From positions 1-51,406 of the forward strand of contig JAUIJD010000032.1 in the NCBI GenBank assembly GCA_030431475.1: a stretch of DNA of 51,406 nucleotides, written 5' to 3'. Below, one piece after another: positions 1-51,406 of this stretch. The first letter of the stretch is position 1. Every line of letters starts with the position of its first letter. Below the pieces are notes generated by a model. The model was not told the DNA's origin, searched no databases, and saw only the letters and a program-made list of their open reading frames with translations. The DNA is from Verrucomicrobiia bacterium (GTDB lineage: Bacteria; Verrucomicrobiota; Verrucomicrobiia; Verrucomicrobiales; Akkermansiaceae). A program made the translations under genes and the position numbers.

Positions 1-804
1 CTTTCGTGTCACGGCAACGCCCGGACGGAAGGGGTGCCGGGCATGGTCGTGCGTTCGGTCTTCCCCGACGCCTCGGGGCATGCCCTGCTGAGTCTCGGTT
101 CCGAAACCGTGACCCACGAGACGCCGATCGAGGACCGCTGGGGCGGCTACTACGTGACCGGTAGCAGTTTCCATCCCCACCTCGGAAACCGGGTCTTCGA
201 GGAGGCGGGGCCGACGGATCCGGTGAAGCAGGATCTCGACGACCTGCGGGGTCGCATCGACGTGAGCAAGTATCCGCGCCCGACCAGCGACGTGGTGGCC
301 CTGGTCGTGCTCGAGCACCAGTGCCGGGTGCACAACCTGCTGACCGCCGCGGGAGTCAACCATCGACGGGCCCGCTTCCTGGCCCAGGCGGTGGATCCAC
401 AAGCGGACCCCGACGCGGGACAGGCCGGACGCATCGCCGACGCGGCGGCGGAGAAGCTGGTGGATGCGATCCTTTTCAGAAACGAGGCGGATCTCGGGGA
501 GGGTCTGGAGGGGGACCGGGAGTTTCAGGACGACTATCTGGCCCAATTTCCGAAGAGCGAGTCGGGGGAATCGCTTGCCGACTTCCGGCTCTACCGGCGG
601 ATCTTCAAGACGAGGTGTTCCTGCATGGTGTATTCGAGCGCGTTCGAGCACCTCCCGCCGCGGGTGATGGAGGCGGTGATCGGCCGCCTCAAGGAAGCGC
701 TGTCGGACGACAACCGCAAGATCGCGCCCCACCTGAAGTCGTCGGAGAAAAGGAGGATCCGGGAGATTCTCTCGGACACGCTCCCGGCGTGGAGACGTTT
801 CTGA
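1..804 (+). CDS. Cytochrome c-like protein, C-terminal part (gene starts upstream of window)
   Basis: The frame is open from the first base, before the first ATG at 34, and begins LSCHGNARTEG. This looks like the end of a CxxCH heme-binding motif whose first cysteine lies just outside the window. The later stretches (VVRSVFPD, RWGGYYVTG, HPHLGN, SDVVALVVLEHQ) recall the secreted heme proteins common in Planctomycetes and Verrucomicrobia that carry a degenerate cytochrome domain followed by a helical tail. That family link is from memory of the pattern. Function is unknown; a periplasmic electron carrier or heme-binding protein is plausible. It ends 2 nt before the convergent trans-sulfuration gene. 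Only the C-terminal 267 residues are visible. Confidence 0.6.
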   Translation, partial: LSCHGNARTEGVPGMVVRSVFPDASGHALLSLGSETVTHETPIEDRWGGYYVTGSSFHPHLGNRVFEEAGPTDPVKQDLDDLRGRIDVSKYPRPTSDVVALVVLEHQCRVHNLLTAAGVNHRRARFLAQAVDPQADPDAGQAGRIADAAAEKLVDAILFRNEADLGEGLEGDREFQDDYLAQFPKSESGESLADFRLYRRIFKTRCSCMVYSSAFEHLPPRVMEAVIGRLKEALSDDNRKIAPHLKSSEKRRIREILSDTLPAWRRF

Positions 805-806
805 AA

Positions 807-2003
807 TCAACTGGAAACGTTGACGAACTCGAGGGCCTGGTCGAGATCGGCGATGAGGTCGTTGGCGTCCTCGGTGCCGACGGAGAGACGGATCAGGCCG
901 TCGGTGACACCGGCTTCCTTGCGGGCTTCGGGCTTCATGCCGCGGTGGCTGGAGCCGGCGGGACGGGTGGCGAGGCTTTCCATGCCACCGAGGCTGACGC
1001 CGTGGATGATGAGCCGGAGGCGGTCGATGAAGCGGGTGGCGGCCGGCGTGCCACCTTCCAGCTCGAAGGAGAGAAGCGAGCCGGGGTGCTTCATCTGGCG
1101 GTCGCGGATCTCACGCTGACGATCATTGCCGTGGCCGGGGTAATGAACGGTGCCGACTTCGGGGCGCCGGGCGAGCCAGTTGGCGATGGTCTCGCCGTTG
1201 TGGTTGTGCTGGCGCATGCGCAGGGCGAAGGTGCGGAGTCCACGCGTCGCCAGCCAGGCATCGATGGCGTTGACGGTGCCGCCGAGGTTCTTGTGGATGC
1301 GGCGGTCGCGGTCGGTGAGGGGCTCGCGTTTGACCACCGCGCCGCCGATCAGGTCGGAGTGGCCGTTGAGATACTTGGAGGTCGAGTGGACGGTCCAGTC
1401 GGCGCCGTGCGCGAAGGGCTGCTGGTTGAAAGGAGTGGCGACGGTGTTGTCGACGATCACCGGTGCGCCGGTGGCTTTCGCGTGGTGGACGGTCTCGGCG
1501 ATGTCGATTAGGCGCATCAGCGGGTTGGACGGCGTTTCGATCAACACCGCGCCGGCGGACTCGAGCGCCGCCTTCCACGCTTTCGAATCATCTGGTTCGA
1601 CGAAACGAAGCGGGAGACGGTAGATCCCGGCGAGCAGGTGGAGCATTTCGAAGCTGCCACCGTAGAGACCGGGGTGGGTGACCAGCGGTCCTGAGCGACC
1701 GGCCATCGCGGCCGTGACGGCGCACAAGACGGCGGCATTGCCCGAGCTGGTGACGAGTGCGTCGTTGCCGCCCTCGAGTTCGGCGAGGCAGCGGGCGAAG
1801 ACATCGATGCTCGGGTTGCCGAAGCGGGTGTACGCGTAGCCGGGCGTTTCGCCGGAGAAGATGGCTTCGGCTTCCGCGGACGAACCCAGCCGGAACAAGC
1901 TGCTTTGGGCGATGGGTGCCTGAAATGGGGCGTTGGCCGTCTCACCGGAGGCGGATCCGGCGTGGGCACAGCGGGTTTCGATGGAGAACTCGGGTTCGTT
2001 CAT
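807..2003 (-). CDS. Trans-sulfuration family PLP enzyme (cystathionine gamma-synthase/lyase type)
   Basis: 398 residues from the ATG at 2003 (MNEPEFSIETRCAH), the usual length and N-terminus for Cys/Met-metabolism PLP enzymes of fold type I. Visible motifs are YTRFGNPS near the N-terminus, the PLP-phosphate region SSGNAA, IETPSNPL, IVDNTVATPF, and the PLP-lysine segment HSTSKYLNGHSD at about residue 209. The C-terminus has SLGGMESL and IRLSVGTED. The frame is open further upstream, but that extension is arginine-rich and unlike the family. Members make or cleave cystathionine, homocysteine or methionine in the cytoplasm; the exact reaction cannot be told from sequence alone. It is divergent from the DUF488 gene. 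Confidence 0.9.
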   Translation of the reverse strand: MNEPEFSIETRCAHAGSASGETANAPFQAPIAQSSLFRLGSSAEAEAIFSGETPGYAYTRFGNPSIDVFARCLAELEGGNDALVTSSGNAAVLCAVTAAMAGRSGPLVTHPGLYGGSFEMLHLLAGIYRLPLRFVEPDDSKAWKAALESAGAVLIETPSNPLMRLIDIAETVHHAKATGAPVIVDNTVATPFNQQPFAHGADWTVHSTSKYLNGHSDLIGGAVVKREPLTDRDRRIHKNLGGTVNAIDAWLATRGLRTFALRMRQHNHNGETIANWLARRPEVGTVHYPGHGNDRQREIRDRQMKHPGSLLSFELEGGTPAATRFIDRLRLIIHGVSLGGMESLATRPAGSSHRGMKPEARKEAGVTDGLIRLSVGTEDANDLIADLDQALEFVNVSS

Positions 2004-2059
2004 GGAGAGGGAAGGCGAGGCTTGAGGTGGAAGGTCTGGGTCGTAGGATGCTTCCGAGG

Positions 2060-2500
2060 ATGCAGTTGGGAGTTTATCGCTATGGTCGTGGGAAGGAGAA
2101 GGACGGCCTGCGCATCGGGGTGGCCCGCCACGTGCCCCGCGGTGTGCGCAAGGAGAACTACGTTTCGGGCGGCTACTTCGATGTGTGGCTCCCGGTGCTG
2201 GCGCCGAGCGCCGGCCTGGTTCGTGACTATCGAGGCGGAGCCTGTTCCCGGGCGCGGTTTTTCCAGCGCTACCGGAAGGAGATGCGGGAGCCGGGCGCAA
2301 GGCAAGTGATCTCGCTGCTGGCGGCGACGGCGATTCGGATGCCGATCCAACTCGGGTGTTTCTGTGAGGATGAATCGGGATGTCACCGCTCCGTGCTGCG
2401 GGAGTTGGTGCTGGAGGCCTTGGAGGAACTGCCGCCAGCCCACGGTGAATCGGGTGGACTGGCCAGCCCGCCCTGCGCGATGCCCGACCCGGAGGCGTGA
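2060..2500 (+). CDS. DUF488 (YeaO-like) protein
   Basis: 146 residues from the ATG at 2060; an in-frame ATG at 2048 is an alternative. The pattern W-LPVLAPSAGLVRDY--G, FFQRYRKEM, and near the end LGCFCEDESGCHRSVL fits the DUF488/YeaO family, which ends with a conserved C-x-x-x-x-x-CHR signature. Family function is unknown. The gene is divergent from the trans-sulfuration gene (57 nt between starts) and convergent with the antiporter gene (25 nt). Confidence 0.7.
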   Translation: MQLGVYRYGRGKEKDGLRIGVARHVPRGVRKENYVSGGYFDVWLPVLAPSAGLVRDYRGGACSRARFFQRYRKEMREPGARQVISLLAATAIRMPIQLGCFCEDESGCHRSVLRELVLEALEELPPAHGESGGLASPPCAMPDPEA

Positions 2501-2525
2501 GCCGTTTCGGGTCGTCGGGGGAGAT

Positions 2526-3815
2526 TTAGGCATCGGTTGTCGGGGTGGCGATTCCGGTCGTCGCCCGGCTCCAGCGTCCGTAAACCGCTTCGAAGACGGG
2601 CGTGGCCATGAGGGTGGTGACGATCGCCATGACCACGAGGATGGAGAATAACGAGTCGCCGATGATGCCTCGCTCGAGGCCGATGTTGATGATGATCAGC
2701 TCCATCAGCCCGCGGGCGTTCATCAGGGTGCCGACGGCCAAGGCGGTTCGGTTGTCTTCGCCATTGAGGCGGGCGGCGGCCCAGCAGGCGACGCCCTTTC
2801 CGACCACCGAGGCGACCAGGATGGCCAGTCCGACCAGGATCAGCTCCGGAGAGACCAGCACCCCCAAGCGCGTGTTGAGTCCCGAGAAGGTGAAGAACAT
2901 CGGCAGCAGGAAGACGACGCACATCGGCTGCAGCTTCTGTTTCAGATCCTTAGCGAGCACGCTGCGGGGCATCGCGATGCCGAGGATGAAGCCACCGAAA
3001 ACGGCGTGCACGCCGATCGTGTCGGCATACCAGGCGGCCAGGCAGAACAGGGCGAGGATGGTGGCGAGGGCCTGGGGTGTGACGCTGCCGGCCTGCTCCG
3101 CGCGGCGACCGAGGATGGCGAGCAGGCGGCGGCCGATGGTGAGCAGCACGGCACCGTAAAGGAGCGCGCCGCCGATGGCGACGACTTCCGCGCCGATTCG
3201 CAGACCGCCGATCTCCATCGGCTGGGAGGCTCCGAAGGTCGAGAGCACAACCGCCAGCAACGCCCAGGCGGCGGCGTCGTCGATCGCGCCGGCGGAGAGC
3301 GCAAGGGTGCCGAGTGGGGTGCCGGCGAGGCCGCGTTCGGAGATGATGCGCGCCAGCATCGGAAAGGCGGTGATGGCGATCGAGGCGCCCATGAAGAGGG
3401 CACCCTCGAAATAGTGCAGCGCAGGCGAGAATATCCCCGGCACGTGACGCAGCCAGAGCACCAGCAGCGCGCCGAGCAGGAAGGGGACGATCATGCCCGC
3501 GAGCGACACACACACGGCGCTGCGGGCGCGGGCGCGGAAGTGGTCGGTGCGGAACTCAAGGCCGACGAGAAACATGTAGAGGCCGACACCGAGCTGGGCG
3601 CCGGCGTAGAGGATGCCGCGCGACTCTGGGGTGAAGACCAGGTCAGTGGCTTGCGGCCAGATCCACCCCAGCAACGAGGGTCCGAGGAGCACGCCGGCGA
3701 TCATCTCGCCGACCACCTGCGGCTGGCCGATGCGGCGTGCGAGCGCTCCCACCCATCGGCAGGCGAGCAAGATCACGGCCATCTGGAGAAAGAACTGGGT
3801 GGCCTGCTGGGTCAC
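2526..3815 (-). CDS. CPA2-family cation/proton antiporter (Kef/NapA-like)
   Basis: 429 residues, almost entirely hydrophobic, with about 12 predicted membrane segments. Family landmarks are GQPQVVGEMIAGVLLGPSLLG near residues 28-48, LFMVGLEF-like YMFLVGLEF, ASIAITAFPMLARI, and the ion-binding region LSAGAIDDAAAW, with the paired aspartates of electrogenic CPA2 exchangers. There is no C-terminal RCK/TrkA-N domain, so it is the short form. It probably exchanges Na+ or K+ for protons in the inner membrane. It lies just downstream of the MarR gene (32 nt), so the two may share a transcript. Confidence 0.9.
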   Translation of the reverse strand: MTQQATQFFLQMAVILLACRWVGALARRIGQPQVVGEMIAGVLLGPSLLGWIWPQATDLVFTPESRGILYAGAQLGVGLYMFLVGLEFRTDHFRARARSAVCVSLAGMIVPFLLGALLVLWLRHVPGIFSPALHYFEGALFMGASIAITAFPMLARIISERGLAGTPLGTLALSAGAIDDAAAWALLAVVLSTFGASQPMEIGGLRIGAEVVAIGGALLYGAVLLTIGRRLLAILGRRAEQAGSVTPQALATILALFCLAAWYADTIGVHAVFGGFILGIAMPRSVLAKDLKQKLQPMCVVFLLPMFFTFSGLNTRLGVLVSPELILVGLAILVASVVGKGVACWAAARLNGEDNRTALAVGTLMNARGLMELIIINIGLERGIIGDSLFSILVVMAIVTTLMATPVFEAVYGRWSRATTGIATPTTDA

Positions 3816-3847
3816 GGGGTAGAGGGCTCGAAGTGCTTGTAAGGATC

Positions 3848-4276
3848 TCAGTCTTTGTCGTCCTCCATCAGCGAGACGAAGAGGGAGGTGATCTCCGGGC
3901 CGATCTGGCGCAGCTCCCGACGGTGGGCGTGGCTAAGTTTCTCCAGGGTTCGCTTTCCAGAGCGAGTGAGCTTCAGGATGATGATGCGGTGGTCGCCGGC
4001 ATCGGATTGCCGGGTGATCCATCCCCCGGTTTCCAGCCGCTTCGCCAGTTCCGCCGCCGTGTTCGGTTTGAGGCAGAGTCGCTCGGCCAAACGACCCACG
4101 CTGGCGCGACCTCCATCGGAACCTCGGATCACCAGCATCGCCTGATGCTGGCGCGGAGTGAGTCCTTCGCCGCAGGCCGCATTGCCGCTGAACTCCAGGA
4201 AGCGGCGGAGCGCATAGCGGAAGTTCGCGAGGCGCGCGTAGTCGGCATCGGAGAGCTTTCTCTGGGGTGAGGCCAT
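3848..4276 (-). CDS. MarR-family transcriptional regulator
   Basis: 142 residues from the ATG at 4276 (MASPQRKLSDADYARL). The frame is open to an earlier ATG at 4387, but that would run into the divergent gene and over the palindrome at 4290-4308. The winged-helix core is visible: GLTPRQHQAMLVIRG, SVGRLAERLCLKPNTAAELAKRLETGGWI, then the wing DAGDHRIIILKLTRSG. It is probably a repressor of small-molecule or antibiotic stress genes. It is divergent from the GST/HPP pair, which is its likely target along with itself and the downstream antiporter. Confidence 0.9.
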   Translation of the reverse strand: MASPQRKLSDADYARLANFRYALRRFLEFSGNAACGEGLTPRQHQAMLVIRGSDGGRASVGRLAERLCLKPNTAAELAKRLETGGWITRQSDAGDHRIIILKLTRSGKRTLEKLSHAHRRELRQIGPEITSLFVSLMEDDKD

Positions 4277-4289
4277 CTGGCTCTTGAAA

Positions 4290-4308
4290 TATGTCGTAGT
4301 GCGATATA
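4290..4308. promoter_or_regulatory. Putative MarR operator (imperfect palindrome)
   Basis: TATGTCG-TAGTG-CGATATA: the two 7-bp arms match at 6 of 7 positions. The site lies 14 bp upstream of the MarR start codon, in the 81-bp gap between the divergent marR and GST genes. Size and position fit MarR-family operators, which usually sit in such divergent promoters. The assignment is inference. Confidence 0.45.
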
Positions 4309-4357
4309 ACGCAAGCGCCACATCGCTGCACTGCAGTCGATTGCCTCCACCATTGCC

Positions 4358-5029
4358 ATGCAACTTCAGGTCCATCGCCTCGCCCATAGCCCCTTCTGCC
4401 TCGCCATCGAGATCGCGCTCGATTCACTGGGAATCGACTTCGAGCGGCGGGAAGTCTCCGCCGCCGACCGGAGCGAGTTGCTGCGGCTGACCGGCGGGGC
4501 CTATTACGAGGTGCCGGTACTGGAGCACGGGGACAAGGTGGTCTTCGAATCCGGAGCGGATTCGCAGGATGTGGCCCGCTACATCGACAGCACCTTCGCG
4601 ATGGGTAGCTTGTTCCCGGAGCGGCTGAAGGGGGTTCACGATCTGGTGATCCGCTACCTTGAGCACGAAGTCGAGGGCGTCACCTTCCGCGCCTATGACC
4701 CGTTCCATGTCGACTCGGTTGAGGATGTTGCCGAGCGCGGCATGATCGTCCGGCACAAGGAACGTAGGTTCGGGCGGGGCTGCGTCGAGCGCTGGAAGGA
4801 GGAGCGGGAAGAGATTCTCCGCGAGTCTGCGGAGCTGCTTCGCCCGTTCGAGGAGATGCTTTCGGAGAACGGCTACTTGTTCGGTAGTCAACCGGTCTAT
4901 GCCGACTTCCTGCTCGGAGGAATTCTCGGCAACCTCCTTTTCGGCGGCCACAACCGTTTGCCCGCCGACCTTGGGCACTTGGCGGCCCTGCCGCAGCGAT
5001 TGCAAGCCCTCCGCGACGGTGGCGCATGA
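4358..5029 (+). CDS. Glutathione S-transferase family protein
   Basis: 223 residues. The N-terminal thioredoxin-like domain starts MQLQVHRLAHSPFCLAIEIALDSLGIDFE, with SPFC in the position of the GST active-site motif and the cis-proline region YEVPVL at about residue 50. The helical C-terminal half contains LSENGYLFGSQPVYADFLLGG, typical of a GST C-domain. It probably conjugates or isomerises thiols in the cytoplasm; the substrate is unknown. It overlaps the next gene by 4 bp (ATGA), so the two are co-translated, and it is divergent from marR. Confidence 0.8.
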   Translation: MQLQVHRLAHSPFCLAIEIALDSLGIDFERREVSAADRSELLRLTGGAYYEVPVLEHGDKVVFESGADSQDVARYIDSTFAMGSLFPERLKGVHDLVIRYLEHEVEGVTFRAYDPFHVDSVEDVAERGMIVRHKERRFGRGCVERWKEEREEILRESAELLRPFEEMLSENGYLFGSQPVYADFLLGGILGNLLFGGHNRLPADLGHLAALPQRLQALRDGGA

Positions 5030-5742
5030 GACGGTGGACCGAATGGCTCGGTGTTGAGCTCAACGTCGTCTCGACCAAGGAGAAGGCTGTCGCCACTGCG
5101 GGCGGGATGCTTTCGATCCTGCTGCTGTGCCTGGTTACGGAGGCATGCATCGGCATCGTTGACGGCTCAGCGTTGGTCGCCTCGATGGGGGCGAGCGCCG
5201 TGCTGCTTTTCGCGGTGCCGCATGGGCAGCTCTCGCAGCCTTGGCCGGTCATCGCGGGTCACGGCTTGTCTGCGCTGGTGGGGGTCGGCTGCGCAGCCTG
5301 GATTGGAAGTCCGATATTAGCTTCGGCCATGGCGGTTGGTCTCGCCATCGGGATCATGCACGGGCTCAAGTGCATCCATCCCCCAGGTGGAGCCACGGCC
5401 CTGACCGCAGTGCTCGGAGGAGCGGCAGTCCGGGATCTGGGCTTCGCCTACGTGTTGTGCCCGGTGTTGGCCAATGCGGCGGTGATGGTCGCGGTGGCGG
5501 TGGTCTTCAATGCAGGATTCCGCTGGCGCCGTTATCCGGCGGCCTGGGTAAACCGGCCGCGGATGGAAGATCCCGAGCGATCCAATCACGAAGATCTGGT
5601 CGAAGCGCTCCGGAGTCTGGACTTGTTCGTGGACCTTGCTGAAGACGACCTGTTGCGCTTGGGGCGAGAGCTGTCGAAAGCCCGCAGACGCCGTGTTGGG
5701 CAGGTAGGTAGAGCCCGAATGAAAGAGAGCAACGCGGCATGA
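5026..5742 (+). CDS. HPP-family integral membrane protein
   Basis: 238 residues with about four membrane segments and the family signature IHPPGGATALTAVLGG near residue 118. Other HPP landmarks are VASMGASAVLLFAVPHGQLSQPWPVI and GHGLSALVGV. A cytosolic tail of about 65 charged residues follows (EDLVEALRSLDLFVDLAEDDLLRLG). HPP proteins are inner-membrane proteins; some plant and cyanobacterial members transport nitrite. The start overlaps the GST stop by 4 bp. With a nitrite reductase locus in the same window a nitrite-related role is possible, but nothing else shows it. Confidence 0.85.
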   Translation: MRRWTEWLGVELNVVSTKEKAVATAGGMLSILLLCLVTEACIGIVDGSALVASMGASAVLLFAVPHGQLSQPWPVIAGHGLSALVGVGCAAWIGSPILASAMAVGLAIGIMHGLKCIHPPGGATALTAVLGGAAVRDLGFAYVLCPVLANAAVMVAVAVVFNAGFRWRRYPAAWVNRPRMEDPERSNHEDLVEALRSLDLFVDLAEDDLLRLGRELSKARRRRVGQVGRARMKESNAA

Positions 5743-5807
5743 CGCGTGAAGAGAAGGGCGAATGTTGCTCAGGCCTCAGAAGAACCCGATCTCGAGGTGC
5801 TGGCAGT

Positions 5808-6830
5808 TCATCGGATGGATCGTGAGTCGATGTGAGCGCACCACACGGTGGTGGCCACTACCAGGGCGCCTACTGCCTGGTGGAGGACCGCGAGGTGGAT
5901 GTCCACGGTGGTCATGACCGTGGCGATGCCGAGGGCAATCTGGGTGCCGAAGGCGCAGTGCAGGGCCACGGAGGCCCGTCGGTGGTCCTTGCGCACGCGG
6001 CGAGCGAGTACGGTGAGAGCGATCACCACCACCCAGGCCCACCAGCGGTGGAGGAAGTGGATGAGAACCGGGTGGTTTGGAAGGGTTTTGAGGGTTTCCA
6101 GCGACCACTCGATTCCGGGGGGGAAGAAGCGGCCGTACATCATCGGCCAAGTATTGGAGACGTAGCCGGCATTGAGTCCGGCGGTGAAGGCGCCGAGAAG
6201 GAGTTCGAAGATAAGGATGGCGAGGACCGCGACTCCGAAGCCGGTCAGCCGCGCGGGTCCGGTGCGGTCTTTTCCCAGGCTGTGGAGGTCGAGTGCCGTC
6301 CAGATCAGGCCTCCCAGGATGGTCAGGGCGAGCAGCAGGTGGACGGCGAGGCGGTAGTGGCTGACATCGGTGCGTTCGGTGAGGCCGGAGGCCACCATCC
6401 ACCAGCCGGCGACGCCCTGCAGTCCGCCGAGGGCGAGGAGGATGACCAGCCGCGGCTTGAATCCCCGGGGGATACGCTTCCGTGCCCAGAACCAGAACAG
6501 CGGTAGGGCAAAGGCCAGGCCGATGAGGCGGCCGAGCAGGCGGTGAACCCACTCCCAGAAGTAGATGAACTTGAAGTCCGCCAGCGTCATGCCCGCCGGA
6601 CCATTGATCTCGAGGTATTCGGGGATCTGCTGGTACTTTTCGAACTCCGCCTGCCAGGCCTGTTCGTTGAGTGGAGGCACGGCGCCGGTGATGGGCTTCC
6701 ACTCGGTGATCGAAAGGCCCGACTCGGTGAGGCGGGTGATGCCGCCAACCACGACCATCACGAATACCAGCGTCGCGACGCCGAGCAACCAGTGGATGAT
6801 TGAACGTTGCGTGAGACGGTCAGCGGGCAT
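5808..6830 (-). CDS. ctaA: Heme A synthase (CtaA/COX15)
   Basis: 340 residues, eight membrane segments. The family signature VVGGITRLTESGLSITEWKP is at residues 27-46. Conserved heme-ligand histidines are visible in FWEWVHRLLGR, VHLLLALTILGG, HFLHRWWAWVV and LHQAVGALVVATTVW. The enzyme oxidises the C8 methyl of heme O to give heme A for aa3-type oxidases. It is the last gene of the nor run, 12 nt after the small membrane protein. That is odd because NorB uses heme b, not heme A; no oxidase genes are in the window. Confidence 0.93.
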   Translation of the reverse strand: MPADRLTQRSIIHWLLGVATLVFVMVVVGGITRLTESGLSITEWKPITGAVPPLNEQAWQAEFEKYQQIPEYLEINGPAGMTLADFKFIYFWEWVHRLLGRLIGLAFALPLFWFWARKRIPRGFKPRLVILLALGGLQGVAGWWMVASGLTERTDVSHYRLAVHLLLALTILGGLIWTALDLHSLGKDRTGPARLTGFGVAVLAILIFELLLGAFTAGLNAGYVSNTWPMMYGRFFPPGIEWSLETLKTLPNHPVLIHFLHRWWAWVVVIALTVLARRVRKDHRRASVALHCAFGTQIALGIATVMTTVDIHLAVLHQAVGALVVATTVWCAHIDSRSIR

Positions 6831-6842
6831 GGTGCGACTGTC

Positions 6843-7160
6843 TCAGGGCTTGGCATGCCTGAGAAGAGGCAAGCAGTAGGCGATCAGCACGAGGTAGAGC
6901 AGGGGGACCGGGTGCAGGAAGCTGACCTCGCGGCAAGCGATCACCAGTACGGCGACGGCGTAGATGAAGAGGAAAAAAACGGCCAGCGGGGTGCGGGTGA
7001 GCAGCATTCCGCCGGTGGCGGCCGTGGTGAAACCGAAGGGGAGCGGCAGGGCGGCCTCGCTGGACAGGCGCCCGCCGACCGCGGCGGCGAGCATGAAACC
7101 AAAGCCGGCGATGAGCATGATGATGCCGGGGACGACGAACAGCGCGGGGCGGGATTTCAT
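6843..7160 (-). CDS. Small membrane protein of the nor operon, unknown function
   Basis: 105 residues with three to four hydrophobic segments (FVVPGIIMLIAGFGFMLAAA, FGFTTAATGGMLL, LAVFFLFIYAVAVLVIA, PVPLLYLVLIAYCLPLL). I do not recognise the family. It overlaps the norF-like gene by 4 bp (ATGA) and is followed by ctaA after 12 nt, so it is clearly part of the operon. A role in assembly of the NO reductase or a terminal oxidase is the natural guess. Confidence 0.7.
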   Translation of the reverse strand: MKSRPALFVVPGIIMLIAGFGFMLAAAVGGRLSSEAALPLPFGFTTAATGGMLLTRTPLAVFFLFIYAVAVLVIACREVSFLHPVPLLYLVLIAYCLPLLRHAKP

Positions 7161-7396
7161 GGGGACGCGACGACAAGGAAGGCGAGGAAGAGGGTGGCGA
7201 ACCCGACGAGGCAGGCTTTCCAGATCAGGTGACCTCGGCGCATCTCCATGAAGCGGAAGGCGACCAGGAGAAACTTGATGGTGGCCAGTGCCATGACTGC
7301 CGGCGGCAGCAAATCGAGCTGTGGGAAGCGCTCGGCAACGAAGACGGACACGGCGGTGAGCGCCAGCAGGAAGAGGTAGGTGGCGAGGTGGTTCAT
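7157..7396 (-). CDS. norF: NorF-like / cytochrome oxidase subunit IV-type small membrane protein
   Basis: 79 residues from the ATG at 7396 (MNHLATYLFLLALTAVSVF). Three hydrophobic segments and the motif ATIKFLLVAFRFMEMRRG are typical of the COX4_pro/NorF group, where a lysine and arginines follow the second helix. It sits directly after norE (8 nt), the usual place for norF, and overlaps the next gene by 4 bp. NorF is not needed for the chemistry of NO reductase but supports full activity in known denitrifiers. Confidence 0.75.
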   Translation of the reverse strand: MNHLATYLFLLALTAVSVFVAERFPQLDLLPPAVMALATIKFLLVAFRFMEMRRGHLIWKACLVGFATLFLAFLVVASP

Positions 7397-7404
7397 GGGG
7401 TCCG

Positions 7405-7974
7405 TCAGAAGATGAGGTAGAGGAGGGGAAAGAGCAGCAGCCAGATGAGGTCGCACATGTGCCAGAAGACTCCTCCGGCCTCGAAGTCTTCGCTCTTGAT
7501 GGTGGAGAGGCGTCGCAGCAGGACGCCGAGGATGACGAGGCCGACCAGCACGTGCATCAGGTGGAAGACGGTCAGCAGCCAGTACCAGGTGAAGAAGGGA
7601 TCGGAGCCGAGGGTCTGGCCGTCGGAGATCTTGTCGGCGTACTCGACACCCTTGAGGCCGAGGAAGGCGAGACCGCCGGCGATGGCCAGCCACAGGCAGC
7701 GCCGGGCGCGGGGACGGTCGGACTGGTGGAAATGGCGCACGCTTTCGGCCATGAAGTAGCCGCTGGTGAGGAAGAACACGGTGTTGGCGACGCCGTAGCG
7801 CGGGTCGAGCAGCAGGCGCGATTGGTGGTAGGTTTCGGGGTCGTTGCGGGCGCAGATGACCAGCGCGATCAGGGCAACGCCGAAGGTGGCGAGCTCAAGG
7901 ACGACGAGCATCCAGATGAAGAAACCTCCGGGCGGCTCGAGGAGGCGGGGGCGGAGAGGGGCGTCGGTTTCCAT
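7405..7974 (-). CDS. norE: NorE, cytochrome oxidase subunit III-like protein of NO reductase
   Basis: 189 residues from the ATG at 7974 (METDAPLRPRLLEPPGG). Five membrane segments and subunit III landmarks are visible: GGFFIWMLVVLELATFGVAL, NTVFFLTSGYFMAESV, FTWYWLLTVFHLMHVLVGLVILG and the terminal FWHMCDLIWLLLFPLLYL. It has the short five-helix form typical of NorE rather than a full oxidase subunit III. It starts 2 nt after the norD stop. It probably stabilises or helps maturation of the NorCB complex in the inner membrane. Confidence 0.88.
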   Translation of the reverse strand: METDAPLRPRLLEPPGGFFIWMLVVLELATFGVALIALVICARNDPETYHQSRLLLDPRYGVANTVFFLTSGYFMAESVRHFHQSDRPRARRCLWLAIAGGLAFLGLKGVEYADKISDGQTLGSDPFFTWYWLLTVFHLMHVLVGLVILGVLLRRLSTIKSEDFEAGGVFWHMCDLIWLLLFPLLYLIF

Positions 7975-7976
7975 GG

Positions 7977-9677
7977 TCAACTGGCGAGCAGGCGGGCGAA
8001 GAGGCGGCTCATGTGGCGCGGCAGATCGTCGGGCGAGGGGACGACGTCGAAGTGATCGCGGCTGAACATCTGTGGGAAGGTCTCGCAGGCCTGCTTCTCG
8101 ATGGCGAAGGCGTGGGTGCGAAGGCCGTGGAGCTTGCCGGTCTCGATCGCCTTGCGCACGTCGCGGATGCCGTAGGTGCCCTCGTAGCGGTCGTAATCGC
8201 AGGGGCGGCCATCGGTGACGAGGATGGCGATCTTTCGCGAGGCTTGCTGGTTGAGCAGCATCTCGTGGGCGTGGCGCAGCGCCGGCCCGATGCGGGTGTA
8301 GCCCTGCGGCTGGAGCGCGCCGAAGTGGAGCTTCGCCTTCTGCCACGGCTCGTGGAAATCCTTGAGCAGCTCGAAGCGGCAGGAGCGGCGCGTGTTGGAG
8401 GAGAAACCGGCGACGGCGAAGGACTCGATGGAGCCGTCGATGACCTCGCCGACGCAGTAAACGGTCTCCATGATGGCATCGAGCACGCGGATGTCGCGGA
8501 CCCATGAGTCGGTGGAGAAGCTGAGATCGAGAAGCAGCATCGCGGCGACATCGTGGAGGTCTTTCTTGCGGTCGCAGTAGATCCGCTCGTCGGGCGTCTG
8601 GCCGCTGCGCAACCGCACGCGGGAATCGACGACGGCGTCGAGGTCGAGCTCGGTGCCGACCGGTTGGCGGTGGAGTTGCAGGAACTCGGAGGTCAGATGG
8701 GCGAACTGCTTGCGCAGACGCCGGACCAGGTCGGCGTGCTTGGTTTCGACCCCCGCCAGCCACTCGGGGTGCGAGTCGCTGCGGGGATGGATCTGGAGCC
8801 GGCACCAGGCATCCTTGTAGCGCCGCTTCTTGTAGTCCCACTCGGGGTAGGGGACGCCAGCGGTCGGGATCGAGTCGTCCACCTCAAGGCCGAGACCGTC
8901 GAGGATCACGTCGCTGCGGTAGATCGAGCGCGGACGCTCGGCGGAGCGGATCACCTCGCGCATCTCGACCTCGCGGAGGGCTTCCTCGTGGTCTTCCAGT
9001 TCGTCGTCGGCGTCCTTCTTGCGGCTCAGCCCGCTGGTCTCCTCGAGGCATTCGGCCTTCTCGAAGGTGTGGATGGGCATGTCGGCGCCGTGGCCGTCGT
9101 CCTCGGGGTCCGGCAGAACTTCCACGTCGGTTTGGCCGCGGCCCTCGATCTCGGTGGTGACTTCGGAGGCGTCCGGGGCGTCGGGCGTGGCACCCTCGAT
9201 GGACTTCGGGTCGCGGGTATCGTCGGCGCGGGGCGTGCCGAGCAGCTCCCACAGGCCTTCCTCGCCGACGAGGTGTTCCTCGAGGTAGCGGGCCTTCTCG
9301 GGAAGCCGGGGAAATTCCGCGGTGAGGGATTCGACGAGCCCGCCCAGCCCCCGGCCGTCGTCCTGCCAGCGGTCGCGAATTGCAAGGGCGGCGAGGACGG
9401 TCTTCAGCTCGTAGAGCCGGAGGTTGTCCTCCGGGCTGGCGGCTGCGTGGAAGCCAGGTGGGAGGCAGACGCGGTCGCCGAGGCAGAGCACCGGGTTGTC
9501 GGTCTCGAACAGCCCGACATTCCGCCCGGAGAGCATCCGGGCCAGCAGCATCAGGGCACCGCGGTGGTCGGCGAGGCGGGCTTCCCGCTCCGCCTGCTCG
9601 CGCTGCTGCGGCTTGGTCACCCAGCGCTCGTAGAGCGACTTGAGGCCAAGGAAGGTGCTTTCTTCCCACTCGAACAT
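7977..9677 (-). CDS. norD: NorD, nitric oxide reductase activation protein (VWA domain)
   Basis: 566 residues from the ATG at 9677 (MFEWEESTFLG). The N-terminal part carries the NorD alpha-helical region (LADHRGALMLLARMLSGR). The C-terminal third is a von Willebrand factor A domain with the metal site DLSFSTDSW and the strand IAILVTDGRPCDYDRYEG, followed by IRDVRKAIETGKLHG. The middle is acidic. NorD works with the NorQ AAA+ ATPase to activate NorCB, probably during insertion of the non-heme iron. An ATG at 9725 would add 16 residues encoded by the hairpin repeat, so the later start is preferred. Confidence 0.93.
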   Translation of the reverse strand: MFEWEESTFLGLKSLYERWVTKPQQREQAEREARLADHRGALMLLARMLSGRNVGLFETDNPVLCLGDRVCLPPGFHAAASPEDNLRLYELKTVLAALAIRDRWQDDGRGLGGLVESLTAEFPRLPEKARYLEEHLVGEEGLWELLGTPRADDTRDPKSIEGATPDAPDASEVTTEIEGRGQTDVEVLPDPEDDGHGADMPIHTFEKAECLEETSGLSRKKDADDELEDHEEALREVEMREVIRSAERPRSIYRSDVILDGLGLEVDDSIPTAGVPYPEWDYKKRRYKDAWCRLQIHPRSDSHPEWLAGVETKHADLVRRLRKQFAHLTSEFLQLHRQPVGTELDLDAVVDSRVRLRSGQTPDERIYCDRKKDLHDVAAMLLLDLSFSTDSWVRDIRVLDAIMETVYCVGEVIDGSIESFAVAGFSSNTRRSCRFELLKDFHEPWQKAKLHFGALQPQGYTRIGPALRHAHEMLLNQQASRKIAILVTDGRPCDYDRYEGTYGIRDVRKAIETGKLHGLRTHAFAIEKQACETFPQMFSRDHFDVVPSPDDLPRHMSRLFARLLAS

Positions 9678-9696
9678 TGGATGGGTCGTGGTTGTT

Positions 9697-9717
9697 GTAG
9701 CGGCTTGCAAAGCCGCT
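9697..9717 (+). repeat. GTAG-headed hairpin (REP-like) between norQ and norD
   Basis: GTAGCGGCTT-GCA-AAGCCGCT: an 8-bp perfect stem (9699-9706 with 9710-9717) and a 3-nt loop, preceded by GT so that the element begins GTAG. It fills the only real gap inside the nor operon. It resembles the two hairpins at 33976-34001 and 34036-34060, which also start with GTAG. A role in mRNA processing between norQ and norD is possible. Confidence 0.6.
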
Positions 9718-9725
9718 CTCCCCAT

Positions 9726-10538
9726 TCAGATGCTGATTTCGATGAGCTGGGTAATGGCGGCGAGCGCCTCCTCCTCGTCGCTGAGCGGGCCGGCGATGGC
9801 GGTGGTGCAGGCGAGCCGCGGCGGGATGCCGGCGGCGATGAGCTTGCCGGCGGCGATCAGCAGGCGGGTCGAGACGGACTCCATCAGCGACAGCTCGGTG
9901 AGCTGGCGGATCTTGCGGCCGATGCGGACCAGTTTGCGGGCGGTCGCCTCGTCGGTACCGGACTCGGTGGCGACGATGCGCACCTCGTCGTCTTCGCCGG
10001 GGTAGTCGAAGGCGATCGCGAGGAAGCGCTGGCGGGTCGAGGGCTTGAGCTCGCGCAGGCTGCGCTGGTAGCCGGGGTTGTAGCTGACCACGAGCATGAA
10101 GTCGTCGCCCGCCCGCAGGTGCTCGCCGGTGCGGTCGAGGAAGATCTCGCGGCGGTGGTCGGTGAGCGAGTGGATGACGACGATCGCGTCGGCCCGCGCC
10201 TCGGCGATCTCGTCGAGGTAGAGCAGTGCGCCGGAGCGCACCGCGCGGGTCACGGGTCCGTCATTCCAGACCGTGTCGCCGCCGACCAGCAGGTGGCGGC
10301 CGAGCAGGTCGGTGGCGGAGGTGTCCTCGTTGCACGAGACGGTGATCAGTTCGCGGCCGAGGCGCGCGGCCATGTGCTCGACGAAGCGTGTCTTTCCGCA
10401 GCCGGTCGGCCCCTTCAGCATCAGTGGGAGCTGCGAGCGATGGGCCTTTTCGCACAGCTCCACCTCGCGACCGGTCGGCAGGTAGAAGGGCAGCGCGGTT
10501 TCGGTGGCTGCGGGATTTACAGTGACGGTGGAGCTCAT
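9726..10538 (-). CDS. norQ: NorQ, MoxR-type AAA+ ATPase for NO reductase activation
   Basis: 270 residues. Walker A GPTGCGKT is at about residues 44-51, Walker B is LLYLDEIAEA, and the sensor-1 asparagine is in VVSYNPGYQ. The C-terminal lid contains RKIRQLTELSLMESVSTR, typical of NorQ/CbbQ. These ATPases act with a VWA partner, here NorD, to activate the metalloenzyme NorCB in the cytoplasm. The start codon overlaps the norB stop by 4 bp (ATGA), and norD follows after 48 nt that hold a hairpin repeat. Confidence 0.94.
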   Translation of the reverse strand: MSSTVTVNPAATETALPFYLPTGREVELCEKAHRSQLPLMLKGPTGCGKTRFVEHMAARLGRELITVSCNEDTSATDLLGRHLLVGGDTVWNDGPVTRAVRSGALLYLDEIAEARADAIVVIHSLTDHRREIFLDRTGEHLRAGDDFMLVVSYNPGYQRSLRELKPSTRQRFLAIAFDYPGEDDEVRIVATESGTDEATARKLVRIGRKIRQLTELSLMESVSTRLLIAAGKLIAAGIPPRLACTTAIAGPLSDEEEALAAITQLIEISI

Positions 10539-11881
10539 GATTCAGCGGGGTCGGCTCCGAGCGCCTCATCGGTCGGGCGTCCGTAGCGGATGAAGTTCAG
10601 GACGAAGAGCAGGATGCCGACGGTGAACAGCGCGGCGGCGAGGACCAGGCCGAAGAAGTGCGGCTCGACCTCCTTCTGCACCTCGAGGAAGTCGATGCCG
10701 GTGCGCCTTTCGAGCACCACCTGGCTGACCCCGGCGACGGCGAAGGCGCCGGTCATCGCGACCATGCCGATGTTTGAGATCCAGAAGCCGTAATTCGAGG
10801 CGGCCGTGTCCCACAGCTTGCGGCCGGTCATCAGCGGCATCGAGTAGGCCATCATGGCGAAGACGATCATCGCGTAGGCGCCCCAGAAGGCGAGGTGGCC
10901 GTGCATCGCGGTGACCAGCGTGCCGTGGGTCCACAGGTTCACCTGCGGAAGGGTGTGGGCGAAGCCGAGGAAGCCGGCGCCGACGAAGGACATGATCGCG
11001 CAGCCCAGCGTCCAGGTCAGGGCGGTCTTGTTGGGGTGCTTGCGGCCGCCCTTGCGCGCCATGTAGAGCGCGTAGATCGCCATCCCCAGGAAAGCCAGCG
11101 GCTCAAGGGCGGAGAAGATGCCGCCGACGATCAGCCAGTAGCGCGGCACGCCGATGTAGTAGTAGTGGTGGCCGGTGCCGAGGATGCCGGAGATGAAGGT
11201 CAGGCCGACGATGATGTAGAGCCACTTCTCGACGATCTCGCGGTCGACCCCGGTGAGCTTAATCAGCAGGAAGCAGAGGATGCCGCCCATGATCAGCTCC
11301 CACACACCCTCGACCCAGAGGTGGACGACCCACCACCGGTAGAACGAGTCGAGCGTCTGGTTGTCGAAGGTGATCATGCCCGGCAGGTAGAGCAGGGCGG
11401 CCGCCAGCAGGCCCATGTAGAGAACGATGGCGGTGGTGGTGAAACGCTTCCCGTTCCACACCGTCCAGCCGATGTTGGCCAGGAAGAGCAGGACGTTGGC
11501 GACCACCAGGTAGTCGAGCGGGCGGGGGATCTCGAGGAACTTGCGGCCCTCCCAGATATTGAGGTGGTAGCAGACGATCGCCGTCACCCCGACCAGCAGG
11601 AAGGAAATGAGCTGGACGTAGGCGAGTTTCGGCCAGGCGATCTCGCGATCGGCCTCTTCGGGGATTATGTAGTGGGCCGCTCCCATGAACCCGAGCAGCA
11701 GCCACACCACCAGCAAGTTGGTGTGCACCGCGCGGGCGGTGTTGAAGGGGATGATGTCGTGGAGGACGTCGAAGCCCATGTGGGCGAAGCCCATGATGAA
11801 GCCGTAGACGATCTGCAGCACGAGCAGCAGCAGCGCCGGGGCGAAGAACCAGTAGGCGATCTTCTGTGTCTTGAATTTCAT
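10535..11881 (-). CDS. norB: NorB, cytochrome c-dependent nitric oxide reductase catalytic subunit
   Basis: 448 residues from the ATG at 11881 (MKFKTQKIAYWFF). The earlier ATG at 11932 would overlap norC. Twelve membrane helices. The metal ligands are in place: H53 in VHTNLL, H187 and E191 in VVHLWVEGVWE, H238/H239 in GTGHHYYYIG, and H327/H329 in AMHGHLAFWGAY; E260 is in FSALEPL. This is the short, cytochrome c-type form without the quinol-NOR N-terminal extension. It reduces two NO to N2O in the inner membrane, taking electrons from NorC. It follows norC by 13 nt. Confidence 0.97.
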   Translation of the reverse strand: MKFKTQKIAYWFFAPALLLLVLQIVYGFIMGFAHMGFDVLHDIIPFNTARAVHTNLLVVWLLLGFMGAAHYIIPEEADREIAWPKLAYVQLISFLLVGVTAIVCYHLNIWEGRKFLEIPRPLDYLVVANVLLFLANIGWTVWNGKRFTTTAIVLYMGLLAAALLYLPGMITFDNQTLDSFYRWWVVHLWVEGVWELIMGGILCFLLIKLTGVDREIVEKWLYIIVGLTFISGILGTGHHYYYIGVPRYWLIVGGIFSALEPLAFLGMAIYALYMARKGGRKHPNKTALTWTLGCAIMSFVGAGFLGFAHTLPQVNLWTHGTLVTAMHGHLAFWGAYAMIVFAMMAYSMPLMTGRKLWDTAASNYGFWISNIGMVAMTGAFAVAGVSQVVLERRTGIDFLEVQKEVEPHFFGLVLAAALFTVGILLFVLNFIRYGRPTDEALGADPAES

Positions 11882-11894
11882 GGTGGTGGCGGGG

Positions 11895-12593
11895 TCAGTG
11901 GTTTTCGGAAAGGCTGAGGAGGTAGTCGACAATCTCGTCGAGTTGCTCCGGAGTCATCGGGATCTGGGGCATGGCAGTGCCGGGCTTGATCTTCTGCGGA
12001 TCGGAGATCCATGCTTTCATCGCGTCGCGTTCCATCTTGGCGCCCACGAGGTCGAGGGCCGGGCCGACGTTTCCACCCTCGCCCCCAACACTGTGGCAGG
12101 CGGCGCAGATGGTGCTGAACATCTGCGGCTTGGGGACGTCGGTCTTGCCGGTGGTAACGACCGGCGCGGCGACGCGTCCGAGCGGCGGATCGGCGGGGAA
12201 CCCATTGAGGTCGACCTTTCCGCACCACTCGAAGAAGGCGATGATCTCCTCGATTTCCTCGTCGGTGAAATCGTACTGCACCATCTTGCGCTCGCCCGGA
12301 TACATCGCCTGCGGGTCCTTGAGGAAGAGTCGCATCCAGTCCTTGCCGCGGCGCTCGACGACCTTGGTCAGCTCGGGCGCGTAGTAGGCACCCTCGCCGA
12401 AAAGCGTGTGGCAGCCCATGCAGTTGTTGTCCTCCCAGATCTCCTTGCCGGCGATGACCTGCGGCGTGAGATTCCCTTCGTTGGTCAGGTGCGGGACCTG
12501 CCTGTGGGAGTCGTAGGTGAGGGCCAGAAAGGCCAGCGAGAAGACGCCGGTTCCTCCGAGGAAGAAGGCGCGTGCCTGGGATTTCGATAACAT
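11895..12593 (-). CDS. norC: NorC, cytochrome c subunit of NO reductase with a second heme domain
   Basis: 232 residues; ordinary NorC is about 150. Residues 1-140 are typical NorC: an N-terminal membrane anchor (FFLGGTGVFSLAFLALT), heme motif CMGCH at 58-62, and YDFTDEEIEEIIAFFEWCGKVDLNGFP. After a short linker a second cytochrome c domain follows, with CAACH at 163-167 and a likely methionine ligand in GTAMPQIP. The protein would therefore carry two c-type hemes in the periplasm. It donates electrons to NorB; the added domain may serve as the docking carrier. It lies 30 nt after nrdJ. Confidence 0.95.
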   Translation of the reverse strand: MLSKSQARAFFLGGTGVFSLAFLALTYDSHRQVPHLTNEGNLTPQVIAGKEIWEDNNCMGCHTLFGEGAYYAPELTKVVERRGKDWMRLFLKDPQAMYPGERKMVQYDFTDEEIEEIIAFFEWCGKVDLNGFPADPPLGRVAAPVVTTGKTDVPKPQMFSTICAACHSVGGEGGNVGPALDLVGAKMERDAMKAWISDPQKIKPGTAMPQIPMTPEQLDEIVDYLLSLSENH

Positions 12594-12623
12594 GGTGGTC
12601 GTGGTTCGGGGTTGAGAAACGGA

Positions 12624-15629
<3,006 letters not shown>

Positions 15630-15744
15630 GGTGGCGTCGTGGATGGCGGTGAACGGGCGGAGTTGTAGTCGGACCAAACTAAAAAGGAAATAACTTTCTT
15701 TTAATCTTGAAAAAGCGCTATAATGGGTCGAGCGTCGCGCCGTT
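15630..15744. promoter_or_regulatory. Divergent promoter region, nrdJ-nor operon and ric
   Basis: A 115-bp gap whose middle (about 15670-15725) is markedly AT-rich compared with its surroundings. For the ric direction a TATAAT box lies at 15719-15724, about 20 bp before the start codon; no convincing -35 at the right distance is seen. Both flanking units deal with nitric oxide, so joint control is likely. I could not find a clear NsrR, NorR or FNR/DNR site. Confidence 0.5.
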
Positions 15745-16467
15745 ATGAGTCATTCAGCAGTGGTATTTTCCCCGGAGGGAACTCCGGTTCTTGAACGGAC
15801 GGTGGGCGAGTTGGTCGCCGAGCGGCCGTCGCGGTCGAAGGTGTTCCAGAAGCACGGAATCGATTTCTGTTGTCAGGGGGGGCGGACCCTGGGCGAGGCC
15901 TGCCAGCGCAAGGTGGTCGATCCGTCGGTGGTGGTTGGAGATCTTGAGGCGGAGTCCCGCGAGGTGGTCGAGGAGGCAAATCCCGCAGAGCTGCCGCCGG
16001 TGGAGCTGATCGACTACATCGTGTCGAAGCACCATGGCTATCTGCGCGAGGAACTGCCGCGCATCCACACCATGGCGCAGCGGGTGGCGCAGGTCCACGG
16101 GCCGCACACCCCCTCGCTGGTGCAGGTGCACCTGATCTACGAGGAAATGATGGTCGAGCTCGCGCATCACATGATGAAGGAGGAGGACGTCCTCTTCCCG
16201 GCGATCAAGGCGATGGCGTCGGGGGAACCGGCGGGCATCCCGCTGGACGGGGCGCTCGCGACCATGCTGGAAGAGCACGACGAGGCGGGTGCGGCGCTGG
16301 CGAAGCTGCGTGAGCTGACCCACGGCTTCACGCCACCGGACGAGGCGTGCAACACCTACCGGGCCCTGTTCGCCGGCCTCGCGGACCTGGAGGCGGACCT
16401 CCACCGACACATCCACCTCGAGAACTCGGTGCTCTTTCCCGCCGCGCGGGAGATGGCGGGAATCTGA
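15745..16467 (+). CDS. ric: Iron-sulfur cluster repair di-iron protein (RIC: ScdA/YtfE)
   Basis: 240 residues. The N-terminal ScdA_N domain has TVGELVAERPSRSKVFQKHGIDFCCQGG with its paired cysteines. The rest is a hemerythrin-like four-helix bundle rich in metal-binding histidines: SKHHGYLREELPRI, LAHHMMKEEDVLFP, LEEHDEAGAAL and HRHIHLENSVLFP. RIC proteins restore iron-sulfur clusters damaged by nitric oxide and can reduce NO themselves. Its divergent placement beside the nrdJ-nor operon fits that role. A strong hairpin follows the stop codon. Confidence 0.95.
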   Translation: MSHSAVVFSPEGTPVLERTVGELVAERPSRSKVFQKHGIDFCCQGGRTLGEACQRKVVDPSVVVGDLEAESREVVEEANPAELPPVELIDYIVSKHHGYLREELPRIHTMAQRVAQVHGPHTPSLVQVHLIYEEMMVELAHHMMKEEDVLFPAIKAMASGEPAGIPLDGALATMLEEHDEAGAALAKLRELTHGFTPPDEACNTYRALFAGLADLEADLHRHIHLENSVLFPAAREMAGI

Positions 16468-16478
16468 TCTTGGGCCAC

Positions 16479-16529
16479 GGGAAAGGGTCGGATGGCCATT
16501 CGGGGGGATCCCGCCTCCGGCCCTTTCCC
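16479..16529 (+). terminator. Terminator-like hairpin after ric
   Basis: GGGAAAGGGTCGG at 16479-16491 pairs with CCGGCCCTTTCCC at 16517-16529 over 13 bp, with one G-T pair. The loop is 25 nt and no T-tract follows, so it may act as a transcript-stabilising hairpin or a weak terminator. Confidence 0.5.
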
Positions 16530-16561
16530 GCAAGGCCTTGTGATGCTCGATCTGCCCGGAT

Positions 16562-17008
16562 ATGTTCGGGATCTTTCTGCTGCTGCACCTTCTTGCCGCC
16601 ACCATCTGGACCGGCGGACACCTGGTGTTGGCACTCGGAATCCTTCCTCGCGCACTGCGGGAGCGGGATCCGAATGCAATCCAACAGTTCGAATCCCGCT
16701 ACGAGCGGATCGGCATCCCGGCTCTGATTGTGCAGGTCGCGACGGGCCTGTGGTGGGCCCGTCGGTTGGTGCCGGACCCGTCGCTGTGGTTCGACTGGAG
16801 TCACCCGCTGGGTCGGCTGGTCGCGATCAAGCTGAGCCTGCTGGCGATCACTGCGGGTTTAGCGATCGACGCGCGACTGCGGATCATCCCGAAGCTGGGC
16901 GAGCGCAACCTGCACGCCCTCGCCTGGCACATCGTCCCGGTCACCGCCATTTCGGTGCTCTTCGTGGTGGTCGGCGTTTCGTTCCGGACCGGGTGGTTGA
17001 TGGGGTGA
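16562..17008 (+). CDS. CopD-like small integral membrane protein
   Basis: 148 residues with four membrane helices. Features of the CopD/DUF2269-like group are the N-terminal LLLHLLAATIWTGGHLVLALGILPRAL, with a conserved histidine and tryptophan, the central helix YERIGIPALIVQVATGLWWARRL, and LHALAWHIVPVTAISVLFVVVGVSFR. Such proteins are linked to copper uptake or handling at the membrane. That would suit a locus with a copper nitrite reductase, but the link is by neighbourhood only. Confidence 0.6.
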   Translation: MFGIFLLLHLLAATIWTGGHLVLALGILPRALRERDPNAIQQFESRYERIGIPALIVQVATGLWWARRLVPDPSLWFDWSHPLGRLVAIKLSLLAITAGLAIDARLRIIPKLGERNLHALAWHIVPVTAISVLFVVVGVSFRTGWLMG

Positions 17009-17084
17009 GGCAGTGATCGCACCCCAGAGCTCGATGCTCGGCGAACCATGGAAACTCTGACCGAACCGATCCGAATCCGATCCA

Positions 17085-17534
17085 ATGAAAATGCCATCCA
17101 CCGTAGTGATCCTGACGCTTGGCTTGAGCCTACTCGCTTGTCGGCGTCCCTCCGAACAAGCCACCGGCGAGCGTGACGGCGACGTCTCTCGAAGTTCCAC
17201 GGCGTTGAAATCCAAGGTCGAGAGTTCCGCCAAATGGACCATGCCGGACGCCATGATGCAGCATGTTCGGATTCTCGAAGCGGATGTCCGCAGCTTCGAG
17301 TCCTCTGAGAACAAGGACCATGCGGAGCTCTCTGCGAAGATCGAGAAGCACACCCAGCAGTTGATCGCCGATTGCACGATGGAGGGCGAGGGGCACGCCG
17401 CGCTGCATGACTGGCTGATGCCCTTCCTCCAGCTCAACAAGGACTACGCGACGGCACCCGATGCGGCCACCCGATCGGCCCGCTTCGAGGAAATCCAGGA
17501 TGCGCTCGCGAGGTTCCACGAGCGTTTCGAATAG
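17085..17534 (+). CDS. Predicted lipoprotein, unknown function
   Basis: 149 residues. The N-terminus MKMPSTVVILTLGLSLLACRR is a lipoprotein signal with lipobox LLAC (cysteine at residue 19). The mature part is mostly helical and charged (MMQHVRILEADVRSFESSENKD, HAELSAKIEKHTQQLIADCTMEGEGHAALHDWLMPF). I do not recognise a family beyond that. It probably sits on the periplasmic face of a membrane. It is in the same direction as ric and the CopD-like gene. Confidence 0.6.
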   Translation: MKMPSTVVILTLGLSLLACRRPSEQATGERDGDVSRSSTALKSKVESSAKWTMPDAMMQHVRILEADVRSFESSENKDHAELSAKIEKHTQQLIADCTMEGEGHAALHDWLMPFLQLNKDYATAPDAATRSARFEEIQDALARFHERFE

Positions 17535-17608
17535 ACTCAGTCCGGAGGTAACCCAGAGGTTGGATCAGGGGCTCCTGAGTGCTTCGCGACGGTAGCTCGA
17601 TCCGGGGA

Positions 17609-17926
17609 CTAGTGAGCGAACTTCAGCACCGCCACGCCACCAATGATGAGGACAACGCCGACGTAGCGGAGGAGCGAGGAGGCGTCACCGAAGAACGTGA
17701 CGCCGACGAAGAAGGTGCCGGCCGCGCCGATGCCGGTCCACACCGCGTAGGCGGTGCCAATCGGGATCTGGCGCTGGGCGAGCCAGAGGAGGATGCCGCT
17801 GAGTGCCATGAAGCCGATGGCCATGCCGATCCCGGCCCCTCGGAACTGGGGGTTCTGGGAAAGCTTGAGCCCGACCGGCCAGCCGATCTCGAACAGGCCT
17901 GCGAGGAGAAGATAGATCCAGCTCAT
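17609..17926 (-). CDS. sugE: SMR-family exporter, SugE/Gdx (guanidinium) type
   Basis: 105 residues from the ATG at 17926 (MSWIYLLLAGLFEIGW), the standard length; an upstream ATG at 17947 adds seven residues. Four membrane helices, the essential glutamate at residue 13 in LAGLFEIGWPVGLK, and GTAYAVWTGIGAAGT mark the SugE/Gdx subgroup rather than EmrE/QacE. Members export guanidinium and some quaternary ammonium compounds in exchange for protons. The 148-nt leader upstream could fold (see separate entry). Confidence 0.88.
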   Translation of the reverse strand: MSWIYLLLAGLFEIGWPVGLKLSQNPQFRGAGIGMAIGFMALSGILLWLAQRQIPIGTAYAVWTGIGAAGTFFVGVTFFGDASSLLRYVGVVLIIGGVAVLKFAH

Positions 17927-17959
17927 GAGCGAGAACTCATCGACCATGGAAGGACGGAA

Positions 17960-17999
17960 GGCAACGACCGGCTGCCGGAGATATGTCCGTGCGGTCGCC
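17960..17999 (-). promoter_or_regulatory. Possible structured leader of sugE
   Basis: In the sugE transcript an outer stem of CGACCG with CGGTCG (92-97 against 65-70 of 17900s) encloses a smaller stem CGGA/TCCG with a 6-nt loop, 33 nt before the start codon. sugE genes are often controlled by guanidine riboswitches, but the conserved ACGR loops or GGACAA cores of the known classes are not seen. This is only a fold that deserves a covariance search. Confidence 0.25.
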
Positions 18000-18021
18000 G
18001 GCGGAAAGCTCAGGACGCCGA

Positions 18022-18053
18022 CCCGCCAGCGCTGGCGGGAGTCAGGCAGCCTG
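18022..18053 (-). terminator. Hairpins downstream of nnrS
   Basis: An 18-bp perfect palindrome CCCGCCAGCGCTGGCGGG (18022-18039) is preceded, in the transcript direction, by a smaller CAGGC/GCCTG hairpin. Both lie after the nnrS stop. There is no T-run, so this is a hairpin-only terminator or mRNA end stabiliser. Confidence 0.45.
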
Positions 18054-18074
18054 CTTGAAGCAAAGGGTGTCGCT

Positions 18075-19340
18075 TCAGCAGCCGGTCGGCGCGGCGTCCG
18101 GATTCCCGGACCGGCTCCGCCTGAGCGATTTCCGCTTCCGTGGACAGCGGCTTTTGATGACGCCTTCCTCGTAAACCGGAAGGCGGCGTTCGCGGCGGAG
18201 CTTCCAGCTCCAGAAGGCGGCGATGACCACCCACAGCAGCGCGGCGTAGATGAAGTGGGAGATGCGGACCTTGGGGACGAAGTCGGAGGTCAGGCGGGTG
18301 GCCGCGGTGAAGAGCACGAGGGCCCACAGCGCGTGGAACCAGCGCAGCGGCGAGGCGAGTCGGTCGTGGCGTTCGTTGTGACCGAGGATCACGCGTGTGG
18401 CGGCGGCGAACATGAGCAGGCCGGCGCCACCGATGAACATCAGGTGCAGCATGCCGATGCGCAGCGGGTCGAACCAAGCGGCGAGCAGCCAGCCGCCGGC
18501 GGCGCAGGGGACGACCCAGCGCAGCGCGAGGCCGAGGCCGTTGACCTTCGTCCAGGCGACCAGCCCGGGGACCGAGCGGGCGAGGTGGAGCGTGACCACC
18601 CCGGCGCGGAGCACGTGGCCGGCACGGCCGTGACCCCACGCCTCCAGGGCGAAGCTGGCGATGAGAAGGAGTCCGGCGGCGAGAGACTCAAGGAAGGGAC
18701 GCATCCAGCCTGACGGGATGGTGAGACTCTCGTCGAAGGAATGCGGCGAGCGTTCTCCGAAGAAGCGCGGCAGCAGGTAGGGGGCGACGCCGAGGATGGG
18801 AAGCCACAAGAATCCCTGGAAGTAGAGGAGGCGGAGGACGGCGTATACGGGAGGTGAGGTTGAAATGCCGGCACCGAAGACCAGGCTGGCGGTGGCGGCG
18901 CCGCCGAGGCCGAGCACGGCGAGCGGCAGACCGGGCGGCGGCACGTCGTGCCGGGCGAAGAGAAAGCGGCCAAGCAGGCTGGCGAGCACGCCGAGCAGCC
19001 AGAGGCCGGCGAGGAGGTCGGCGGCGGCGATGCGGTTGAACCACAGCGCGATCATCATCGCCAGCGCGAGGCCGAGGTGGACAAGGAACTCCCAACGGAA
19101 GAAGGGACGGGTGCCGAGCAGGCGCGGGCCGGCGGTGCCAAGGAAGCCGACGACGAGGCTGCCACCGAAGCCGAGGACCATCCAGCGGGCGTGGGCCTCG
19201 AGCGGGTAGTATTCTATCCAGCCACGGAAGATGGCGGGCCACAGCATGACTCCGATCACCGAGGCCAGCACACCGAGCGGAAAGAACAGGCGGAAGGGCT
19301 CTTCGGTGAGCCGGGTGAGGTGGCGGGTGATGGGGTTCAT
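18075..19340 (-). CDS. nnrS: NnrS-family heme/copper membrane protein
   Basis: 421 residues from the ATG at 19340 (MNPITRHLTRLTEEPFRLFFPLG), a typical NnrS N-terminus; the upstream extension of the open frame is low-complexity. About twelve membrane helices, with EAHARWMVLGFGGSLVVGFLGTAGPRLLG, LHLMFIGGAGLLMFAAATRVILGHNERHD and a late WFHALWALVLFTAATRL. NnrS proteins are linked to denitrification and protect against nitrosative stress. The last 30 residues (RCPRKRKSLRRSRSG) are unusually basic. It is the final gene of the nirK unit, 43 nt after nirJ. Confidence 0.92.
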   Translation of the reverse strand: MNPITRHLTRLTEEPFRLFFPLGVLASVIGVMLWPAIFRGWIEYYPLEAHARWMVLGFGGSLVVGFLGTAGPRLLGTRPFFRWEFLVHLGLALAMMIALWFNRIAAADLLAGLWLLGVLASLLGRFLFARHDVPPPGLPLAVLGLGGAATASLVFGAGISTSPPVYAVLRLLYFQGFLWLPILGVAPYLLPRFFGERSPHSFDESLTIPSGWMRPFLESLAAGLLLIASFALEAWGHGRAGHVLRAGVVTLHLARSVPGLVAWTKVNGLGLALRWVVPCAAGGWLLAAWFDPLRIGMLHLMFIGGAGLLMFAAATRVILGHNERHDRLASPLRWFHALWALVLFTAATRLTSDFVPKVRISHFIYAALLWVVIAAFWSWKLRRERRLPVYEEGVIKSRCPRKRKSLRRSRSGNPDAAPTGC

Positions 19341-19383
19341 GGTGGGAGGCGGCGGGCTGCCCCGGGTTGGGGCCGCCACGGGT

Positions 19384-20598
19384 TCAGCAGGTGGCGAGTG
19401 GGGATCCCGTTTCTTCTTCGGTGAGGTAGCAGGCGGGGTCGCTGCCCCAGAGGTCGCCGTTGGCAAAGGCGGCGCGGGTGCGGAAACCGCCGCCGCAGAT
19501 GCCGAACCAGCGGCAGTCGGCACACTTTCCGCGCATCAGTGTCTGGCGGCTGCGCTCGTCGAGCAGGCCGACCGAGCGGATCTCCTCGAGCAGGGGGGCG
19601 CTCGGTGCGTGGCGGCCATCCCAGATCTCGGAGAAGGGGGTGGTCTTGACGTTGCCGAGCTGCATGTCCTGCCAGAATTGGTCGGGGTGGACGTCGCCCT
19701 GGGTGTCGATGTTGGCCACGGCGCGCCCGGAGCTGTTGGCACCGCCACCGTTCCAGTCGAGGAGGCGGCGGGCCTGGTCGAGGTTCGGATGGTCCTCGCG
19801 CTCCATGCGGTGGAGCAGGTAGGCGCCGTCGGCGGGCTGGGTCACCGTGAGGACCTCGCGGTTCTGGCCGGTGGCGTTCCAGTGCTCGACGCGGGCGATC
19901 AGGGTGTCGATCGCGCGGCGGGATTCGTCGGGGTCGAGGACCTGGAGTTCGCTGCCGCGGCCGGCCGGGACGAGGTGGTAGAAGCAGGTGCGCTGGATGT
20001 TCTGTTCCTCGATGAAGTCGAGGATGCGCTCGATGTTGGCGACGTTGTGACGGGTGAGGGTCATCCGCAGGCCGGTCTTCTGGCCGGCCCGCTCGCAATT
20101 CCGGAAGCCCCGGACGGCGGCCTTGAAGGCGCCCTTCTTTCTCCGGAACTCGTCGTGAATGGCGCCGATGCCGTCGAGCGAGATGCCGACGTAGGCGACA
20201 TTCGCCTCCTTCAGCCACGCGGCCCTTTCGGGGGTGATGAGGGTGCCGTTGGTGGAGATGGTCAGCTTGAGGCCGGCGGCGGTGGCGTGATCGACGAGGT
20301 CGAAGAAACGCGGATGGATGAGCGGTTCGCCGCCGGAGAGAAGGAGCGAGGGGATGCGGTAGGCGGCGAGGTCGGCGACGACATCCTGCATCTGCCCCCA
20401 GTCGAGCTCGCCGGGGTACTGCTGCGCCATCGAGTCGGAGTAGCAGTGGACGCAGCGCAGGTTGCAGGTGCGGGTGATGTTCCAGACGACGATGGGCTTT
20501 CGGGCGCGGGAGCTTTCGGCGGAAGTGTGAGCAGTGCCGTAGCGGAGGTCGTCGGCGGGCTGGGCGGCGCCGGTCCAGAGGCGGGTGAGGTTGATCAT
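19384..20598 (-). CDS. nirJ: NirJ-like radical SAM/SPASM protein
   Basis: 404 residues from the ATG at 20598. The radical SAM cluster motif CNLRCVHC (C45, C49, C52) sits in the NirJ-like context PIVVWNITRTCNLRCVHCYS, followed by LLLSGGEPLIHPRFF and YVGISLDGIGAIHDEFR. Later GGGANSSGRAVANIDTQGDVHPDQFW and the SPASM-like tail CADCRWFGICGGGFRTRA---DPACYLTEEE also match NirJ. NirJ removes propionate side chains during heme d1 synthesis for the cd1 nitrite reductase. No other heme d1 gene and no nirS is in the window, so the actual product is in doubt. It overlaps the preceding radical SAM gene by 4 bp. Confidence 0.85.
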   Translation of the reverse strand: MINLTRLWTGAAQPADDLRYGTAHTSAESSRARKPIVVWNITRTCNLRCVHCYSDSMAQQYPGELDWGQMQDVVADLAAYRIPSLLLSGGEPLIHPRFFDLVDHATAAGLKLTISTNGTLITPERAAWLKEANVAYVGISLDGIGAIHDEFRRKKGAFKAAVRGFRNCERAGQKTGLRMTLTRHNVANIERILDFIEEQNIQRTCFYHLVPAGRGSELQVLDPDESRRAIDTLIARVEHWNATGQNREVLTVTQPADGAYLLHRMEREDHPNLDQARRLLDWNGGGANSSGRAVANIDTQGDVHPDQFWQDMQLGNVKTTPFSEIWDGRHAPSAPLLEEIRSVGLLDERSRQTLMRGKCADCRWFGICGGGFRTRAAFANGDLWGSDPACYLTEEETGSPLATC

Positions 20599-21668
20599 GT
20601 CGTTGCGAGTGCGGGTTCGTAGGAGCAGGAGGGGTCGGCGGCGAAGGGATCGCCGGTGAGACCGTAGGCGCGGGCGCGGGAGCCGCCGCAGATCTTGCGG
20701 AACTCGCAGCGGCCGCACTTGCCGCCGAGGGCATCGGAGTCCCGGAGGCTGACGAAGAGCGGGTGGCTGCGGTAGATTTCGGCAGGGTGGCGGTGGCGGA
20801 CGTTGCCGCAGTCCATGGGGAGGAAGCCGCTGGGGCTGACCACGCCGGTGTGGGAGATGAACATGATGCCGCGGCCGTCGCGAATGCCGAGCGGCGAGCG
20901 CATGCCGGGGCGGCCCTTGGCGCCGCCCATTCCGCGCTGGGCGAGGATGCGGCGGAAATGGTGGCCCTCGGTCGTCTTGATGGCGAAGGGGGCGGTGCCG
21001 ACGAGGTCGGCCATTTCCTCGAAGATGTCTTCGAGTTGGTCGGCGGACGGCATGTCCTTCGCACCGGCGCGACCGGTCGGGACGAGGACAAAGACGCTCC
21101 ACATCGCGGGCTTGAGCTCGAACATGAGGTCGCGGAAGGCGCCGAACTCATGCAGATTGCCGGCGGTCAGGGTGGTGTTGATCTGGACCGAGAGGCCGGC
21201 GTCGTGAGCGAGGTGGACGGCGCGGATGGTGCGGTCGTAGGTGCCGGTCAGGCCGCGGAAGTCGTCGTGGGTCTCGCGGCTGGCACCGTCGAGGCTGAGC
21301 GAGATGCGGTCGATGCCGGCCTCGCGGATGGCGGTGAAATCGAAGTTCACCAGGCGAGCGGTACCGGACGGGCTGAGGCCGACTCGCATCCCGGCGGCGG
21401 TTCCGCGGCGGGCGATGTCGAGCACGTCCGGCCGCATCAGCGGGTCGCCCCCGGTGAGGATGAGCATCGGCGGAGCAAGTTCGCCCAGGCGGTCGACGAG
21501 TTCGAGAGCCTCGGATTCATCGAGTTCGTCCGGGTGGCGGCGCGGCTGGGCCTCGGCGCGACAGTGGCGGCAGGCCAGCGCGCAGGCGCGGGTGACTTCC
21601 CAGAAGACGAGGAAGGGGCGCTCGGCGAAAGGGTCGGTTCCGCTGGAAGGGTAGGTGGGCGCGACCAT
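20595..21668 (-). CDS. Radical SAM/SPASM protein, TIGR04053-like
   Basis: 357 residues. The cluster motif CALACRHC (C29, C33, C36) is in the context FLVFWEVTRACALACRHCRAE, followed by MLILTGGDPLMRPDV, RISLSLDGASRETHDDFRG and INTTLTAGNL, WSVFVLVPTGRA, IKTTEGHHFRR. The tail CGRCEFRKICGGSRARAYGLTGDP---DPSC binds an auxiliary cluster, as in AhbD/NirJ. This order matches the TIGR04053 group as I remember it. Members are related to heme-modifying radical SAM enzymes, but their reaction is not established. It starts 3 nt after the SCO stop and overlaps nirJ, so the two act in one transcript. Confidence 0.85.
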   Translation of the reverse strand: MVAPTYPSSGTDPFAERPFLVFWEVTRACALACRHCRAEAQPRRHPDELDESEALELVDRLGELAPPMLILTGGDPLMRPDVLDIARRGTAAGMRVGLSPSGTARLVNFDFTAIREAGIDRISLSLDGASRETHDDFRGLTGTYDRTIRAVHLAHDAGLSVQINTTLTAGNLHEFGAFRDLMFELKPAMWSVFVLVPTGRAGAKDMPSADQLEDIFEEMADLVGTAPFAIKTTEGHHFRRILAQRGMGGAKGRPGMRSPLGIRDGRGIMFISHTGVVSPSGFLPMDCGNVRHRHPAEIYRSHPLFVSLRDSDALGGKCGRCEFRKICGGSRARAYGLTGDPFAADPSCSYEPALATT

Positions 21669-21670
21669 GA

Positions 21671-22288
21671 TCAGGGCCGGGAGTCGGGGGCTTCTTCCGG
21701 GGCGAGCACCTTGCGAATCGAGGTCAGCATGGAGGTCGGATCGGCACCGAGACCTTCGAGGCGGTGGAGGATTTCCCCGGTGGGCGACAGCAGGGTGAGG
21801 ACGTTCGAGTGGGCGAAATCGGTGTCATTCACCTTCCGGTAGCGGATGCCGAGCGCGACGGAGAGCTCGAGGATGGCATCCTCGTCGCCACGCAGGCCGT
21901 GCCAGCGCTGGTGGTCGACCTTGTATTGATCGAGGAAATTCTTCAGCTGGGCTGGAGTGTCGCGCTCGGGGTCGATCGAGACGAATACCACGGCCAGCTT
22001 GGCGCGTTCTTCAGGCGTGAGCTTCCTCTCGATGGCGAGCAAGTCGGCGGCGAGGCGGGGGCAGGCGAACTTGCAGGTCGCGTAGCCCATGGTGATGAGG
22101 ACGGGCCGGCCTTCGAGGTCGGCGAGCTTGAGCTCCTTGCCGTGCTGGTCGGTCCAGGTCGCGTCGAACTGATGGATCGACTCGGTGGAGGCCGCGGCGG
22201 CGTCCTCGTTGTGCTCGCAGCAGGACGAGGCGTGGACGCTGGCGAGGCCAAGACCGAGGATGGCGGTGAGGAGGGCGGGAGCATTCAT
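21671..22288 (-). CDS. SCO1/SenC-family copper chaperone
   Basis: 205 residues from the ATG at 22288. An N-terminal secretion signal (MNAPALLTAILGLGLASVHAS) is followed by a cysteine pair and a thioredoxin-like domain. The copper-binding motif CKFACP (CxxxC) is in GYATCKFACPRLAADLL, and the third ligand, the conserved histidine, is in DFAHSNVLTLLSP. FVSIDPERDTPAQLKNF is typical of SCO. It acts in the periplasm, delivering copper to CuA or other sites; here NirK is the obvious client. It overlaps the nirV-like gene by 4 bp. Confidence 0.93.
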   Translation of the reverse strand: MNAPALLTAILGLGLASVHASSCCEHNEDAAAASTESIHQFDATWTDQHGKELKLADLEGRPVLITMGYATCKFACPRLAADLLAIERKLTPEERAKLAVVFVSIDPERDTPAQLKNFLDQYKVDHQRWHGLRGDEDAILELSVALGIRYRKVNDTDFAHSNVLTLLSPTGEILHRLEGLGADPTSMLTSIRKVLAPEEAPDSRP

Positions 22289-23088
22289 GGGGATGGATGG
22301 GTTTCGAGGTTGCGGGCGCCGCGGAAGCCGAGGTTGGTGACGGTGAAGTTTCCCTCGAGGCTCGAGCGGAAGGCGTAGCGCATGAAGGCGGCGTAGTTGG
22401 CGGCGTCGGTGGCGTTCACCGCACCGCCGGCGCAGAAGAGGGAGCGGTCGAGCGAGGCGTCGTTGCGGGCCGCGCCGGTGACCATCTGGTTGTTGAAGTC
22501 GCGGACCCATTCCCAGACGAGTCCGTGCATGCCGGCGACGCCGCGAAAGTCGGTCCCGGCGGTGCTCACCGAGGGCAGCACGGGTGGGTTGGGCTTGCCG
22601 TACCAGGTGAGGATGCGGGCGAGGAAGGCGGGGTCGCCGGTGGCGTTGGCACGGACGGCATCGGCCCGTGCGGCGAATTCCCACTCGTCCTCCGTGGGCA
22701 GACGTTTGTCCAAGGTCTTGAGGTAGGCGCGGGCGGCGAACCAGGAGACGTGGACGACCGGGGCGTCGGCGGGGGCGCCGGGTCCGAGTTCGAGGTCGCC
22801 GGCCCAGTGGGCGAGGTAGTTTTCCGCGGCGAACAGGCGACTGACCCGGGATCGGCGCCACTTCGGGTGCTCACGGACGAACTCGAGGAAATCGGCATTG
22901 GTGACCGGGCGACGGTCGAGTAGATAGGAGGTGACCTGCCGCGGTTGATCGCGATCGCCGAACATCGGCAGGTAGTCGCCGCCCTCGATCCTGGCCATTT
23001 CCGGCGGAACCGGAGAAGGGTCGGCGGCTTCTTCCCCCCGGACGAAGCCGGCGACACAAGCCAGGACGAGGACGACGTTTTTCATCAT
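22285..23088 (-). CDS. nirV: NirV-like protein (FGE/SUMF1 fold) beside nirK
   Basis: 267 residues with a secretion signal (MMKNVVLVLACVAGFVRG). The formylglycine-generating enzyme fold is clear: MARIEGGDYLPMFGD, PVTNADFLEFVREHP, PVVHVSWFAARAYLKTLDKRLPTEDEWEFAAR, GMHGLVWEWVRDF, LGFRGARN. The mature protein has a single cysteine (about residue 218, in LFCAGGAVN) and lacks the second cysteine of the copper site of true sulfatase-modifying enzymes, so it should not make formylglycine. NirV, of unknown function, is the FGE-like product encoded next to nirK in several proteobacteria. It lies 18 nt after nirK. Confidence 0.82.
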   Translation of the reverse strand: MMKNVVLVLACVAGFVRGEEAADPSPVPPEMARIEGGDYLPMFGDRDQPRQVTSYLLDRRPVTNADFLEFVREHPKWRRSRVSRLFAAENYLAHWAGDLELGPGAPADAPVVHVSWFAARAYLKTLDKRLPTEDEWEFAARADAVRANATGDPAFLARILTWYGKPNPPVLPSVSTAGTDFRGVAGMHGLVWEWVRDFNNQMVTGAARNDASLDRSLFCAGGAVNATDAANYAAFMRYAFRSSLEGNFTVTNLGFRGARNLETHPSP

Positions 23089-23106
23089 CGAATGAAATGG
23101 GATGAG

Positions 23107-24537
23107 CTACTTCTTGGCAGCGCGGACCTTGGCGACCTGGTCGGGAGTGACCTCGACGCCCTTGTTGTCCCACTGGGAGTAGACGTAGGTCAGCACGTTG
23201 GCGGTGGCCTCATCGCTGAGGCCTAGCTGCGGCATGATGCTGTTGAACTTGTCGCCGTTGACCGTGACCTCGCCCTGGAGGCCGTGGAGGACGACGTCGA
23301 TGGCGCGGTCGACGCCCTCGTTGAGGTAGTCGGACGCCGCCAGCGGCGGGAAGGCGGCCGGGACGCCGACGCCGTTCGGCATGTGGCACGCGGCGCAGTT
23401 GGCGCCATAGACGATCTTGCCGGCTGCGATGCGGTCCTCCTTGGTGGCGGCGGCTGCCGCGGGTTGGCTGTCGCTCGGGATCGCCTGGACCACGCCGCCT
23501 TCCGGTAGATAGACCTCATCCTTCTTCTGCCCGGAGAAGACCGCTAGGTCGGGGTCGCCGCCAGCGTTGAGGATGCCGAGGGCGCCCTTGTTGAAGGCGC
23601 GGAAAATCGAGTGATCGACGAGGATGAAGTCGCCGTTGGTTTCCAGCTTGAACTCGCAGATCGTCGCGCCACCGGCCGGGACGAGGGTGGTCTGGACGTT
23701 CTCCTGAAAGCGACTTCCCGCCTCGGTGTAGACGCGGTCGAAGATCTCACCGATCACGTGGAAGGAGGACACGAGGTTGGGGCCCCCGTTACCGACGAAC
23801 AAGCGGACGGTTTCACCCTTTGAAGCCTGCAGGGCGTTCTCTCCGGTCATTGAGCCGACCGCACCGTTGAAGACCACGTAGTCGGGGTTCTCCGCGAGTG
23901 CCTTCTCCATGTTGAAGCCTTGAAGTCCGGGTTCGCCGTACTTGCCGGTCGTGTAGAAGTCGCCTTGGACGACGTAGTATTCCCTGTCCACTGGTGGCAG
24001 GCCTTCCTTCGGCTCGACGAGGATCAGACCGTACATCCCGTTGGCGATATGCATGCCCACCGGGGCGGTGGCGCAGTGGTAGATGTAGAGTCCGGGATTG
24101 ACCGCCTTGAAGCTGAAGTTGGTTTTGTGCCCCGGCGCGGTGAAGGTCGCCTTGGCGCCGCCGCCGGGGCCGGTCACGGCGTGGAGGTCGATGTTGTGGG
24201 GCATTTTGCTGGACGGGTGGTTCATCAGGGTGAAGTCCACCTCGTCGTTCTGGCGCACGCGGATGAACTTGCCGGGCACGCTCCCGCCGAAGGTCCAGAA
24301 GGTATAGTCGACGCCGTCGGCCATACGCTTGACGACCTCGGTGACCTCGAGTTCGACCGTCACGCGGGTCGGGTGCTTCCGGGTTATCGGAGGCGGGACG
24401 TTCGGTGCGTCCGTGAGGACGGCGACCTCCTCGCCCTGAAGGGGCAGGTCTTCGGTCTCGGAAGGGGCGACGGTTTGGCCCGGACAGGCAAGGGAGACGA
24501 AAGCAAGGGTGGTGATGAAGGTCGGCAGAAGTTTCAT
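23107..24537 (-). CDS. nirK: Copper nitrite reductase NirK with C-terminal cytochrome c domain
   Basis: 476 residues. A secretion signal comes first (possible lipobox near residue 18, SLAC). Two cupredoxin domains follow with all ligands: type 1 copper H114, C155, H163, M168 (PHNIDLHAV, YHCATAPVGMHIANGM); type 2 copper H119, H154, H309; catalytic D117 and H260 (SSFHVIGEIFD). After an alanine-rich linker (350-366) comes a class I cytochrome c domain with CAACH at 381-385 and a methionine near LNGDKFNSIMPQLG-type sequence. It reduces nitrite to NO in the periplasm; the tethered heme probably feeds electrons. It is the first gene of the nirK-nnrS unit. Confidence 0.96.
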   Translation of the reverse strand: MKLLPTFITTLAFVSLACPGQTVAPSETEDLPLQGEEVAVLTDAPNVPPPITRKHPTRVTVELEVTEVVKRMADGVDYTFWTFGGSVPGKFIRVRQNDEVDFTLMNHPSSKMPHNIDLHAVTGPGGGAKATFTAPGHKTNFSFKAVNPGLYIYHCATAPVGMHIANGMYGLILVEPKEGLPPVDREYYVVQGDFYTTGKYGEPGLQGFNMEKALAENPDYVVFNGAVGSMTGENALQASKGETVRLFVGNGGPNLVSSFHVIGEIFDRVYTEAGSRFQENVQTTLVPAGGATICEFKLETNGDFILVDHSIFRAFNKGALGILNAGGDPDLAVFSGQKKDEVYLPEGGVVQAIPSDSQPAAAAATKEDRIAAGKIVYGANCAACHMPNGVGVPAAFPPLAASDYLNEGVDRAIDVVLHGLQGEVTVNGDKFNSIMPQLGLSDEATANVLTYVYSQWDNKGVEVTPDQVAKVRAAKK

Positions 24538-24884
24538 GGCGGATGGAATGGCGGTGTGGATTTCCGATTGCTTGATTCGTTCAAATACTCACGCGGCCTC
24601 AGAGCCAGAACAAGAAAAAAAGAAAAAGTATTCTGGAATAGGTTGCTCGTGATCTCAAGTTGCGGGACAAGACATCTCTTCTCCAACCGTGAACCTCAGA
24701 GGAGAGAGGGGAAGGGACAGCTCCCTTGCTCCCTAGGCGGGATGTCTCGGGGTGATCAAGGCCGAAAAATCTAGTGGATTTCTCCTGCCCGTATTGCCCG
24801 ATCCCGGCGAGACCTGGCGGACATGAGAGACATGGGGGTCGTTGGAGGACAGCAACCGTCTGGAACCCTTGTAACACCAACGTT
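24538..24884. other. Intergenic region upstream of nirK, no gene seen
   Basis: It holds the nirK promoter, which I cannot place with confidence. A purine-rich, AT-rich tract (24607-24630) is framed by CCAGAA and TTCTGG (24605-24610 and 24631-24636). An imperfect FNR-like palindrome TTGA-TTCGT-TCAA is at 24572-24584, but its 5-nt spacer is one short of the usual six. Small open frames across it lack coding character. Confidence 0.5.
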
Positions 24885-24939
24885 TTCAGGATCTAGTGGG
24901 GGCAACCCCGTGGAGGTTCGATTCCTCTCGTGCGCACCA
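24885..24939 (+). tRNA. Partial tRNA-Leu(CAG): 3' half from the anticodon loop (attachment-site remnant)
   Basis: The 55 nt read as the anticodon loop TTCAGGA, 3' anticodon stem TCTAG, a class II variable arm TGGGGGCAACCCCGT, T-arm GGAGG-TTCGATT-CCTCT, 3' acceptor strand CGTGCGC, discriminator A and encoded CCA. The match to tRNA-Leu ends exactly in the anticodon loop: the sequence before it cannot form the 5' anticodon stem (CTAGA needed) and no GCGCACG acceptor strand exists upstream. It cannot be a working tRNA. This is the classic displaced 3' end left at the far side of an element integrated into a tRNA gene. Confidence 0.85.
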
Positions 24940-24979
24940 CCGCCCGTCCCGGCTTGTCCAGGGCGGGCGGTGGTGTTTT
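24935..24979 (+). terminator. Rho-independent terminator after the tRNA-Leu remnant
   Basis: CACCACCGCCCG (24935-24946) pairs perfectly with CGGGCGGTGGTG (24964-24975), followed by TTTT. The stem begins inside the tRNA's 3' CCA end. It is probably the native terminator of the original tRNA gene, carried along on the chromosomal side. Confidence 0.85.
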
Positions 24980-25255
24980 CCGGCCCCGGGCATCACGTCA
25001 GGGGCAGACCGGGGGGGGCGGTGGGACGAGTCCCATTCAGTTCGGCAAGGCACTCCGGTTGCAGGATGTGCGTCCGGGTGTCTCAGGATGGGACAAGCTC
25101 CGGAGCCGGAGGGTCGTTGTCGTTCCGTCGGGGATCGTGACACTGGTCGCCGGCGGACGGAGTCGGATCCCTGGGTTCAGTTCGCAGATATGACCGGCGT
25201 GCAAGGGCCGGCGCCTCATCCGAATCTCCGGGGAATCCGGTTCCCGGACTACACC

Positions 25256-26443
25256 ATGTCCATCTCCACGACAGCTTTCGCCGAATCTCCGACCACCGGG
25301 GAGAGTCCCGCTGGATTTGACTTCAAGGCACGGAGAGTTCGTCTCGCTTCCCGCCTGAACGACCGGGGATCACGGCGTCCCGTGGCCCTGATCTGCGATC
25401 CGTTCGACATCGCCTATCTCACGGGGGTGCGTGAAGGAATCTCCTGGCTGGCGCTCTGGGAGGGAGGGGGATTCGCGGTCACGCGACACATGCTGATCCG
25501 TGAAGTGTCGGAGGAGATCGGGGAGTTTGAAGTTCTTCTGCCATCGAAACGCTCCATCGACCGAGCAAGCCTCGAGGCGTTCGTGGTCTCCGAGCTTGTT
25601 CGTCGGGGATTCGGCGCGGTCACGGTGAACCCTGAAGGGATGAATGCCGCCCGCTACCTGGCACTCGACGAAATGGCGACGGCCGGCGGGCTTTCGATCA
25701 TGCACGAGGAACGGATGCTCGATCCCCTCCGGCAGAGCAAGGACCCTGTGGAAAGGCGGCTGATCTGCCGGTGCATCGAGATCGCGGAGCAGGCGTTCAC
25801 CGAAGTTCTGGGGGAGGGAGCGGCCGGACTGGTGGGAAGATCGGAACGGGAGCTGGCCCGGGAGCTGGAGTCCCGGATGATCGGCTTGGGTGCCGACCGG
25901 CAGGGCTTTCCGGAGACCGGCGTCATCGTGGCAAGCGGACCCAACAGCGCGAGCGCCCACCATGCTCCGGGGAGCAGGCGGGTGTCGCCGGGCGACACCC
26001 TGCTCATCGACTGGGGCGCGGAGCTCGACGGCTACCGGAGCGACATGACCCGGACGCTTTTCATCGGGAATCTTCCCGAGTTTGCCGTGGAAGCCTACCC
26101 GGTGGTCCGTTCGGCGCTGGAGCTCGCGGCCGGTGCCCTCCAGGCCGGAAACACCATGGGGCAGGTTGACCACGCCGCTCGCGAGACGGTGATGGCTGCG
26201 GGCTTCCCCGAGTTTCACTACGGGGTCGGTCACGGGATCGGCCTTGCCATCCACGAAGCGCCGTGGCTCCGAGCCCATTCGGCGGATCGCCTGGAAGCCG
26301 GAATGATCACCACCATTGAGCCGGGGATCTACCTGCCCGGCGAGGGGGGGATCCGTATCGAGAGCATTTACGAGGTTCTCCCCGGTGGGCCGCAGCGGCT
26401 CGATCGTCTCCCGACGTCACTGGAGCAGATGGTGATCCACTGA
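25256..26443 (+). CDS. M24-family metallopeptidase (Xaa-Pro aminopeptidase/creatinase type)
   Basis: 395 residues from the ATG at 25256 (MSISTTAFAESP); the open frame upstream runs through the tRNA remnant and is not coding. The N-terminal creatinase-like domain contains ALICDPFDIAYLTGVREGISWLAL. The C-terminal pita-bread domain holds the five metal ligands: two aspartates in LIDWGAELDGYRSDMTRTLF, the histidine in YGVGHGIGLAIHE, and two glutamates in TTIEPGIYLPG and GIRIESIYEV. It probably removes N-terminal residues next to proline in peptides in the cytoplasm. It is the first intact gene right of the tRNA remnant. Confidence 0.9.
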   Translation: MSISTTAFAESPTTGESPAGFDFKARRVRLASRLNDRGSRRPVALICDPFDIAYLTGVREGISWLALWEGGGFAVTRHMLIREVSEEIGEFEVLLPSKRSIDRASLEAFVVSELVRRGFGAVTVNPEGMNAARYLALDEMATAGGLSIMHEERMLDPLRQSKDPVERRLICRCIEIAEQAFTEVLGEGAAGLVGRSERELARELESRMIGLGADRQGFPETGVIVASGPNSASAHHAPGSRRVSPGDTLLIDWGAELDGYRSDMTRTLFIGNLPEFAVEAYPVVRSALELAAGALQAGNTMGQVDHAARETVMAAGFPEFHYGVGHGIGLAIHEAPWLRAHSADRLEAGMITTIEPGIYLPGEGGIRIESIYEVLPGGPQRLDRLPTSLEQMVIH

Positions 26444-26486
26444 CCTTTTTCGTCTGCGGACGAAGGAACGGATCCAGGCCTGCCTC

Positions 26487-29400
26487 TCAAATCTCCTCCG
26501 GAGACAGCCAGCGGAACGTGGTGATCTCGAACCTACGGCCGAAGGTCTTGTTGAGCTCCCGGAGTTCGCCGGGAAGTGCGTCGGACGGATCGACGGGGTC
26601 GATGTAGTCGGGGAGGCGCTGAACGGTCGCCTCGCACCAGGCGGAGGCGAGCACTTCGCCCGTGGAACTACGGGATTCGCCGTAGGCGCGGAGCCGGAAG
26701 GTGTCTCCACGGACCGTGACGACCGGTGCCAGTGCCATCATGAGGTCGCCCTGGCTCAGGAACGAGGGGGCGCCCTCGGCGCTCTGGCCGTAGCGGGCTT
26801 CCGGATTGGATTCTCCATTGATGGCCCCGGACCGGTCACCCGGCGTGGCGGTGATCTCCTTCGAATCCTCGGCGCGGAAGTCTGCGTTGATGTTCGACCG
26901 GTCGATGGCCGTCTGCAGCAGCCCCTGCTGGACGTGGAGGTCGTCGCTCGAACCCGGCCGACGATTGACGAATTCACCGATCGTCAGCGAGGGGGCGCCG
27001 TCGGTGCGGGCGCGCTCGCGGACCTGCTCGACGATGTTTTCGGCCAGCAGCTGGATCTGCTCGTCGGTCAGCGACCGGAAGCCCGCCCAACGCTTCTGGC
27101 CGGCAATGTCGATGGCACCGGTGTCCGAGGCATTGTCGGCGTCCCCGGAAAGAACAAGGCTGGAGCGGGGGAACGGAGTCTTGTCCGGGTTCTCGAAGCG
27201 TTCCAAACCCCATCCCATCGCGGCGGCGCCTCGGGCCGAGGCGAGAAGGGCCCTCCAGGCGTCCACCGAATCGGAGTTCACGTTGAAGGCGCCGTCGATT
27301 CCCATGACGGCTCCCATCCGGCGGCTCAGCTCATCGTCGTCGAGTCCGGAGAGTTCGCGCGCCAGGGAGTCGGCCGACACACCCGCTTCGATCGGAACCA
27401 GTCGCGGATTCAGGAGTTGCTCGTCGCCCGAGAGGAAACGTCGGAGTTTTTCCTCACGAGGTTGGCGACGGATGAAGGAGTTGTCGAAGTCCGCTGCCGT
27501 CGAGAAGAAGTAGCGATCCCAAAGGGTGTCGTTCAGCAGGTAGGAGTGATCGAGCATGCGGTTGAAGCGAACCGGCGCGCGGCGCGGCATCCGGATGGGG
27601 TTGGCTTCCGCGATCTTCCGGCTGGGAATCAGGGGGCTGGCGTGGGAATTGCCGAGAGCGTGAGTCACGCGGGGGAGGGTGGCGCTCGGTGTCAGGTTGG
27701 CGGTGATCCAGTCTCCGAGACTCGTCGCCGGAATAACGGGGATGTGGAACATCGGCACGCTCGACACGCCTTGGTGGGCGGTGCTGCTTGCACCGTAGAA
27801 ACCGCGGTTGGATCCGGGATCAATCTCGATTCCGGGGAAGGTGTTGAAGTCGGCGACTTCTTCGAAGCGCAGGTCGTAGGTGTCGAGCGCGCTGCCGACC
27901 TCGCCGGAGTCCTGGTTGCCGCCTTCGTGAACGGGGTGACCGGATACCCAGGGTTGGCTGATGTCCGACGGGTCGGTGGTGGTCTTGGCCGCCATGGTCA
28001 GGATGGCGAAAGGAGATTTTCCTCCCGGTGACGGATCTTTCGGAGTCTGAAGCAGGTCGCCGATCCGGAAGGTTCGTGTGATCTCGCCGACCTTGGAGAT
28101 CTCGTTCCCGATGTCGTCGAAGTTGAACGCGTAGGTGCGCAGAACGTCGTCCTCGGTTTCGACCTTGTCTCCCGCCAGAATATCGACCTGGAAGTCGGAG
28201 GCGTCCCGGGCGGGGAGCGACACCGTCCGCCCGGCCTTGGCGAATACCGAGAAGGTGTCTCGAACGGAGATGCCGAGCCAGCCCTGGTCTCCGTAGACCG
28301 GGAACTGCTTGTCGTGTTCATACTTGGTCGAAGTGGGCCGGGCGCCGCCATAGGAGAGGTGGTCGGTCTGGAGTCCGGCGCGGGGGTCCCACCCGGCGAC
28401 GCTTTGAATGCCCAGCATCCCGTAGGCGGGGTTCCCGCTGCGGAACTGGGAGCGGTTGTCCCGGTTTCCGAAATCCTTCGTGGCGTCCCAGTCGAAGAAT
28501 ACCCTCATGTCGTAGCCGCCACGGGTTTCGAGATCCCAGTTCCAGTCCGGCTCGACGTAGGGGGAGAACACCTTCACTTCGCCCGGTTGGAGGGTGAGGT
28601 CTCCGCCGGGGGCGCCCCGTCGGTCGGATCCTCGCAGCAACAGGGTGAAATACTTTCGTGCCTCGGTGTTGTACTGGTTCTGCACCTGGAATCGCGCCAG
28701 GCCGTGATACTCACCGCTTTCGAATTCGGGCCTCAACCACTGTCCGTTCTTCTGGAACCCGAAGAGCACCGGCGGGTCCCAGATGCGGATCCGAAGCTTC
28801 TCCAGCCGGACCGCCACGTCGTAGGGGTTCCACAGCGTGATGGCCGGATCGTAGACCAGATGCGGCGCTCCGTAGCGCTCGTTGCCCCGGGGAGATGCAT
28901 GTTTCTCGAAGAACTCGGCGCGGTCCTGGATGTGCTGGTAGTGAGTGACCACGGAGAACATGAGCTGCAGCTTCGTGATGACGGGCAGCAGGGTCTCGGT
29001 GTCCGGCGAATTCTTGAATCCGTAGCCGCCGTTCCGGCGATCGGGTTGCAGGTCGCGCCGGTCCAGCGTGATGCTCGGTGTGCCTTCGGCCGTTCCACGT
29101 ACATCCTGATGCATGCGGTAATGGTCGCGCAGATAGTCCCATCGGGGGGCTCCGTCATCCTCGCCGAAAACCGGGCCGCCCGCCGCGGCGGCGTCGTAGA
29201 CGAACTCCCCGCCAAGCGCGGAAGCGAGGTCGGCATCGCTCTCCAGAAGCGTCGTCAGATCCCGGCGGAGCCCGCCCTCGGCGACATTGGTGAGAAGGCC
29301 GATGCTACGACCGGTCAGGGACTGCTGACGGCCGAGAATCTCCGGGGCCGACGATTCGCCGGCGGCGAGAACCGCGGTGTCGAGGGAGACGAGCCGCCGA

Positions 29401-30218
29401 GGGCTCCCGAGCGTCTCCGGTGAGAGAGGGGGAGCCACGCTTTCCGGATTGGCGCGTCCGGAGGCGGTTCGCCGGGCGATCAGGGCGGTCTCCGAAGGGG
29501 ACTCATCGTGAGGGAGGGCGATCGGCGCCTTCTGACTTTCGTCCATCACGGCCCATGCGTAGGCTCCGCGGCGCTTGTTGCCGGCATCGACGGGAACCCG
29601 CCCGGCCCGCAGGCCGGGTCCGGTCGACGAGGTGTCTGCGGAGGGGCGCCCGGTGGTCTCGGGATTCACCAGCCACACGGGATCGGAAGGTTCGCCGGTG
29701 GGGTAACCCGGATCGGTCGCGGACGAAGTCTCCCGGGTCGATGCCAGCCATCGCTGGAACTTCTCGCCTTTGTCATCGTAGGCAGGGGCATCATCGCCGG
29801 TGGGATCCCAGCGCCAGCTTTCCCAGACCCCGACTGTGTTGGGTTCGCCGTCGGGCCCGTTGATGGACGAGGAACGGGCGGAGACCCGCTGATCGGGCCC
29901 CATCGCCTTCTGGAGCTCGCCGACACCCAGGATGAGGGCGAGCCGGGCGTTGGCCCGGGCTTCGGCCATCGCCGAACCGGCCTGGCTCGAGCGAAGCGAA
30001 ACCGTCGAGAGCGAGAGAAGGCCGACGGCAAGCAAGGCCAGCAACACCATCAAGGAAATGGTGATGACCAAGGCGAAACCGGTCCGATGGATCGCGGCGG
30101 GCCGGCGAAGGCGGGCTCGTCCAAGGCAGGCGGGCGATGCGGGAAGGGAAACCCCTCGGGAGGCATCGGTCTGCACCTTGGTCGGATTTTCGACAACTCT
30201 TCGTACCATCACTCCCAT
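26487..30218 (-). CDS. Very large prepilin-like protein (Verru_Chthon cassette protein A type)
   Basis: 1243 residues from the ATG at 30218; an in-frame ATG at 30209 is equally possible. Residues about 45-75 form a type IV prepilin-like segment: basic stretch, then TGFALVITISLMVLLALLAVGLL, with the expected cleavage between G and F but without the usual glutamate at position 5. A long helix (EARANARLALILGVGELQKAMG) and a mostly polar body follow. This fits the Verru_Chthon cassette A family of Verrucomicrobia, of unknown function, thought to be exported by a pseudopilus-like route. A 17-bp palindrome lies 49 bp upstream. Confidence 0.75.
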   Translation of the reverse strand: MGVMVRRVVENPTKVQTDASRGVSLPASPACLGRARLRRPAAIHRTGFALVITISLMVLLALLAVGLLSLSTVSLRSSQAGSAMAEARANARLALILGVGELQKAMGPDQRVSARSSSINGPDGEPNTVGVWESWRWDPTGDDAPAYDDKGEKFQRWLASTRETSSATDPGYPTGEPSDPVWLVNPETTGRPSADTSSTGPGLRAGRVPVDAGNKRRGAYAWAVMDESQKAPIALPHDESPSETALIARRTASGRANPESVAPPLSPETLGSPRRLVSLDTAVLAAGESSAPEILGRQQSLTGRSIGLLTNVAEGGLRRDLTTLLESDADLASALGGEFVYDAAAAGGPVFGEDDGAPRWDYLRDHYRMHQDVRGTAEGTPSITLDRRDLQPDRRNGGYGFKNSPDTETLLPVITKLQLMFSVVTHYQHIQDRAEFFEKHASPRGNERYGAPHLVYDPAITLWNPYDVAVRLEKLRIRIWDPPVLFGFQKNGQWLRPEFESGEYHGLARFQVQNQYNTEARKYFTLLLRGSDRRGAPGGDLTLQPGEVKVFSPYVEPDWNWDLETRGGYDMRVFFDWDATKDFGNRDNRSQFRSGNPAYGMLGIQSVAGWDPRAGLQTDHLSYGGARPTSTKYEHDKQFPVYGDQGWLGISVRDTFSVFAKAGRTVSLPARDASDFQVDILAGDKVETEDDVLRTYAFNFDDIGNEISKVGEITRTFRIGDLLQTPKDPSPGGKSPFAILTMAAKTTTDPSDISQPWVSGHPVHEGGNQDSGEVGSALDTYDLRFEEVADFNTFPGIEIDPGSNRGFYGASSTAHQGVSSVPMFHIPVIPATSLGDWITANLTPSATLPRVTHALGNSHASPLIPSRKIAEANPIRMPRRAPVRFNRMLDHSYLLNDTLWDRYFFSTAADFDNSFIRRQPREEKLRRFLSGDEQLLNPRLVPIEAGVSADSLARELSGLDDDELSRRMGAVMGIDGAFNVNSDSVDAWRALLASARGAAAMGWGLERFENPDKTPFPRSSLVLSGDADNASDTGAIDIAGQKRWAGFRSLTDEQIQLLAENIVEQVRERARTDGAPSLTIGEFVNRRPGSSDDLHVQQGLLQTAIDRSNINADFRAEDSKEITATPGDRSGAINGESNPEARYGQSAEGAPSFLSQGDLMMALAPVVTVRGDTFRLRAYGESRSSTGEVLASAWCEATVQRLPDYIDPVDPSDALPGELRELNKTFGRRFEITTFRWLSPEEI

Positions 30219-30266
30219 GATCGAGCTGACGTTGATGAATCCGACTAGAAATCCCCGGTGATGAGT

Positions 30267-30283
30267 TGTCTGAGGCTGAGACA
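30267..30283. promoter_or_regulatory. Putative operator, GntR/LacI-type motif, copy 1
   Basis: TGTCTGAGGCTGAGACA: 5-bp perfect arms around 7 nt, sharing TGTCTkAnnnTGrGACA with the copies at 31479-31495 and 49457-49473. It lies between the GntR/LacI gene and the large prepilin-like gene, 49 bp before the latter's start. Confidence 0.6.
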
Positions 30284-30349
30284 TCAACCTCGGGTTCGAG
30301 CTTCCCGCCACGTCCGAGAGCTCGCGCCGATCGATGGTCCGGTGCCGCG

Positions 30350-31441
30350 TCACCTGCGGACGGTGCCGCCCGGGACGAATTCTCCGAGGAAACGGGTCTC
30401 TTTCCGTCGCGGGCGGCGGCCTTCGATCAGGTTGACGATGAGGGTCCCGATTCTCTTGCCCATGAGGGCCCCGTTGAAGGCGTAGTGGGTCAGCCCGGGC
30501 ACCGTGTAGTCGAGGATGGGATCGTCCCAGCCGACCAGGATGTCGAGCTGACCGGGCACCGAGATGCCGGCCTTGAGGGCGTGGCAGAGGATGGTCACGG
30601 CATCCTCCGGGCAGGTGAGGAAACAGGCGGTCGGTGAGGGTCGGGCGGCGAGTACGGAATTCAACGCGCGGCAGACCGAGGCCGGATCGCCGTCGTATTC
30701 CACGACCTGGGCGGTGGCGCCGAGTTCCTGTGCCTGGCGGCGGAAGGCGGCGCCGGCCAGCCGGTCGCCGAGGCTCGTCTGTCGGGCGATGAGGAACACG
30801 ACCTGACGGTGTCCGCGCGCCACCAGCAGTCCTGCCGCGTGCTTGGCCACCGCTTCGTTGTCGGGATAGGCGCAGGGAAGGTTGCAGTCGTCGTGGAGGC
30901 GGCCCGCGACGATGCAGGGGATGTTCCGTTTCGCGAACCAGCGTTGCATCGGCTGGGTCGAGAAGAACAGCACCCAGCCGGCGGTGTTCGGGAGTTCGAT
31001 GAGCCGTCGCAGCTCCTTCGGACGGTGACTGGTGAAGAGCTGCGGTCGGCTCTCGAACTCGACCCGCAGCTCGCGTGAGTCGACCCGATGCGAGAGACCC
31101 TCGAGGATGGAGTGGTGCACCGCGCCCATCTTCCAGTGGGAGAAGGGGGCGAGCACCCGGATGATCCGGCCGCTGGGACGGACTTTCGGCTTGATCGACT
31201 TCGGGTTGATGCGCCGGCGGACGCCCCGGCCGCCGGTCGAGATCAGGCCTTCCTCGGTGAGCTGCTGGAGGGCCCGGCGGACCGTGACGCGGCTGACCTG
31301 GAGTTCCCGGCAAAGGGTGGCCTCGGTGGGGAGCTCCTTGCGCCATTCGCCCTGCGTGATCCGTTGGCGAATCCACTGGATCGCCTGATCGGTCAGGAGA
31401 TTCCGGCGCGGAGGGGCGGATCGTTGGGGTTCGGGCATCAC
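30350..31441 (-). CDS. GntR-type DNA-binding regulator with LacI-like sugar-binding domain
   Basis: 363 residues. The N-terminal GntR winged helix is clear: LTDQAIQWIRQRITQGEW, LPTEATLCRELQVSRVTVRRALQQLTEEGLI, STGGRGVRRRI. From about residue 90 a periplasmic-binding-protein-like domain follows, with LIELPNTAGWVLFF, RGHRQVVFLIARQTSLGDRLAGA and VVEYDGD. This GntR/LacI hybrid layout is that of AraR and is common in Verrucomicrobia for sugar-responsive control. The start can be at 31441 or 31438. A matching palindrome precedes it, and two more copies lie before the prepilin-like and GH31 genes. Confidence 0.9.
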   Translation of the reverse strand: MMPEPQRSAPPRRNLLTDQAIQWIRQRITQGEWRKELPTEATLCRELQVSRVTVRRALQQLTEEGLISTGGRGVRRRINPKSIKPKVRPSGRIIRVLAPFSHWKMGAVHHSILEGLSHRVDSRELRVEFESRPQLFTSHRPKELRRLIELPNTAGWVLFFSTQPMQRWFAKRNIPCIVAGRLHDDCNLPCAYPDNEAVAKHAAGLLVARGHRQVVFLIARQTSLGDRLAGAAFRRQAQELGATAQVVEYDGDPASVCRALNSVLAARPSPTACFLTCPEDAVTILCHALKAGISVPGQLDILVGWDDPILDYTVPGLTHYAFNGALMGKRIGTLIVNLIEGRRPRRKETRFLGEFVPGGTVRR

Positions 31442-31478
31442 TCACAGTATCGTGATCCCCGGCTCAGAAGCGACACGG

Positions 31479-31495
31479 TGTCTTAGATTGGGACA
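31479..31495. promoter_or_regulatory. Putative operator, GntR/LacI-type motif, copy 2
   Basis: TGTCTTAGATTGGGACA, 38 bp upstream of the GntR/LacI start; arms TGTC/GACA with one mismatch in the fifth pair. The position suggests autoregulation. It is followed by AAT, as in copy 3. Confidence 0.6.
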
Positions 31496-31631
31496 AATTG
31501 GGTCGGAAGTGCTCTCAAGGGGGAAGGGCGGCGGAGGATACCGTCGAAGTCGCGGACGAATGGCACGGATTGCAAGTAGCAAGGCACGGGAGGCGAGTGA
31601 CCTGGCATGAATTGTCGCTTAGGGTAAGCCC

Positions 31632-32654
31632 ATGAATCCGAGCCGACTTCCCAGCGATCAATTCCGGGTTTCCGGTTTGCTGAAGCAACGTCTGGTCGAG
31701 CGGGGGATCTCGGTGCCTGCGGTGCTGCGGCGGGCGGGACTGGCTCCGCACTTCATGGAGCAGGAGCGGATCTACGCGACGACCGCGCAGTTGTTCGCCC
31801 TGTGGCGGGCGATCGGCGAGATCAGCGGGGATCCGGCGATCGGACTCGATCTGGGCGCCGAGACGCGCTTCGAGCGCTACGACCCGGTGCAGCTGGCGGC
31901 GGTGTGTAGCCGCACCTTCGGCGACGCACTCCAGCGTGCGGCGCGTTGCAAGATCCTGTCGTGTCCGGAGGAGATCCGTCTCGAGTCGGACGGCGACGAA
32001 ACCACGGTGCGCTTCGTTTTCCTCAACCGGACCGAGGTGGAGCCGGAGGTGCTCGTCGACGTCTGCCTGTCGTGGGTGCTGGCCATTGGCGAGCGGGGCA
32101 CGGGTGGTCAGGTGCGCCCGCGCCGTGTCGAGCTCACCCGGGAGAGCGGACCGCTTGAACGGTTGGAGGGCCGCTACGGCTGTCGCATCCGCTTCCATGC
32201 GGACCACAACGCAATTGTGTTCGACAGCGCGGACCTCGAGCGCCCGATGGACACCTACCACGAGGAGCTGCTGAAGATCCTTGGTGCGCAGCTCGACAGC
32301 GAGCTCGAGGCGCGCCGCTGTGCGTCGCGCGTCGCCGAACAGGTCAGGCACGCCTTGAAGCGCTCGCTGGCGGGGAGCCGTCCGAGCCGCGAGCAGGTGG
32401 CCCGCGACCTGCACCTGAGCGTGCGGACGCTCCAGCGGCGCCTGAGCGAGGACGGCACGACCTTCAAGCAGGTGCTCGAGGACACCCGACGCGAGCTGGC
32501 CCGCGACTATCTCGGTCAGAGCTCGATCGAGCTGAACGAGGCGGCCTTCCTGCTGGGCTACGAGGACACCAACTCCTTTTTCCGGGCCTTCCACCACTGG
32601 GAGGGAACCTCGCCGGGGGAATGGCGTCGGCGAAACGGAGCCGGCGCCAATTGA
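31632..32654 (+). CDS. AraC-family transcriptional regulator (arabinose-binding-like N-domain)
   Basis: 340 residues. The N-terminal half resembles the Arabinose_bd domain of OruR/ArgR-type AraC regulators ([43 protein letters not shown]). The C-terminal AraC helix-turn-helix pair is typical: [40 protein letters not shown], then [37 protein letters not shown]. It probably activates the SDR and cupin genes that follow on the same strand 32 nt downstream. Confidence 0.92.
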
Positions 32655-32686
32655 GAACGACCATCAGTCAAGCAACCAACACCACC

Positions 32687-33430
32687 ATGAAGAACAGCAT
32701 TGAAGGGAAAGTCATCGTCATCACCGGAGCCAGCAGCGGCCTCGGGGAGGCCACTGCCAGGGATCTCGCCTCGAAGGGTGCCCGGGTGATCCTCGGAGCC
32801 CGTCGAAAGGATCGCATCGAGGCCTTGGCCGAGGAACTGGGCGGCGAAGGGAAGGCACTCGCGGTCGAGACCGACGTCACCGACCGCGAGCAGGTGCAGC
32901 GTCTCGTCGATGCTGCGATCGACGCCTTCGGCCGCATCGATGTCATGATCAACAACGCCGGCCTGATGCAGCAGTCGCTGCTCGAGCGGCTGAAGGTGGA
33001 CGAGTGGGACAACATGATCGACGTCAACATCAAGGGCGTGCTCTACGGCATCGCCGCGGTGCTGCCCGTGATGAAGGAACAGCAGTCCGGCCACATCATC
33101 AATGTCTCGTCGGTGGCCGGCCACAAGGTGACGCCGGCGGGGACGGTCTACTGCGCCACCAAGCACGCGGTGCGGGCGATCTCCGAGGGGCTGCGGACCG
33201 AGGTGACGCCCTACGGGCTGCGCACGACGGTCGTCTCGCCGGGGGCGGTGGCGACGGAGCTTCCCGATCACATCACCGATGCCGAGTCCGCCGATGCCAT
33301 TCAGGGCTACTACGAGTCGGTGGCGATCCCGGCCGACTCCTTCGCCCGCGCGGTCGCGTTCGCGATCGAGCAACCGGAGGACGTCGACATCAACGAAGTG
33401 CTGTTCCGGCCGACCAAGCAGGAACTTTGA
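32687..33430 (+). CDS. Short-chain dehydrogenase/reductase (classical SDR)
   Basis: 247 residues from the ATG at 32687 ([16 protein letters not shown]). Classical SDR motifs are all present: the cofactor site TGASSGLG at 13-20, NNAG, the catalytic serine in INVSSVAG and YxxxK in YCATKHAV. An R17-type basic residue after the glycine motif (ARRKDR) suggests NADPH. The substrate is unknown. It follows the AraC regulator and is followed after 14 nt by the cupin gene, a gene order often seen in AraC-controlled oxidoreductase sets. Confidence 0.93.
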
Positions 33431-33444
33431 AGCCAAGCCGACCG

Positions 33445-33960
33445 ATGAGCAATCGACGAACCTTTCTCAAACGCAGTGCGGGGGGCGCGGTCACTCCTGT
33501 GCTGGTACTTCCTGGACTCCGGGGAGCCGAACGCGAAGACCGCCCGACCACCAACAGCAGCAACATGAAGATCATCCGCAACGGAGAACAGAAATCCGCC
33601 CCCGGACCCGGCGACTGGTTCACCGGGGAGGTCCGCATCGACCCCTTGTTCCAACCCGAGGGCGAGGGCCGCGCCGGCGGCGCCAGCGTCACCTTCGAGC
33701 CCGGCGCCCGCACGGCGTGGCACACCCACCCGATCGGCCAGACCCTGATCGTCACCTCCGGCGTCGGCCGGGTGCAGGTCGAGGGTGGCCTGATCGAGGA
33801 GATCCGACCCGGAGACGTCGTCTGGTTCCCGGCCGGGGTGAAACACTGGCACGGTGCCAGCCCGGACAAGGCGATGACCCACATCGCCATTCAGGAGGCC
33901 AAGGACGGCGAGGTCGTGGAGTGGATGGAGCACGTCACCGACGCGCAGTACCAAGGCTGA
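33445..33960 (+). CDS. Secreted cupin-domain protein (twin-arginine signal)
   Basis: 171 residues from the ATG at 33445. The N-terminus [23 protein letters not shown] is a twin-arginine signal peptide. The mature part is one cupin barrel: metal-binding motif 1 is [17 protein letters not shown] and motif 2 is [16 protein letters not shown]. The domain resembles cupins paired with SDRs and carboxymuconolactone decarboxylase-like proteins; the reaction is unknown. A start inside at MKIIRNGEQ would give a cytoplasmic form. Three hairpins follow it. Confidence 0.88.
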
Positions 33961-33975
33961 GCCGACCGTGTGATG

Positions 33976-34001
33976 GTAGGGTCGGCCGCCCCCGGCCGAC
34001 C
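33976..34001 (+). repeat. GTAG-headed hairpin (REP-like)
   Basis: GTAG directly followed by GGTCGGCCG-CCCC-CGGCCGACC, a 9-bp perfect stem with a 4-nt loop. The GTAG head and the palindromic body match the layout of REP elements that are mobilised by REP-associated tyrosine transposases; no such transposase is in the window. Confidence 0.65.
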
Positions 34002-34035
34002 TGCCAATCCGGGGAAGCCCGGTTTTTCGGTCCGA

Positions 34036-34060
34036 GGACGAGCGAGGCGCTCGTCCCTAC
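34036..34060 (-). repeat. GTAG-headed hairpin (REP-like), inverted
   Basis: On the minus strand GTAG is directly followed by GGACGAGCG-CCT-CGCTCGTCC, a 9-bp perfect stem with a 3-nt loop. It faces the element at 33976-34001, so the pair is arranged head to head as in BIME-like REP pairs. Confidence 0.65.
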
Positions 34061-34102
34061 CTGAAATCGATCGCTGAGTCGGTGGAGGAGCACCCATCCT
34101 TC

Positions 34103-34117
34103 GAGGGACGGTCCCTC
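34103..34117. repeat. Short palindrome beside the GH2 stop codon
   Basis: GAGGGAC-G-GTCCCTC, 7-bp perfect arms, only 3 bp beyond the end of the GH2 gene. It may act as a bidirectional transcription end between the convergent cupin and GH2 genes. Confidence 0.4.
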
Positions 34118-34120
34118 CCG

Positions 34121-37100
34121 TCACGGCGCCTCGCCGGCGAAGTGGAGCCAGAAGCTGCCGCGGTGGGTCGCCGGCTCGCCGCCGGGGGCGCTTGTCGGTC
34201 CCAGGTTCTCCACGGCGTGGAACTTGGTGCCGATCGCGGAGATGCGGTGCAGCAGCGAGAGGTCGCCGGAGGGCATGGTGAATTGCGTGTTCTTGGGGTC
34301 GGGGCCGTTGGTGGGCGTGAGGACGCGCAGGAACAGGTCCGGGGATTCCGCGACGATGCGGATGGGGCCCTCGGTGGTCTCGAGCAAGGCCCAGTGGAGG
34401 TCGCGGTGGTAGCCGCGGAAGACCGGCGCCTCGATGTAGGTGCGGCCGGGGATGGGGTCGTTGGCCGACTTTTCCCAGACGCCGAGCGGCGTGCCCGCAA
34501 GGCGGTTCGCCCACACCGGCTGGGGGCCGCCGCCGAGCCAGCGCATGCCGGTGACCCGGTCCTGCGGGTAGTCGAAGGTGAGGCCCGCGTTGACCTCCTT
34601 GCCGGCATCCTCGAGCTCGTAGTCGATGCGCAGCCAGCCGTCGCCGCGCAGGGTGTAGGTGAGTTGGCGCAGGGCGCCCTCGTAGCTGGCCTCGACGACC
34701 GGGTCGTCGCCGGAGCGGCGGCGCGTGAGCCGTTGCAGTTCGGCGTCGCCGCTGGCCAGGCGGGGGCCGTCGGACAGGGACACGGGCTTGCCGTTGGCGA
34801 TCACCTCGGTGATGCGGCCGGTGGCCTTGCCGATCTCCAGGCTCAGCATTTCGGAGGAAAGGGTGATCGTGTCGTCGTCCTCGGTGGCGTCGGCCGCCGC
34901 GTCCGGGGCTTCGGGCAGGTTGGCGGCGGCGATGTTCTCGTGAGAGCGGAGCGGCCAGGTCCACTGCCGCAGTTCACGGCCGTGCGGATCGACGACCTTC
35001 AGTCGAACCGCGTCATGATCCTGCCAACCGTCGGGAAGCGGCACCTTCATCGTCCCGCGGGCCTGCGGTGCGACGGGTGGGGCGGTGAATTCCCCGGATG
35101 AGGCGACCTTGAACCCGGTCGCTTCGCCGTCGTCGAGCGTCGGGAAGTCGCCGACCTCCCAGCGGACGAGGCACCGGTCGAGGGGGGTGAAATGGTAGTC
35201 GTTGAGCACCGCCACCGAGCCGTCCCACCGGGGCGTGATCGACGGCGAGCTCAGCACCACCGGCGACCAGATCTCGCGCACCGCCTCGTAGCTCGGCTCC
35301 TTCTCGTTGTAGGGACCGACGAGGCCGTCGGGCGCGTGGTTGCCATCGTTGTCGATGCGACCGTTCTGGTCGGTGCGGCGCACGCCCTCGTCGGCGAACA
35401 CCCAGAGGAAGCCGCCGACGCCCTTCGGGGACGCCCGCATGGCGTCCCAGAAATCCTGCAGGCCGGCGCCGTGGCCGCCGTCGTAGAGGCCGTGGAGGAA
35501 CTCGGTGGGCAGGTAGAGGTTCGGGCCGGCGAGCTTTTCGACGAGGGTCGGGTAGGTCGGGTAGTGGGTGGTGTCGAGACCGCCGAAGGCGATGTCTCCC
35601 TTCCAGTTGGTGCTGGGGTGGATCACCGGGCGCTTCTGCGGGTCATGGAGGTGAAAGTCGCCATCGACGTCCGGGTTCCAGCCGCCCTCGTTGCCGTTGG
35701 CCCAGAGGATGATGCTGGGGTGGTTGACGTCGCGCTCGACCATTTCCCGGACCACGCGGCGGGCGGTCGGGGTGTCGTAGGGCGGACTCTGCCAACCGGT
35801 GATCTCGTCGATGACCAGCAGGCCTTCCTCGTCGCAGATTTCCAGAAGGTGGGTGTCGGGCGGGTAGTGCGACATCCGCAGCGCGTTCATGTTGAGCCCC
35901 TTGATCAGTGCGACCGCCTCCTCGCTGAGCGCCCGGCTCGAGGTGCGGCCGTGTTCGGGGTGGAAGACGTGGCGGTTGATGCCCTTGATGCGGATCTTCG
36001 TGCCGTTGAGGTAGAGCCCGTCGCCGGGGCGGATCTCGACGCTGCGGAAACCGAAGCGCTCGCGCAGCCGATGCAGGACCTCTTCGCCGCGTCGCAGCTC
36101 CACCGCCAGCTGATAGAGGGCCGGGTTCTCCATCGTCCACGGCGTGATCTCCGGCAGGCGGGTCGAGAGGGTGGCGCTGCCGTCCCAGGTGGCGAGCGGT
36201 GCCGAGAAGGGTTCGCCGACCGGGTTGCCGTCGACGTCCTCGACGCGGGCACGCACTTCGAGCGGTTCGCCGATGCCGTGGGCGTGGGCGATGACCGTCA
36301 GGTCGCCGTCGGCCTGCGCGTCGATGGCCACACGCTGGAGCGCCTGCCGCGGCCTCGCCTCGAGCCGGACGGGCCGGAAGATCCCGCCGAAGACCCAGTA
36401 GTCCGCGGCACGCTCGGCGGAGTTCACGCTGGCGTTGCGGCTGCGTTTCGAAACGGTGACCTCCAGCAGGTTGGGGCCGCCGTAGCGGAGCAGGCTGCCG
36501 ACGTTGAAGCGGAAGGGGTAGAAGGCGCCTTGATGGACCGCGCCGGCGGAGGTGCCGTTGACCTTCACCTCGGCGTCGGTCATCGCGCCCTCGAAGACGA
36601 GCTGGATGTTCCGGCCCTTCCACTCTGCGGGGACGTCGAAGGTGTGGCGGTAGAGGCCCTGCTCGGAGGCCGGGTCGGGATCGTGGCCGTAGTTGTAGCT
36701 GCCGAATCCCTGCAGCTCCCAGCACGAGGGCACCGGGATGGTCGTCCATTCGCCGGAACGGCGCCCGCCGGTGCACAGGAACTCCCAGGGCACGGTGTCG
36801 TCGGCGCCGGTGCCGGAGAGGTAGCGGGTTTCGGTGTCTGTCGTGGTCGAGTCGGCGACGGGTTCGAGGTCGAGGTGGAAGACTCGGTCGCCGGTCAGCG
36901 GCGTCAGGCGCTCGGCGGGGGTGCCGTTTTGGCCGGTGCTGAAGGCCCGCCCGTCCGGGTAGGCGTCGGCCGTGCGGGTGCCGTTGAGCTCGAAGAAGAA
37001 GTCGTCACCATCCGAGGCCCGGCTGAGGTCGAAGCCGTAGATGGTGCCGGGGGCGAGCGTGAGCGGCGCCTCAAGGAGGAAGGTCAGGTAGCGGCTGGTG

Positions 37101-37543
37101 CCGGTCGTGGCGTCGCCGTCCCCGGGGTTGCCCGGGCCGTCGAGGTTCGCGGTCTCCGAGGTGACCTCCGAGAAGCGGTCGCCCGAGACCTTTCCGACCC
37201 GCAGGCGGATCGTGGTGCCGGCGTCGCCGATGCCGTCGATGTCCCAGCCGGTCAGGTAGGGGACATGCTGCACGGTGACCGCCGAAAGGGTGTAGCCTCC
37301 GGGGTGGTCGCCGGTCTGGAAGGTCTGGCCCTGAACCGGTCGGTTGCCGGCGACGAAGGTCGCAGCGTCGTCACCGCGATCGATGTTGCCGGCGTCGGCA
37401 CTGGCTCCGTCGAGCATGGCGATGTCGGCGCCATCGACCTCCGGGGCCTCCGTGCGGTAGCTGGTGTGGGCCGCGTGCGCGATCAGCGGAACGGCGAAAA
37501 GGAGCGAGGTCAGCCGGGCGGCGAGGCGGGGTTTCGGGAACAT
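34121..37543 (-). CDS. Secreted glycoside hydrolase family 2 (beta-galactosidase-like)
   Basis: 1140 residues from the ATG at 37543 (MFPKPRLAARLTSLLFAVPLIAHA, a secretion signal); an ATG at 37567 adds eight residues. Residues about 25-230 form an N-terminal beta-rich domain of the kind found in other verrucomicrobial exported proteins. The GH2 sugar-binding domain follows (VPSCWELQGFGSYNYGHDPDP), then the beta-sandwich, and the TIM barrel with IKGINRHVFHPEHGR, acid/base ILWANGNEGGWN (E about 616) and likely nucleophile in PTEFLHGLYDGG (E about 682). C-terminal Bgal domains complete it. It probably removes beta-linked galactose or a similar sugar outside the cytoplasm. Confidence 0.9.
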   Translation of the reverse strand: MFPKPRLAARLTSLLFAVPLIAHAAHTSYRTEAPEVDGADIAMLDGASADAGNIDRGDDAATFVAGNRPVQGQTFQTGDHPGGYTLSAVTVQHVPYLTGWDIDGIGDAGTTIRLRVGKVSGDRFSEVTSETANLDGPGNPGDGDATTGTSRYLTFLLEAPLTLAPGTIYGFDLSRASDGDDFFFELNGTRTADAYPDGRAFSTGQNGTPAERLTPLTGDRVFHLDLEPVADSTTTDTETRYLSGTGADDTVPWEFLCTGGRRSGEWTTIPVPSCWELQGFGSYNYGHDPDPASEQGLYRHTFDVPAEWKGRNIQLVFEGAMTDAEVKVNGTSAGAVHQGAFYPFRFNVGSLLRYGGPNLLEVTVSKRSRNASVNSAERAADYWVFGGIFRPVRLEARPRQALQRVAIDAQADGDLTVIAHAHGIGEPLEVRARVEDVDGNPVGEPFSAPLATWDGSATLSTRLPEITPWTMENPALYQLAVELRRGEEVLHRLRERFGFRSVEIRPGDGLYLNGTKIRIKGINRHVFHPEHGRTSSRALSEEAVALIKGLNMNALRMSHYPPDTHLLEICDEEGLLVIDEITGWQSPPYDTPTARRVVREMVERDVNHPSIILWANGNEGGWNPDVDGDFHLHDPQKRPVIHPSTNWKGDIAFGGLDTTHYPTYPTLVEKLAGPNLYLPTEFLHGLYDGGHGAGLQDFWDAMRASPKGVGGFLWVFADEGVRRTDQNGRIDNDGNHAPDGLVGPYNEKEPSYEAVREIWSPVVLSSPSITPRWDGSVAVLNDYHFTPLDRCLVRWEVGDFPTLDDGEATGFKVASSGEFTAPPVAPQARGTMKVPLPDGWQDHDAVRLKVVDPHGRELRQWTWPLRSHENIAAANLPEAPDAAADATEDDDTITLSSEMLSLEIGKATGRITEVIANGKPVSLSDGPRLASGDAELQRLTRRRSGDDPVVEASYEGALRQLTYTLRGDGWLRIDYELEDAGKEVNAGLTFDYPQDRVTGMRWLGGGPQPVWANRLAGTPLGVWEKSANDPIPGRTYIEAPVFRGYHRDLHWALLETTEGPIRIVAESPDLFLRVLTPTNGPDPKNTQFTMPSGDLSLLHRISAIGTKFHAVENLGPTSAPGGEPATHRGSFWLHFAGEAP

Positions 37544-37600
37544 GGCGGTCGGGGCAGCAGGAAACATCCGGCGGGCGGCATCGGAGGCAAGTCTCGATGC

Positions 37601-37627
37601 CCGGATGGCGCGGATTCTTTCATCCGG
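37601..37627. repeat. Inverted repeat upstream of GH2
   Basis: CCGGATG (37601-37607) and CATCCGG (37621-37627), 13 nt apart, 58 bp upstream of the GH2 start. It could be an operator or a transcript hairpin; it does not match the GntR-type motif. Confidence 0.35.
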
Positions 37628-37681
37628 CCGAACGCAGGTGAATTCCCCCGTTCCGGTAGGACCGGACGCGAATCTCGACGG

Positions 37682-38275
37682 CTACGGAATGTTCCGGACC
37701 ACTTCCACCTCAGTGAATATCGGGTCGGGTACCTCGCCGGCAATGGTGGCGGTCACCGTGGTCGTCCTCTCCGCCTGGGTGTCGGGGGCGGCGCTGAAGG
37801 GGACGGTCATGGAGCCATGGAGCTCGCCAACGGTTCCTCGCCGGTCCCGATCGTCTGGTGCGCGACTGCCGTCGTCTGTCAGACGCCGTTGCCTTGGTCG
37901 GTGGCACCTTGAACGTGACGCTGCCCCCCGGGGTAGTCCCAGGCGGTCGTTCCCCAGTCCATCGGCGGCGGCGACCGCGTGGGACTGCGAGCCCTGGCCC
38001 GAGGTAGCTCCCCTTGTTCACGCCTGAAGGTGCCGCTTCGTCGCCCACCTCTACGCACGCACCATCAATGGCATCCGCCGCCAGCGCAACGCCCCCTGCG
38101 CCAACGATCAAGACTGGGCGTTCGTCATCATGCTCATGGTCGAGAGTCTCTCCGCCCCAGCCACCGCTCCTGGCCAGGGCCGTTGATCTCTTCCCGCCGT
38201 CCCGTTGGAACATGGGGCCGTCCATGACGAAGTCGGTCACGATCCGGCAGGATGCCACAGGAGTCCGTCCCGGCT
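37682..38275 (-). pseudogene. Possible decayed gene for an exported protein
   Basis: No intact gene spans this stretch downstream of the first GH43 gene. On the minus strand one frame ends at 37682 with AERTTTVTATIAGEVPDPIF and EVEVVRNIP, which reads like the end of a beta-sandwich domain. Just upstream the plausible pieces DWGTTAWDYPG and GSVTFKVPPTKATA occur in two other frames, as expected after frameshifts. Short open frames exist on both strands with no clear family. It may be the remnant of another secreted carbohydrate-active protein. Confidence 0.35.
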
Positions 38276-39244
38276 TCAGTCCGTCACTGGAGCGACGCCC
38301 TCCGAAGTCATGCGGATGCGTTTGATCGAGCCGTCCGGCTGGTGGTGCAGCTCGTCGATGCAGACCGAGCGGCTGTAGCTGCCGCCGCCGTTCTGCAGGG
38401 CGCCGTTGTGGTAGATGAAGTACCACTTCCCCTTGAACTCGACGATCGCTTGGTGGTTAGTGTTCGAGTTGCCCGCGATCTCGTTGAGAATGCCCATGTA
38501 GCGGTAGGGCCCATCGACCTTGTCCGCCATCGCATACTCGATCTTCTCCGGGAAACCCGAGGCGTAGGTCAGGTAATACTTGCCGTCGTGTTTGTGGATC
38601 CACGGGGCTTCGGTGAATTGCAGCCCGGCGAAGTCGATCTTCCGGATCTCGCCGTCGATCTCGATCATGTTCTCCTTGAGCTTGGCGTAGTAGCACACGC
38701 CGTTGCCCCAGAAGAGCCACGCCTGGCCGTCGTCGTCGATGAAGGCGGCCGGGTCGATGCAGGTCCATCCGTGGCTGGAGGCGAAGCAGTCCTTGTTGGT
38801 GAGCATCGGCTTTCCGAGCGCGTCCTTGTAGGGGCCTTCGGGCCGGTCAGCCACGGCGACGCCGATGCCCGAACCGTTGGTGCTGATGTACCAGTAGTAT
38901 TTCCCGTCCTTCTCGACCGTGTGCGCGGCGTAGGCGTCGTCCGTCTTGTCCCAGGAGAAATCCTTGATCGTCAGCGGCGTCTCGTGCTCCACCCAGTGCT
39001 TCAGGTCCTTGGTGGAGAACACGCACCAGTCCTTCATCTGGTAGCCACGCTGGTTGCCCTCCTTGTCGTGGCCGGTGTAGAGCCACAGCGTGTCCCCGAC
39101 CACCAGCGCGGCCGGATCGGCGGTGAACTTGTGGGTGATGAGCGGGTTGCCCTCGGCGACGAAGGCGAAGTCATCCGCAGGCAGGGAAGGGGGAGCGACG
39201 GCACCGAGGCCGGCAATGAGGAGCAAGGGACGGAGTGTCTTCAT
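38276..39244 (-). CDS. Secreted glycoside hydrolase family 43
   Basis: 322 residues with a secretion signal (MKTLRPLLLIAGLGAVAPPSLPA). The five-bladed propeller GH43 acid residues are visible: catalytic base D43 in FTADPAALVV, pKa-modulating D164 in CIDPAAFIDDDG, and catalytic acid E212 in FTEAPWIHKHDGKYYLTYAS. It ends soon after VCIDELHHQPDGSI, so it is a single-domain enzyme. GH43 enzymes release arabinose, xylose or galactose from hemicellulose or pectin side chains. It lies 21 nt after the second GH43 gene, in one transcript with it. Confidence 0.92.
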   Translation of the reverse strand: MKTLRPLLLIAGLGAVAPPSLPADDFAFVAEGNPLITHKFTADPAALVVGDTLWLYTGHDKEGNQRGYQMKDWCVFSTKDLKHWVEHETPLTIKDFSWDKTDDAYAAHTVEKDGKYYWYISTNGSGIGVAVADRPEGPYKDALGKPMLTNKDCFASSHGWTCIDPAAFIDDDGQAWLFWGNGVCYYAKLKENMIEIDGEIRKIDFAGLQFTEAPWIHKHDGKYYLTYASGFPEKIEYAMADKVDGPYRYMGILNEIAGNSNTNHQAIVEFKGKWYFIYHNGALQNGGGSYSRSVCIDELHHQPDGSIKRIRMTSEGVAPVTD

Positions 39245-39265
39245 GGAGCGCGGGGAGAAGCGGAC

Positions 39266-40303
39266 TTACTTCGAGAGGAGTTCTTCAGGTACGCCTCCCC
39301 ATCGCTTGTCCAAGGCGCGGGCTTCCTCCTTGGTGATGCCGATGACCGAGCCGTGGCGCGGGTTGAAGTTCTTGGTGAAGGATTCCGGCTTCCGGGTGAA
39401 AGTGAACAGGTCCTTGCTGGTCTGGAACTCGTAGCGACCGCTCGAGTAGAGATCATACATCAGCACGTAGGTGTCCTCGTTGTTCAGCTTGAAGACACTC
39501 GATCCCTCGACGACGGTCGGGTGGCCGGCGTAAGCGTCGAGGTATTTGAAGTCCTCCTCCCACGGGCCGTCGAGGGACTTGCTGGTCGCCTGCTGGATGC
39601 CGTTCTCGAACTCCCTGCCGTGCTCGTCCTTGGTGTTGCCCTTGTAGAACAGGTGGTAGAGGCCGTCCTTGAACACGATGTCACCATCGATCGACCCGTA
39701 CTTGGCGCGGAACAACAGGGTCGGCTCGCTGACGAAGCCGGTGAAGTCGTCGTTGGCGTAGGCCCGGTAGAGATCGAGGTTGTCCATGCCCTCGTGCCGG
39801 ATGGTAAAGTACACCATGTAGCGTTTCTCGTCGGGATCGTAGATGGTCTGCGGCGCCCACACCCAATGCACGTTGCCGAAGTGTTCCGGGAACTCCTTGC
39901 GGAAATCGACGATCGCGTGGTCCCAGTGGATGAGGTCGTCCGACTTCAGCATCACGATTCCGGGGTTCGAGCCCCAGCCGTTCTTGTGGGTGAACATGTC
40001 GGTCGCGACGATGTAGAACGTTTCTCCGTCCTCGCCGCGCAGGATGTGCGGGTCGCGGATGCCACCGGTCTTCGAGATATCAGCCGAGTCGAGGATGGGC
40101 CGGTTGTCGTTCAAGGCAACCCAATCGCGGGCATCGACACTGACGCCGAAGCGCAGCTGCTCCTGGAGCATCTTGTCGCCGGAGCCCTCGAAATAGGCGA
40201 AGAGGTAGCCGTCGAAGTCTGCCTGCTCCCTGGCACCCGCGGTTCCGAACGCAAGCAGGAGTGAGGTGAGGACGAATGACTTGAATCTCTGAAATGGAAT
40301 CAT
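39266..40303 (-). CDS. Secreted GH43-like glycosidase
   Basis: 345 residues from the ATG at 40303 (MIPFQRFKSFVLTSLLLAFGTAGA, a secretion signal); an ATG at 40327 adds eight residues. The five-bladed propeller start GGIRDPHILRGEDGETFYIVATD carries the catalytic base aspartate. WAPQTIYDPDEKRYMVYFT and DGDIVFKDGLYHLFYKGNT give later blades. It differs enough from its neighbour to belong to another GH43 subfamily; the catalytic acid is not certain from the sequence. It is expected to act on arabinose- or xylose-containing side chains. It follows the pectate lyase gene within about 30 nt. Confidence 0.85.
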   Translation of the reverse strand: MIPFQRFKSFVLTSLLLAFGTAGAREQADFDGYLFAYFEGSGDKMLQEQLRFGVSVDARDWVALNDNRPILDSADISKTGGIRDPHILRGEDGETFYIVATDMFTHKNGWGSNPGIVMLKSDDLIHWDHAIVDFRKEFPEHFGNVHWVWAPQTIYDPDEKRYMVYFTIRHEGMDNLDLYRAYANDDFTGFVSEPTLLFRAKYGSIDGDIVFKDGLYHLFYKGNTKDEHGREFENGIQQATSKSLDGPWEEDFKYLDAYAGHPTVVEGSSVFKLNNEDTYVLMYDLYSSGRYEFQTSKDLFTFTRKPESFTKNFNPRHGSVIGITKEEARALDKRWGGVPEELLSK

Positions 40304-40333
40304 CACGAAGGGGGGGATAGGTTTCATGCGAGT

Positions 40334-43300
40334 TCAGGGAAACCGCAAGCGGAAGAACCGCTCGGTGGCCGTGCCGGGATCGATCGCGTACGATGACATG
40401 GTCTCCGATCCGCCGACATCCTGCCAACTGCCGGGCTCGAGCGTGGTCGACGTCTGCAGGATCCATCCGGTATCGGCAGGCCAGTTCAGGGTCATGGTAC
40501 CGCCCGGGTTGGAGAGGGTCAGGTCCGGCACGATGGGCGTGGAGATGGCGTTGAAGGCGACGGTGGTGATCGCCGTTGCCCGGTATTGTCCGTAGTAGCC
40601 GTCCGTGAAGTTACCCGCGCTGGCGATATTTCCGTAAACGTGGAAGTGACCGCTGTTGCTGGCGAGGCTGACGAAAGGCAACAAGGCAGTGTCGGGGTTG
40701 CCGTAGGCCACAGAGATCGGGCGGCCGTAGTTCCAGTCGTCGTTGATGGCGGAAGTCAGCACGAAACCGCCATCAGTCGTGGTGGTGTAGGAAAGATCCA
40801 AGGGCGTGCCGTTGGCGGTCGAGGTGCTGGTGACCGTGTCGGAATCAGCGACCCCCACCACGTTGTTGAGCGCGATCTGGCTATAAGCGTAGATCACGGG
40901 TGTGGTGGCACCGTAGTTGGGATCCAGGAAGAACTGGAAGGCACCGCTGGAGGACACCGGGTTCACCAGGTAGAAGATCATGGCGGTCTTGTCGCCATAG
41001 GTGGCTTCCAGTTGGGTGACCTCGATGCGGTTCATCGCTTGACCGGCGAAGGTGGCATTCCGGACTGAGCTGGAGCTTGCGAATTCAGCCGTCACCAGCA
41101 GGGCGACCGCGTTGCCGCCCGCCATGCTGAAGGAGGGAGTGCTGAACAGCAGGCCGGTGGTGGCATCCGCCACGCCGGACGTGGAAGTGACTCCGCCTGA
41201 GAAGTTCGACACGGTTACCGGGATGGGTTGGAGCGCTGGTGGCGTGATGACCGCTTCAACCGATTGGGCGCCCTCTCCGTTGGAGTTGGTGGCGCTGACC
41301 ACGTAGAAGTAGGTCGTGCCGATCGTCACTTCATCGTCGTTGTAACCGGTGCCGGTCACTCCTGAAGCAAGTTCCGAGTACGGGCCGCCGGGGGTGGTCG
41401 AGCGGTAAACGATGTAGCTGTCCGCGCCGGCGGAGGCGGTCCACGACAGGTCCACCCGTGTTTCGGTGTCGACGGCGGAGGCGGCGAGATCCGCCGGGGG
41501 CAAGGGTGGTAGTCCCAGCGTGGTCGCGCTGGCTTCGGTGCTGTTACTGCTCGAACCATTGCTGTTCTCCGCAGTCACGACGTAGAAGTAAGGCGTGCTC
41601 GCGTTCAGGCCGTTGTCCAGGAACACCCTTTCGGTCAGGCCGCTCGCGACGGTGGTGTAAGCACCGCCGCTCGAGGTGCCGCGTTTGACGGTGTAGCTGT
41701 CGGCGCCGTCCGATGCCGACCACCAAAGGAGGACCTCGCTGTCGGAGAATCCATCCGCGGCGGGGGCTGCCGGCGCCGCCGGAGGGGCCGTGGACCCGGA
41801 GCCTCTCGGTGTTTCCGCGGGGCCGGTGCCCGCCGGAGTGTAGCCCGAGTTGGTGGTGATCAGCAGTTTGTCCAAAACGAAGCCGTCCTCGCGCATCCAG
41901 ACGTTGAAGGTGTGAACTCCCGTTGTCGTGATATTGATCGTGGCCACGCCCCCCGCACCGAGGTCATTAACCCACGTCAAACTTGGCGTGAAAACGCCAT
42001 TACCAATGTTCTCTACGGTGGTCACCGCCGCACCATCGAGTCCGGCATGCACGGAGTCGTCCGTGAAGGCGCCGGTCGGCCCGGACCCGCAGAGCCAGAC
42101 GTAATGCGTGCCGGTATGGGTGAAGTTGATCTGGCAATCGAGGCGCGGAGCGGTGGACGCGTAACCCGTGGTGTAGGCGTTGCCGAGATCCGGCAGGCCC
42201 TGCATGGCCTGGCTGCCGGAATAGGCACCCGCAACCGTGTCCCAGCTGTTGCCGGTGGTGGTTTTGCCGTCGAAATGCTCGGCCTCGATGCTGATCGTGC
42301 CATCGCCTCCGGCCGGTTGCAGGAAGGGATACAAGGTGGTCGCGCTGGCCTCGGTCGAATCGGCGCTTTCGATGCCGCCCGTCACGGACCGGATGACGTA
42401 GCGGTAGTTCTCGCCATCGGTCAGGCCGCTGTCGCTGTAGCTGGTGCCGGTCACGTTCGCGGCCACGGTCGTGTAGGGACCACCGCTGATGGTGGACCGC
42501 TTGACCGTGTAGCTGCTTGCTCCCGGTGCGGCCGTCCACGACAGGTCGATCCGGCCTGCTCCCGCAGCCTTGGCGATCGGGCTCGTGGGAGGCATCGACG
42601 CCTGGGTGCCTTGATAGCCCACGCCGTCGTACCACGAGCGGTCGTTGGCGTTCGTGGACGGGTAGTCATCGAGGTAGATGACGATCTGCCCGCTTCCATT
42701 GGCGGTTCCCATGCCCAGCGGCGCGGCCATCAGAACCCGGTTGCCCTCGGTCAGGAGCGGCGTGGTGCTGAAACTGTAGGCCGAGGCGAGGTCGGCATAG
42801 GTGGCTCCGGGGAAAGTGCCGCCGTCCGTGTTGTTGCAAAACAGGGTCAGGCTTGCCGGTGACAGGCCGGCACGGATGGGCCAGTTCTGGGTGGGGTCGG
42901 CCGCGGCATCCCAGAAGAATGCGAAGACGTTGTATTCCGCTCCCGGAACGAGGCCGCTGATGGTCGTGGCGATCTGGGGCGAATTCTCGGTGTTGGATTC
43001 GTAAATCGTTGCGCTGTTGGCGAAGGCCCGCACGCCCCACTTGTTGTCGATTCCGTTGGTCGCGGCCAAGGCGCTCGCCGGCGTGGTGTTGCTGTCCGTC
43101 GCATCCACATAGACGACCGCCGGAACCGGCGGCTGGGTGACCATCAGCAGGAACCGCTGCGTCCACAGCAGTCCGTCACCGTCCACCACCGTGAAGTCGA
43201 ACCACGCGCGTCCGGTGAAATCCTGCGTGGGCGTGAATCGCACCGTGTGGCCGTCGCCCAGTACCGCGCCGGCGCCATTGAGCGTGGAAATCGATCCGCC

Positions 43301-44821
43301 GGTGACGTTGTCGACGGTGAACAACAGCGAGGGCTTGTCGAAGCCGCCGGTGTAGCGGGAAAGGTCGACATCGACATAGCTCGGCGCGCCGCTGGAGTTC
43401 CGGGTCACGTAGGTGTGCGGCGAGGCCATGAAGTGGAGGTATTCCTCCAGATAGGTGTAGCCCACCGGGCTGTCGGTCGGGAAAAAGGTGGCACCGCTGG
43501 AGATGTCCCCGGCGGAAAACACGGTGTTGTGATCCATCACGCCGGCATTCATCCCCGCGACGTTCTCGTACTGGTCCGGCGTGCCGTCCTGGTCGGTGTT
43601 CGTCGGCGCCGCGGTCGAGTTGAGCGTGCCCAAACCGCCCACCTGGCTTTCGTCGCTGATGCCGGTCTGGCCGCTGGTTTCCATGTTCACCTGGGTCAAC
43701 AGGTTGTCGATCATGATGGTATCCACGGAGTCGCGCAGCGGCTCCGGGTAGGACGAATCGAGCCGCAGCGCGCCGGCGTTCGAGGCGACTTTCTTGTAGG
43801 CAAGCAGCGGCGGATCCGTCGCCACGCCCGCGCTCGAGCCCGGCATCGCGGTCGGCGACTTGTAGTAGCCGAAATTGCCCGTGGTGAGACCGCCGGTCCC
43901 GGGGGCGTAGCCGGTCCCTTGGGCGATGGTGTAGCCCTTGTCGATGCCGTCGAGAATGCCGTCGCCGTCGTTGTCGGTCAGGTTGTCCTCCATGTAGATG
44001 GTGAAGTTGGGCTGCCCGTTGGCCGCGATCAGTCCGCTGGTCAGTGCGAGCGACCGGGTGTTGCCGGGAGGACAGATGAAGTAGTTGCCGATCAGGTTCG
44101 ACTTCCAGTTCGTCGAGGTGGTCGAGTCGCCCATGATGAAGCCGATGTCCCAGGCGAAGGTGACGTTGTTGATCCATTCGAGCATCCCGGGGCGGGCCTT
44201 CGGGTTGCGGGTGTGGTTGTAGGCCCACAGGCAGTGATGGGTGGTCGCCGTATTCTGGTCCCACAACCCTCCGGCGGAGTGATCGACGAGTCCCCACGAA
44301 TTGAGCGAGTACTGAAAGGTCAGATTGCTGGGCGGTGAGCCGAAACTGGAGAGATTCTCGTCGGTGCTGAACGCCACCGAGAGGTGGTCGAGCATGGTGT
44401 TATTGTTCGCGCCGAAATCTAAGCAATCACCCGACGCAACGGTATGGCCGCGCCGGAAGCGGAGGTGACGTAGGACGACGTTGTCGCCAGTCAGGTTGAT
44501 GGCGTCGTTGTGGAAGCCGATGCCGTCGCCGGGGGCGGTCTGGCCTGCGATGGTCACCTTGTCGGCCGGAAAATCCCAACCGTTGGTCGTCACCCGGATG
44601 TAGCCGCTGACGTCGAACACGATCGTGCGGCCCGACGCCGGCACCGTGGTCATGCCTTCATGGAATGAGCCGGGGCCGGTGGCATTGAGATTGGTGACAT
44701 GATAGACGTCGCCGCCGCGGCCACCGGTGGCGTAGGCGCCGTAGCCTTCGGCCCCGGGAAAGGCGGGAATCTGGGCGGTCGCGAAGGAGACGCCGGCGAG
44801 CGGGATGAGGAGGGAGCGCAT
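40334..44821 (-). CDS. Giant secreted pectate lyase-like protein with FN3 and carbohydrate-binding domains
   Basis: 1495 residues with a short secretion signal (MRSLLIPLAGVSFATA). Residues about 20-480 are a parallel beta-helix lyase of the PL1/pectate-lyase type (FPGAEGYGAYATGGRGG, TIAGQTAPGDGIGF, LRFRRG, LDHLSVAFSTDEN). A calcium-binding DTDQDGTPDQYENV stretch and an Ig/cadherin-like domain follow. Then come three fibronectin III domains (about 770-850, 1045-1130, 1135-1220) with a CBM-like EAEHFDGKTTTGNSWDT domain after the first. The end, LNWPADTGWILQTSTTL---FFRLRFP, is a C-terminal domain common in verrucomicrobial exported proteins. It should cut pectin backbone outside the cell. Confidence 0.88.
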   Translation of the reverse strand: MRSLLIPLAGVSFATAQIPAFPGAEGYGAYATGGRGGDVYHVTNLNATGPGSFHEGMTTVPASGRTIVFDVSGYIRVTTNGWDFPADKVTIAGQTAPGDGIGFHNDAINLTGDNVVLRHLRFRRGHTVASGDCLDFGANNNTMLDHLSVAFSTDENLSSFGSPPSNLTFQYSLNSWGLVDHSAGGLWDQNTATTHHCLWAYNHTRNPKARPGMLEWINNVTFAWDIGFIMGDSTTSTNWKSNLIGNYFICPPGNTRSLALTSGLIAANGQPNFTIYMEDNLTDNDGDGILDGIDKGYTIAQGTGYAPGTGGLTTGNFGYYKSPTAMPGSSAGVATDPPLLAYKKVASNAGALRLDSSYPEPLRDSVDTIMIDNLLTQVNMETSGQTGISDESQVGGLGTLNSTAAPTNTDQDGTPDQYENVAGMNAGVMDHNTVFSAGDISSGATFFPTDSPVGYTYLEEYLHFMASPHTYVTRNSSGAPSYVDVDLSRYTGGFDKPSLLFTVDNVTGGSISTLNGAGAVLGDGHTVRFTPTQDFTGRAWFDFTVVDGDGLLWTQRFLLMVTQPPVPAVVYVDATDSNTTPASALAATNGIDNKWGVRAFANSATIYESNTENSPQIATTISGLVPGAEYNVFAFFWDAAADPTQNWPIRAGLSPASLTLFCNNTDGGTFPGATYADLASAYSFSTTPLLTEGNRVLMAAPLGMGTANGSGQIVIYLDDYPSTNANDRSWYDGVGYQGTQASMPPTSPIAKAAGAGRIDLSWTAAPGASSYTVKRSTISGGPYTTVAANVTGTSYSDSGLTDGENYRYVIRSVTGGIESADSTEASATTLYPFLQPAGGDGTISIEAEHFDGKTTTGNSWDTVAGAYSGSQAMQGLPDLGNAYTTGYASTAPRLDCQINFTHTGTHYVWLCGSGPTGAFTDDSVHAGLDGAAVTTVENIGNGVFTPSLTWVNDLGAGGVATINITTTGVHTFNVWMREDGFVLDKLLITTNSGYTPAGTGPAETPRGSGSTAPPAAPAAPAADGFSDSEVLLWWSASDGADSYTVKRGTSSGGAYTTVASGLTERVFLDNGLNASTPYFYVVTAENSNGSSSNSTEASATTLGLPPLPPADLAASAVDTETRVDLSWTASAGADSYIVYRSTTPGGPYSELASGVTGTGYNDDEVTIGTTYFYVVSATNSNGEGAQSVEAVITPPALQPIPVTVSNFSGGVTSTSGVADATTGLLFSTPSFSMAGGNAVALLVTAEFASSSSVRNATFAGQAMNRIEVTQLEATYGDKTAMIFYLVNPVSSSGAFQFFLDPNYGATTPVIYAYSQIALNNVVGVADSDTVTSTSTANGTPLDLSYTTTTDGGFVLTSAINDDWNYGRPISVAYGNPDTALLPFVSLASNSGHFHVYGNIASAGNFTDGYYGQYRATAITTVAFNAISTPIVPDLTLSNPGGTMTLNWPADTGWILQTSTTLEPGSWQDVGGSETMSSYAIDPGTATERFFRLRFP

Positions 44822-44859
44822 GCGGTGGTGGGTGGATTGACAGGGCGGGGAGGCGTGAC

Positions 44860-46449
44860 TCAGCGGGTTCCCGGGTCGCCCCTTTCGAAAAGGCGCCGGA
44901 TTTCCCCGGCGGGCAGCGCCGAGGAGAAGAGGGTGAGCTCGTCGATGCTGCCCTGGAAGCGGTCGGGCGTGGTGCCCGGGCGCAGTTCCTTGAAGGCGAC
45001 GTTGCCGATGGTGGCGTGGCGGAGCTGGAAGGGAGGATGGACCCGCTCCGCGCGGCCACCGATGGAACGGGCCGGGACGGGTTGTCCATCGAAGTAGTGG
45101 GTCACGGTGCCCGAACGGCCGTCGATCACGGTCGCGGCAAATACCCAGCCGGGTTCTCCGTCGAGGGGAAGGAGGCGGTCGGTGTGAAAGTTGACCCAGG
45201 CCGGCGTGCCGCCGTTTCTGCCGGACCGGACCCCGAGGCCGAGGCCGCCGGAGCCGTAGAGGTACCAGGTGACCTCTCCTGCTTCGGATGTCTGGCCCAT
45301 CACCAGCGGGTTTTTGCCGGGCAGCAGGGTGTCGGGCCGGACCCAGGCGGTCAGGGTCAGCGACTCGAACTCTCCCGGCAGCCGGAACTCGAGGCCGTCG
45401 TCAGGCGCGGAAATGGCCAGCGCCCCCTTGCCGGGCCAGCGTCCGGAATCCGGAAGACCGCCGTGAACGACCGCGCCGGCGTCGGCGTCGGCCCGGTTTC
45501 TCAGCACGCGTCCGTCGGTGGCCTCGAAGTCAAGGTGAAGGACGGCCGCCGGGTGGCGCGACAGCTCGTCGCTGGCGATGCGCCAGGCGGCCAGAGGATC
45601 GCCGCCCGCGACGAGTTCCCGCCGGTCCATTTCCTCCTCGCCGGCGAAGGAGAGCGCCCGTGGATCGATCCGGTCCGGTGTACCGTTGGCAACGCGCATC
45701 GCTTCGTTGGCCCGGAGATGCCCGGTCGGAGCCCCCTTGGACTCCAGATCCACTTCGCCGTCGATGACGTGGAGTTCGCCGGAGCCGCCCGGCCCGGCCA
45801 GGCACCCGAATTCGGTTCCCCGGTCGATGGCGGTGAAGGCCGGCGTGGTGACCGTGAAGCCCATGGCGGCCGGCGGCACCGTGGCGCGAAGGCGGCCGGC
45901 AACGAGCCGGAGCGCGTTGTCGTCGGTCAGCTCGAACTCCGCCGGCCCCTCGACCACCACGCGGGCCCCTCGGTCCATCGCGATCAGGATCGTGCCGGAG
46001 TCGAGCCGGTGGCGGTCGCCGGGCTGTAGCCGGTCGCCAGGACGGAGCGGGTCGCCATTCCACGCGGCGGCCAGTTGCCGCTCGAGGCCGGCGACCGGCC
46101 GGGGCGAGAGAAAGAGGAAGCCGAGGGCCACCGCGGCCGCCACCGCTCCCGCCGAGATCAGCCACGCGCCGAGCGGACGGCGCCTCTTTCTTGAAAGCCC
46201 GACCGTCGCGGGTCGCGGGACCATCCGGAGAGCGGGGGAGGTATCACCGGCCGGCGGGGTGACCGCCTGACGGCCCCATTCCTGTTCGCCCCACTGGCGG
46301 AACAGGGCGTGCCATTCGGCGTCTTCCCAGAACGCGGCCTTCGCCTCGCCGCTGGCGCGAAGAAGCGCCTGCAGCTCGTCCATTTCCGCGGCGTCGATCT
46401 CGCGGTCGAAGTAGCGGCCGGTCAGCAAGCGGAGTCGGTCGCGGTTCAA
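44860..46449 (-). CDS. FecR-type membrane protein with LamG domain (anti-sigma-like)
   Basis: 529 residues if it starts at the TTG at 46449, whose TTGA overlaps the sigma-factor stop by 4 bp and which has the Shine-Dalgarno AAGGAGGT five bases before it. An in-frame ATG at 46488 is less likely. The N-terminal cytoplasmic part (RLRLLTGRYFDREIDAAEMDELQALL) resembles FecR-type anti-sigma sensors. One membrane helix follows (GAWLISAGAVAAAVALGFLFL), then a FecR domain (ILIAMDRGARVVVEGPAEFEL, FTAIDRGTEFGCL), and a C-terminal LamG/concanavalin-like domain (LTAWVRPDTLLPGKNPLVMG, FQGSIDELTLFSSAL). It probably binds the ECF sigma factor and senses a polysaccharide outside the cell. Confidence 0.85.
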   Translation of the reverse strand: MNRDRLRLLTGRYFDREIDAAEMDELQALLRASGEAKAAFWEDAEWHALFRQWGEQEWGRQAVTPPAGDTSPALRMVPRPATVGLSRKRRRPLGAWLISAGAVAAAVALGFLFLSPRPVAGLERQLAAAWNGDPLRPGDRLQPGDRHRLDSGTILIAMDRGARVVVEGPAEFELTDDNALRLVAGRLRATVPPAAMGFTVTTPAFTAIDRGTEFGCLAGPGGSGELHVIDGEVDLESKGAPTGHLRANEAMRVANGTPDRIDPRALSFAGEEEMDRRELVAGGDPLAAWRIASDELSRHPAAVLHLDFEATDGRVLRNRADADAGAVVHGGLPDSGRWPGKGALAISAPDDGLEFRLPGEFESLTLTAWVRPDTLLPGKNPLVMGQTSEAGEVTWYLYGSGGLGLGVRSGRNGGTPAWVNFHTDRLLPLDGEPGWVFAATVIDGRSGTVTHYFDGQPVPARSIGGRAERVHPPFQLRHATIGNVAFKELRPGTTPDRFQGSIDELTLFSSALPAGEIRRLFERGDPGTR

Positions 46450-46976
46450 TGCCGACCTCCTTCCATGGCCATGCGTTTCTCGATGCATCGCCGCAGCAAC
46501 GCACGGGCCCGGGACAGGGCGACGCGCACGGCGTTGACGGTCCATCCCATTCGCGGCGCCACCTCGCGCGGGAGGTGACCGTGCTGGTAATGGAGCGCCA
46601 TGGCCTGCCTTGCCTTCGGCGCCAGCTGGTCGAGGCAGGCCCTGAGGTGGGGCATCCGGTGGTCGTTGACCGCGAAATCGGGGGCGGCATCGGCGAGTTG
46701 CTCGACCACGTCCGGGTCGAAGACCAGCGGATCCCGGCCAGCGTCCCGGAGTGCCGAGAGCAGCTTGTAGCGTCCGATCGTGAAGATCCACGCCCGGAAG
46801 TCGGTGCCTTCCTCGAACTCGCCGGCCTTCTCCAAGGCGGTCAGGAAAGTCTCCTGCACGAGGTCGTCCACCCGCTGGTTGTCGCCGGAAAGTGCGAGCA
46901 GGAACCCCCGCAGCGGCACGAGGTGCTGCAGGAAGAGGGATTGCACGAGGGCGCCGGTTTTTTTGGACGAGGTCAT
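46446..46976 (-). CDS. ECF RNA polymerase sigma factor
   Basis: 176 residues. Region 2 is LRGFLLALSGDNQRVDDLVQETFLTALEK---DFRAWIFTIGRYKLLSALRD. Region 4 is LDQLAPKARQAMALHYQHGHLPREVAPRMGWTVNAVRVALSRARALLRRCIEKR, with its helix-turn-helix. It directs polymerase to a small gene set. The stop overlaps the FecR/LamG start (TTGA), so sigma and sensor are co-translated. The pectate lyase and GH43 genes follow, making them the likely targets. This pairing is common in Planctomycetes and Verrucomicrobia. Confidence 0.93.
   Translation of the reverse strand: MTSSKKTGALVQSLFLQHLVPLRGFLLALSGDNQRVDDLVQETFLTALEKAGEFEEGTDFRAWIFTIGRYKLLSALRDAGRDPLVFDPDVVEQLADAAPDFAVNDHRMPHLRACLDQLAPKARQAMALHYQHGHLPREVAPRMGWTVNAVRVALSRARALLRRCIEKRMAMEGGRH
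46455..46462 (-). promoter_or_regulatory. Strong ribosome binding site deciding the TTG start of the FecR/LamG gene
   Basis: AAGGAGGT on the minus strand, a perfect Shine-Dalgarno, five bases before the TTG at 46449 and inside the end of the sigma-factor gene. The upstream ATG at 46488 has nothing comparable. Confidence 0.7.
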
Positions 46977-47036
46977 GGGCTCCGTAGTAGCATTCCGGGC
47001 CGGGCCGGATCATTAGCAAAGAAAAGCGGCCGTCAG

Positions 47037-47066
47037 TGCCGGACAGATCAAAGTCGTTGTCCGGCA
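47037..47066. promoter_or_regulatory. Perfect inverted repeat between GH31 and the ECF sigma gene
   Basis: TGCCGGACA (47037-47045) and TGTCCGGCA (47058-47066), 9-bp perfect arms 12 nt apart, 61 bp upstream of the sigma-factor start and downstream of the GH31 stop. No T-run follows in the GH31 transcript, so it is either an operator for the sigma-factor promoter or a transcript-end hairpin. Confidence 0.5.
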
Positions 47067-47126
47067 ATCCGACGGAATGTTCTTGGGAGTAAGGCAGAAG
47101 ACCCCCGATCTCGAGCCGCACAGTCT

Positions 47127-49379
47127 TCAGAACCGGACCTCAGCCGCTTTTCCTTGCCAGTCGATGATCTTCGCCACACCGCCGGTGGCAAACTCGATCC
47201 GGAACTTGCGGGGTGCGGGAGCGTCACCCTGACCGGGCGTAAGGCGCAGCGTCATTTCCTCATCGTCCCACTCGAAGCGGGTGAGCGTGAATGCCCGGTT
47301 GAGGTAGGTCATGTCACCGTCGTCCTCGTAGAGTGTGAAGCTTCCATCGGCGCCCGGGTAGATCCGGATCGTGAGGGGTTCATCGACCGCTTGACCGGTG
47401 TGTTGGCGAACCGGATCGAGGGGCAGGATGGTCCCGGCCCGCACGTAGATCGGCAGGGTTGCGAGATCCACCTCGCGGGAAACCGTGCGCCCGCCGGGCT
47501 GCGCCTTTCCGGTCCAGAAGTCGAACCACTCGCCCTCGGGAAGGTAGAGTTCGCGCGCCGTGGCTCCCTTCTCGAAAACCGGGGCGATCATGAGGTCCCG
47601 GCCCCAGAGATACTGGTCGCCTGCCTCCCGGGCTTTCGCGTCCTCGGGGTAGTGAAGCCAGAGCGAGCGCATGAAGGGAAGCCCGCGGTCGCGGGCCTGC
47701 CAGGCCAGGGTGTAGTTGTAGGAAAGGAGTTGATAGCGGAGCTCGGCGTAGCGACGGCAGACCTTCTCGATCGAGGGGTCGTTCAACGTGGAAGCGTCGG
47801 GGTCCTCCGGGTGCTCTTTCGGGCCGAGGGTGTCGAGGCCCCATCCCCAGGGCAGTCGCGTCCACCAGGTGCGGCCGTGCGATCGGAACGATGGACAAAA
47901 CGCCCCGAACTGGAACCAGCGCGCGTAGAGTTCGCCGGTGAGCTCCTTCGACGGATAGAACCCGCCGATGTCCGAACCCCAGTAGGGCCCGAGGCTGAGC
48001 GAGTGGTTGATGCCGACGGCGATCTGCGCCTCGAGCGTCTTCCACGACGTATTGGTGTCGCCCGACCACACCCAGCCGCCGTAGCGGGCGACGCCGAGGT
48101 AGCCGTTGCGGTGCAGGCTCCACGGCCGGCGGTCGGGTTGGGTGGAAAGCGGGCCGTCGTGGTAGAGCTGGTGGCGGGTGATCCGTTCGTGAAGGTCGAA
48201 CCAGTCGCCCTCGTCCGGCCACCAGCCGTCGATGCCGGCCTTCACGAGATCCTCGTGTTCCTTCCAGTAGCTGGGCAGGCGCTCGTCATCGAGCCGCGGG
48301 ATGCGGTCGCGGTCCCAGGGCACCATGTGGACGACGACCTTCACGTTGCGCTCGTGGAGTTCGTCGATGACCTCGGCCGGATCGCGCTGGAAGACCTCGG
48401 GATTGAACTCGAAGGACGGCTGCGGCTTGTTCCAGCCGCGGGGCGTGAAGCCGGTGCCGAGGTAGATGACGGCATCGACCGGGATCCGCTTGTCGCGGAA
48501 GGTGTCGGCGATTTCCACGAGCTGCTCGTCGTCCTCCAGCGTCCGGTGCGACTGCATGTAGCCGAGCGCCCACTTCGGCGGCATCGCGGCGGCGCCGGTG
48601 AGGGTGGAGAGGTCCTTCATCAGGGCGACCGGGTCGCGGGCGTCGAAGACGAACACATCTCGGAAACCCTCGACGAAATCCTCCATCGGCGGGATGCCCT
48701 TGCCGAGCTGCTCGGTCTGGTTGGCGTGGTTCTGGCGCATCGCCGCCGGGTTTTTCTTCTCGATCGGGAGGAAGCGCCCGCCGTCTTTTTCCGACAAGTC
48801 GATCCGCCCCCACGGGGAGGCGAAGAAGAGCCCCCAGCCGCCGGTGCCGACCAGCAGCGGCACGGGGTTTCGCGACCCATAGGCGTCGGCCTGCCAGCGC
48901 GGTTGCATCTTGTGGAGGCGTCCGCGTCGGTCGAATTCCACGGGGGCCTTGCGCCAGTCCTTGCCTTGCTCCGGACGCGGCCCGCCTTCGCCCATGCCCA
49001 GCACCGGGGCGTCGTCGAGGCGGAAACGAATGGCGCTCTCGTCGTCGAGAGTCAGCTTCTGGACCAGCGAGCCATCGGGGCGCGAGACGGAGATCTGCAG
49101 CGGATCGGGCCGGATCTCGACCGTCAGCTCGCCGACCTTGGTGCGCTGCGGCTCGTCGAGTTCGCGGATTATCAGGACGGCATCGGCGGGCGCCTTGGCG
49201 GCCAGCGCGGGATTCTCCGGCAGGGGTTCCGGGTGCTCGAGCGGCCGGAGGGTGACGCGCACCGCGTGTTCGCCGGCCGGCCGCAGGGAAAGTTCGGCCG
49301 GGATGCTGCCGACCTTGATGGGAGCCGAGTTGGCGGCGATGGGAAAAGCTAGAATACAAAGGGAGCGGAGCAGATGCAT
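47127..49379 (-). CDS. Secreted glycoside hydrolase family 31 (alpha-glucosidase/alpha-xylosidase type)
   Basis: 750 residues from the ATG at 49379 (MHLLRSLCILAFPIAANSAPIKVG, a secretion signal); the open frame extends to 49451 without adding a better signal. GH31 motifs are DDAPVLGMGEGG, the galactose-mutarotase-like N-domain, and in the barrel MQSHRTL, IPVDAVIYLG, the nucleophile aspartate in GIDGWWPDEGDW, the acid/base aspartate in WSGDTNTSWKTL and GPYWGSDIGGFYPS. C-terminal domains follow (ELYLPEGEWFDFWTGK). It releases alpha-linked glucose or xylose, perhaps from xyloglucan. An operator-like palindrome lies 78 bp upstream. Confidence 0.92.
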   Translation of the reverse strand: MHLLRSLCILAFPIAANSAPIKVGSIPAELSLRPAGEHAVRVTLRPLEHPEPLPENPALAAKAPADAVLIIRELDEPQRTKVGELTVEIRPDPLQISVSRPDGSLVQKLTLDDESAIRFRLDDAPVLGMGEGGPRPEQGKDWRKAPVEFDRRGRLHKMQPRWQADAYGSRNPVPLLVGTGGWGLFFASPWGRIDLSEKDGGRFLPIEKKNPAAMRQNHANQTEQLGKGIPPMEDFVEGFRDVFVFDARDPVALMKDLSTLTGAAAMPPKWALGYMQSHRTLEDDEQLVEIADTFRDKRIPVDAVIYLGTGFTPRGWNKPQPSFEFNPEVFQRDPAEVIDELHERNVKVVVHMVPWDRDRIPRLDDERLPSYWKEHEDLVKAGIDGWWPDEGDWFDLHERITRHQLYHDGPLSTQPDRRPWSLHRNGYLGVARYGGWVWSGDTNTSWKTLEAQIAVGINHSLSLGPYWGSDIGGFYPSKELTGELYARWFQFGAFCPSFRSHGRTWWTRLPWGWGLDTLGPKEHPEDPDASTLNDPSIEKVCRRYAELRYQLLSYNYTLAWQARDRGLPFMRSLWLHYPEDAKAREAGDQYLWGRDLMIAPVFEKGATARELYLPEGEWFDFWTGKAQPGGRTVSREVDLATLPIYVRAGTILPLDPVRQHTGQAVDEPLTIRIYPGADGSFTLYEDDGDMTYLNRAFTLTRFEWDDEEMTLRLTPGQGDAPAPRKFRIEFATGGVAKIIDWQGKAAEVRF

Positions 49380-49456
49380 GTCGGTCGATTGGGAATGTAG
49401 CAGATAGTCAACGAGTGGTCCGGTGGCAAATTGTGCGGGGAATCGCTCCATTTGTA

Positions 49457-49473
49457 TGTCTTATCATGAGACA
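49457..49473. promoter_or_regulatory. Putative operator, GntR/LacI-type motif, copy 3
   Basis: TGTCTTATCATGAGACA, 5-bp perfect arms. The core lies within a longer symmetry ATTTGT---ACAAAT (49450-49476), which resembles the ATTTGT/ACAAAT arms of AraR boxes. It sits between the GH31 gene and the divergent metallopeptidase-like gene. Confidence 0.65.
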
Positions 49474-49670
49474 AATCGGGGAGGTCGAATGTCGGTTGTG
49501 AGATGGGCTGTCCGGCATAGGCTCCACAGCCTTGCTTCCCAAGTGCTTGTAGCCAGCACGGGAGCCGAGAACTGATCGTGGATGGCGGAAACAGCCAGTC
49601 GGGAACGCAGATCGCACTTCCGATCGATCCCGATGGAAAAACCACTGCACGGCGATTCGAAAAAACACCC

Positions 49671-51406
49671 ATGAACTCCCCACTTTCCCTGCGCCTCGGA
49701 CTCGTCGTGGCCTGCGTTTCACCGCTCTGCCCGCTTGCGGCGCAAGAGATTGCCGTCGATCCGTCGGGAACCGTTTCGTCAAACTACGCCGCGGAATGGA
49801 ATAGCGCGGGAAACGCGGAAAGCTGGACCGGGGTCAATGCGACGCTTTCCGTCTCAGGCGGAGTGCTTTCCGGCGCGGCGACTTCGGACGACGCTGCTGT
49901 CCAGCTCACGAATCTGGCGGGTGGCCCCGACCTCGACCTCGGCTGGAACGATTTCATGGACATCCGGATCCAGGTGCCGGCCGCCTACACCGGCCCGATC
50001 CGGTTTTCATTTGGAACGACCTACCGCAACGGCTTCGACGCCTCGCGTGAGTTCGAGATCGCGGCCGCTTCGATTCCGAACGACGGCGCCTTTCACACCT
50101 ACCGGATCGCGCTGGGTCTGGAGCCGCTTTGGCGCTCGAACCTGCGAGACCTCCGCATCCATCCGGTCGGAGGCGCGGGCACCAGCGGGATGAGTTTCGC
50201 CATCGACCACATCCGCATCGGCGACGAGCCGAACGCCGCGGTCTATCAGAGACTCACCTCGACCGAGACTCCGCCGTCGGGTGGAACCACCCCCGCCGGC
50301 GCTGCCCATGGTCCGGGCCAGACGGTGAAGTCGATGGAGTCCAAGCACTTCGTGTTCCTCTGGAACGATGCCGCCGAGGCCGACGGTTTCTGGACTCCGG
50401 ACATGCCGCACGGCACCCTGCGCAACCTGGAAGAAGCGTGGCAGGTGTTCGTCCATGTCATGGGCTACATCGAGCCCTGCTACTCCGGCCAGGACAAGTC
50501 GGGCCAGCTCGGCACGCCCCGGGGCAAGGTCGCCCTGCACACCTGGTACGACGGCTTCTGGGCCGGCGGCTACACCGATGACGCCGGGAGGAGCCGGGTG
50601 CGCATGAACATGGCGCCCGGCGGGCTGCGAGTGGATCCCCCGGGCTGGGTCGTCCCGCACGAGCTGATGCACTGTTTTCAGTTCCACAACAACGAGGACA
50701 GCGTCAATGGCACCAAGATGCCCGGCTACTGGTATGAGGGTCACGCGAACTATGCCCGCGAGCGCTGGTTGATCCACTACGAGGCGCTCTATCCGGATAC
50801 CTCGTCGGTCGGCGCGGAGGCGCTGCGTGGCGCCCACCAGCTCATCGCCGACGCGCGCTACCAGTATCTTTCCTGGCTGCCGCTGCTCTACCTCGACACC
50901 AATCCGGACAACCTGCCGGACTTGGGCGACAGCACCGTCAGGCGGATCTGGCAGGAAACCCTGGCCAACACGAATCCGCTCATGACGCTGGATGTCATCG
51001 CACCGACCACGGGCCGCAAGGACATCTTCGGCTACTATGCCCGCCGTGGCGCGACCCTTTCCTATCCGGCGCAACCGCACATCGCCGCCTCGGCCAGTTG
51101 GGATCCGCAGGTGCCGCGTTACCAATTTACCGATCTGGTCCAGCGGTCCGACGATCCGAGCTGGTGGCGGGTTCCTTCGGAAATGGCGCCGCAGCAGGGC
51201 GGCTACACGATCCACGAGCTGGTCGTGCCGAACCCCGGGACCGGCGGTCGCACCGTCACGGTCAATTTTCGCGGCCTGCCGAACGCCGCCCGCGGTGCCG
51301 ACTGGCGCGCCGCCTTCGTGATCGTGGCCGACGACGGCAGCGAGCGCTACAGCCCGCTTTGGAACAGCGGCAACCAGTCGGTCACGCTCGCCGCCAACGA
51401 GAACAC
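49671..51406 (+). CDS. Secreted HExxH metallopeptidase-like protein, 5' part (runs off the right edge)
   Basis: The frame opens at the ATG at 49671 and stays open to the window end (578 codons, no stop). The N-terminus MNSPLSLRLGLVVACVSPLCPLAAQ is a secretion signal. Residues about 25-185 form a beta-rich, carbohydrate-binding-like domain (WNDFMDIRIQVPAAYTGPIRF, AIDHIRIGDEP). After a proline/glycine-rich linker comes a catalytic-looking domain with HELMHCFQFHN (HExxH) and, 25 residues on, WYEGHANYARERW, whose glutamate could be the third zinc ligand. The layout recalls DUF6055-like gluzincin proteins. Divergent from GH31; it may act on glycoproteins. Confidence 0.8.
   Translation, partial: MNSPLSLRLGLVVACVSPLCPLAAQEIAVDPSGTVSSNYAAEWNSAGNAESWTGVNATLSVSGGVLSGAATSDDAAVQLTNLAGGPDLDLGWNDFMDIRIQVPAAYTGPIRFSFGTTYRNGFDASREFEIAAASIPNDGAFHTYRIALGLEPLWRSNLRDLRIHPVGGAGTSGMSFAIDHIRIGDEPNAAVYQRLTSTETPPSGGTTPAGAAHGPGQTVKSMESKHFVFLWNDAAEADGFWTPDMPHGTLRNLEEAWQVFVHVMGYIEPCYSGQDKSGQLGTPRGKVALHTWYDGFWAGGYTDDAGRSRVRMNMAPGGLRVDPPGWVVPHELMHCFQFHNNEDSVNGTKMPGYWYEGHANYARERWLIHYEALYPDTSSVGAEALRGAHQLIADARYQYLSWLPLLYLDTNPDNLPDLGDSTVRRIWQETLANTNPLMTLDVIAPTTGRKDIFGYYARRGATLSYPAQPHIAASASWDPQVPRYQFTDLVQRSDDPSWWRVPSEMAPQQGGYTIHELVVPNPGTGGRTVTVNFRGLPNAARGADWRAAFVIVADDGSERYSPLWNSGNQSVTLAANEN

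What the first reader, a model, noticed from the sequence alone, without database searches (positions are those of the whole stretch)
18075..24537. Two heme-type radical SAM enzymes built into a copper nitrite reductase operon
nirK, nirV-like, SCO, a TIGR04053-like radical SAM gene, a NirJ-like radical SAM gene and nnrS form one tight unit: most joints are ATGA overlaps or gaps under 50 nt. NirJ is known for heme d1, the cofactor of the cd1 nitrite reductase NirS, yet the nitrite reductase here is the copper type and no other heme d1 gene (nirE, nirF, nirD-like) is present. Either the pair makes a different porphyrin, matures NirK or NnrS, or the heme d1 genes lie elsewhere. This is the best candidate in the window for an undescribed module: copper NIR plus a paired radical SAM maturation step.
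Basis: partly seen in the sequence, partly recalled or inferred. Interest (0 to 1): 0.75.

Follow-up and report, generated by a model that had tools for sequence, protein, structure and literature searches.

The report
Anaerobic heme-making enzymes in denitrification operon
Two iron-sulfur enzymes that sit in a nitrite-reductase operon of a Verrucomicrobial bacterium look like the last two steps of the oxygen-free route to ordinary heme, so they more probably supply heme for denitrification than make a new cofactor or mature the copper enzyme.

Summary
The six-gene unit is real (nirK–nirV–SCO–TIGR04053–NirJ/AhbC-like–nnrS, 24537→18075, minus strand). It does not look like heme d1: the genome shows no cytochrome-d1-fold protein (so no NirS/NirF), HemE or HemH. 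It has CobA, a fused siroheme decarboxylase over the AhbA and AhbB cut-offs, a peroxide-dependent heme synthase (ChdC), and a second copy of the pair with nnrS but no nirK.

The first enzyme passes TIGR04053 and has the cysteine/Glu/Ser pattern published for "AuxII-only" AhbD heme synthases. The second resembles AhbC more than NirJ but passes no curated cut-off. In Haloferax volcanii ahbD lies near nirK; its deletion harms only anaerobic growth, which added heme restores (well for DMSO respiration, partly for denitrification). A Haloferax larsenii protein in a matching neighbourhood passes TIGR04053.

Best reading: an anaerobic AhbC/AhbD-type heme b branch in a denitrification island, the analogue of hemN in rhizobial nirK–nnrS clusters; a bacterial variant of something seen in haloarchaea. 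Only 3 of 33 Verrucomicrobial TIGR04053 places examined are within 5 kb of nirK, so this is no general module. Enzyme activities are untested. Side result: 47 of 50 Verrucomicrobiales genomes, a chosen sample, have no HemE or HemH over cut-off.

The parts
23107..24537 (-). nirK: copper nitrite reductase with C-terminal cytochrome c domain (476 aa)
   Evidence: TIGR02376 360 bits over cut-off 296; Cytochrom_C residues 370-455
22285..23088 (-). nirV-like FGE-sulfatase-domain protein (267 aa)
   Evidence: PF03781 E 2.7e-27; same nirK-FGE-SCO order on Azoarcus pAZKH
21671..22288 (-). SCO1/SenC copper chaperone-type protein
   Evidence: PF02630 E 7.3e-24
20595..21668 (-). TIGR04053 radical SAM/SPASM protein; proposed AhbD-type (AuxII-only) coproheme decarboxylase / heme b synthase
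   Evidence: TIGR04053 426 bits over cut-off 395; AhbD TIGR04545 316 bits, below cut-off 500. C29/C33/C36 radical SAM cluster; C318/C321/C327/C348 AuxII; E234, S280, S330 where M. barkeri-type AhbD has cysteine (rule from PMC10452713)
19384..20598 (-). AhbC/NirJ1-like radical SAM protein; proposed didecarboxysiroheme deacetylase
   Evidence: NirJ1 430, AhbC 402, NirJ 361 bits, all below cut-off; 11 of 19 AhbC/NirJ-discriminating columns are AhbC-type, 3 NirJ-type, 5 neither
18075..19340 (-). nnrS: NnrS family membrane protein
   Evidence: PF05940 E 3.6e-25
7977..12593 (-). Context: probable norC (11895-12593), norB (10535-11932), norQ (9726-10538), norD (7977-9725), a cytochrome-c-type NO reductase operon and so a consumer of heme b and c
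   Evidence: Cytochrom_C, COX1, AAA_5 + CbbQ/NirQ/NorQ C-terminal, VWA. No NOR-specific model passed, and the norC-like protein passes the SoxX model TIGR04485 (67 bits, cut-off 61); the nor naming rests on the gene set, its order and recalled NorC/NorB sequence traits
15745..16467 (+). Context: RIC/ScdA iron-sulfur cluster repair protein
   Evidence: TIGR03652 254 bits over cut-off 205

Best explanation
The two radical SAM enzymes are the terminal half of the siroheme-dependent (Ahb) route to heme b, duplicated and placed inside a denitrification operon so that heme can be made without oxygen when nitrite and NO respiration run. Proposed steps: uroporphyrinogen III -> (CobA and siroheme-forming enzymes, the latter not searched for) siroheme -> (fused AhbA/AhbB on another contig) 12,18-didecarboxysiroheme -> (AhbC-like, 20598-19384) iron-coproporphyrin III -> (TIGR04053 = AuxII-only AhbD type, 21668-20595) heme b. 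In air the last step would be done by ChdC, which is present elsewhere in the genome and uses peroxide. The heme would serve the cytochrome c part of NirK, the probable NorB/NorC in the same window, NnrS and respiratory cytochromes. Shown here: gene content, operon structure, cofactor-ligand patterns, presence and absence in the assembled genome. Inferred: both reactions, and co-regulation with nirK.
For: (1) Own genome: no Cytochrom_D1 (the model does detect three such proteins in the relative G007), no HemE, no HemH; ChdC passing NF008913 'hydrogen peroxide-dependent heme synthase'; a 346-aa protein passing both AhbA (252 bits, cut-off 140) and AhbB (238, cut-off 125); CobA. (2) Ligand pattern: PMC10452713 reports that AhbDs of non-methanogenic archaea (one exception) keep CX3CX2C and CX2CX5CX20-38C but have Glu and Ser in place of C223/C274/C324. 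The window protein has this pattern (E234, S280, S330), as do 73 of 73 TIGR04053 rows at least 50% identical to it, repeat copies of some genes included. (3) Genetics: in H. volcanii ahbD (HVO_2144) lies near nirK and norB; its deletion harms only anaerobic growth; protoheme restored DMSO-respiring growth and, with DMSO added, part of denitrifying growth; PitA/ChdC is needed aerobically (PMC5746218 passages; also PMC8305020 passages). H. volcanii is one of 3 of 14 control genomes that ring at TIGR04053 E<=1e-70, and the Haloferax larsenii protein beside halocyanin and norB-type genes passes TIGR04053 at 502 bits. (4) Akkermansia: 0 of 7 tested genomes have HemE over cut-off, HemH or ChdC, and 6 of the 7 have the pair. 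(5) Precedent for linkage: in a Desulfobacterales locus AhbC (731 bits) and AhbD (554), both over cut-off, flank a hemB (PF00490) gene. (6) Analogy: a Sinorhizobium nirK-nirV-nnrS-nor cluster carries hemN, and hemN is reported in the NnrR regulon (PMC6710368 passages).
Against: Neither protein passes the AhbC (650) or AhbD (500) cut-off. The AhbC-like clade carries its own signatures (TVTQPADG, a two-residue insertion) unlike both AhbC and NirJ, and a grouping with NirJ is not rejected (p-AU 0.067). In more distant TIGR04053 rows the Glu is Ala in 3 of 12. In the 7 Akkermansia genomes, where the pair would be the only route, the siroheme-decarboxylase domain is found only weakly (E 4e-8 to 3e-4 in six, none in G070), so the step before the pair is unsure there. 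An Armatimonadetes locus has AhbC-like, AhbD-like and TIGR04053 genes side by side, so TIGR04053 need not be a mere AhbD substitute. In haloarchaea TIGR04053 also lies near genes annotated as radical-SAM-linked peptides. Methanosarcina acetivorans also rings in the strict TIGR04053 control, so that ring alone does not prove membership for H. volcanii. No FNR-type box was found upstream of the window's nirK. 17 of 39 sampled nirK-negative genomes also have TIGR04053. PMC10452713 states that no AuxII-only enzyme has been assayed.
Confidence: 0.79

Rival explanations
1. The pair makes a distinct, non-heme-b tetrapyrrole for NnrS or another partner. Both proteins branched off AhbC/AhbD and changed product.
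For: Both are below the AhbC and AhbD cut-offs; clade-specific signatures in the AhbC-like protein; nnrS within 5 kb of TIGR04053 at 13 of 33 places; AhbC-like, AhbD-like and TIGR04053 together in one Armatimonadetes locus.
Against: No nnrS was detected within 5 kb of the pair in the six Akkermansia loci L015-L020, a genus in which no other terminal heme route was found; the H. volcanii ahbD phenotype is cured, well or partly, by ordinary protoheme.
Confidence: 0.09
2. The NirJ-like protein is a NirJ and the locus is a remnant or part of a heme d1 pathway.
For: NirJ score 361 bits, close to that of the NirJ-type protein in G007's d1 cluster (369 bits); union with NirJ not rejected at 5% (p-AU 0.067); a siroheme decarboxylase exists elsewhere in the genome.
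Against: No Cytochrom_D1 match in the genome, whereas G007 has three; NirJ references form their own clade (99/96); Arg3, proposed in a computed NirJ model to bind substrate (PMC12505453 discussion), is Asn here, and only 3 of 19 discriminating columns are NirJ-type.
Confidence: 0.04
3. One or both enzymes modify a peptide or protein (RiPP-like, or NirK/NirV maturation).
For: SPASM enzymes often modify peptides (recalled); haloarchaeal loci carry genes annotated 'rSAM-partnered candidate RiPP' and 'CGCGG family rSAM-modified RiPP'.
Against: The five gene joints are overlaps or gaps of at most 43 nt, so no peptide gene fits between the operon genes; the pair occurs without nirK or nirV; Azoarcus has nirK-FGE-SCO with no radical SAM pair detected within 10 kb; sequence and genetics point to heme.
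Confidence: 0.05

Closest known systems
Haloferax volcanii ahbD (HVO_2144) near nirK (HVO_2141) and norB (HVO_2147), PMC5746218
   Same: nirK-linked AhbD-type radical SAM gene; ChdC elsewhere for aerobic growth; uroD and cpfC reported missing there too
   Different: Archaeon; its AhbC (HVO_1121) and nirDL/GH-type genes are elsewhere; here the AhbC-like gene is in the operon, with nirV, SCO and nnrS. That HVO_2144 is a TIGR04053 protein is inferred, not scored
Siroheme-dependent (Ahb) heme operon of a sulfate-reducer-type genome (AhbC-HemB-AhbD; Desulfobacterales L030)
   Same: AhbC- and AhbD-type genes linked, radical SAM chemistry
   Different: L030 AhbD has the full SPASM cysteines (two auxiliary clusters) and both proteins pass curated cut-offs; no nirK or nnrS detected in the locus
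hemN in rhizobial nirK-nirV-nnrS-nor clusters (L134; NnrR regulon, PMC6710368)
   Same: Oxygen-independent heme step supplied within a copper-type denitrification cluster near nnrS
   Different: HemN is an oxygen-independent coproporphyrinogen III oxidase of another heme route
NirJ / heme d1 operons (e.g. Pseudomonas mandelii plasmid L138; Verrucomicrobiales G007 L093)
   Same: AhbC-like protein is a relative of NirJ; same presumed substrate (didecarboxysiroheme)
   Different: No nirS, nirF or d1-fold protein here; more discriminating columns AhbC-like than NirJ-like
Azoarcus sp. KH32C pAZKH nirK-FGE-SCO (L136)
   Same: 62% identical NirK with cytochrome domain followed by nirV-like and SCO
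   Different: No radical SAM pair and no nnrS detected in the 10 kb on either side

Membership tests
TIGR04053 (NCBIfam equivalog, function unnamed) | Score over curated cut-off 395 | tested here: met
   426.2 bits; own second copy 430.5
AhbD heme b synthase (TIGR04545) | Score over curated cut-off 500 | tested here: not met
   315.5 bits; H. larsenii TIGR04053 protein 343, Desulfobacterales AhbD 554
AhbD, AuxII-only subgroup of PMC10452713 | CX3CX2C + CX2CX5CX20-38C, with Glu/Ser/Ser at the C223/C274/C324 positions | tested here: met
   C29/33/36, C318/321/327/348, E234/S280/S330; no sequence from the paper's own set was in the alignment
AhbD | Decarboxylates Fe-coproporphyrin III to heme b | not testable with these tools
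   needs assay; stated as untested for the AuxII-only subgroup
AhbC (TIGR04546) | Score over curated cut-off 650 | tested here: not met
   402.1 bits
AhbC | AhbC-type rather than NirJ-type residues at discriminating columns | tested here: inconclusive
   11 of 19 AhbC, 3 NirJ, 5 neither, against 4 AhbC-type references (of two scored, one over and one under the AhbC cut-off) and 3 NirJ-type references
AhbC | Siroheme decarboxylase (AhbA/B) in the same genome | tested here: met
   L090 5632-6672 passes NF040708 and NF040707
NirJ (TIGR04051) / heme d1 pathway | Score over cut-off 515.45 | tested here: not met
   361.4 bits; G007's NirJ-type protein also fails, 369.2
NirJ / heme d1 pathway | NirS or NirF (d1-fold) in the genome | tested here: not met
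   PF02239 0 matches; genome 95.3% complete
NirJ / heme d1 pathway | Nests inside the NirJ clade | tested here: inconclusive
   Outside a 99/96 NirJ clade, but union with it not rejected, p-AU 0.067
Copper nitrite reductase (TIGR02376) | Score over cut-off 296.3 | tested here: met
   360.1 bits
NnrS (PF05940) | Score over gathering cut-off 28 | tested here: met
   89.6 bits

The most novel reading that the evidence does not exclude
TIGR04053 and its AhbC-like partners (this Verrucomicrobial clade; TIGR04347 in haloarchaea) are a separate two-enzyme branch that turns didecarboxysiroheme or coproheme into a modified heme used by NnrS or other NO-handling proteins: a third radical-SAM tetrapyrrole branch beside heme d1 and heme b.
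Probability: 0.07. Interest if true: 0.85.

Novelty: new variant of a known kind. Interest (0 to 1): 0.5.

Why it matters
It proposes a function for an unnamed curated family: TIGR04053 matches the AuxII-only AhbD pattern that specialists marked as untested, found here in bacterial denitrifiers and in Akkermansia. It suggests that denitrification operons recruit the siroheme heme route as rhizobia recruit hemN, and that many Verrucomicrobiales, Akkermansia included, make heme without HemE or HemH. The steps can be tested with purified proteins or by complementing the published H. volcanii ahbD deletion.

Tried and rejected
Heme d1: disfavoured on gene content (contrast G007) and residues; the phylogenetic rejection alone is only marginal (p-AU 0.067).

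NirK maturation and a RiPP: no support in the operon (see rivals).

General nirK+pair module: rejected; nirK within 5 kb of TIGR04053 at 3 of 33 Verrucomicrobial places (window, L010, L114). A partial TIGR04053 start beside a NirK-like fragment at a contig end (L119) was not counted. Neighbours were detected by tblastn with window proteins (E<=1e-10, at least 45% of the query), so divergent ones can be missed. nirK and TIGR04053 (both over cut-off) co-occur in 10 of 11 nirK-positive genomes against 17 of 39 nirK-negative ones (Fisher p 0.006), but I chose the 50 genomes with TIGR04053-positive ones over-represented, and they are related, so this is weak. 139 of the 189 genomes were not carried into the later searches.

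FNR/NNR box upstream of nirK: none in the window beyond chance (p about 0.6); near-matches upstream of nirK in some other loci (L109/L121, L112, Azoarcus L136; motif recalled; simple letter shuffles).

Structure prediction and fold search were not run: the cysteine pattern already answered the question, and their descriptions promise no distances. PDB sequence searches found only remote radical SAM relatives. Viral contigs, phages and E. coli genomes were not searched.

Literature (search listings unless said otherwise): 'TIGR04053' 0 papers; AhbC+AhbD+Verrucomicrob- 0; nirJ+nirK+radical SAM 1; ahbD+nirK 2 (the second, PMC11237513, seen only in the listing); siroheme-dependent + heme biosynthesis + denitrif- + AhbC, at least 3 of 4: 15; Akkermansia + heme biosynthesis + siroheme + AhbD, at least 3 of 4: 19, 15 listed, none of the 15 naming Akkermansia; Akkermansia muciniphila + heme biosynthesis + cytochrome bd + porphyrin, at least 3 of 4: 35, 10 listed; hemN+nirK+nnrS 4; Verrucomicrobi- + ferrochelatase + heme biosynthesis 4, of which PMC8529089 was read in passages: four Verrucomicrobial ferrochelatases, in Opitutaceae and Puniceicoccaceae. 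Read in passages: PMC10452713 (plus section 3.2), PMC12505453 (plus discussion), PMC5746218 (plus conclusions), PMC8305020, PMC6710368. No paper was read whole. Only open PMC papers are held.

Full report
WHAT IS THERE. The window is contig C62 of a 4.73 Mb, 95.3% complete genome. Its genus includes Haloferula rosea and H. luteola: the same-genus genomes G109 and G186 carry TIGR04053 proteins identical to those named records. On the minus strand lie nirK (24537-23107), a nirV-like FGE-domain gene, SCO, a TIGR04053 radical SAM gene (21668-20595), a NirJ/AhbC-like radical SAM gene (20598-19384) and nnrS (19340-18075). Of the five joints two are ATGA overlaps and three are gaps of 18, 2 and 43 nt. 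NirK carries a C-terminal cytochrome c domain. Further along the same strand is a set that reads as norC-norB-norQ-norD (12593-7977). No NOR-specific model passed, and the norC-like protein passes the SoxX model (67 bits, cut-off 61), so that naming rests on gene set, order and recalled sequence traits. RIC, an iron-sulfur repair protein, lies at 15745-16467 on the plus strand. The region reads as a nitrite-to-N2O island.

THE GENOME. No cytochrome-d1-fold protein, no ferrochelatase and no uroporphyrinogen decarboxylase were found. As a check on the first, the same Pfam model finds three d1-fold proteins in the nirS-type cluster of the relative G007. Present are CobA, a 346-aa fused protein on C39 over the AhbA and AhbB cut-offs, a second, divergent double-domain relative on C67 beside a truncated-hemoglobin gene (AhbB 90 bits, below cut-off 125), and a peroxide-dependent heme synthase on C100. 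A second TIGR04053 + AhbC-like + nnrS set sits on C6 without nirK; the paralogues are 79%, 77% and 59% identical.

THE TIGR04053 PROTEIN. It scores 426 bits with TIGR04053 and 316 with AhbD (cut-off 500). PMC10452713 (passages and section 3.2) reports that AhbDs from non-methanogenic archaea, with one exception, keep the radical SAM and AuxII cysteines but replace three AuxI cysteines (C223, C274, C324 in M. barkeri) by conserved Glu and Ser, while the C256 position is not conserved, and that none of this subgroup has been assayed. I aligned the window protein and 11 other TIGR04053 rows with five AhbD-type rows: four with the full SPASM set, and the Armatimonadetes row, which has Asp at C223 and scores below the AhbD cut-off. 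The window protein has E234, S280 and S330 in those columns and all seven other cysteines. Over TIGR04053 rows at least 50% identical to it the pattern holds in 73 of 73, repeat copies of some genes included. Over the 12 TIGR04053 rows the two serines are invariant and the Glu column holds Ala in 3.

THE AhbC-LIKE PROTEIN. It shares the N-terminal M-I-x-[IL]-[ST]-[KR]-L...LRY stretch with the AhbC-type and NirJ1-type rows. Of 19 columns that separate 4 AhbC-type from 3 NirJ-type references, it and three close relatives are AhbC-like at 11, NirJ-like at 3 and neither at 5. Identity is 43-47% to AhbC-type rows, 47% to NirJ1, 41% to TIGR04347 and 33-40% to NirJ. In trees (82 rows quick; 32 rows careful, from which I left out eight AhbC/NirJ-like rows that were long branches or close relatives of kept rows) the Verrucomicrobial clade is fully supported and lies outside the NirJ clade. 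Its nearest neighbour is unresolved, and joining it with NirJ is not rejected (p-AU 0.067). Two genomes of another Verrucomicrobial family (f4) carry an unlinked gene with motifs intermediate towards AhbC; the one I scored has AhbC 500, NirJ1 494 and NirJ 409 bits, which fits descent from AhbC.

DISTRIBUTION. In 189 genomes of the order, 76 have a TIGR04053-model match at E<=1e-20 and 60 are over the cut-off. I carried 50 of the 189 into later searches, rich in positives. Over the curated cut-offs, 47 of 50 have neither HemE nor HemH; weak sub-cut-off matches occur in six further genomes for HemE and one for HemH. The other 3 have both and lack ChdC. Of the 47, 40 have ChdC and 7 do not. The 7 belong to genus g2, identified as Akkermansia because five g2 genomes carry TIGR04053 proteins identical to named Akkermansia or Akkermansiaceae records. 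Of those 7, 6 have TIGR04053 with the AhbC-like gene beside it. Where ChdC is missing the pair is the only terminal heme route seen, but the siroheme-decarboxylase domain is only weakly found there (E 4e-8 to 3e-4, none in G070). Of 33 distinct Verrucomicrobial TIGR04053 places with flanks (two with only 1.5 kb on one side), 22 have the AhbC-like gene adjacent, 13 have nnrS within 5 kb and 3 have nirK within 5 kb.

ELSEWHERE. Haloarchaeal plasmids carry TIGR04053 near nirK (Halobellus about 0.8 kb, Halobaculum marinum about 6.7 kb), as does the Halorutilus contig L025 (about 3.6 kb). Haloferax larsenii carries it beside halocyanin and a gene annotated cbb3-type oxidase subunit I that I read as norB. 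Thermus JL-18 carries it next to a gene annotated nitrite reductase. In Deinococcus ficus it is near siroheme genes. An Armatimonadetes locus holds AhbC-like, AhbD-like (both below cut-off) and TIGR04053 (over cut-off) genes side by side.

GENETIC PRECEDENT. PMC5746218 (passages and conclusions) reports that in Haloferax volcanii ahbD (HVO_2144) lies near nirK and norB. Its deletion harms only anaerobic growth. Protoheme restored DMSO-respiring growth; denitrifying growth was only partly restored, and only when DMSO was added with the heme. PitA/ChdC is needed aerobically. That HVO_2144 is a TIGR04053 protein is inferred: H. volcanii rings in the TIGR04053 control at E<=1e-70 (so does Methanosarcina acetivorans, and the call does not say which two of the three are over the cut-off), and the H. 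larsenii protein in the matching neighbourhood scores 502 bits.

MECHANISM. I therefore read the pair as the oxygen-free end of the siroheme route to heme b, next to the proteins that need heme during denitrification. Rhizobial clusters do the same job with hemN: one Sinorhizobium plasmid has nirK-nirV, nnrS, hemN and nor genes together, and hemN is reported under NnrR (PMC6710368 passages). Gene content, order and ligand patterns are shown; the two reactions and the co-regulation are inferred. No FNR-type site was seen upstream of this nirK.

NOVELTY. The kind is known (ahbD near nirK in haloarchaea; AhbC/AhbD in sulfate reducers). New here, as far as the searches in Tried and rejected reach, are the bacterial operon that holds both enzymes with nirK and nnrS, the match of TIGR04053 with the AuxII-only AhbD pattern, and the inferred siroheme-type heme synthesis in Verrucomicrobiales and Akkermansia. 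The strongest open point is biochemical: no AuxII-only enzyme has been assayed, and the AhbC-like clade passes no curated cut-off.

Noticed in passing
Genomes; own copy L091 6814-7917 (G000 C67): Of 50 chosen Verrucomicrobiales genomes 47 have no HemE or HemH over cut-off; 18 of these also have no TIGR04053-model match (E<=1e-20, which would catch AhbC), yet 17 of the 18 have ChdC and the divergent double-domain siroheme-decarboxylase-like protein. What makes coproheme there is unknown: a possible missing aerobic AhbC analogue.
   Followed up: partly
L050 8685-12477 (G000 C6): Second TIGR04053 + AhbC-like + nnrS set in the same genome, downstream of an elongation factor Ts gene (PF00889) and without nirK.
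   Followed up: yes
Window 7977-12593, minus strand: norCBQD-type cluster; the norC-like protein has two cytochrome c stretches and passes a SoxX model.
   Followed up: partly
Window 12624-15677, minus strand: Class II (B12-dependent) ribonucleotide reductase between the nor cluster and the nirK operon.
   Followed up: no
L093 (genome G007, C19): A Verrucomicrobiales genome with a heme d1-type cluster (three Cytochrom_D1 proteins, a NirJ-type protein, a siroheme decarboxylase, cobA) and classical HemE+HemH but no ChdC: a natural contrast within the order.
   Followed up: partly
L024 7608-11125: Armatimonadetes locus with AhbC-like, AhbD-like and TIGR04053 genes in tandem after genes with several CxxCH motifs (by eye): tests whether TIGR04053 and AhbD differ in function.
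   Followed up: partly
L054 (Campylobacter jejuni 2.9 kb plasmid record): A TIGR04053 gene close to the Deinococcus one in the tree, on a tiny circular record with a molybdenum cofactor gene; origin unclear.
   Followed up: no
L119 7400-8186 (G009 C118): A 109-aa ORF 81% identical to part of the window NirK (no Pfam match), directly before a TIGR04053 start at a contig end; G009 has a nirK elsewhere.
   Followed up: partly
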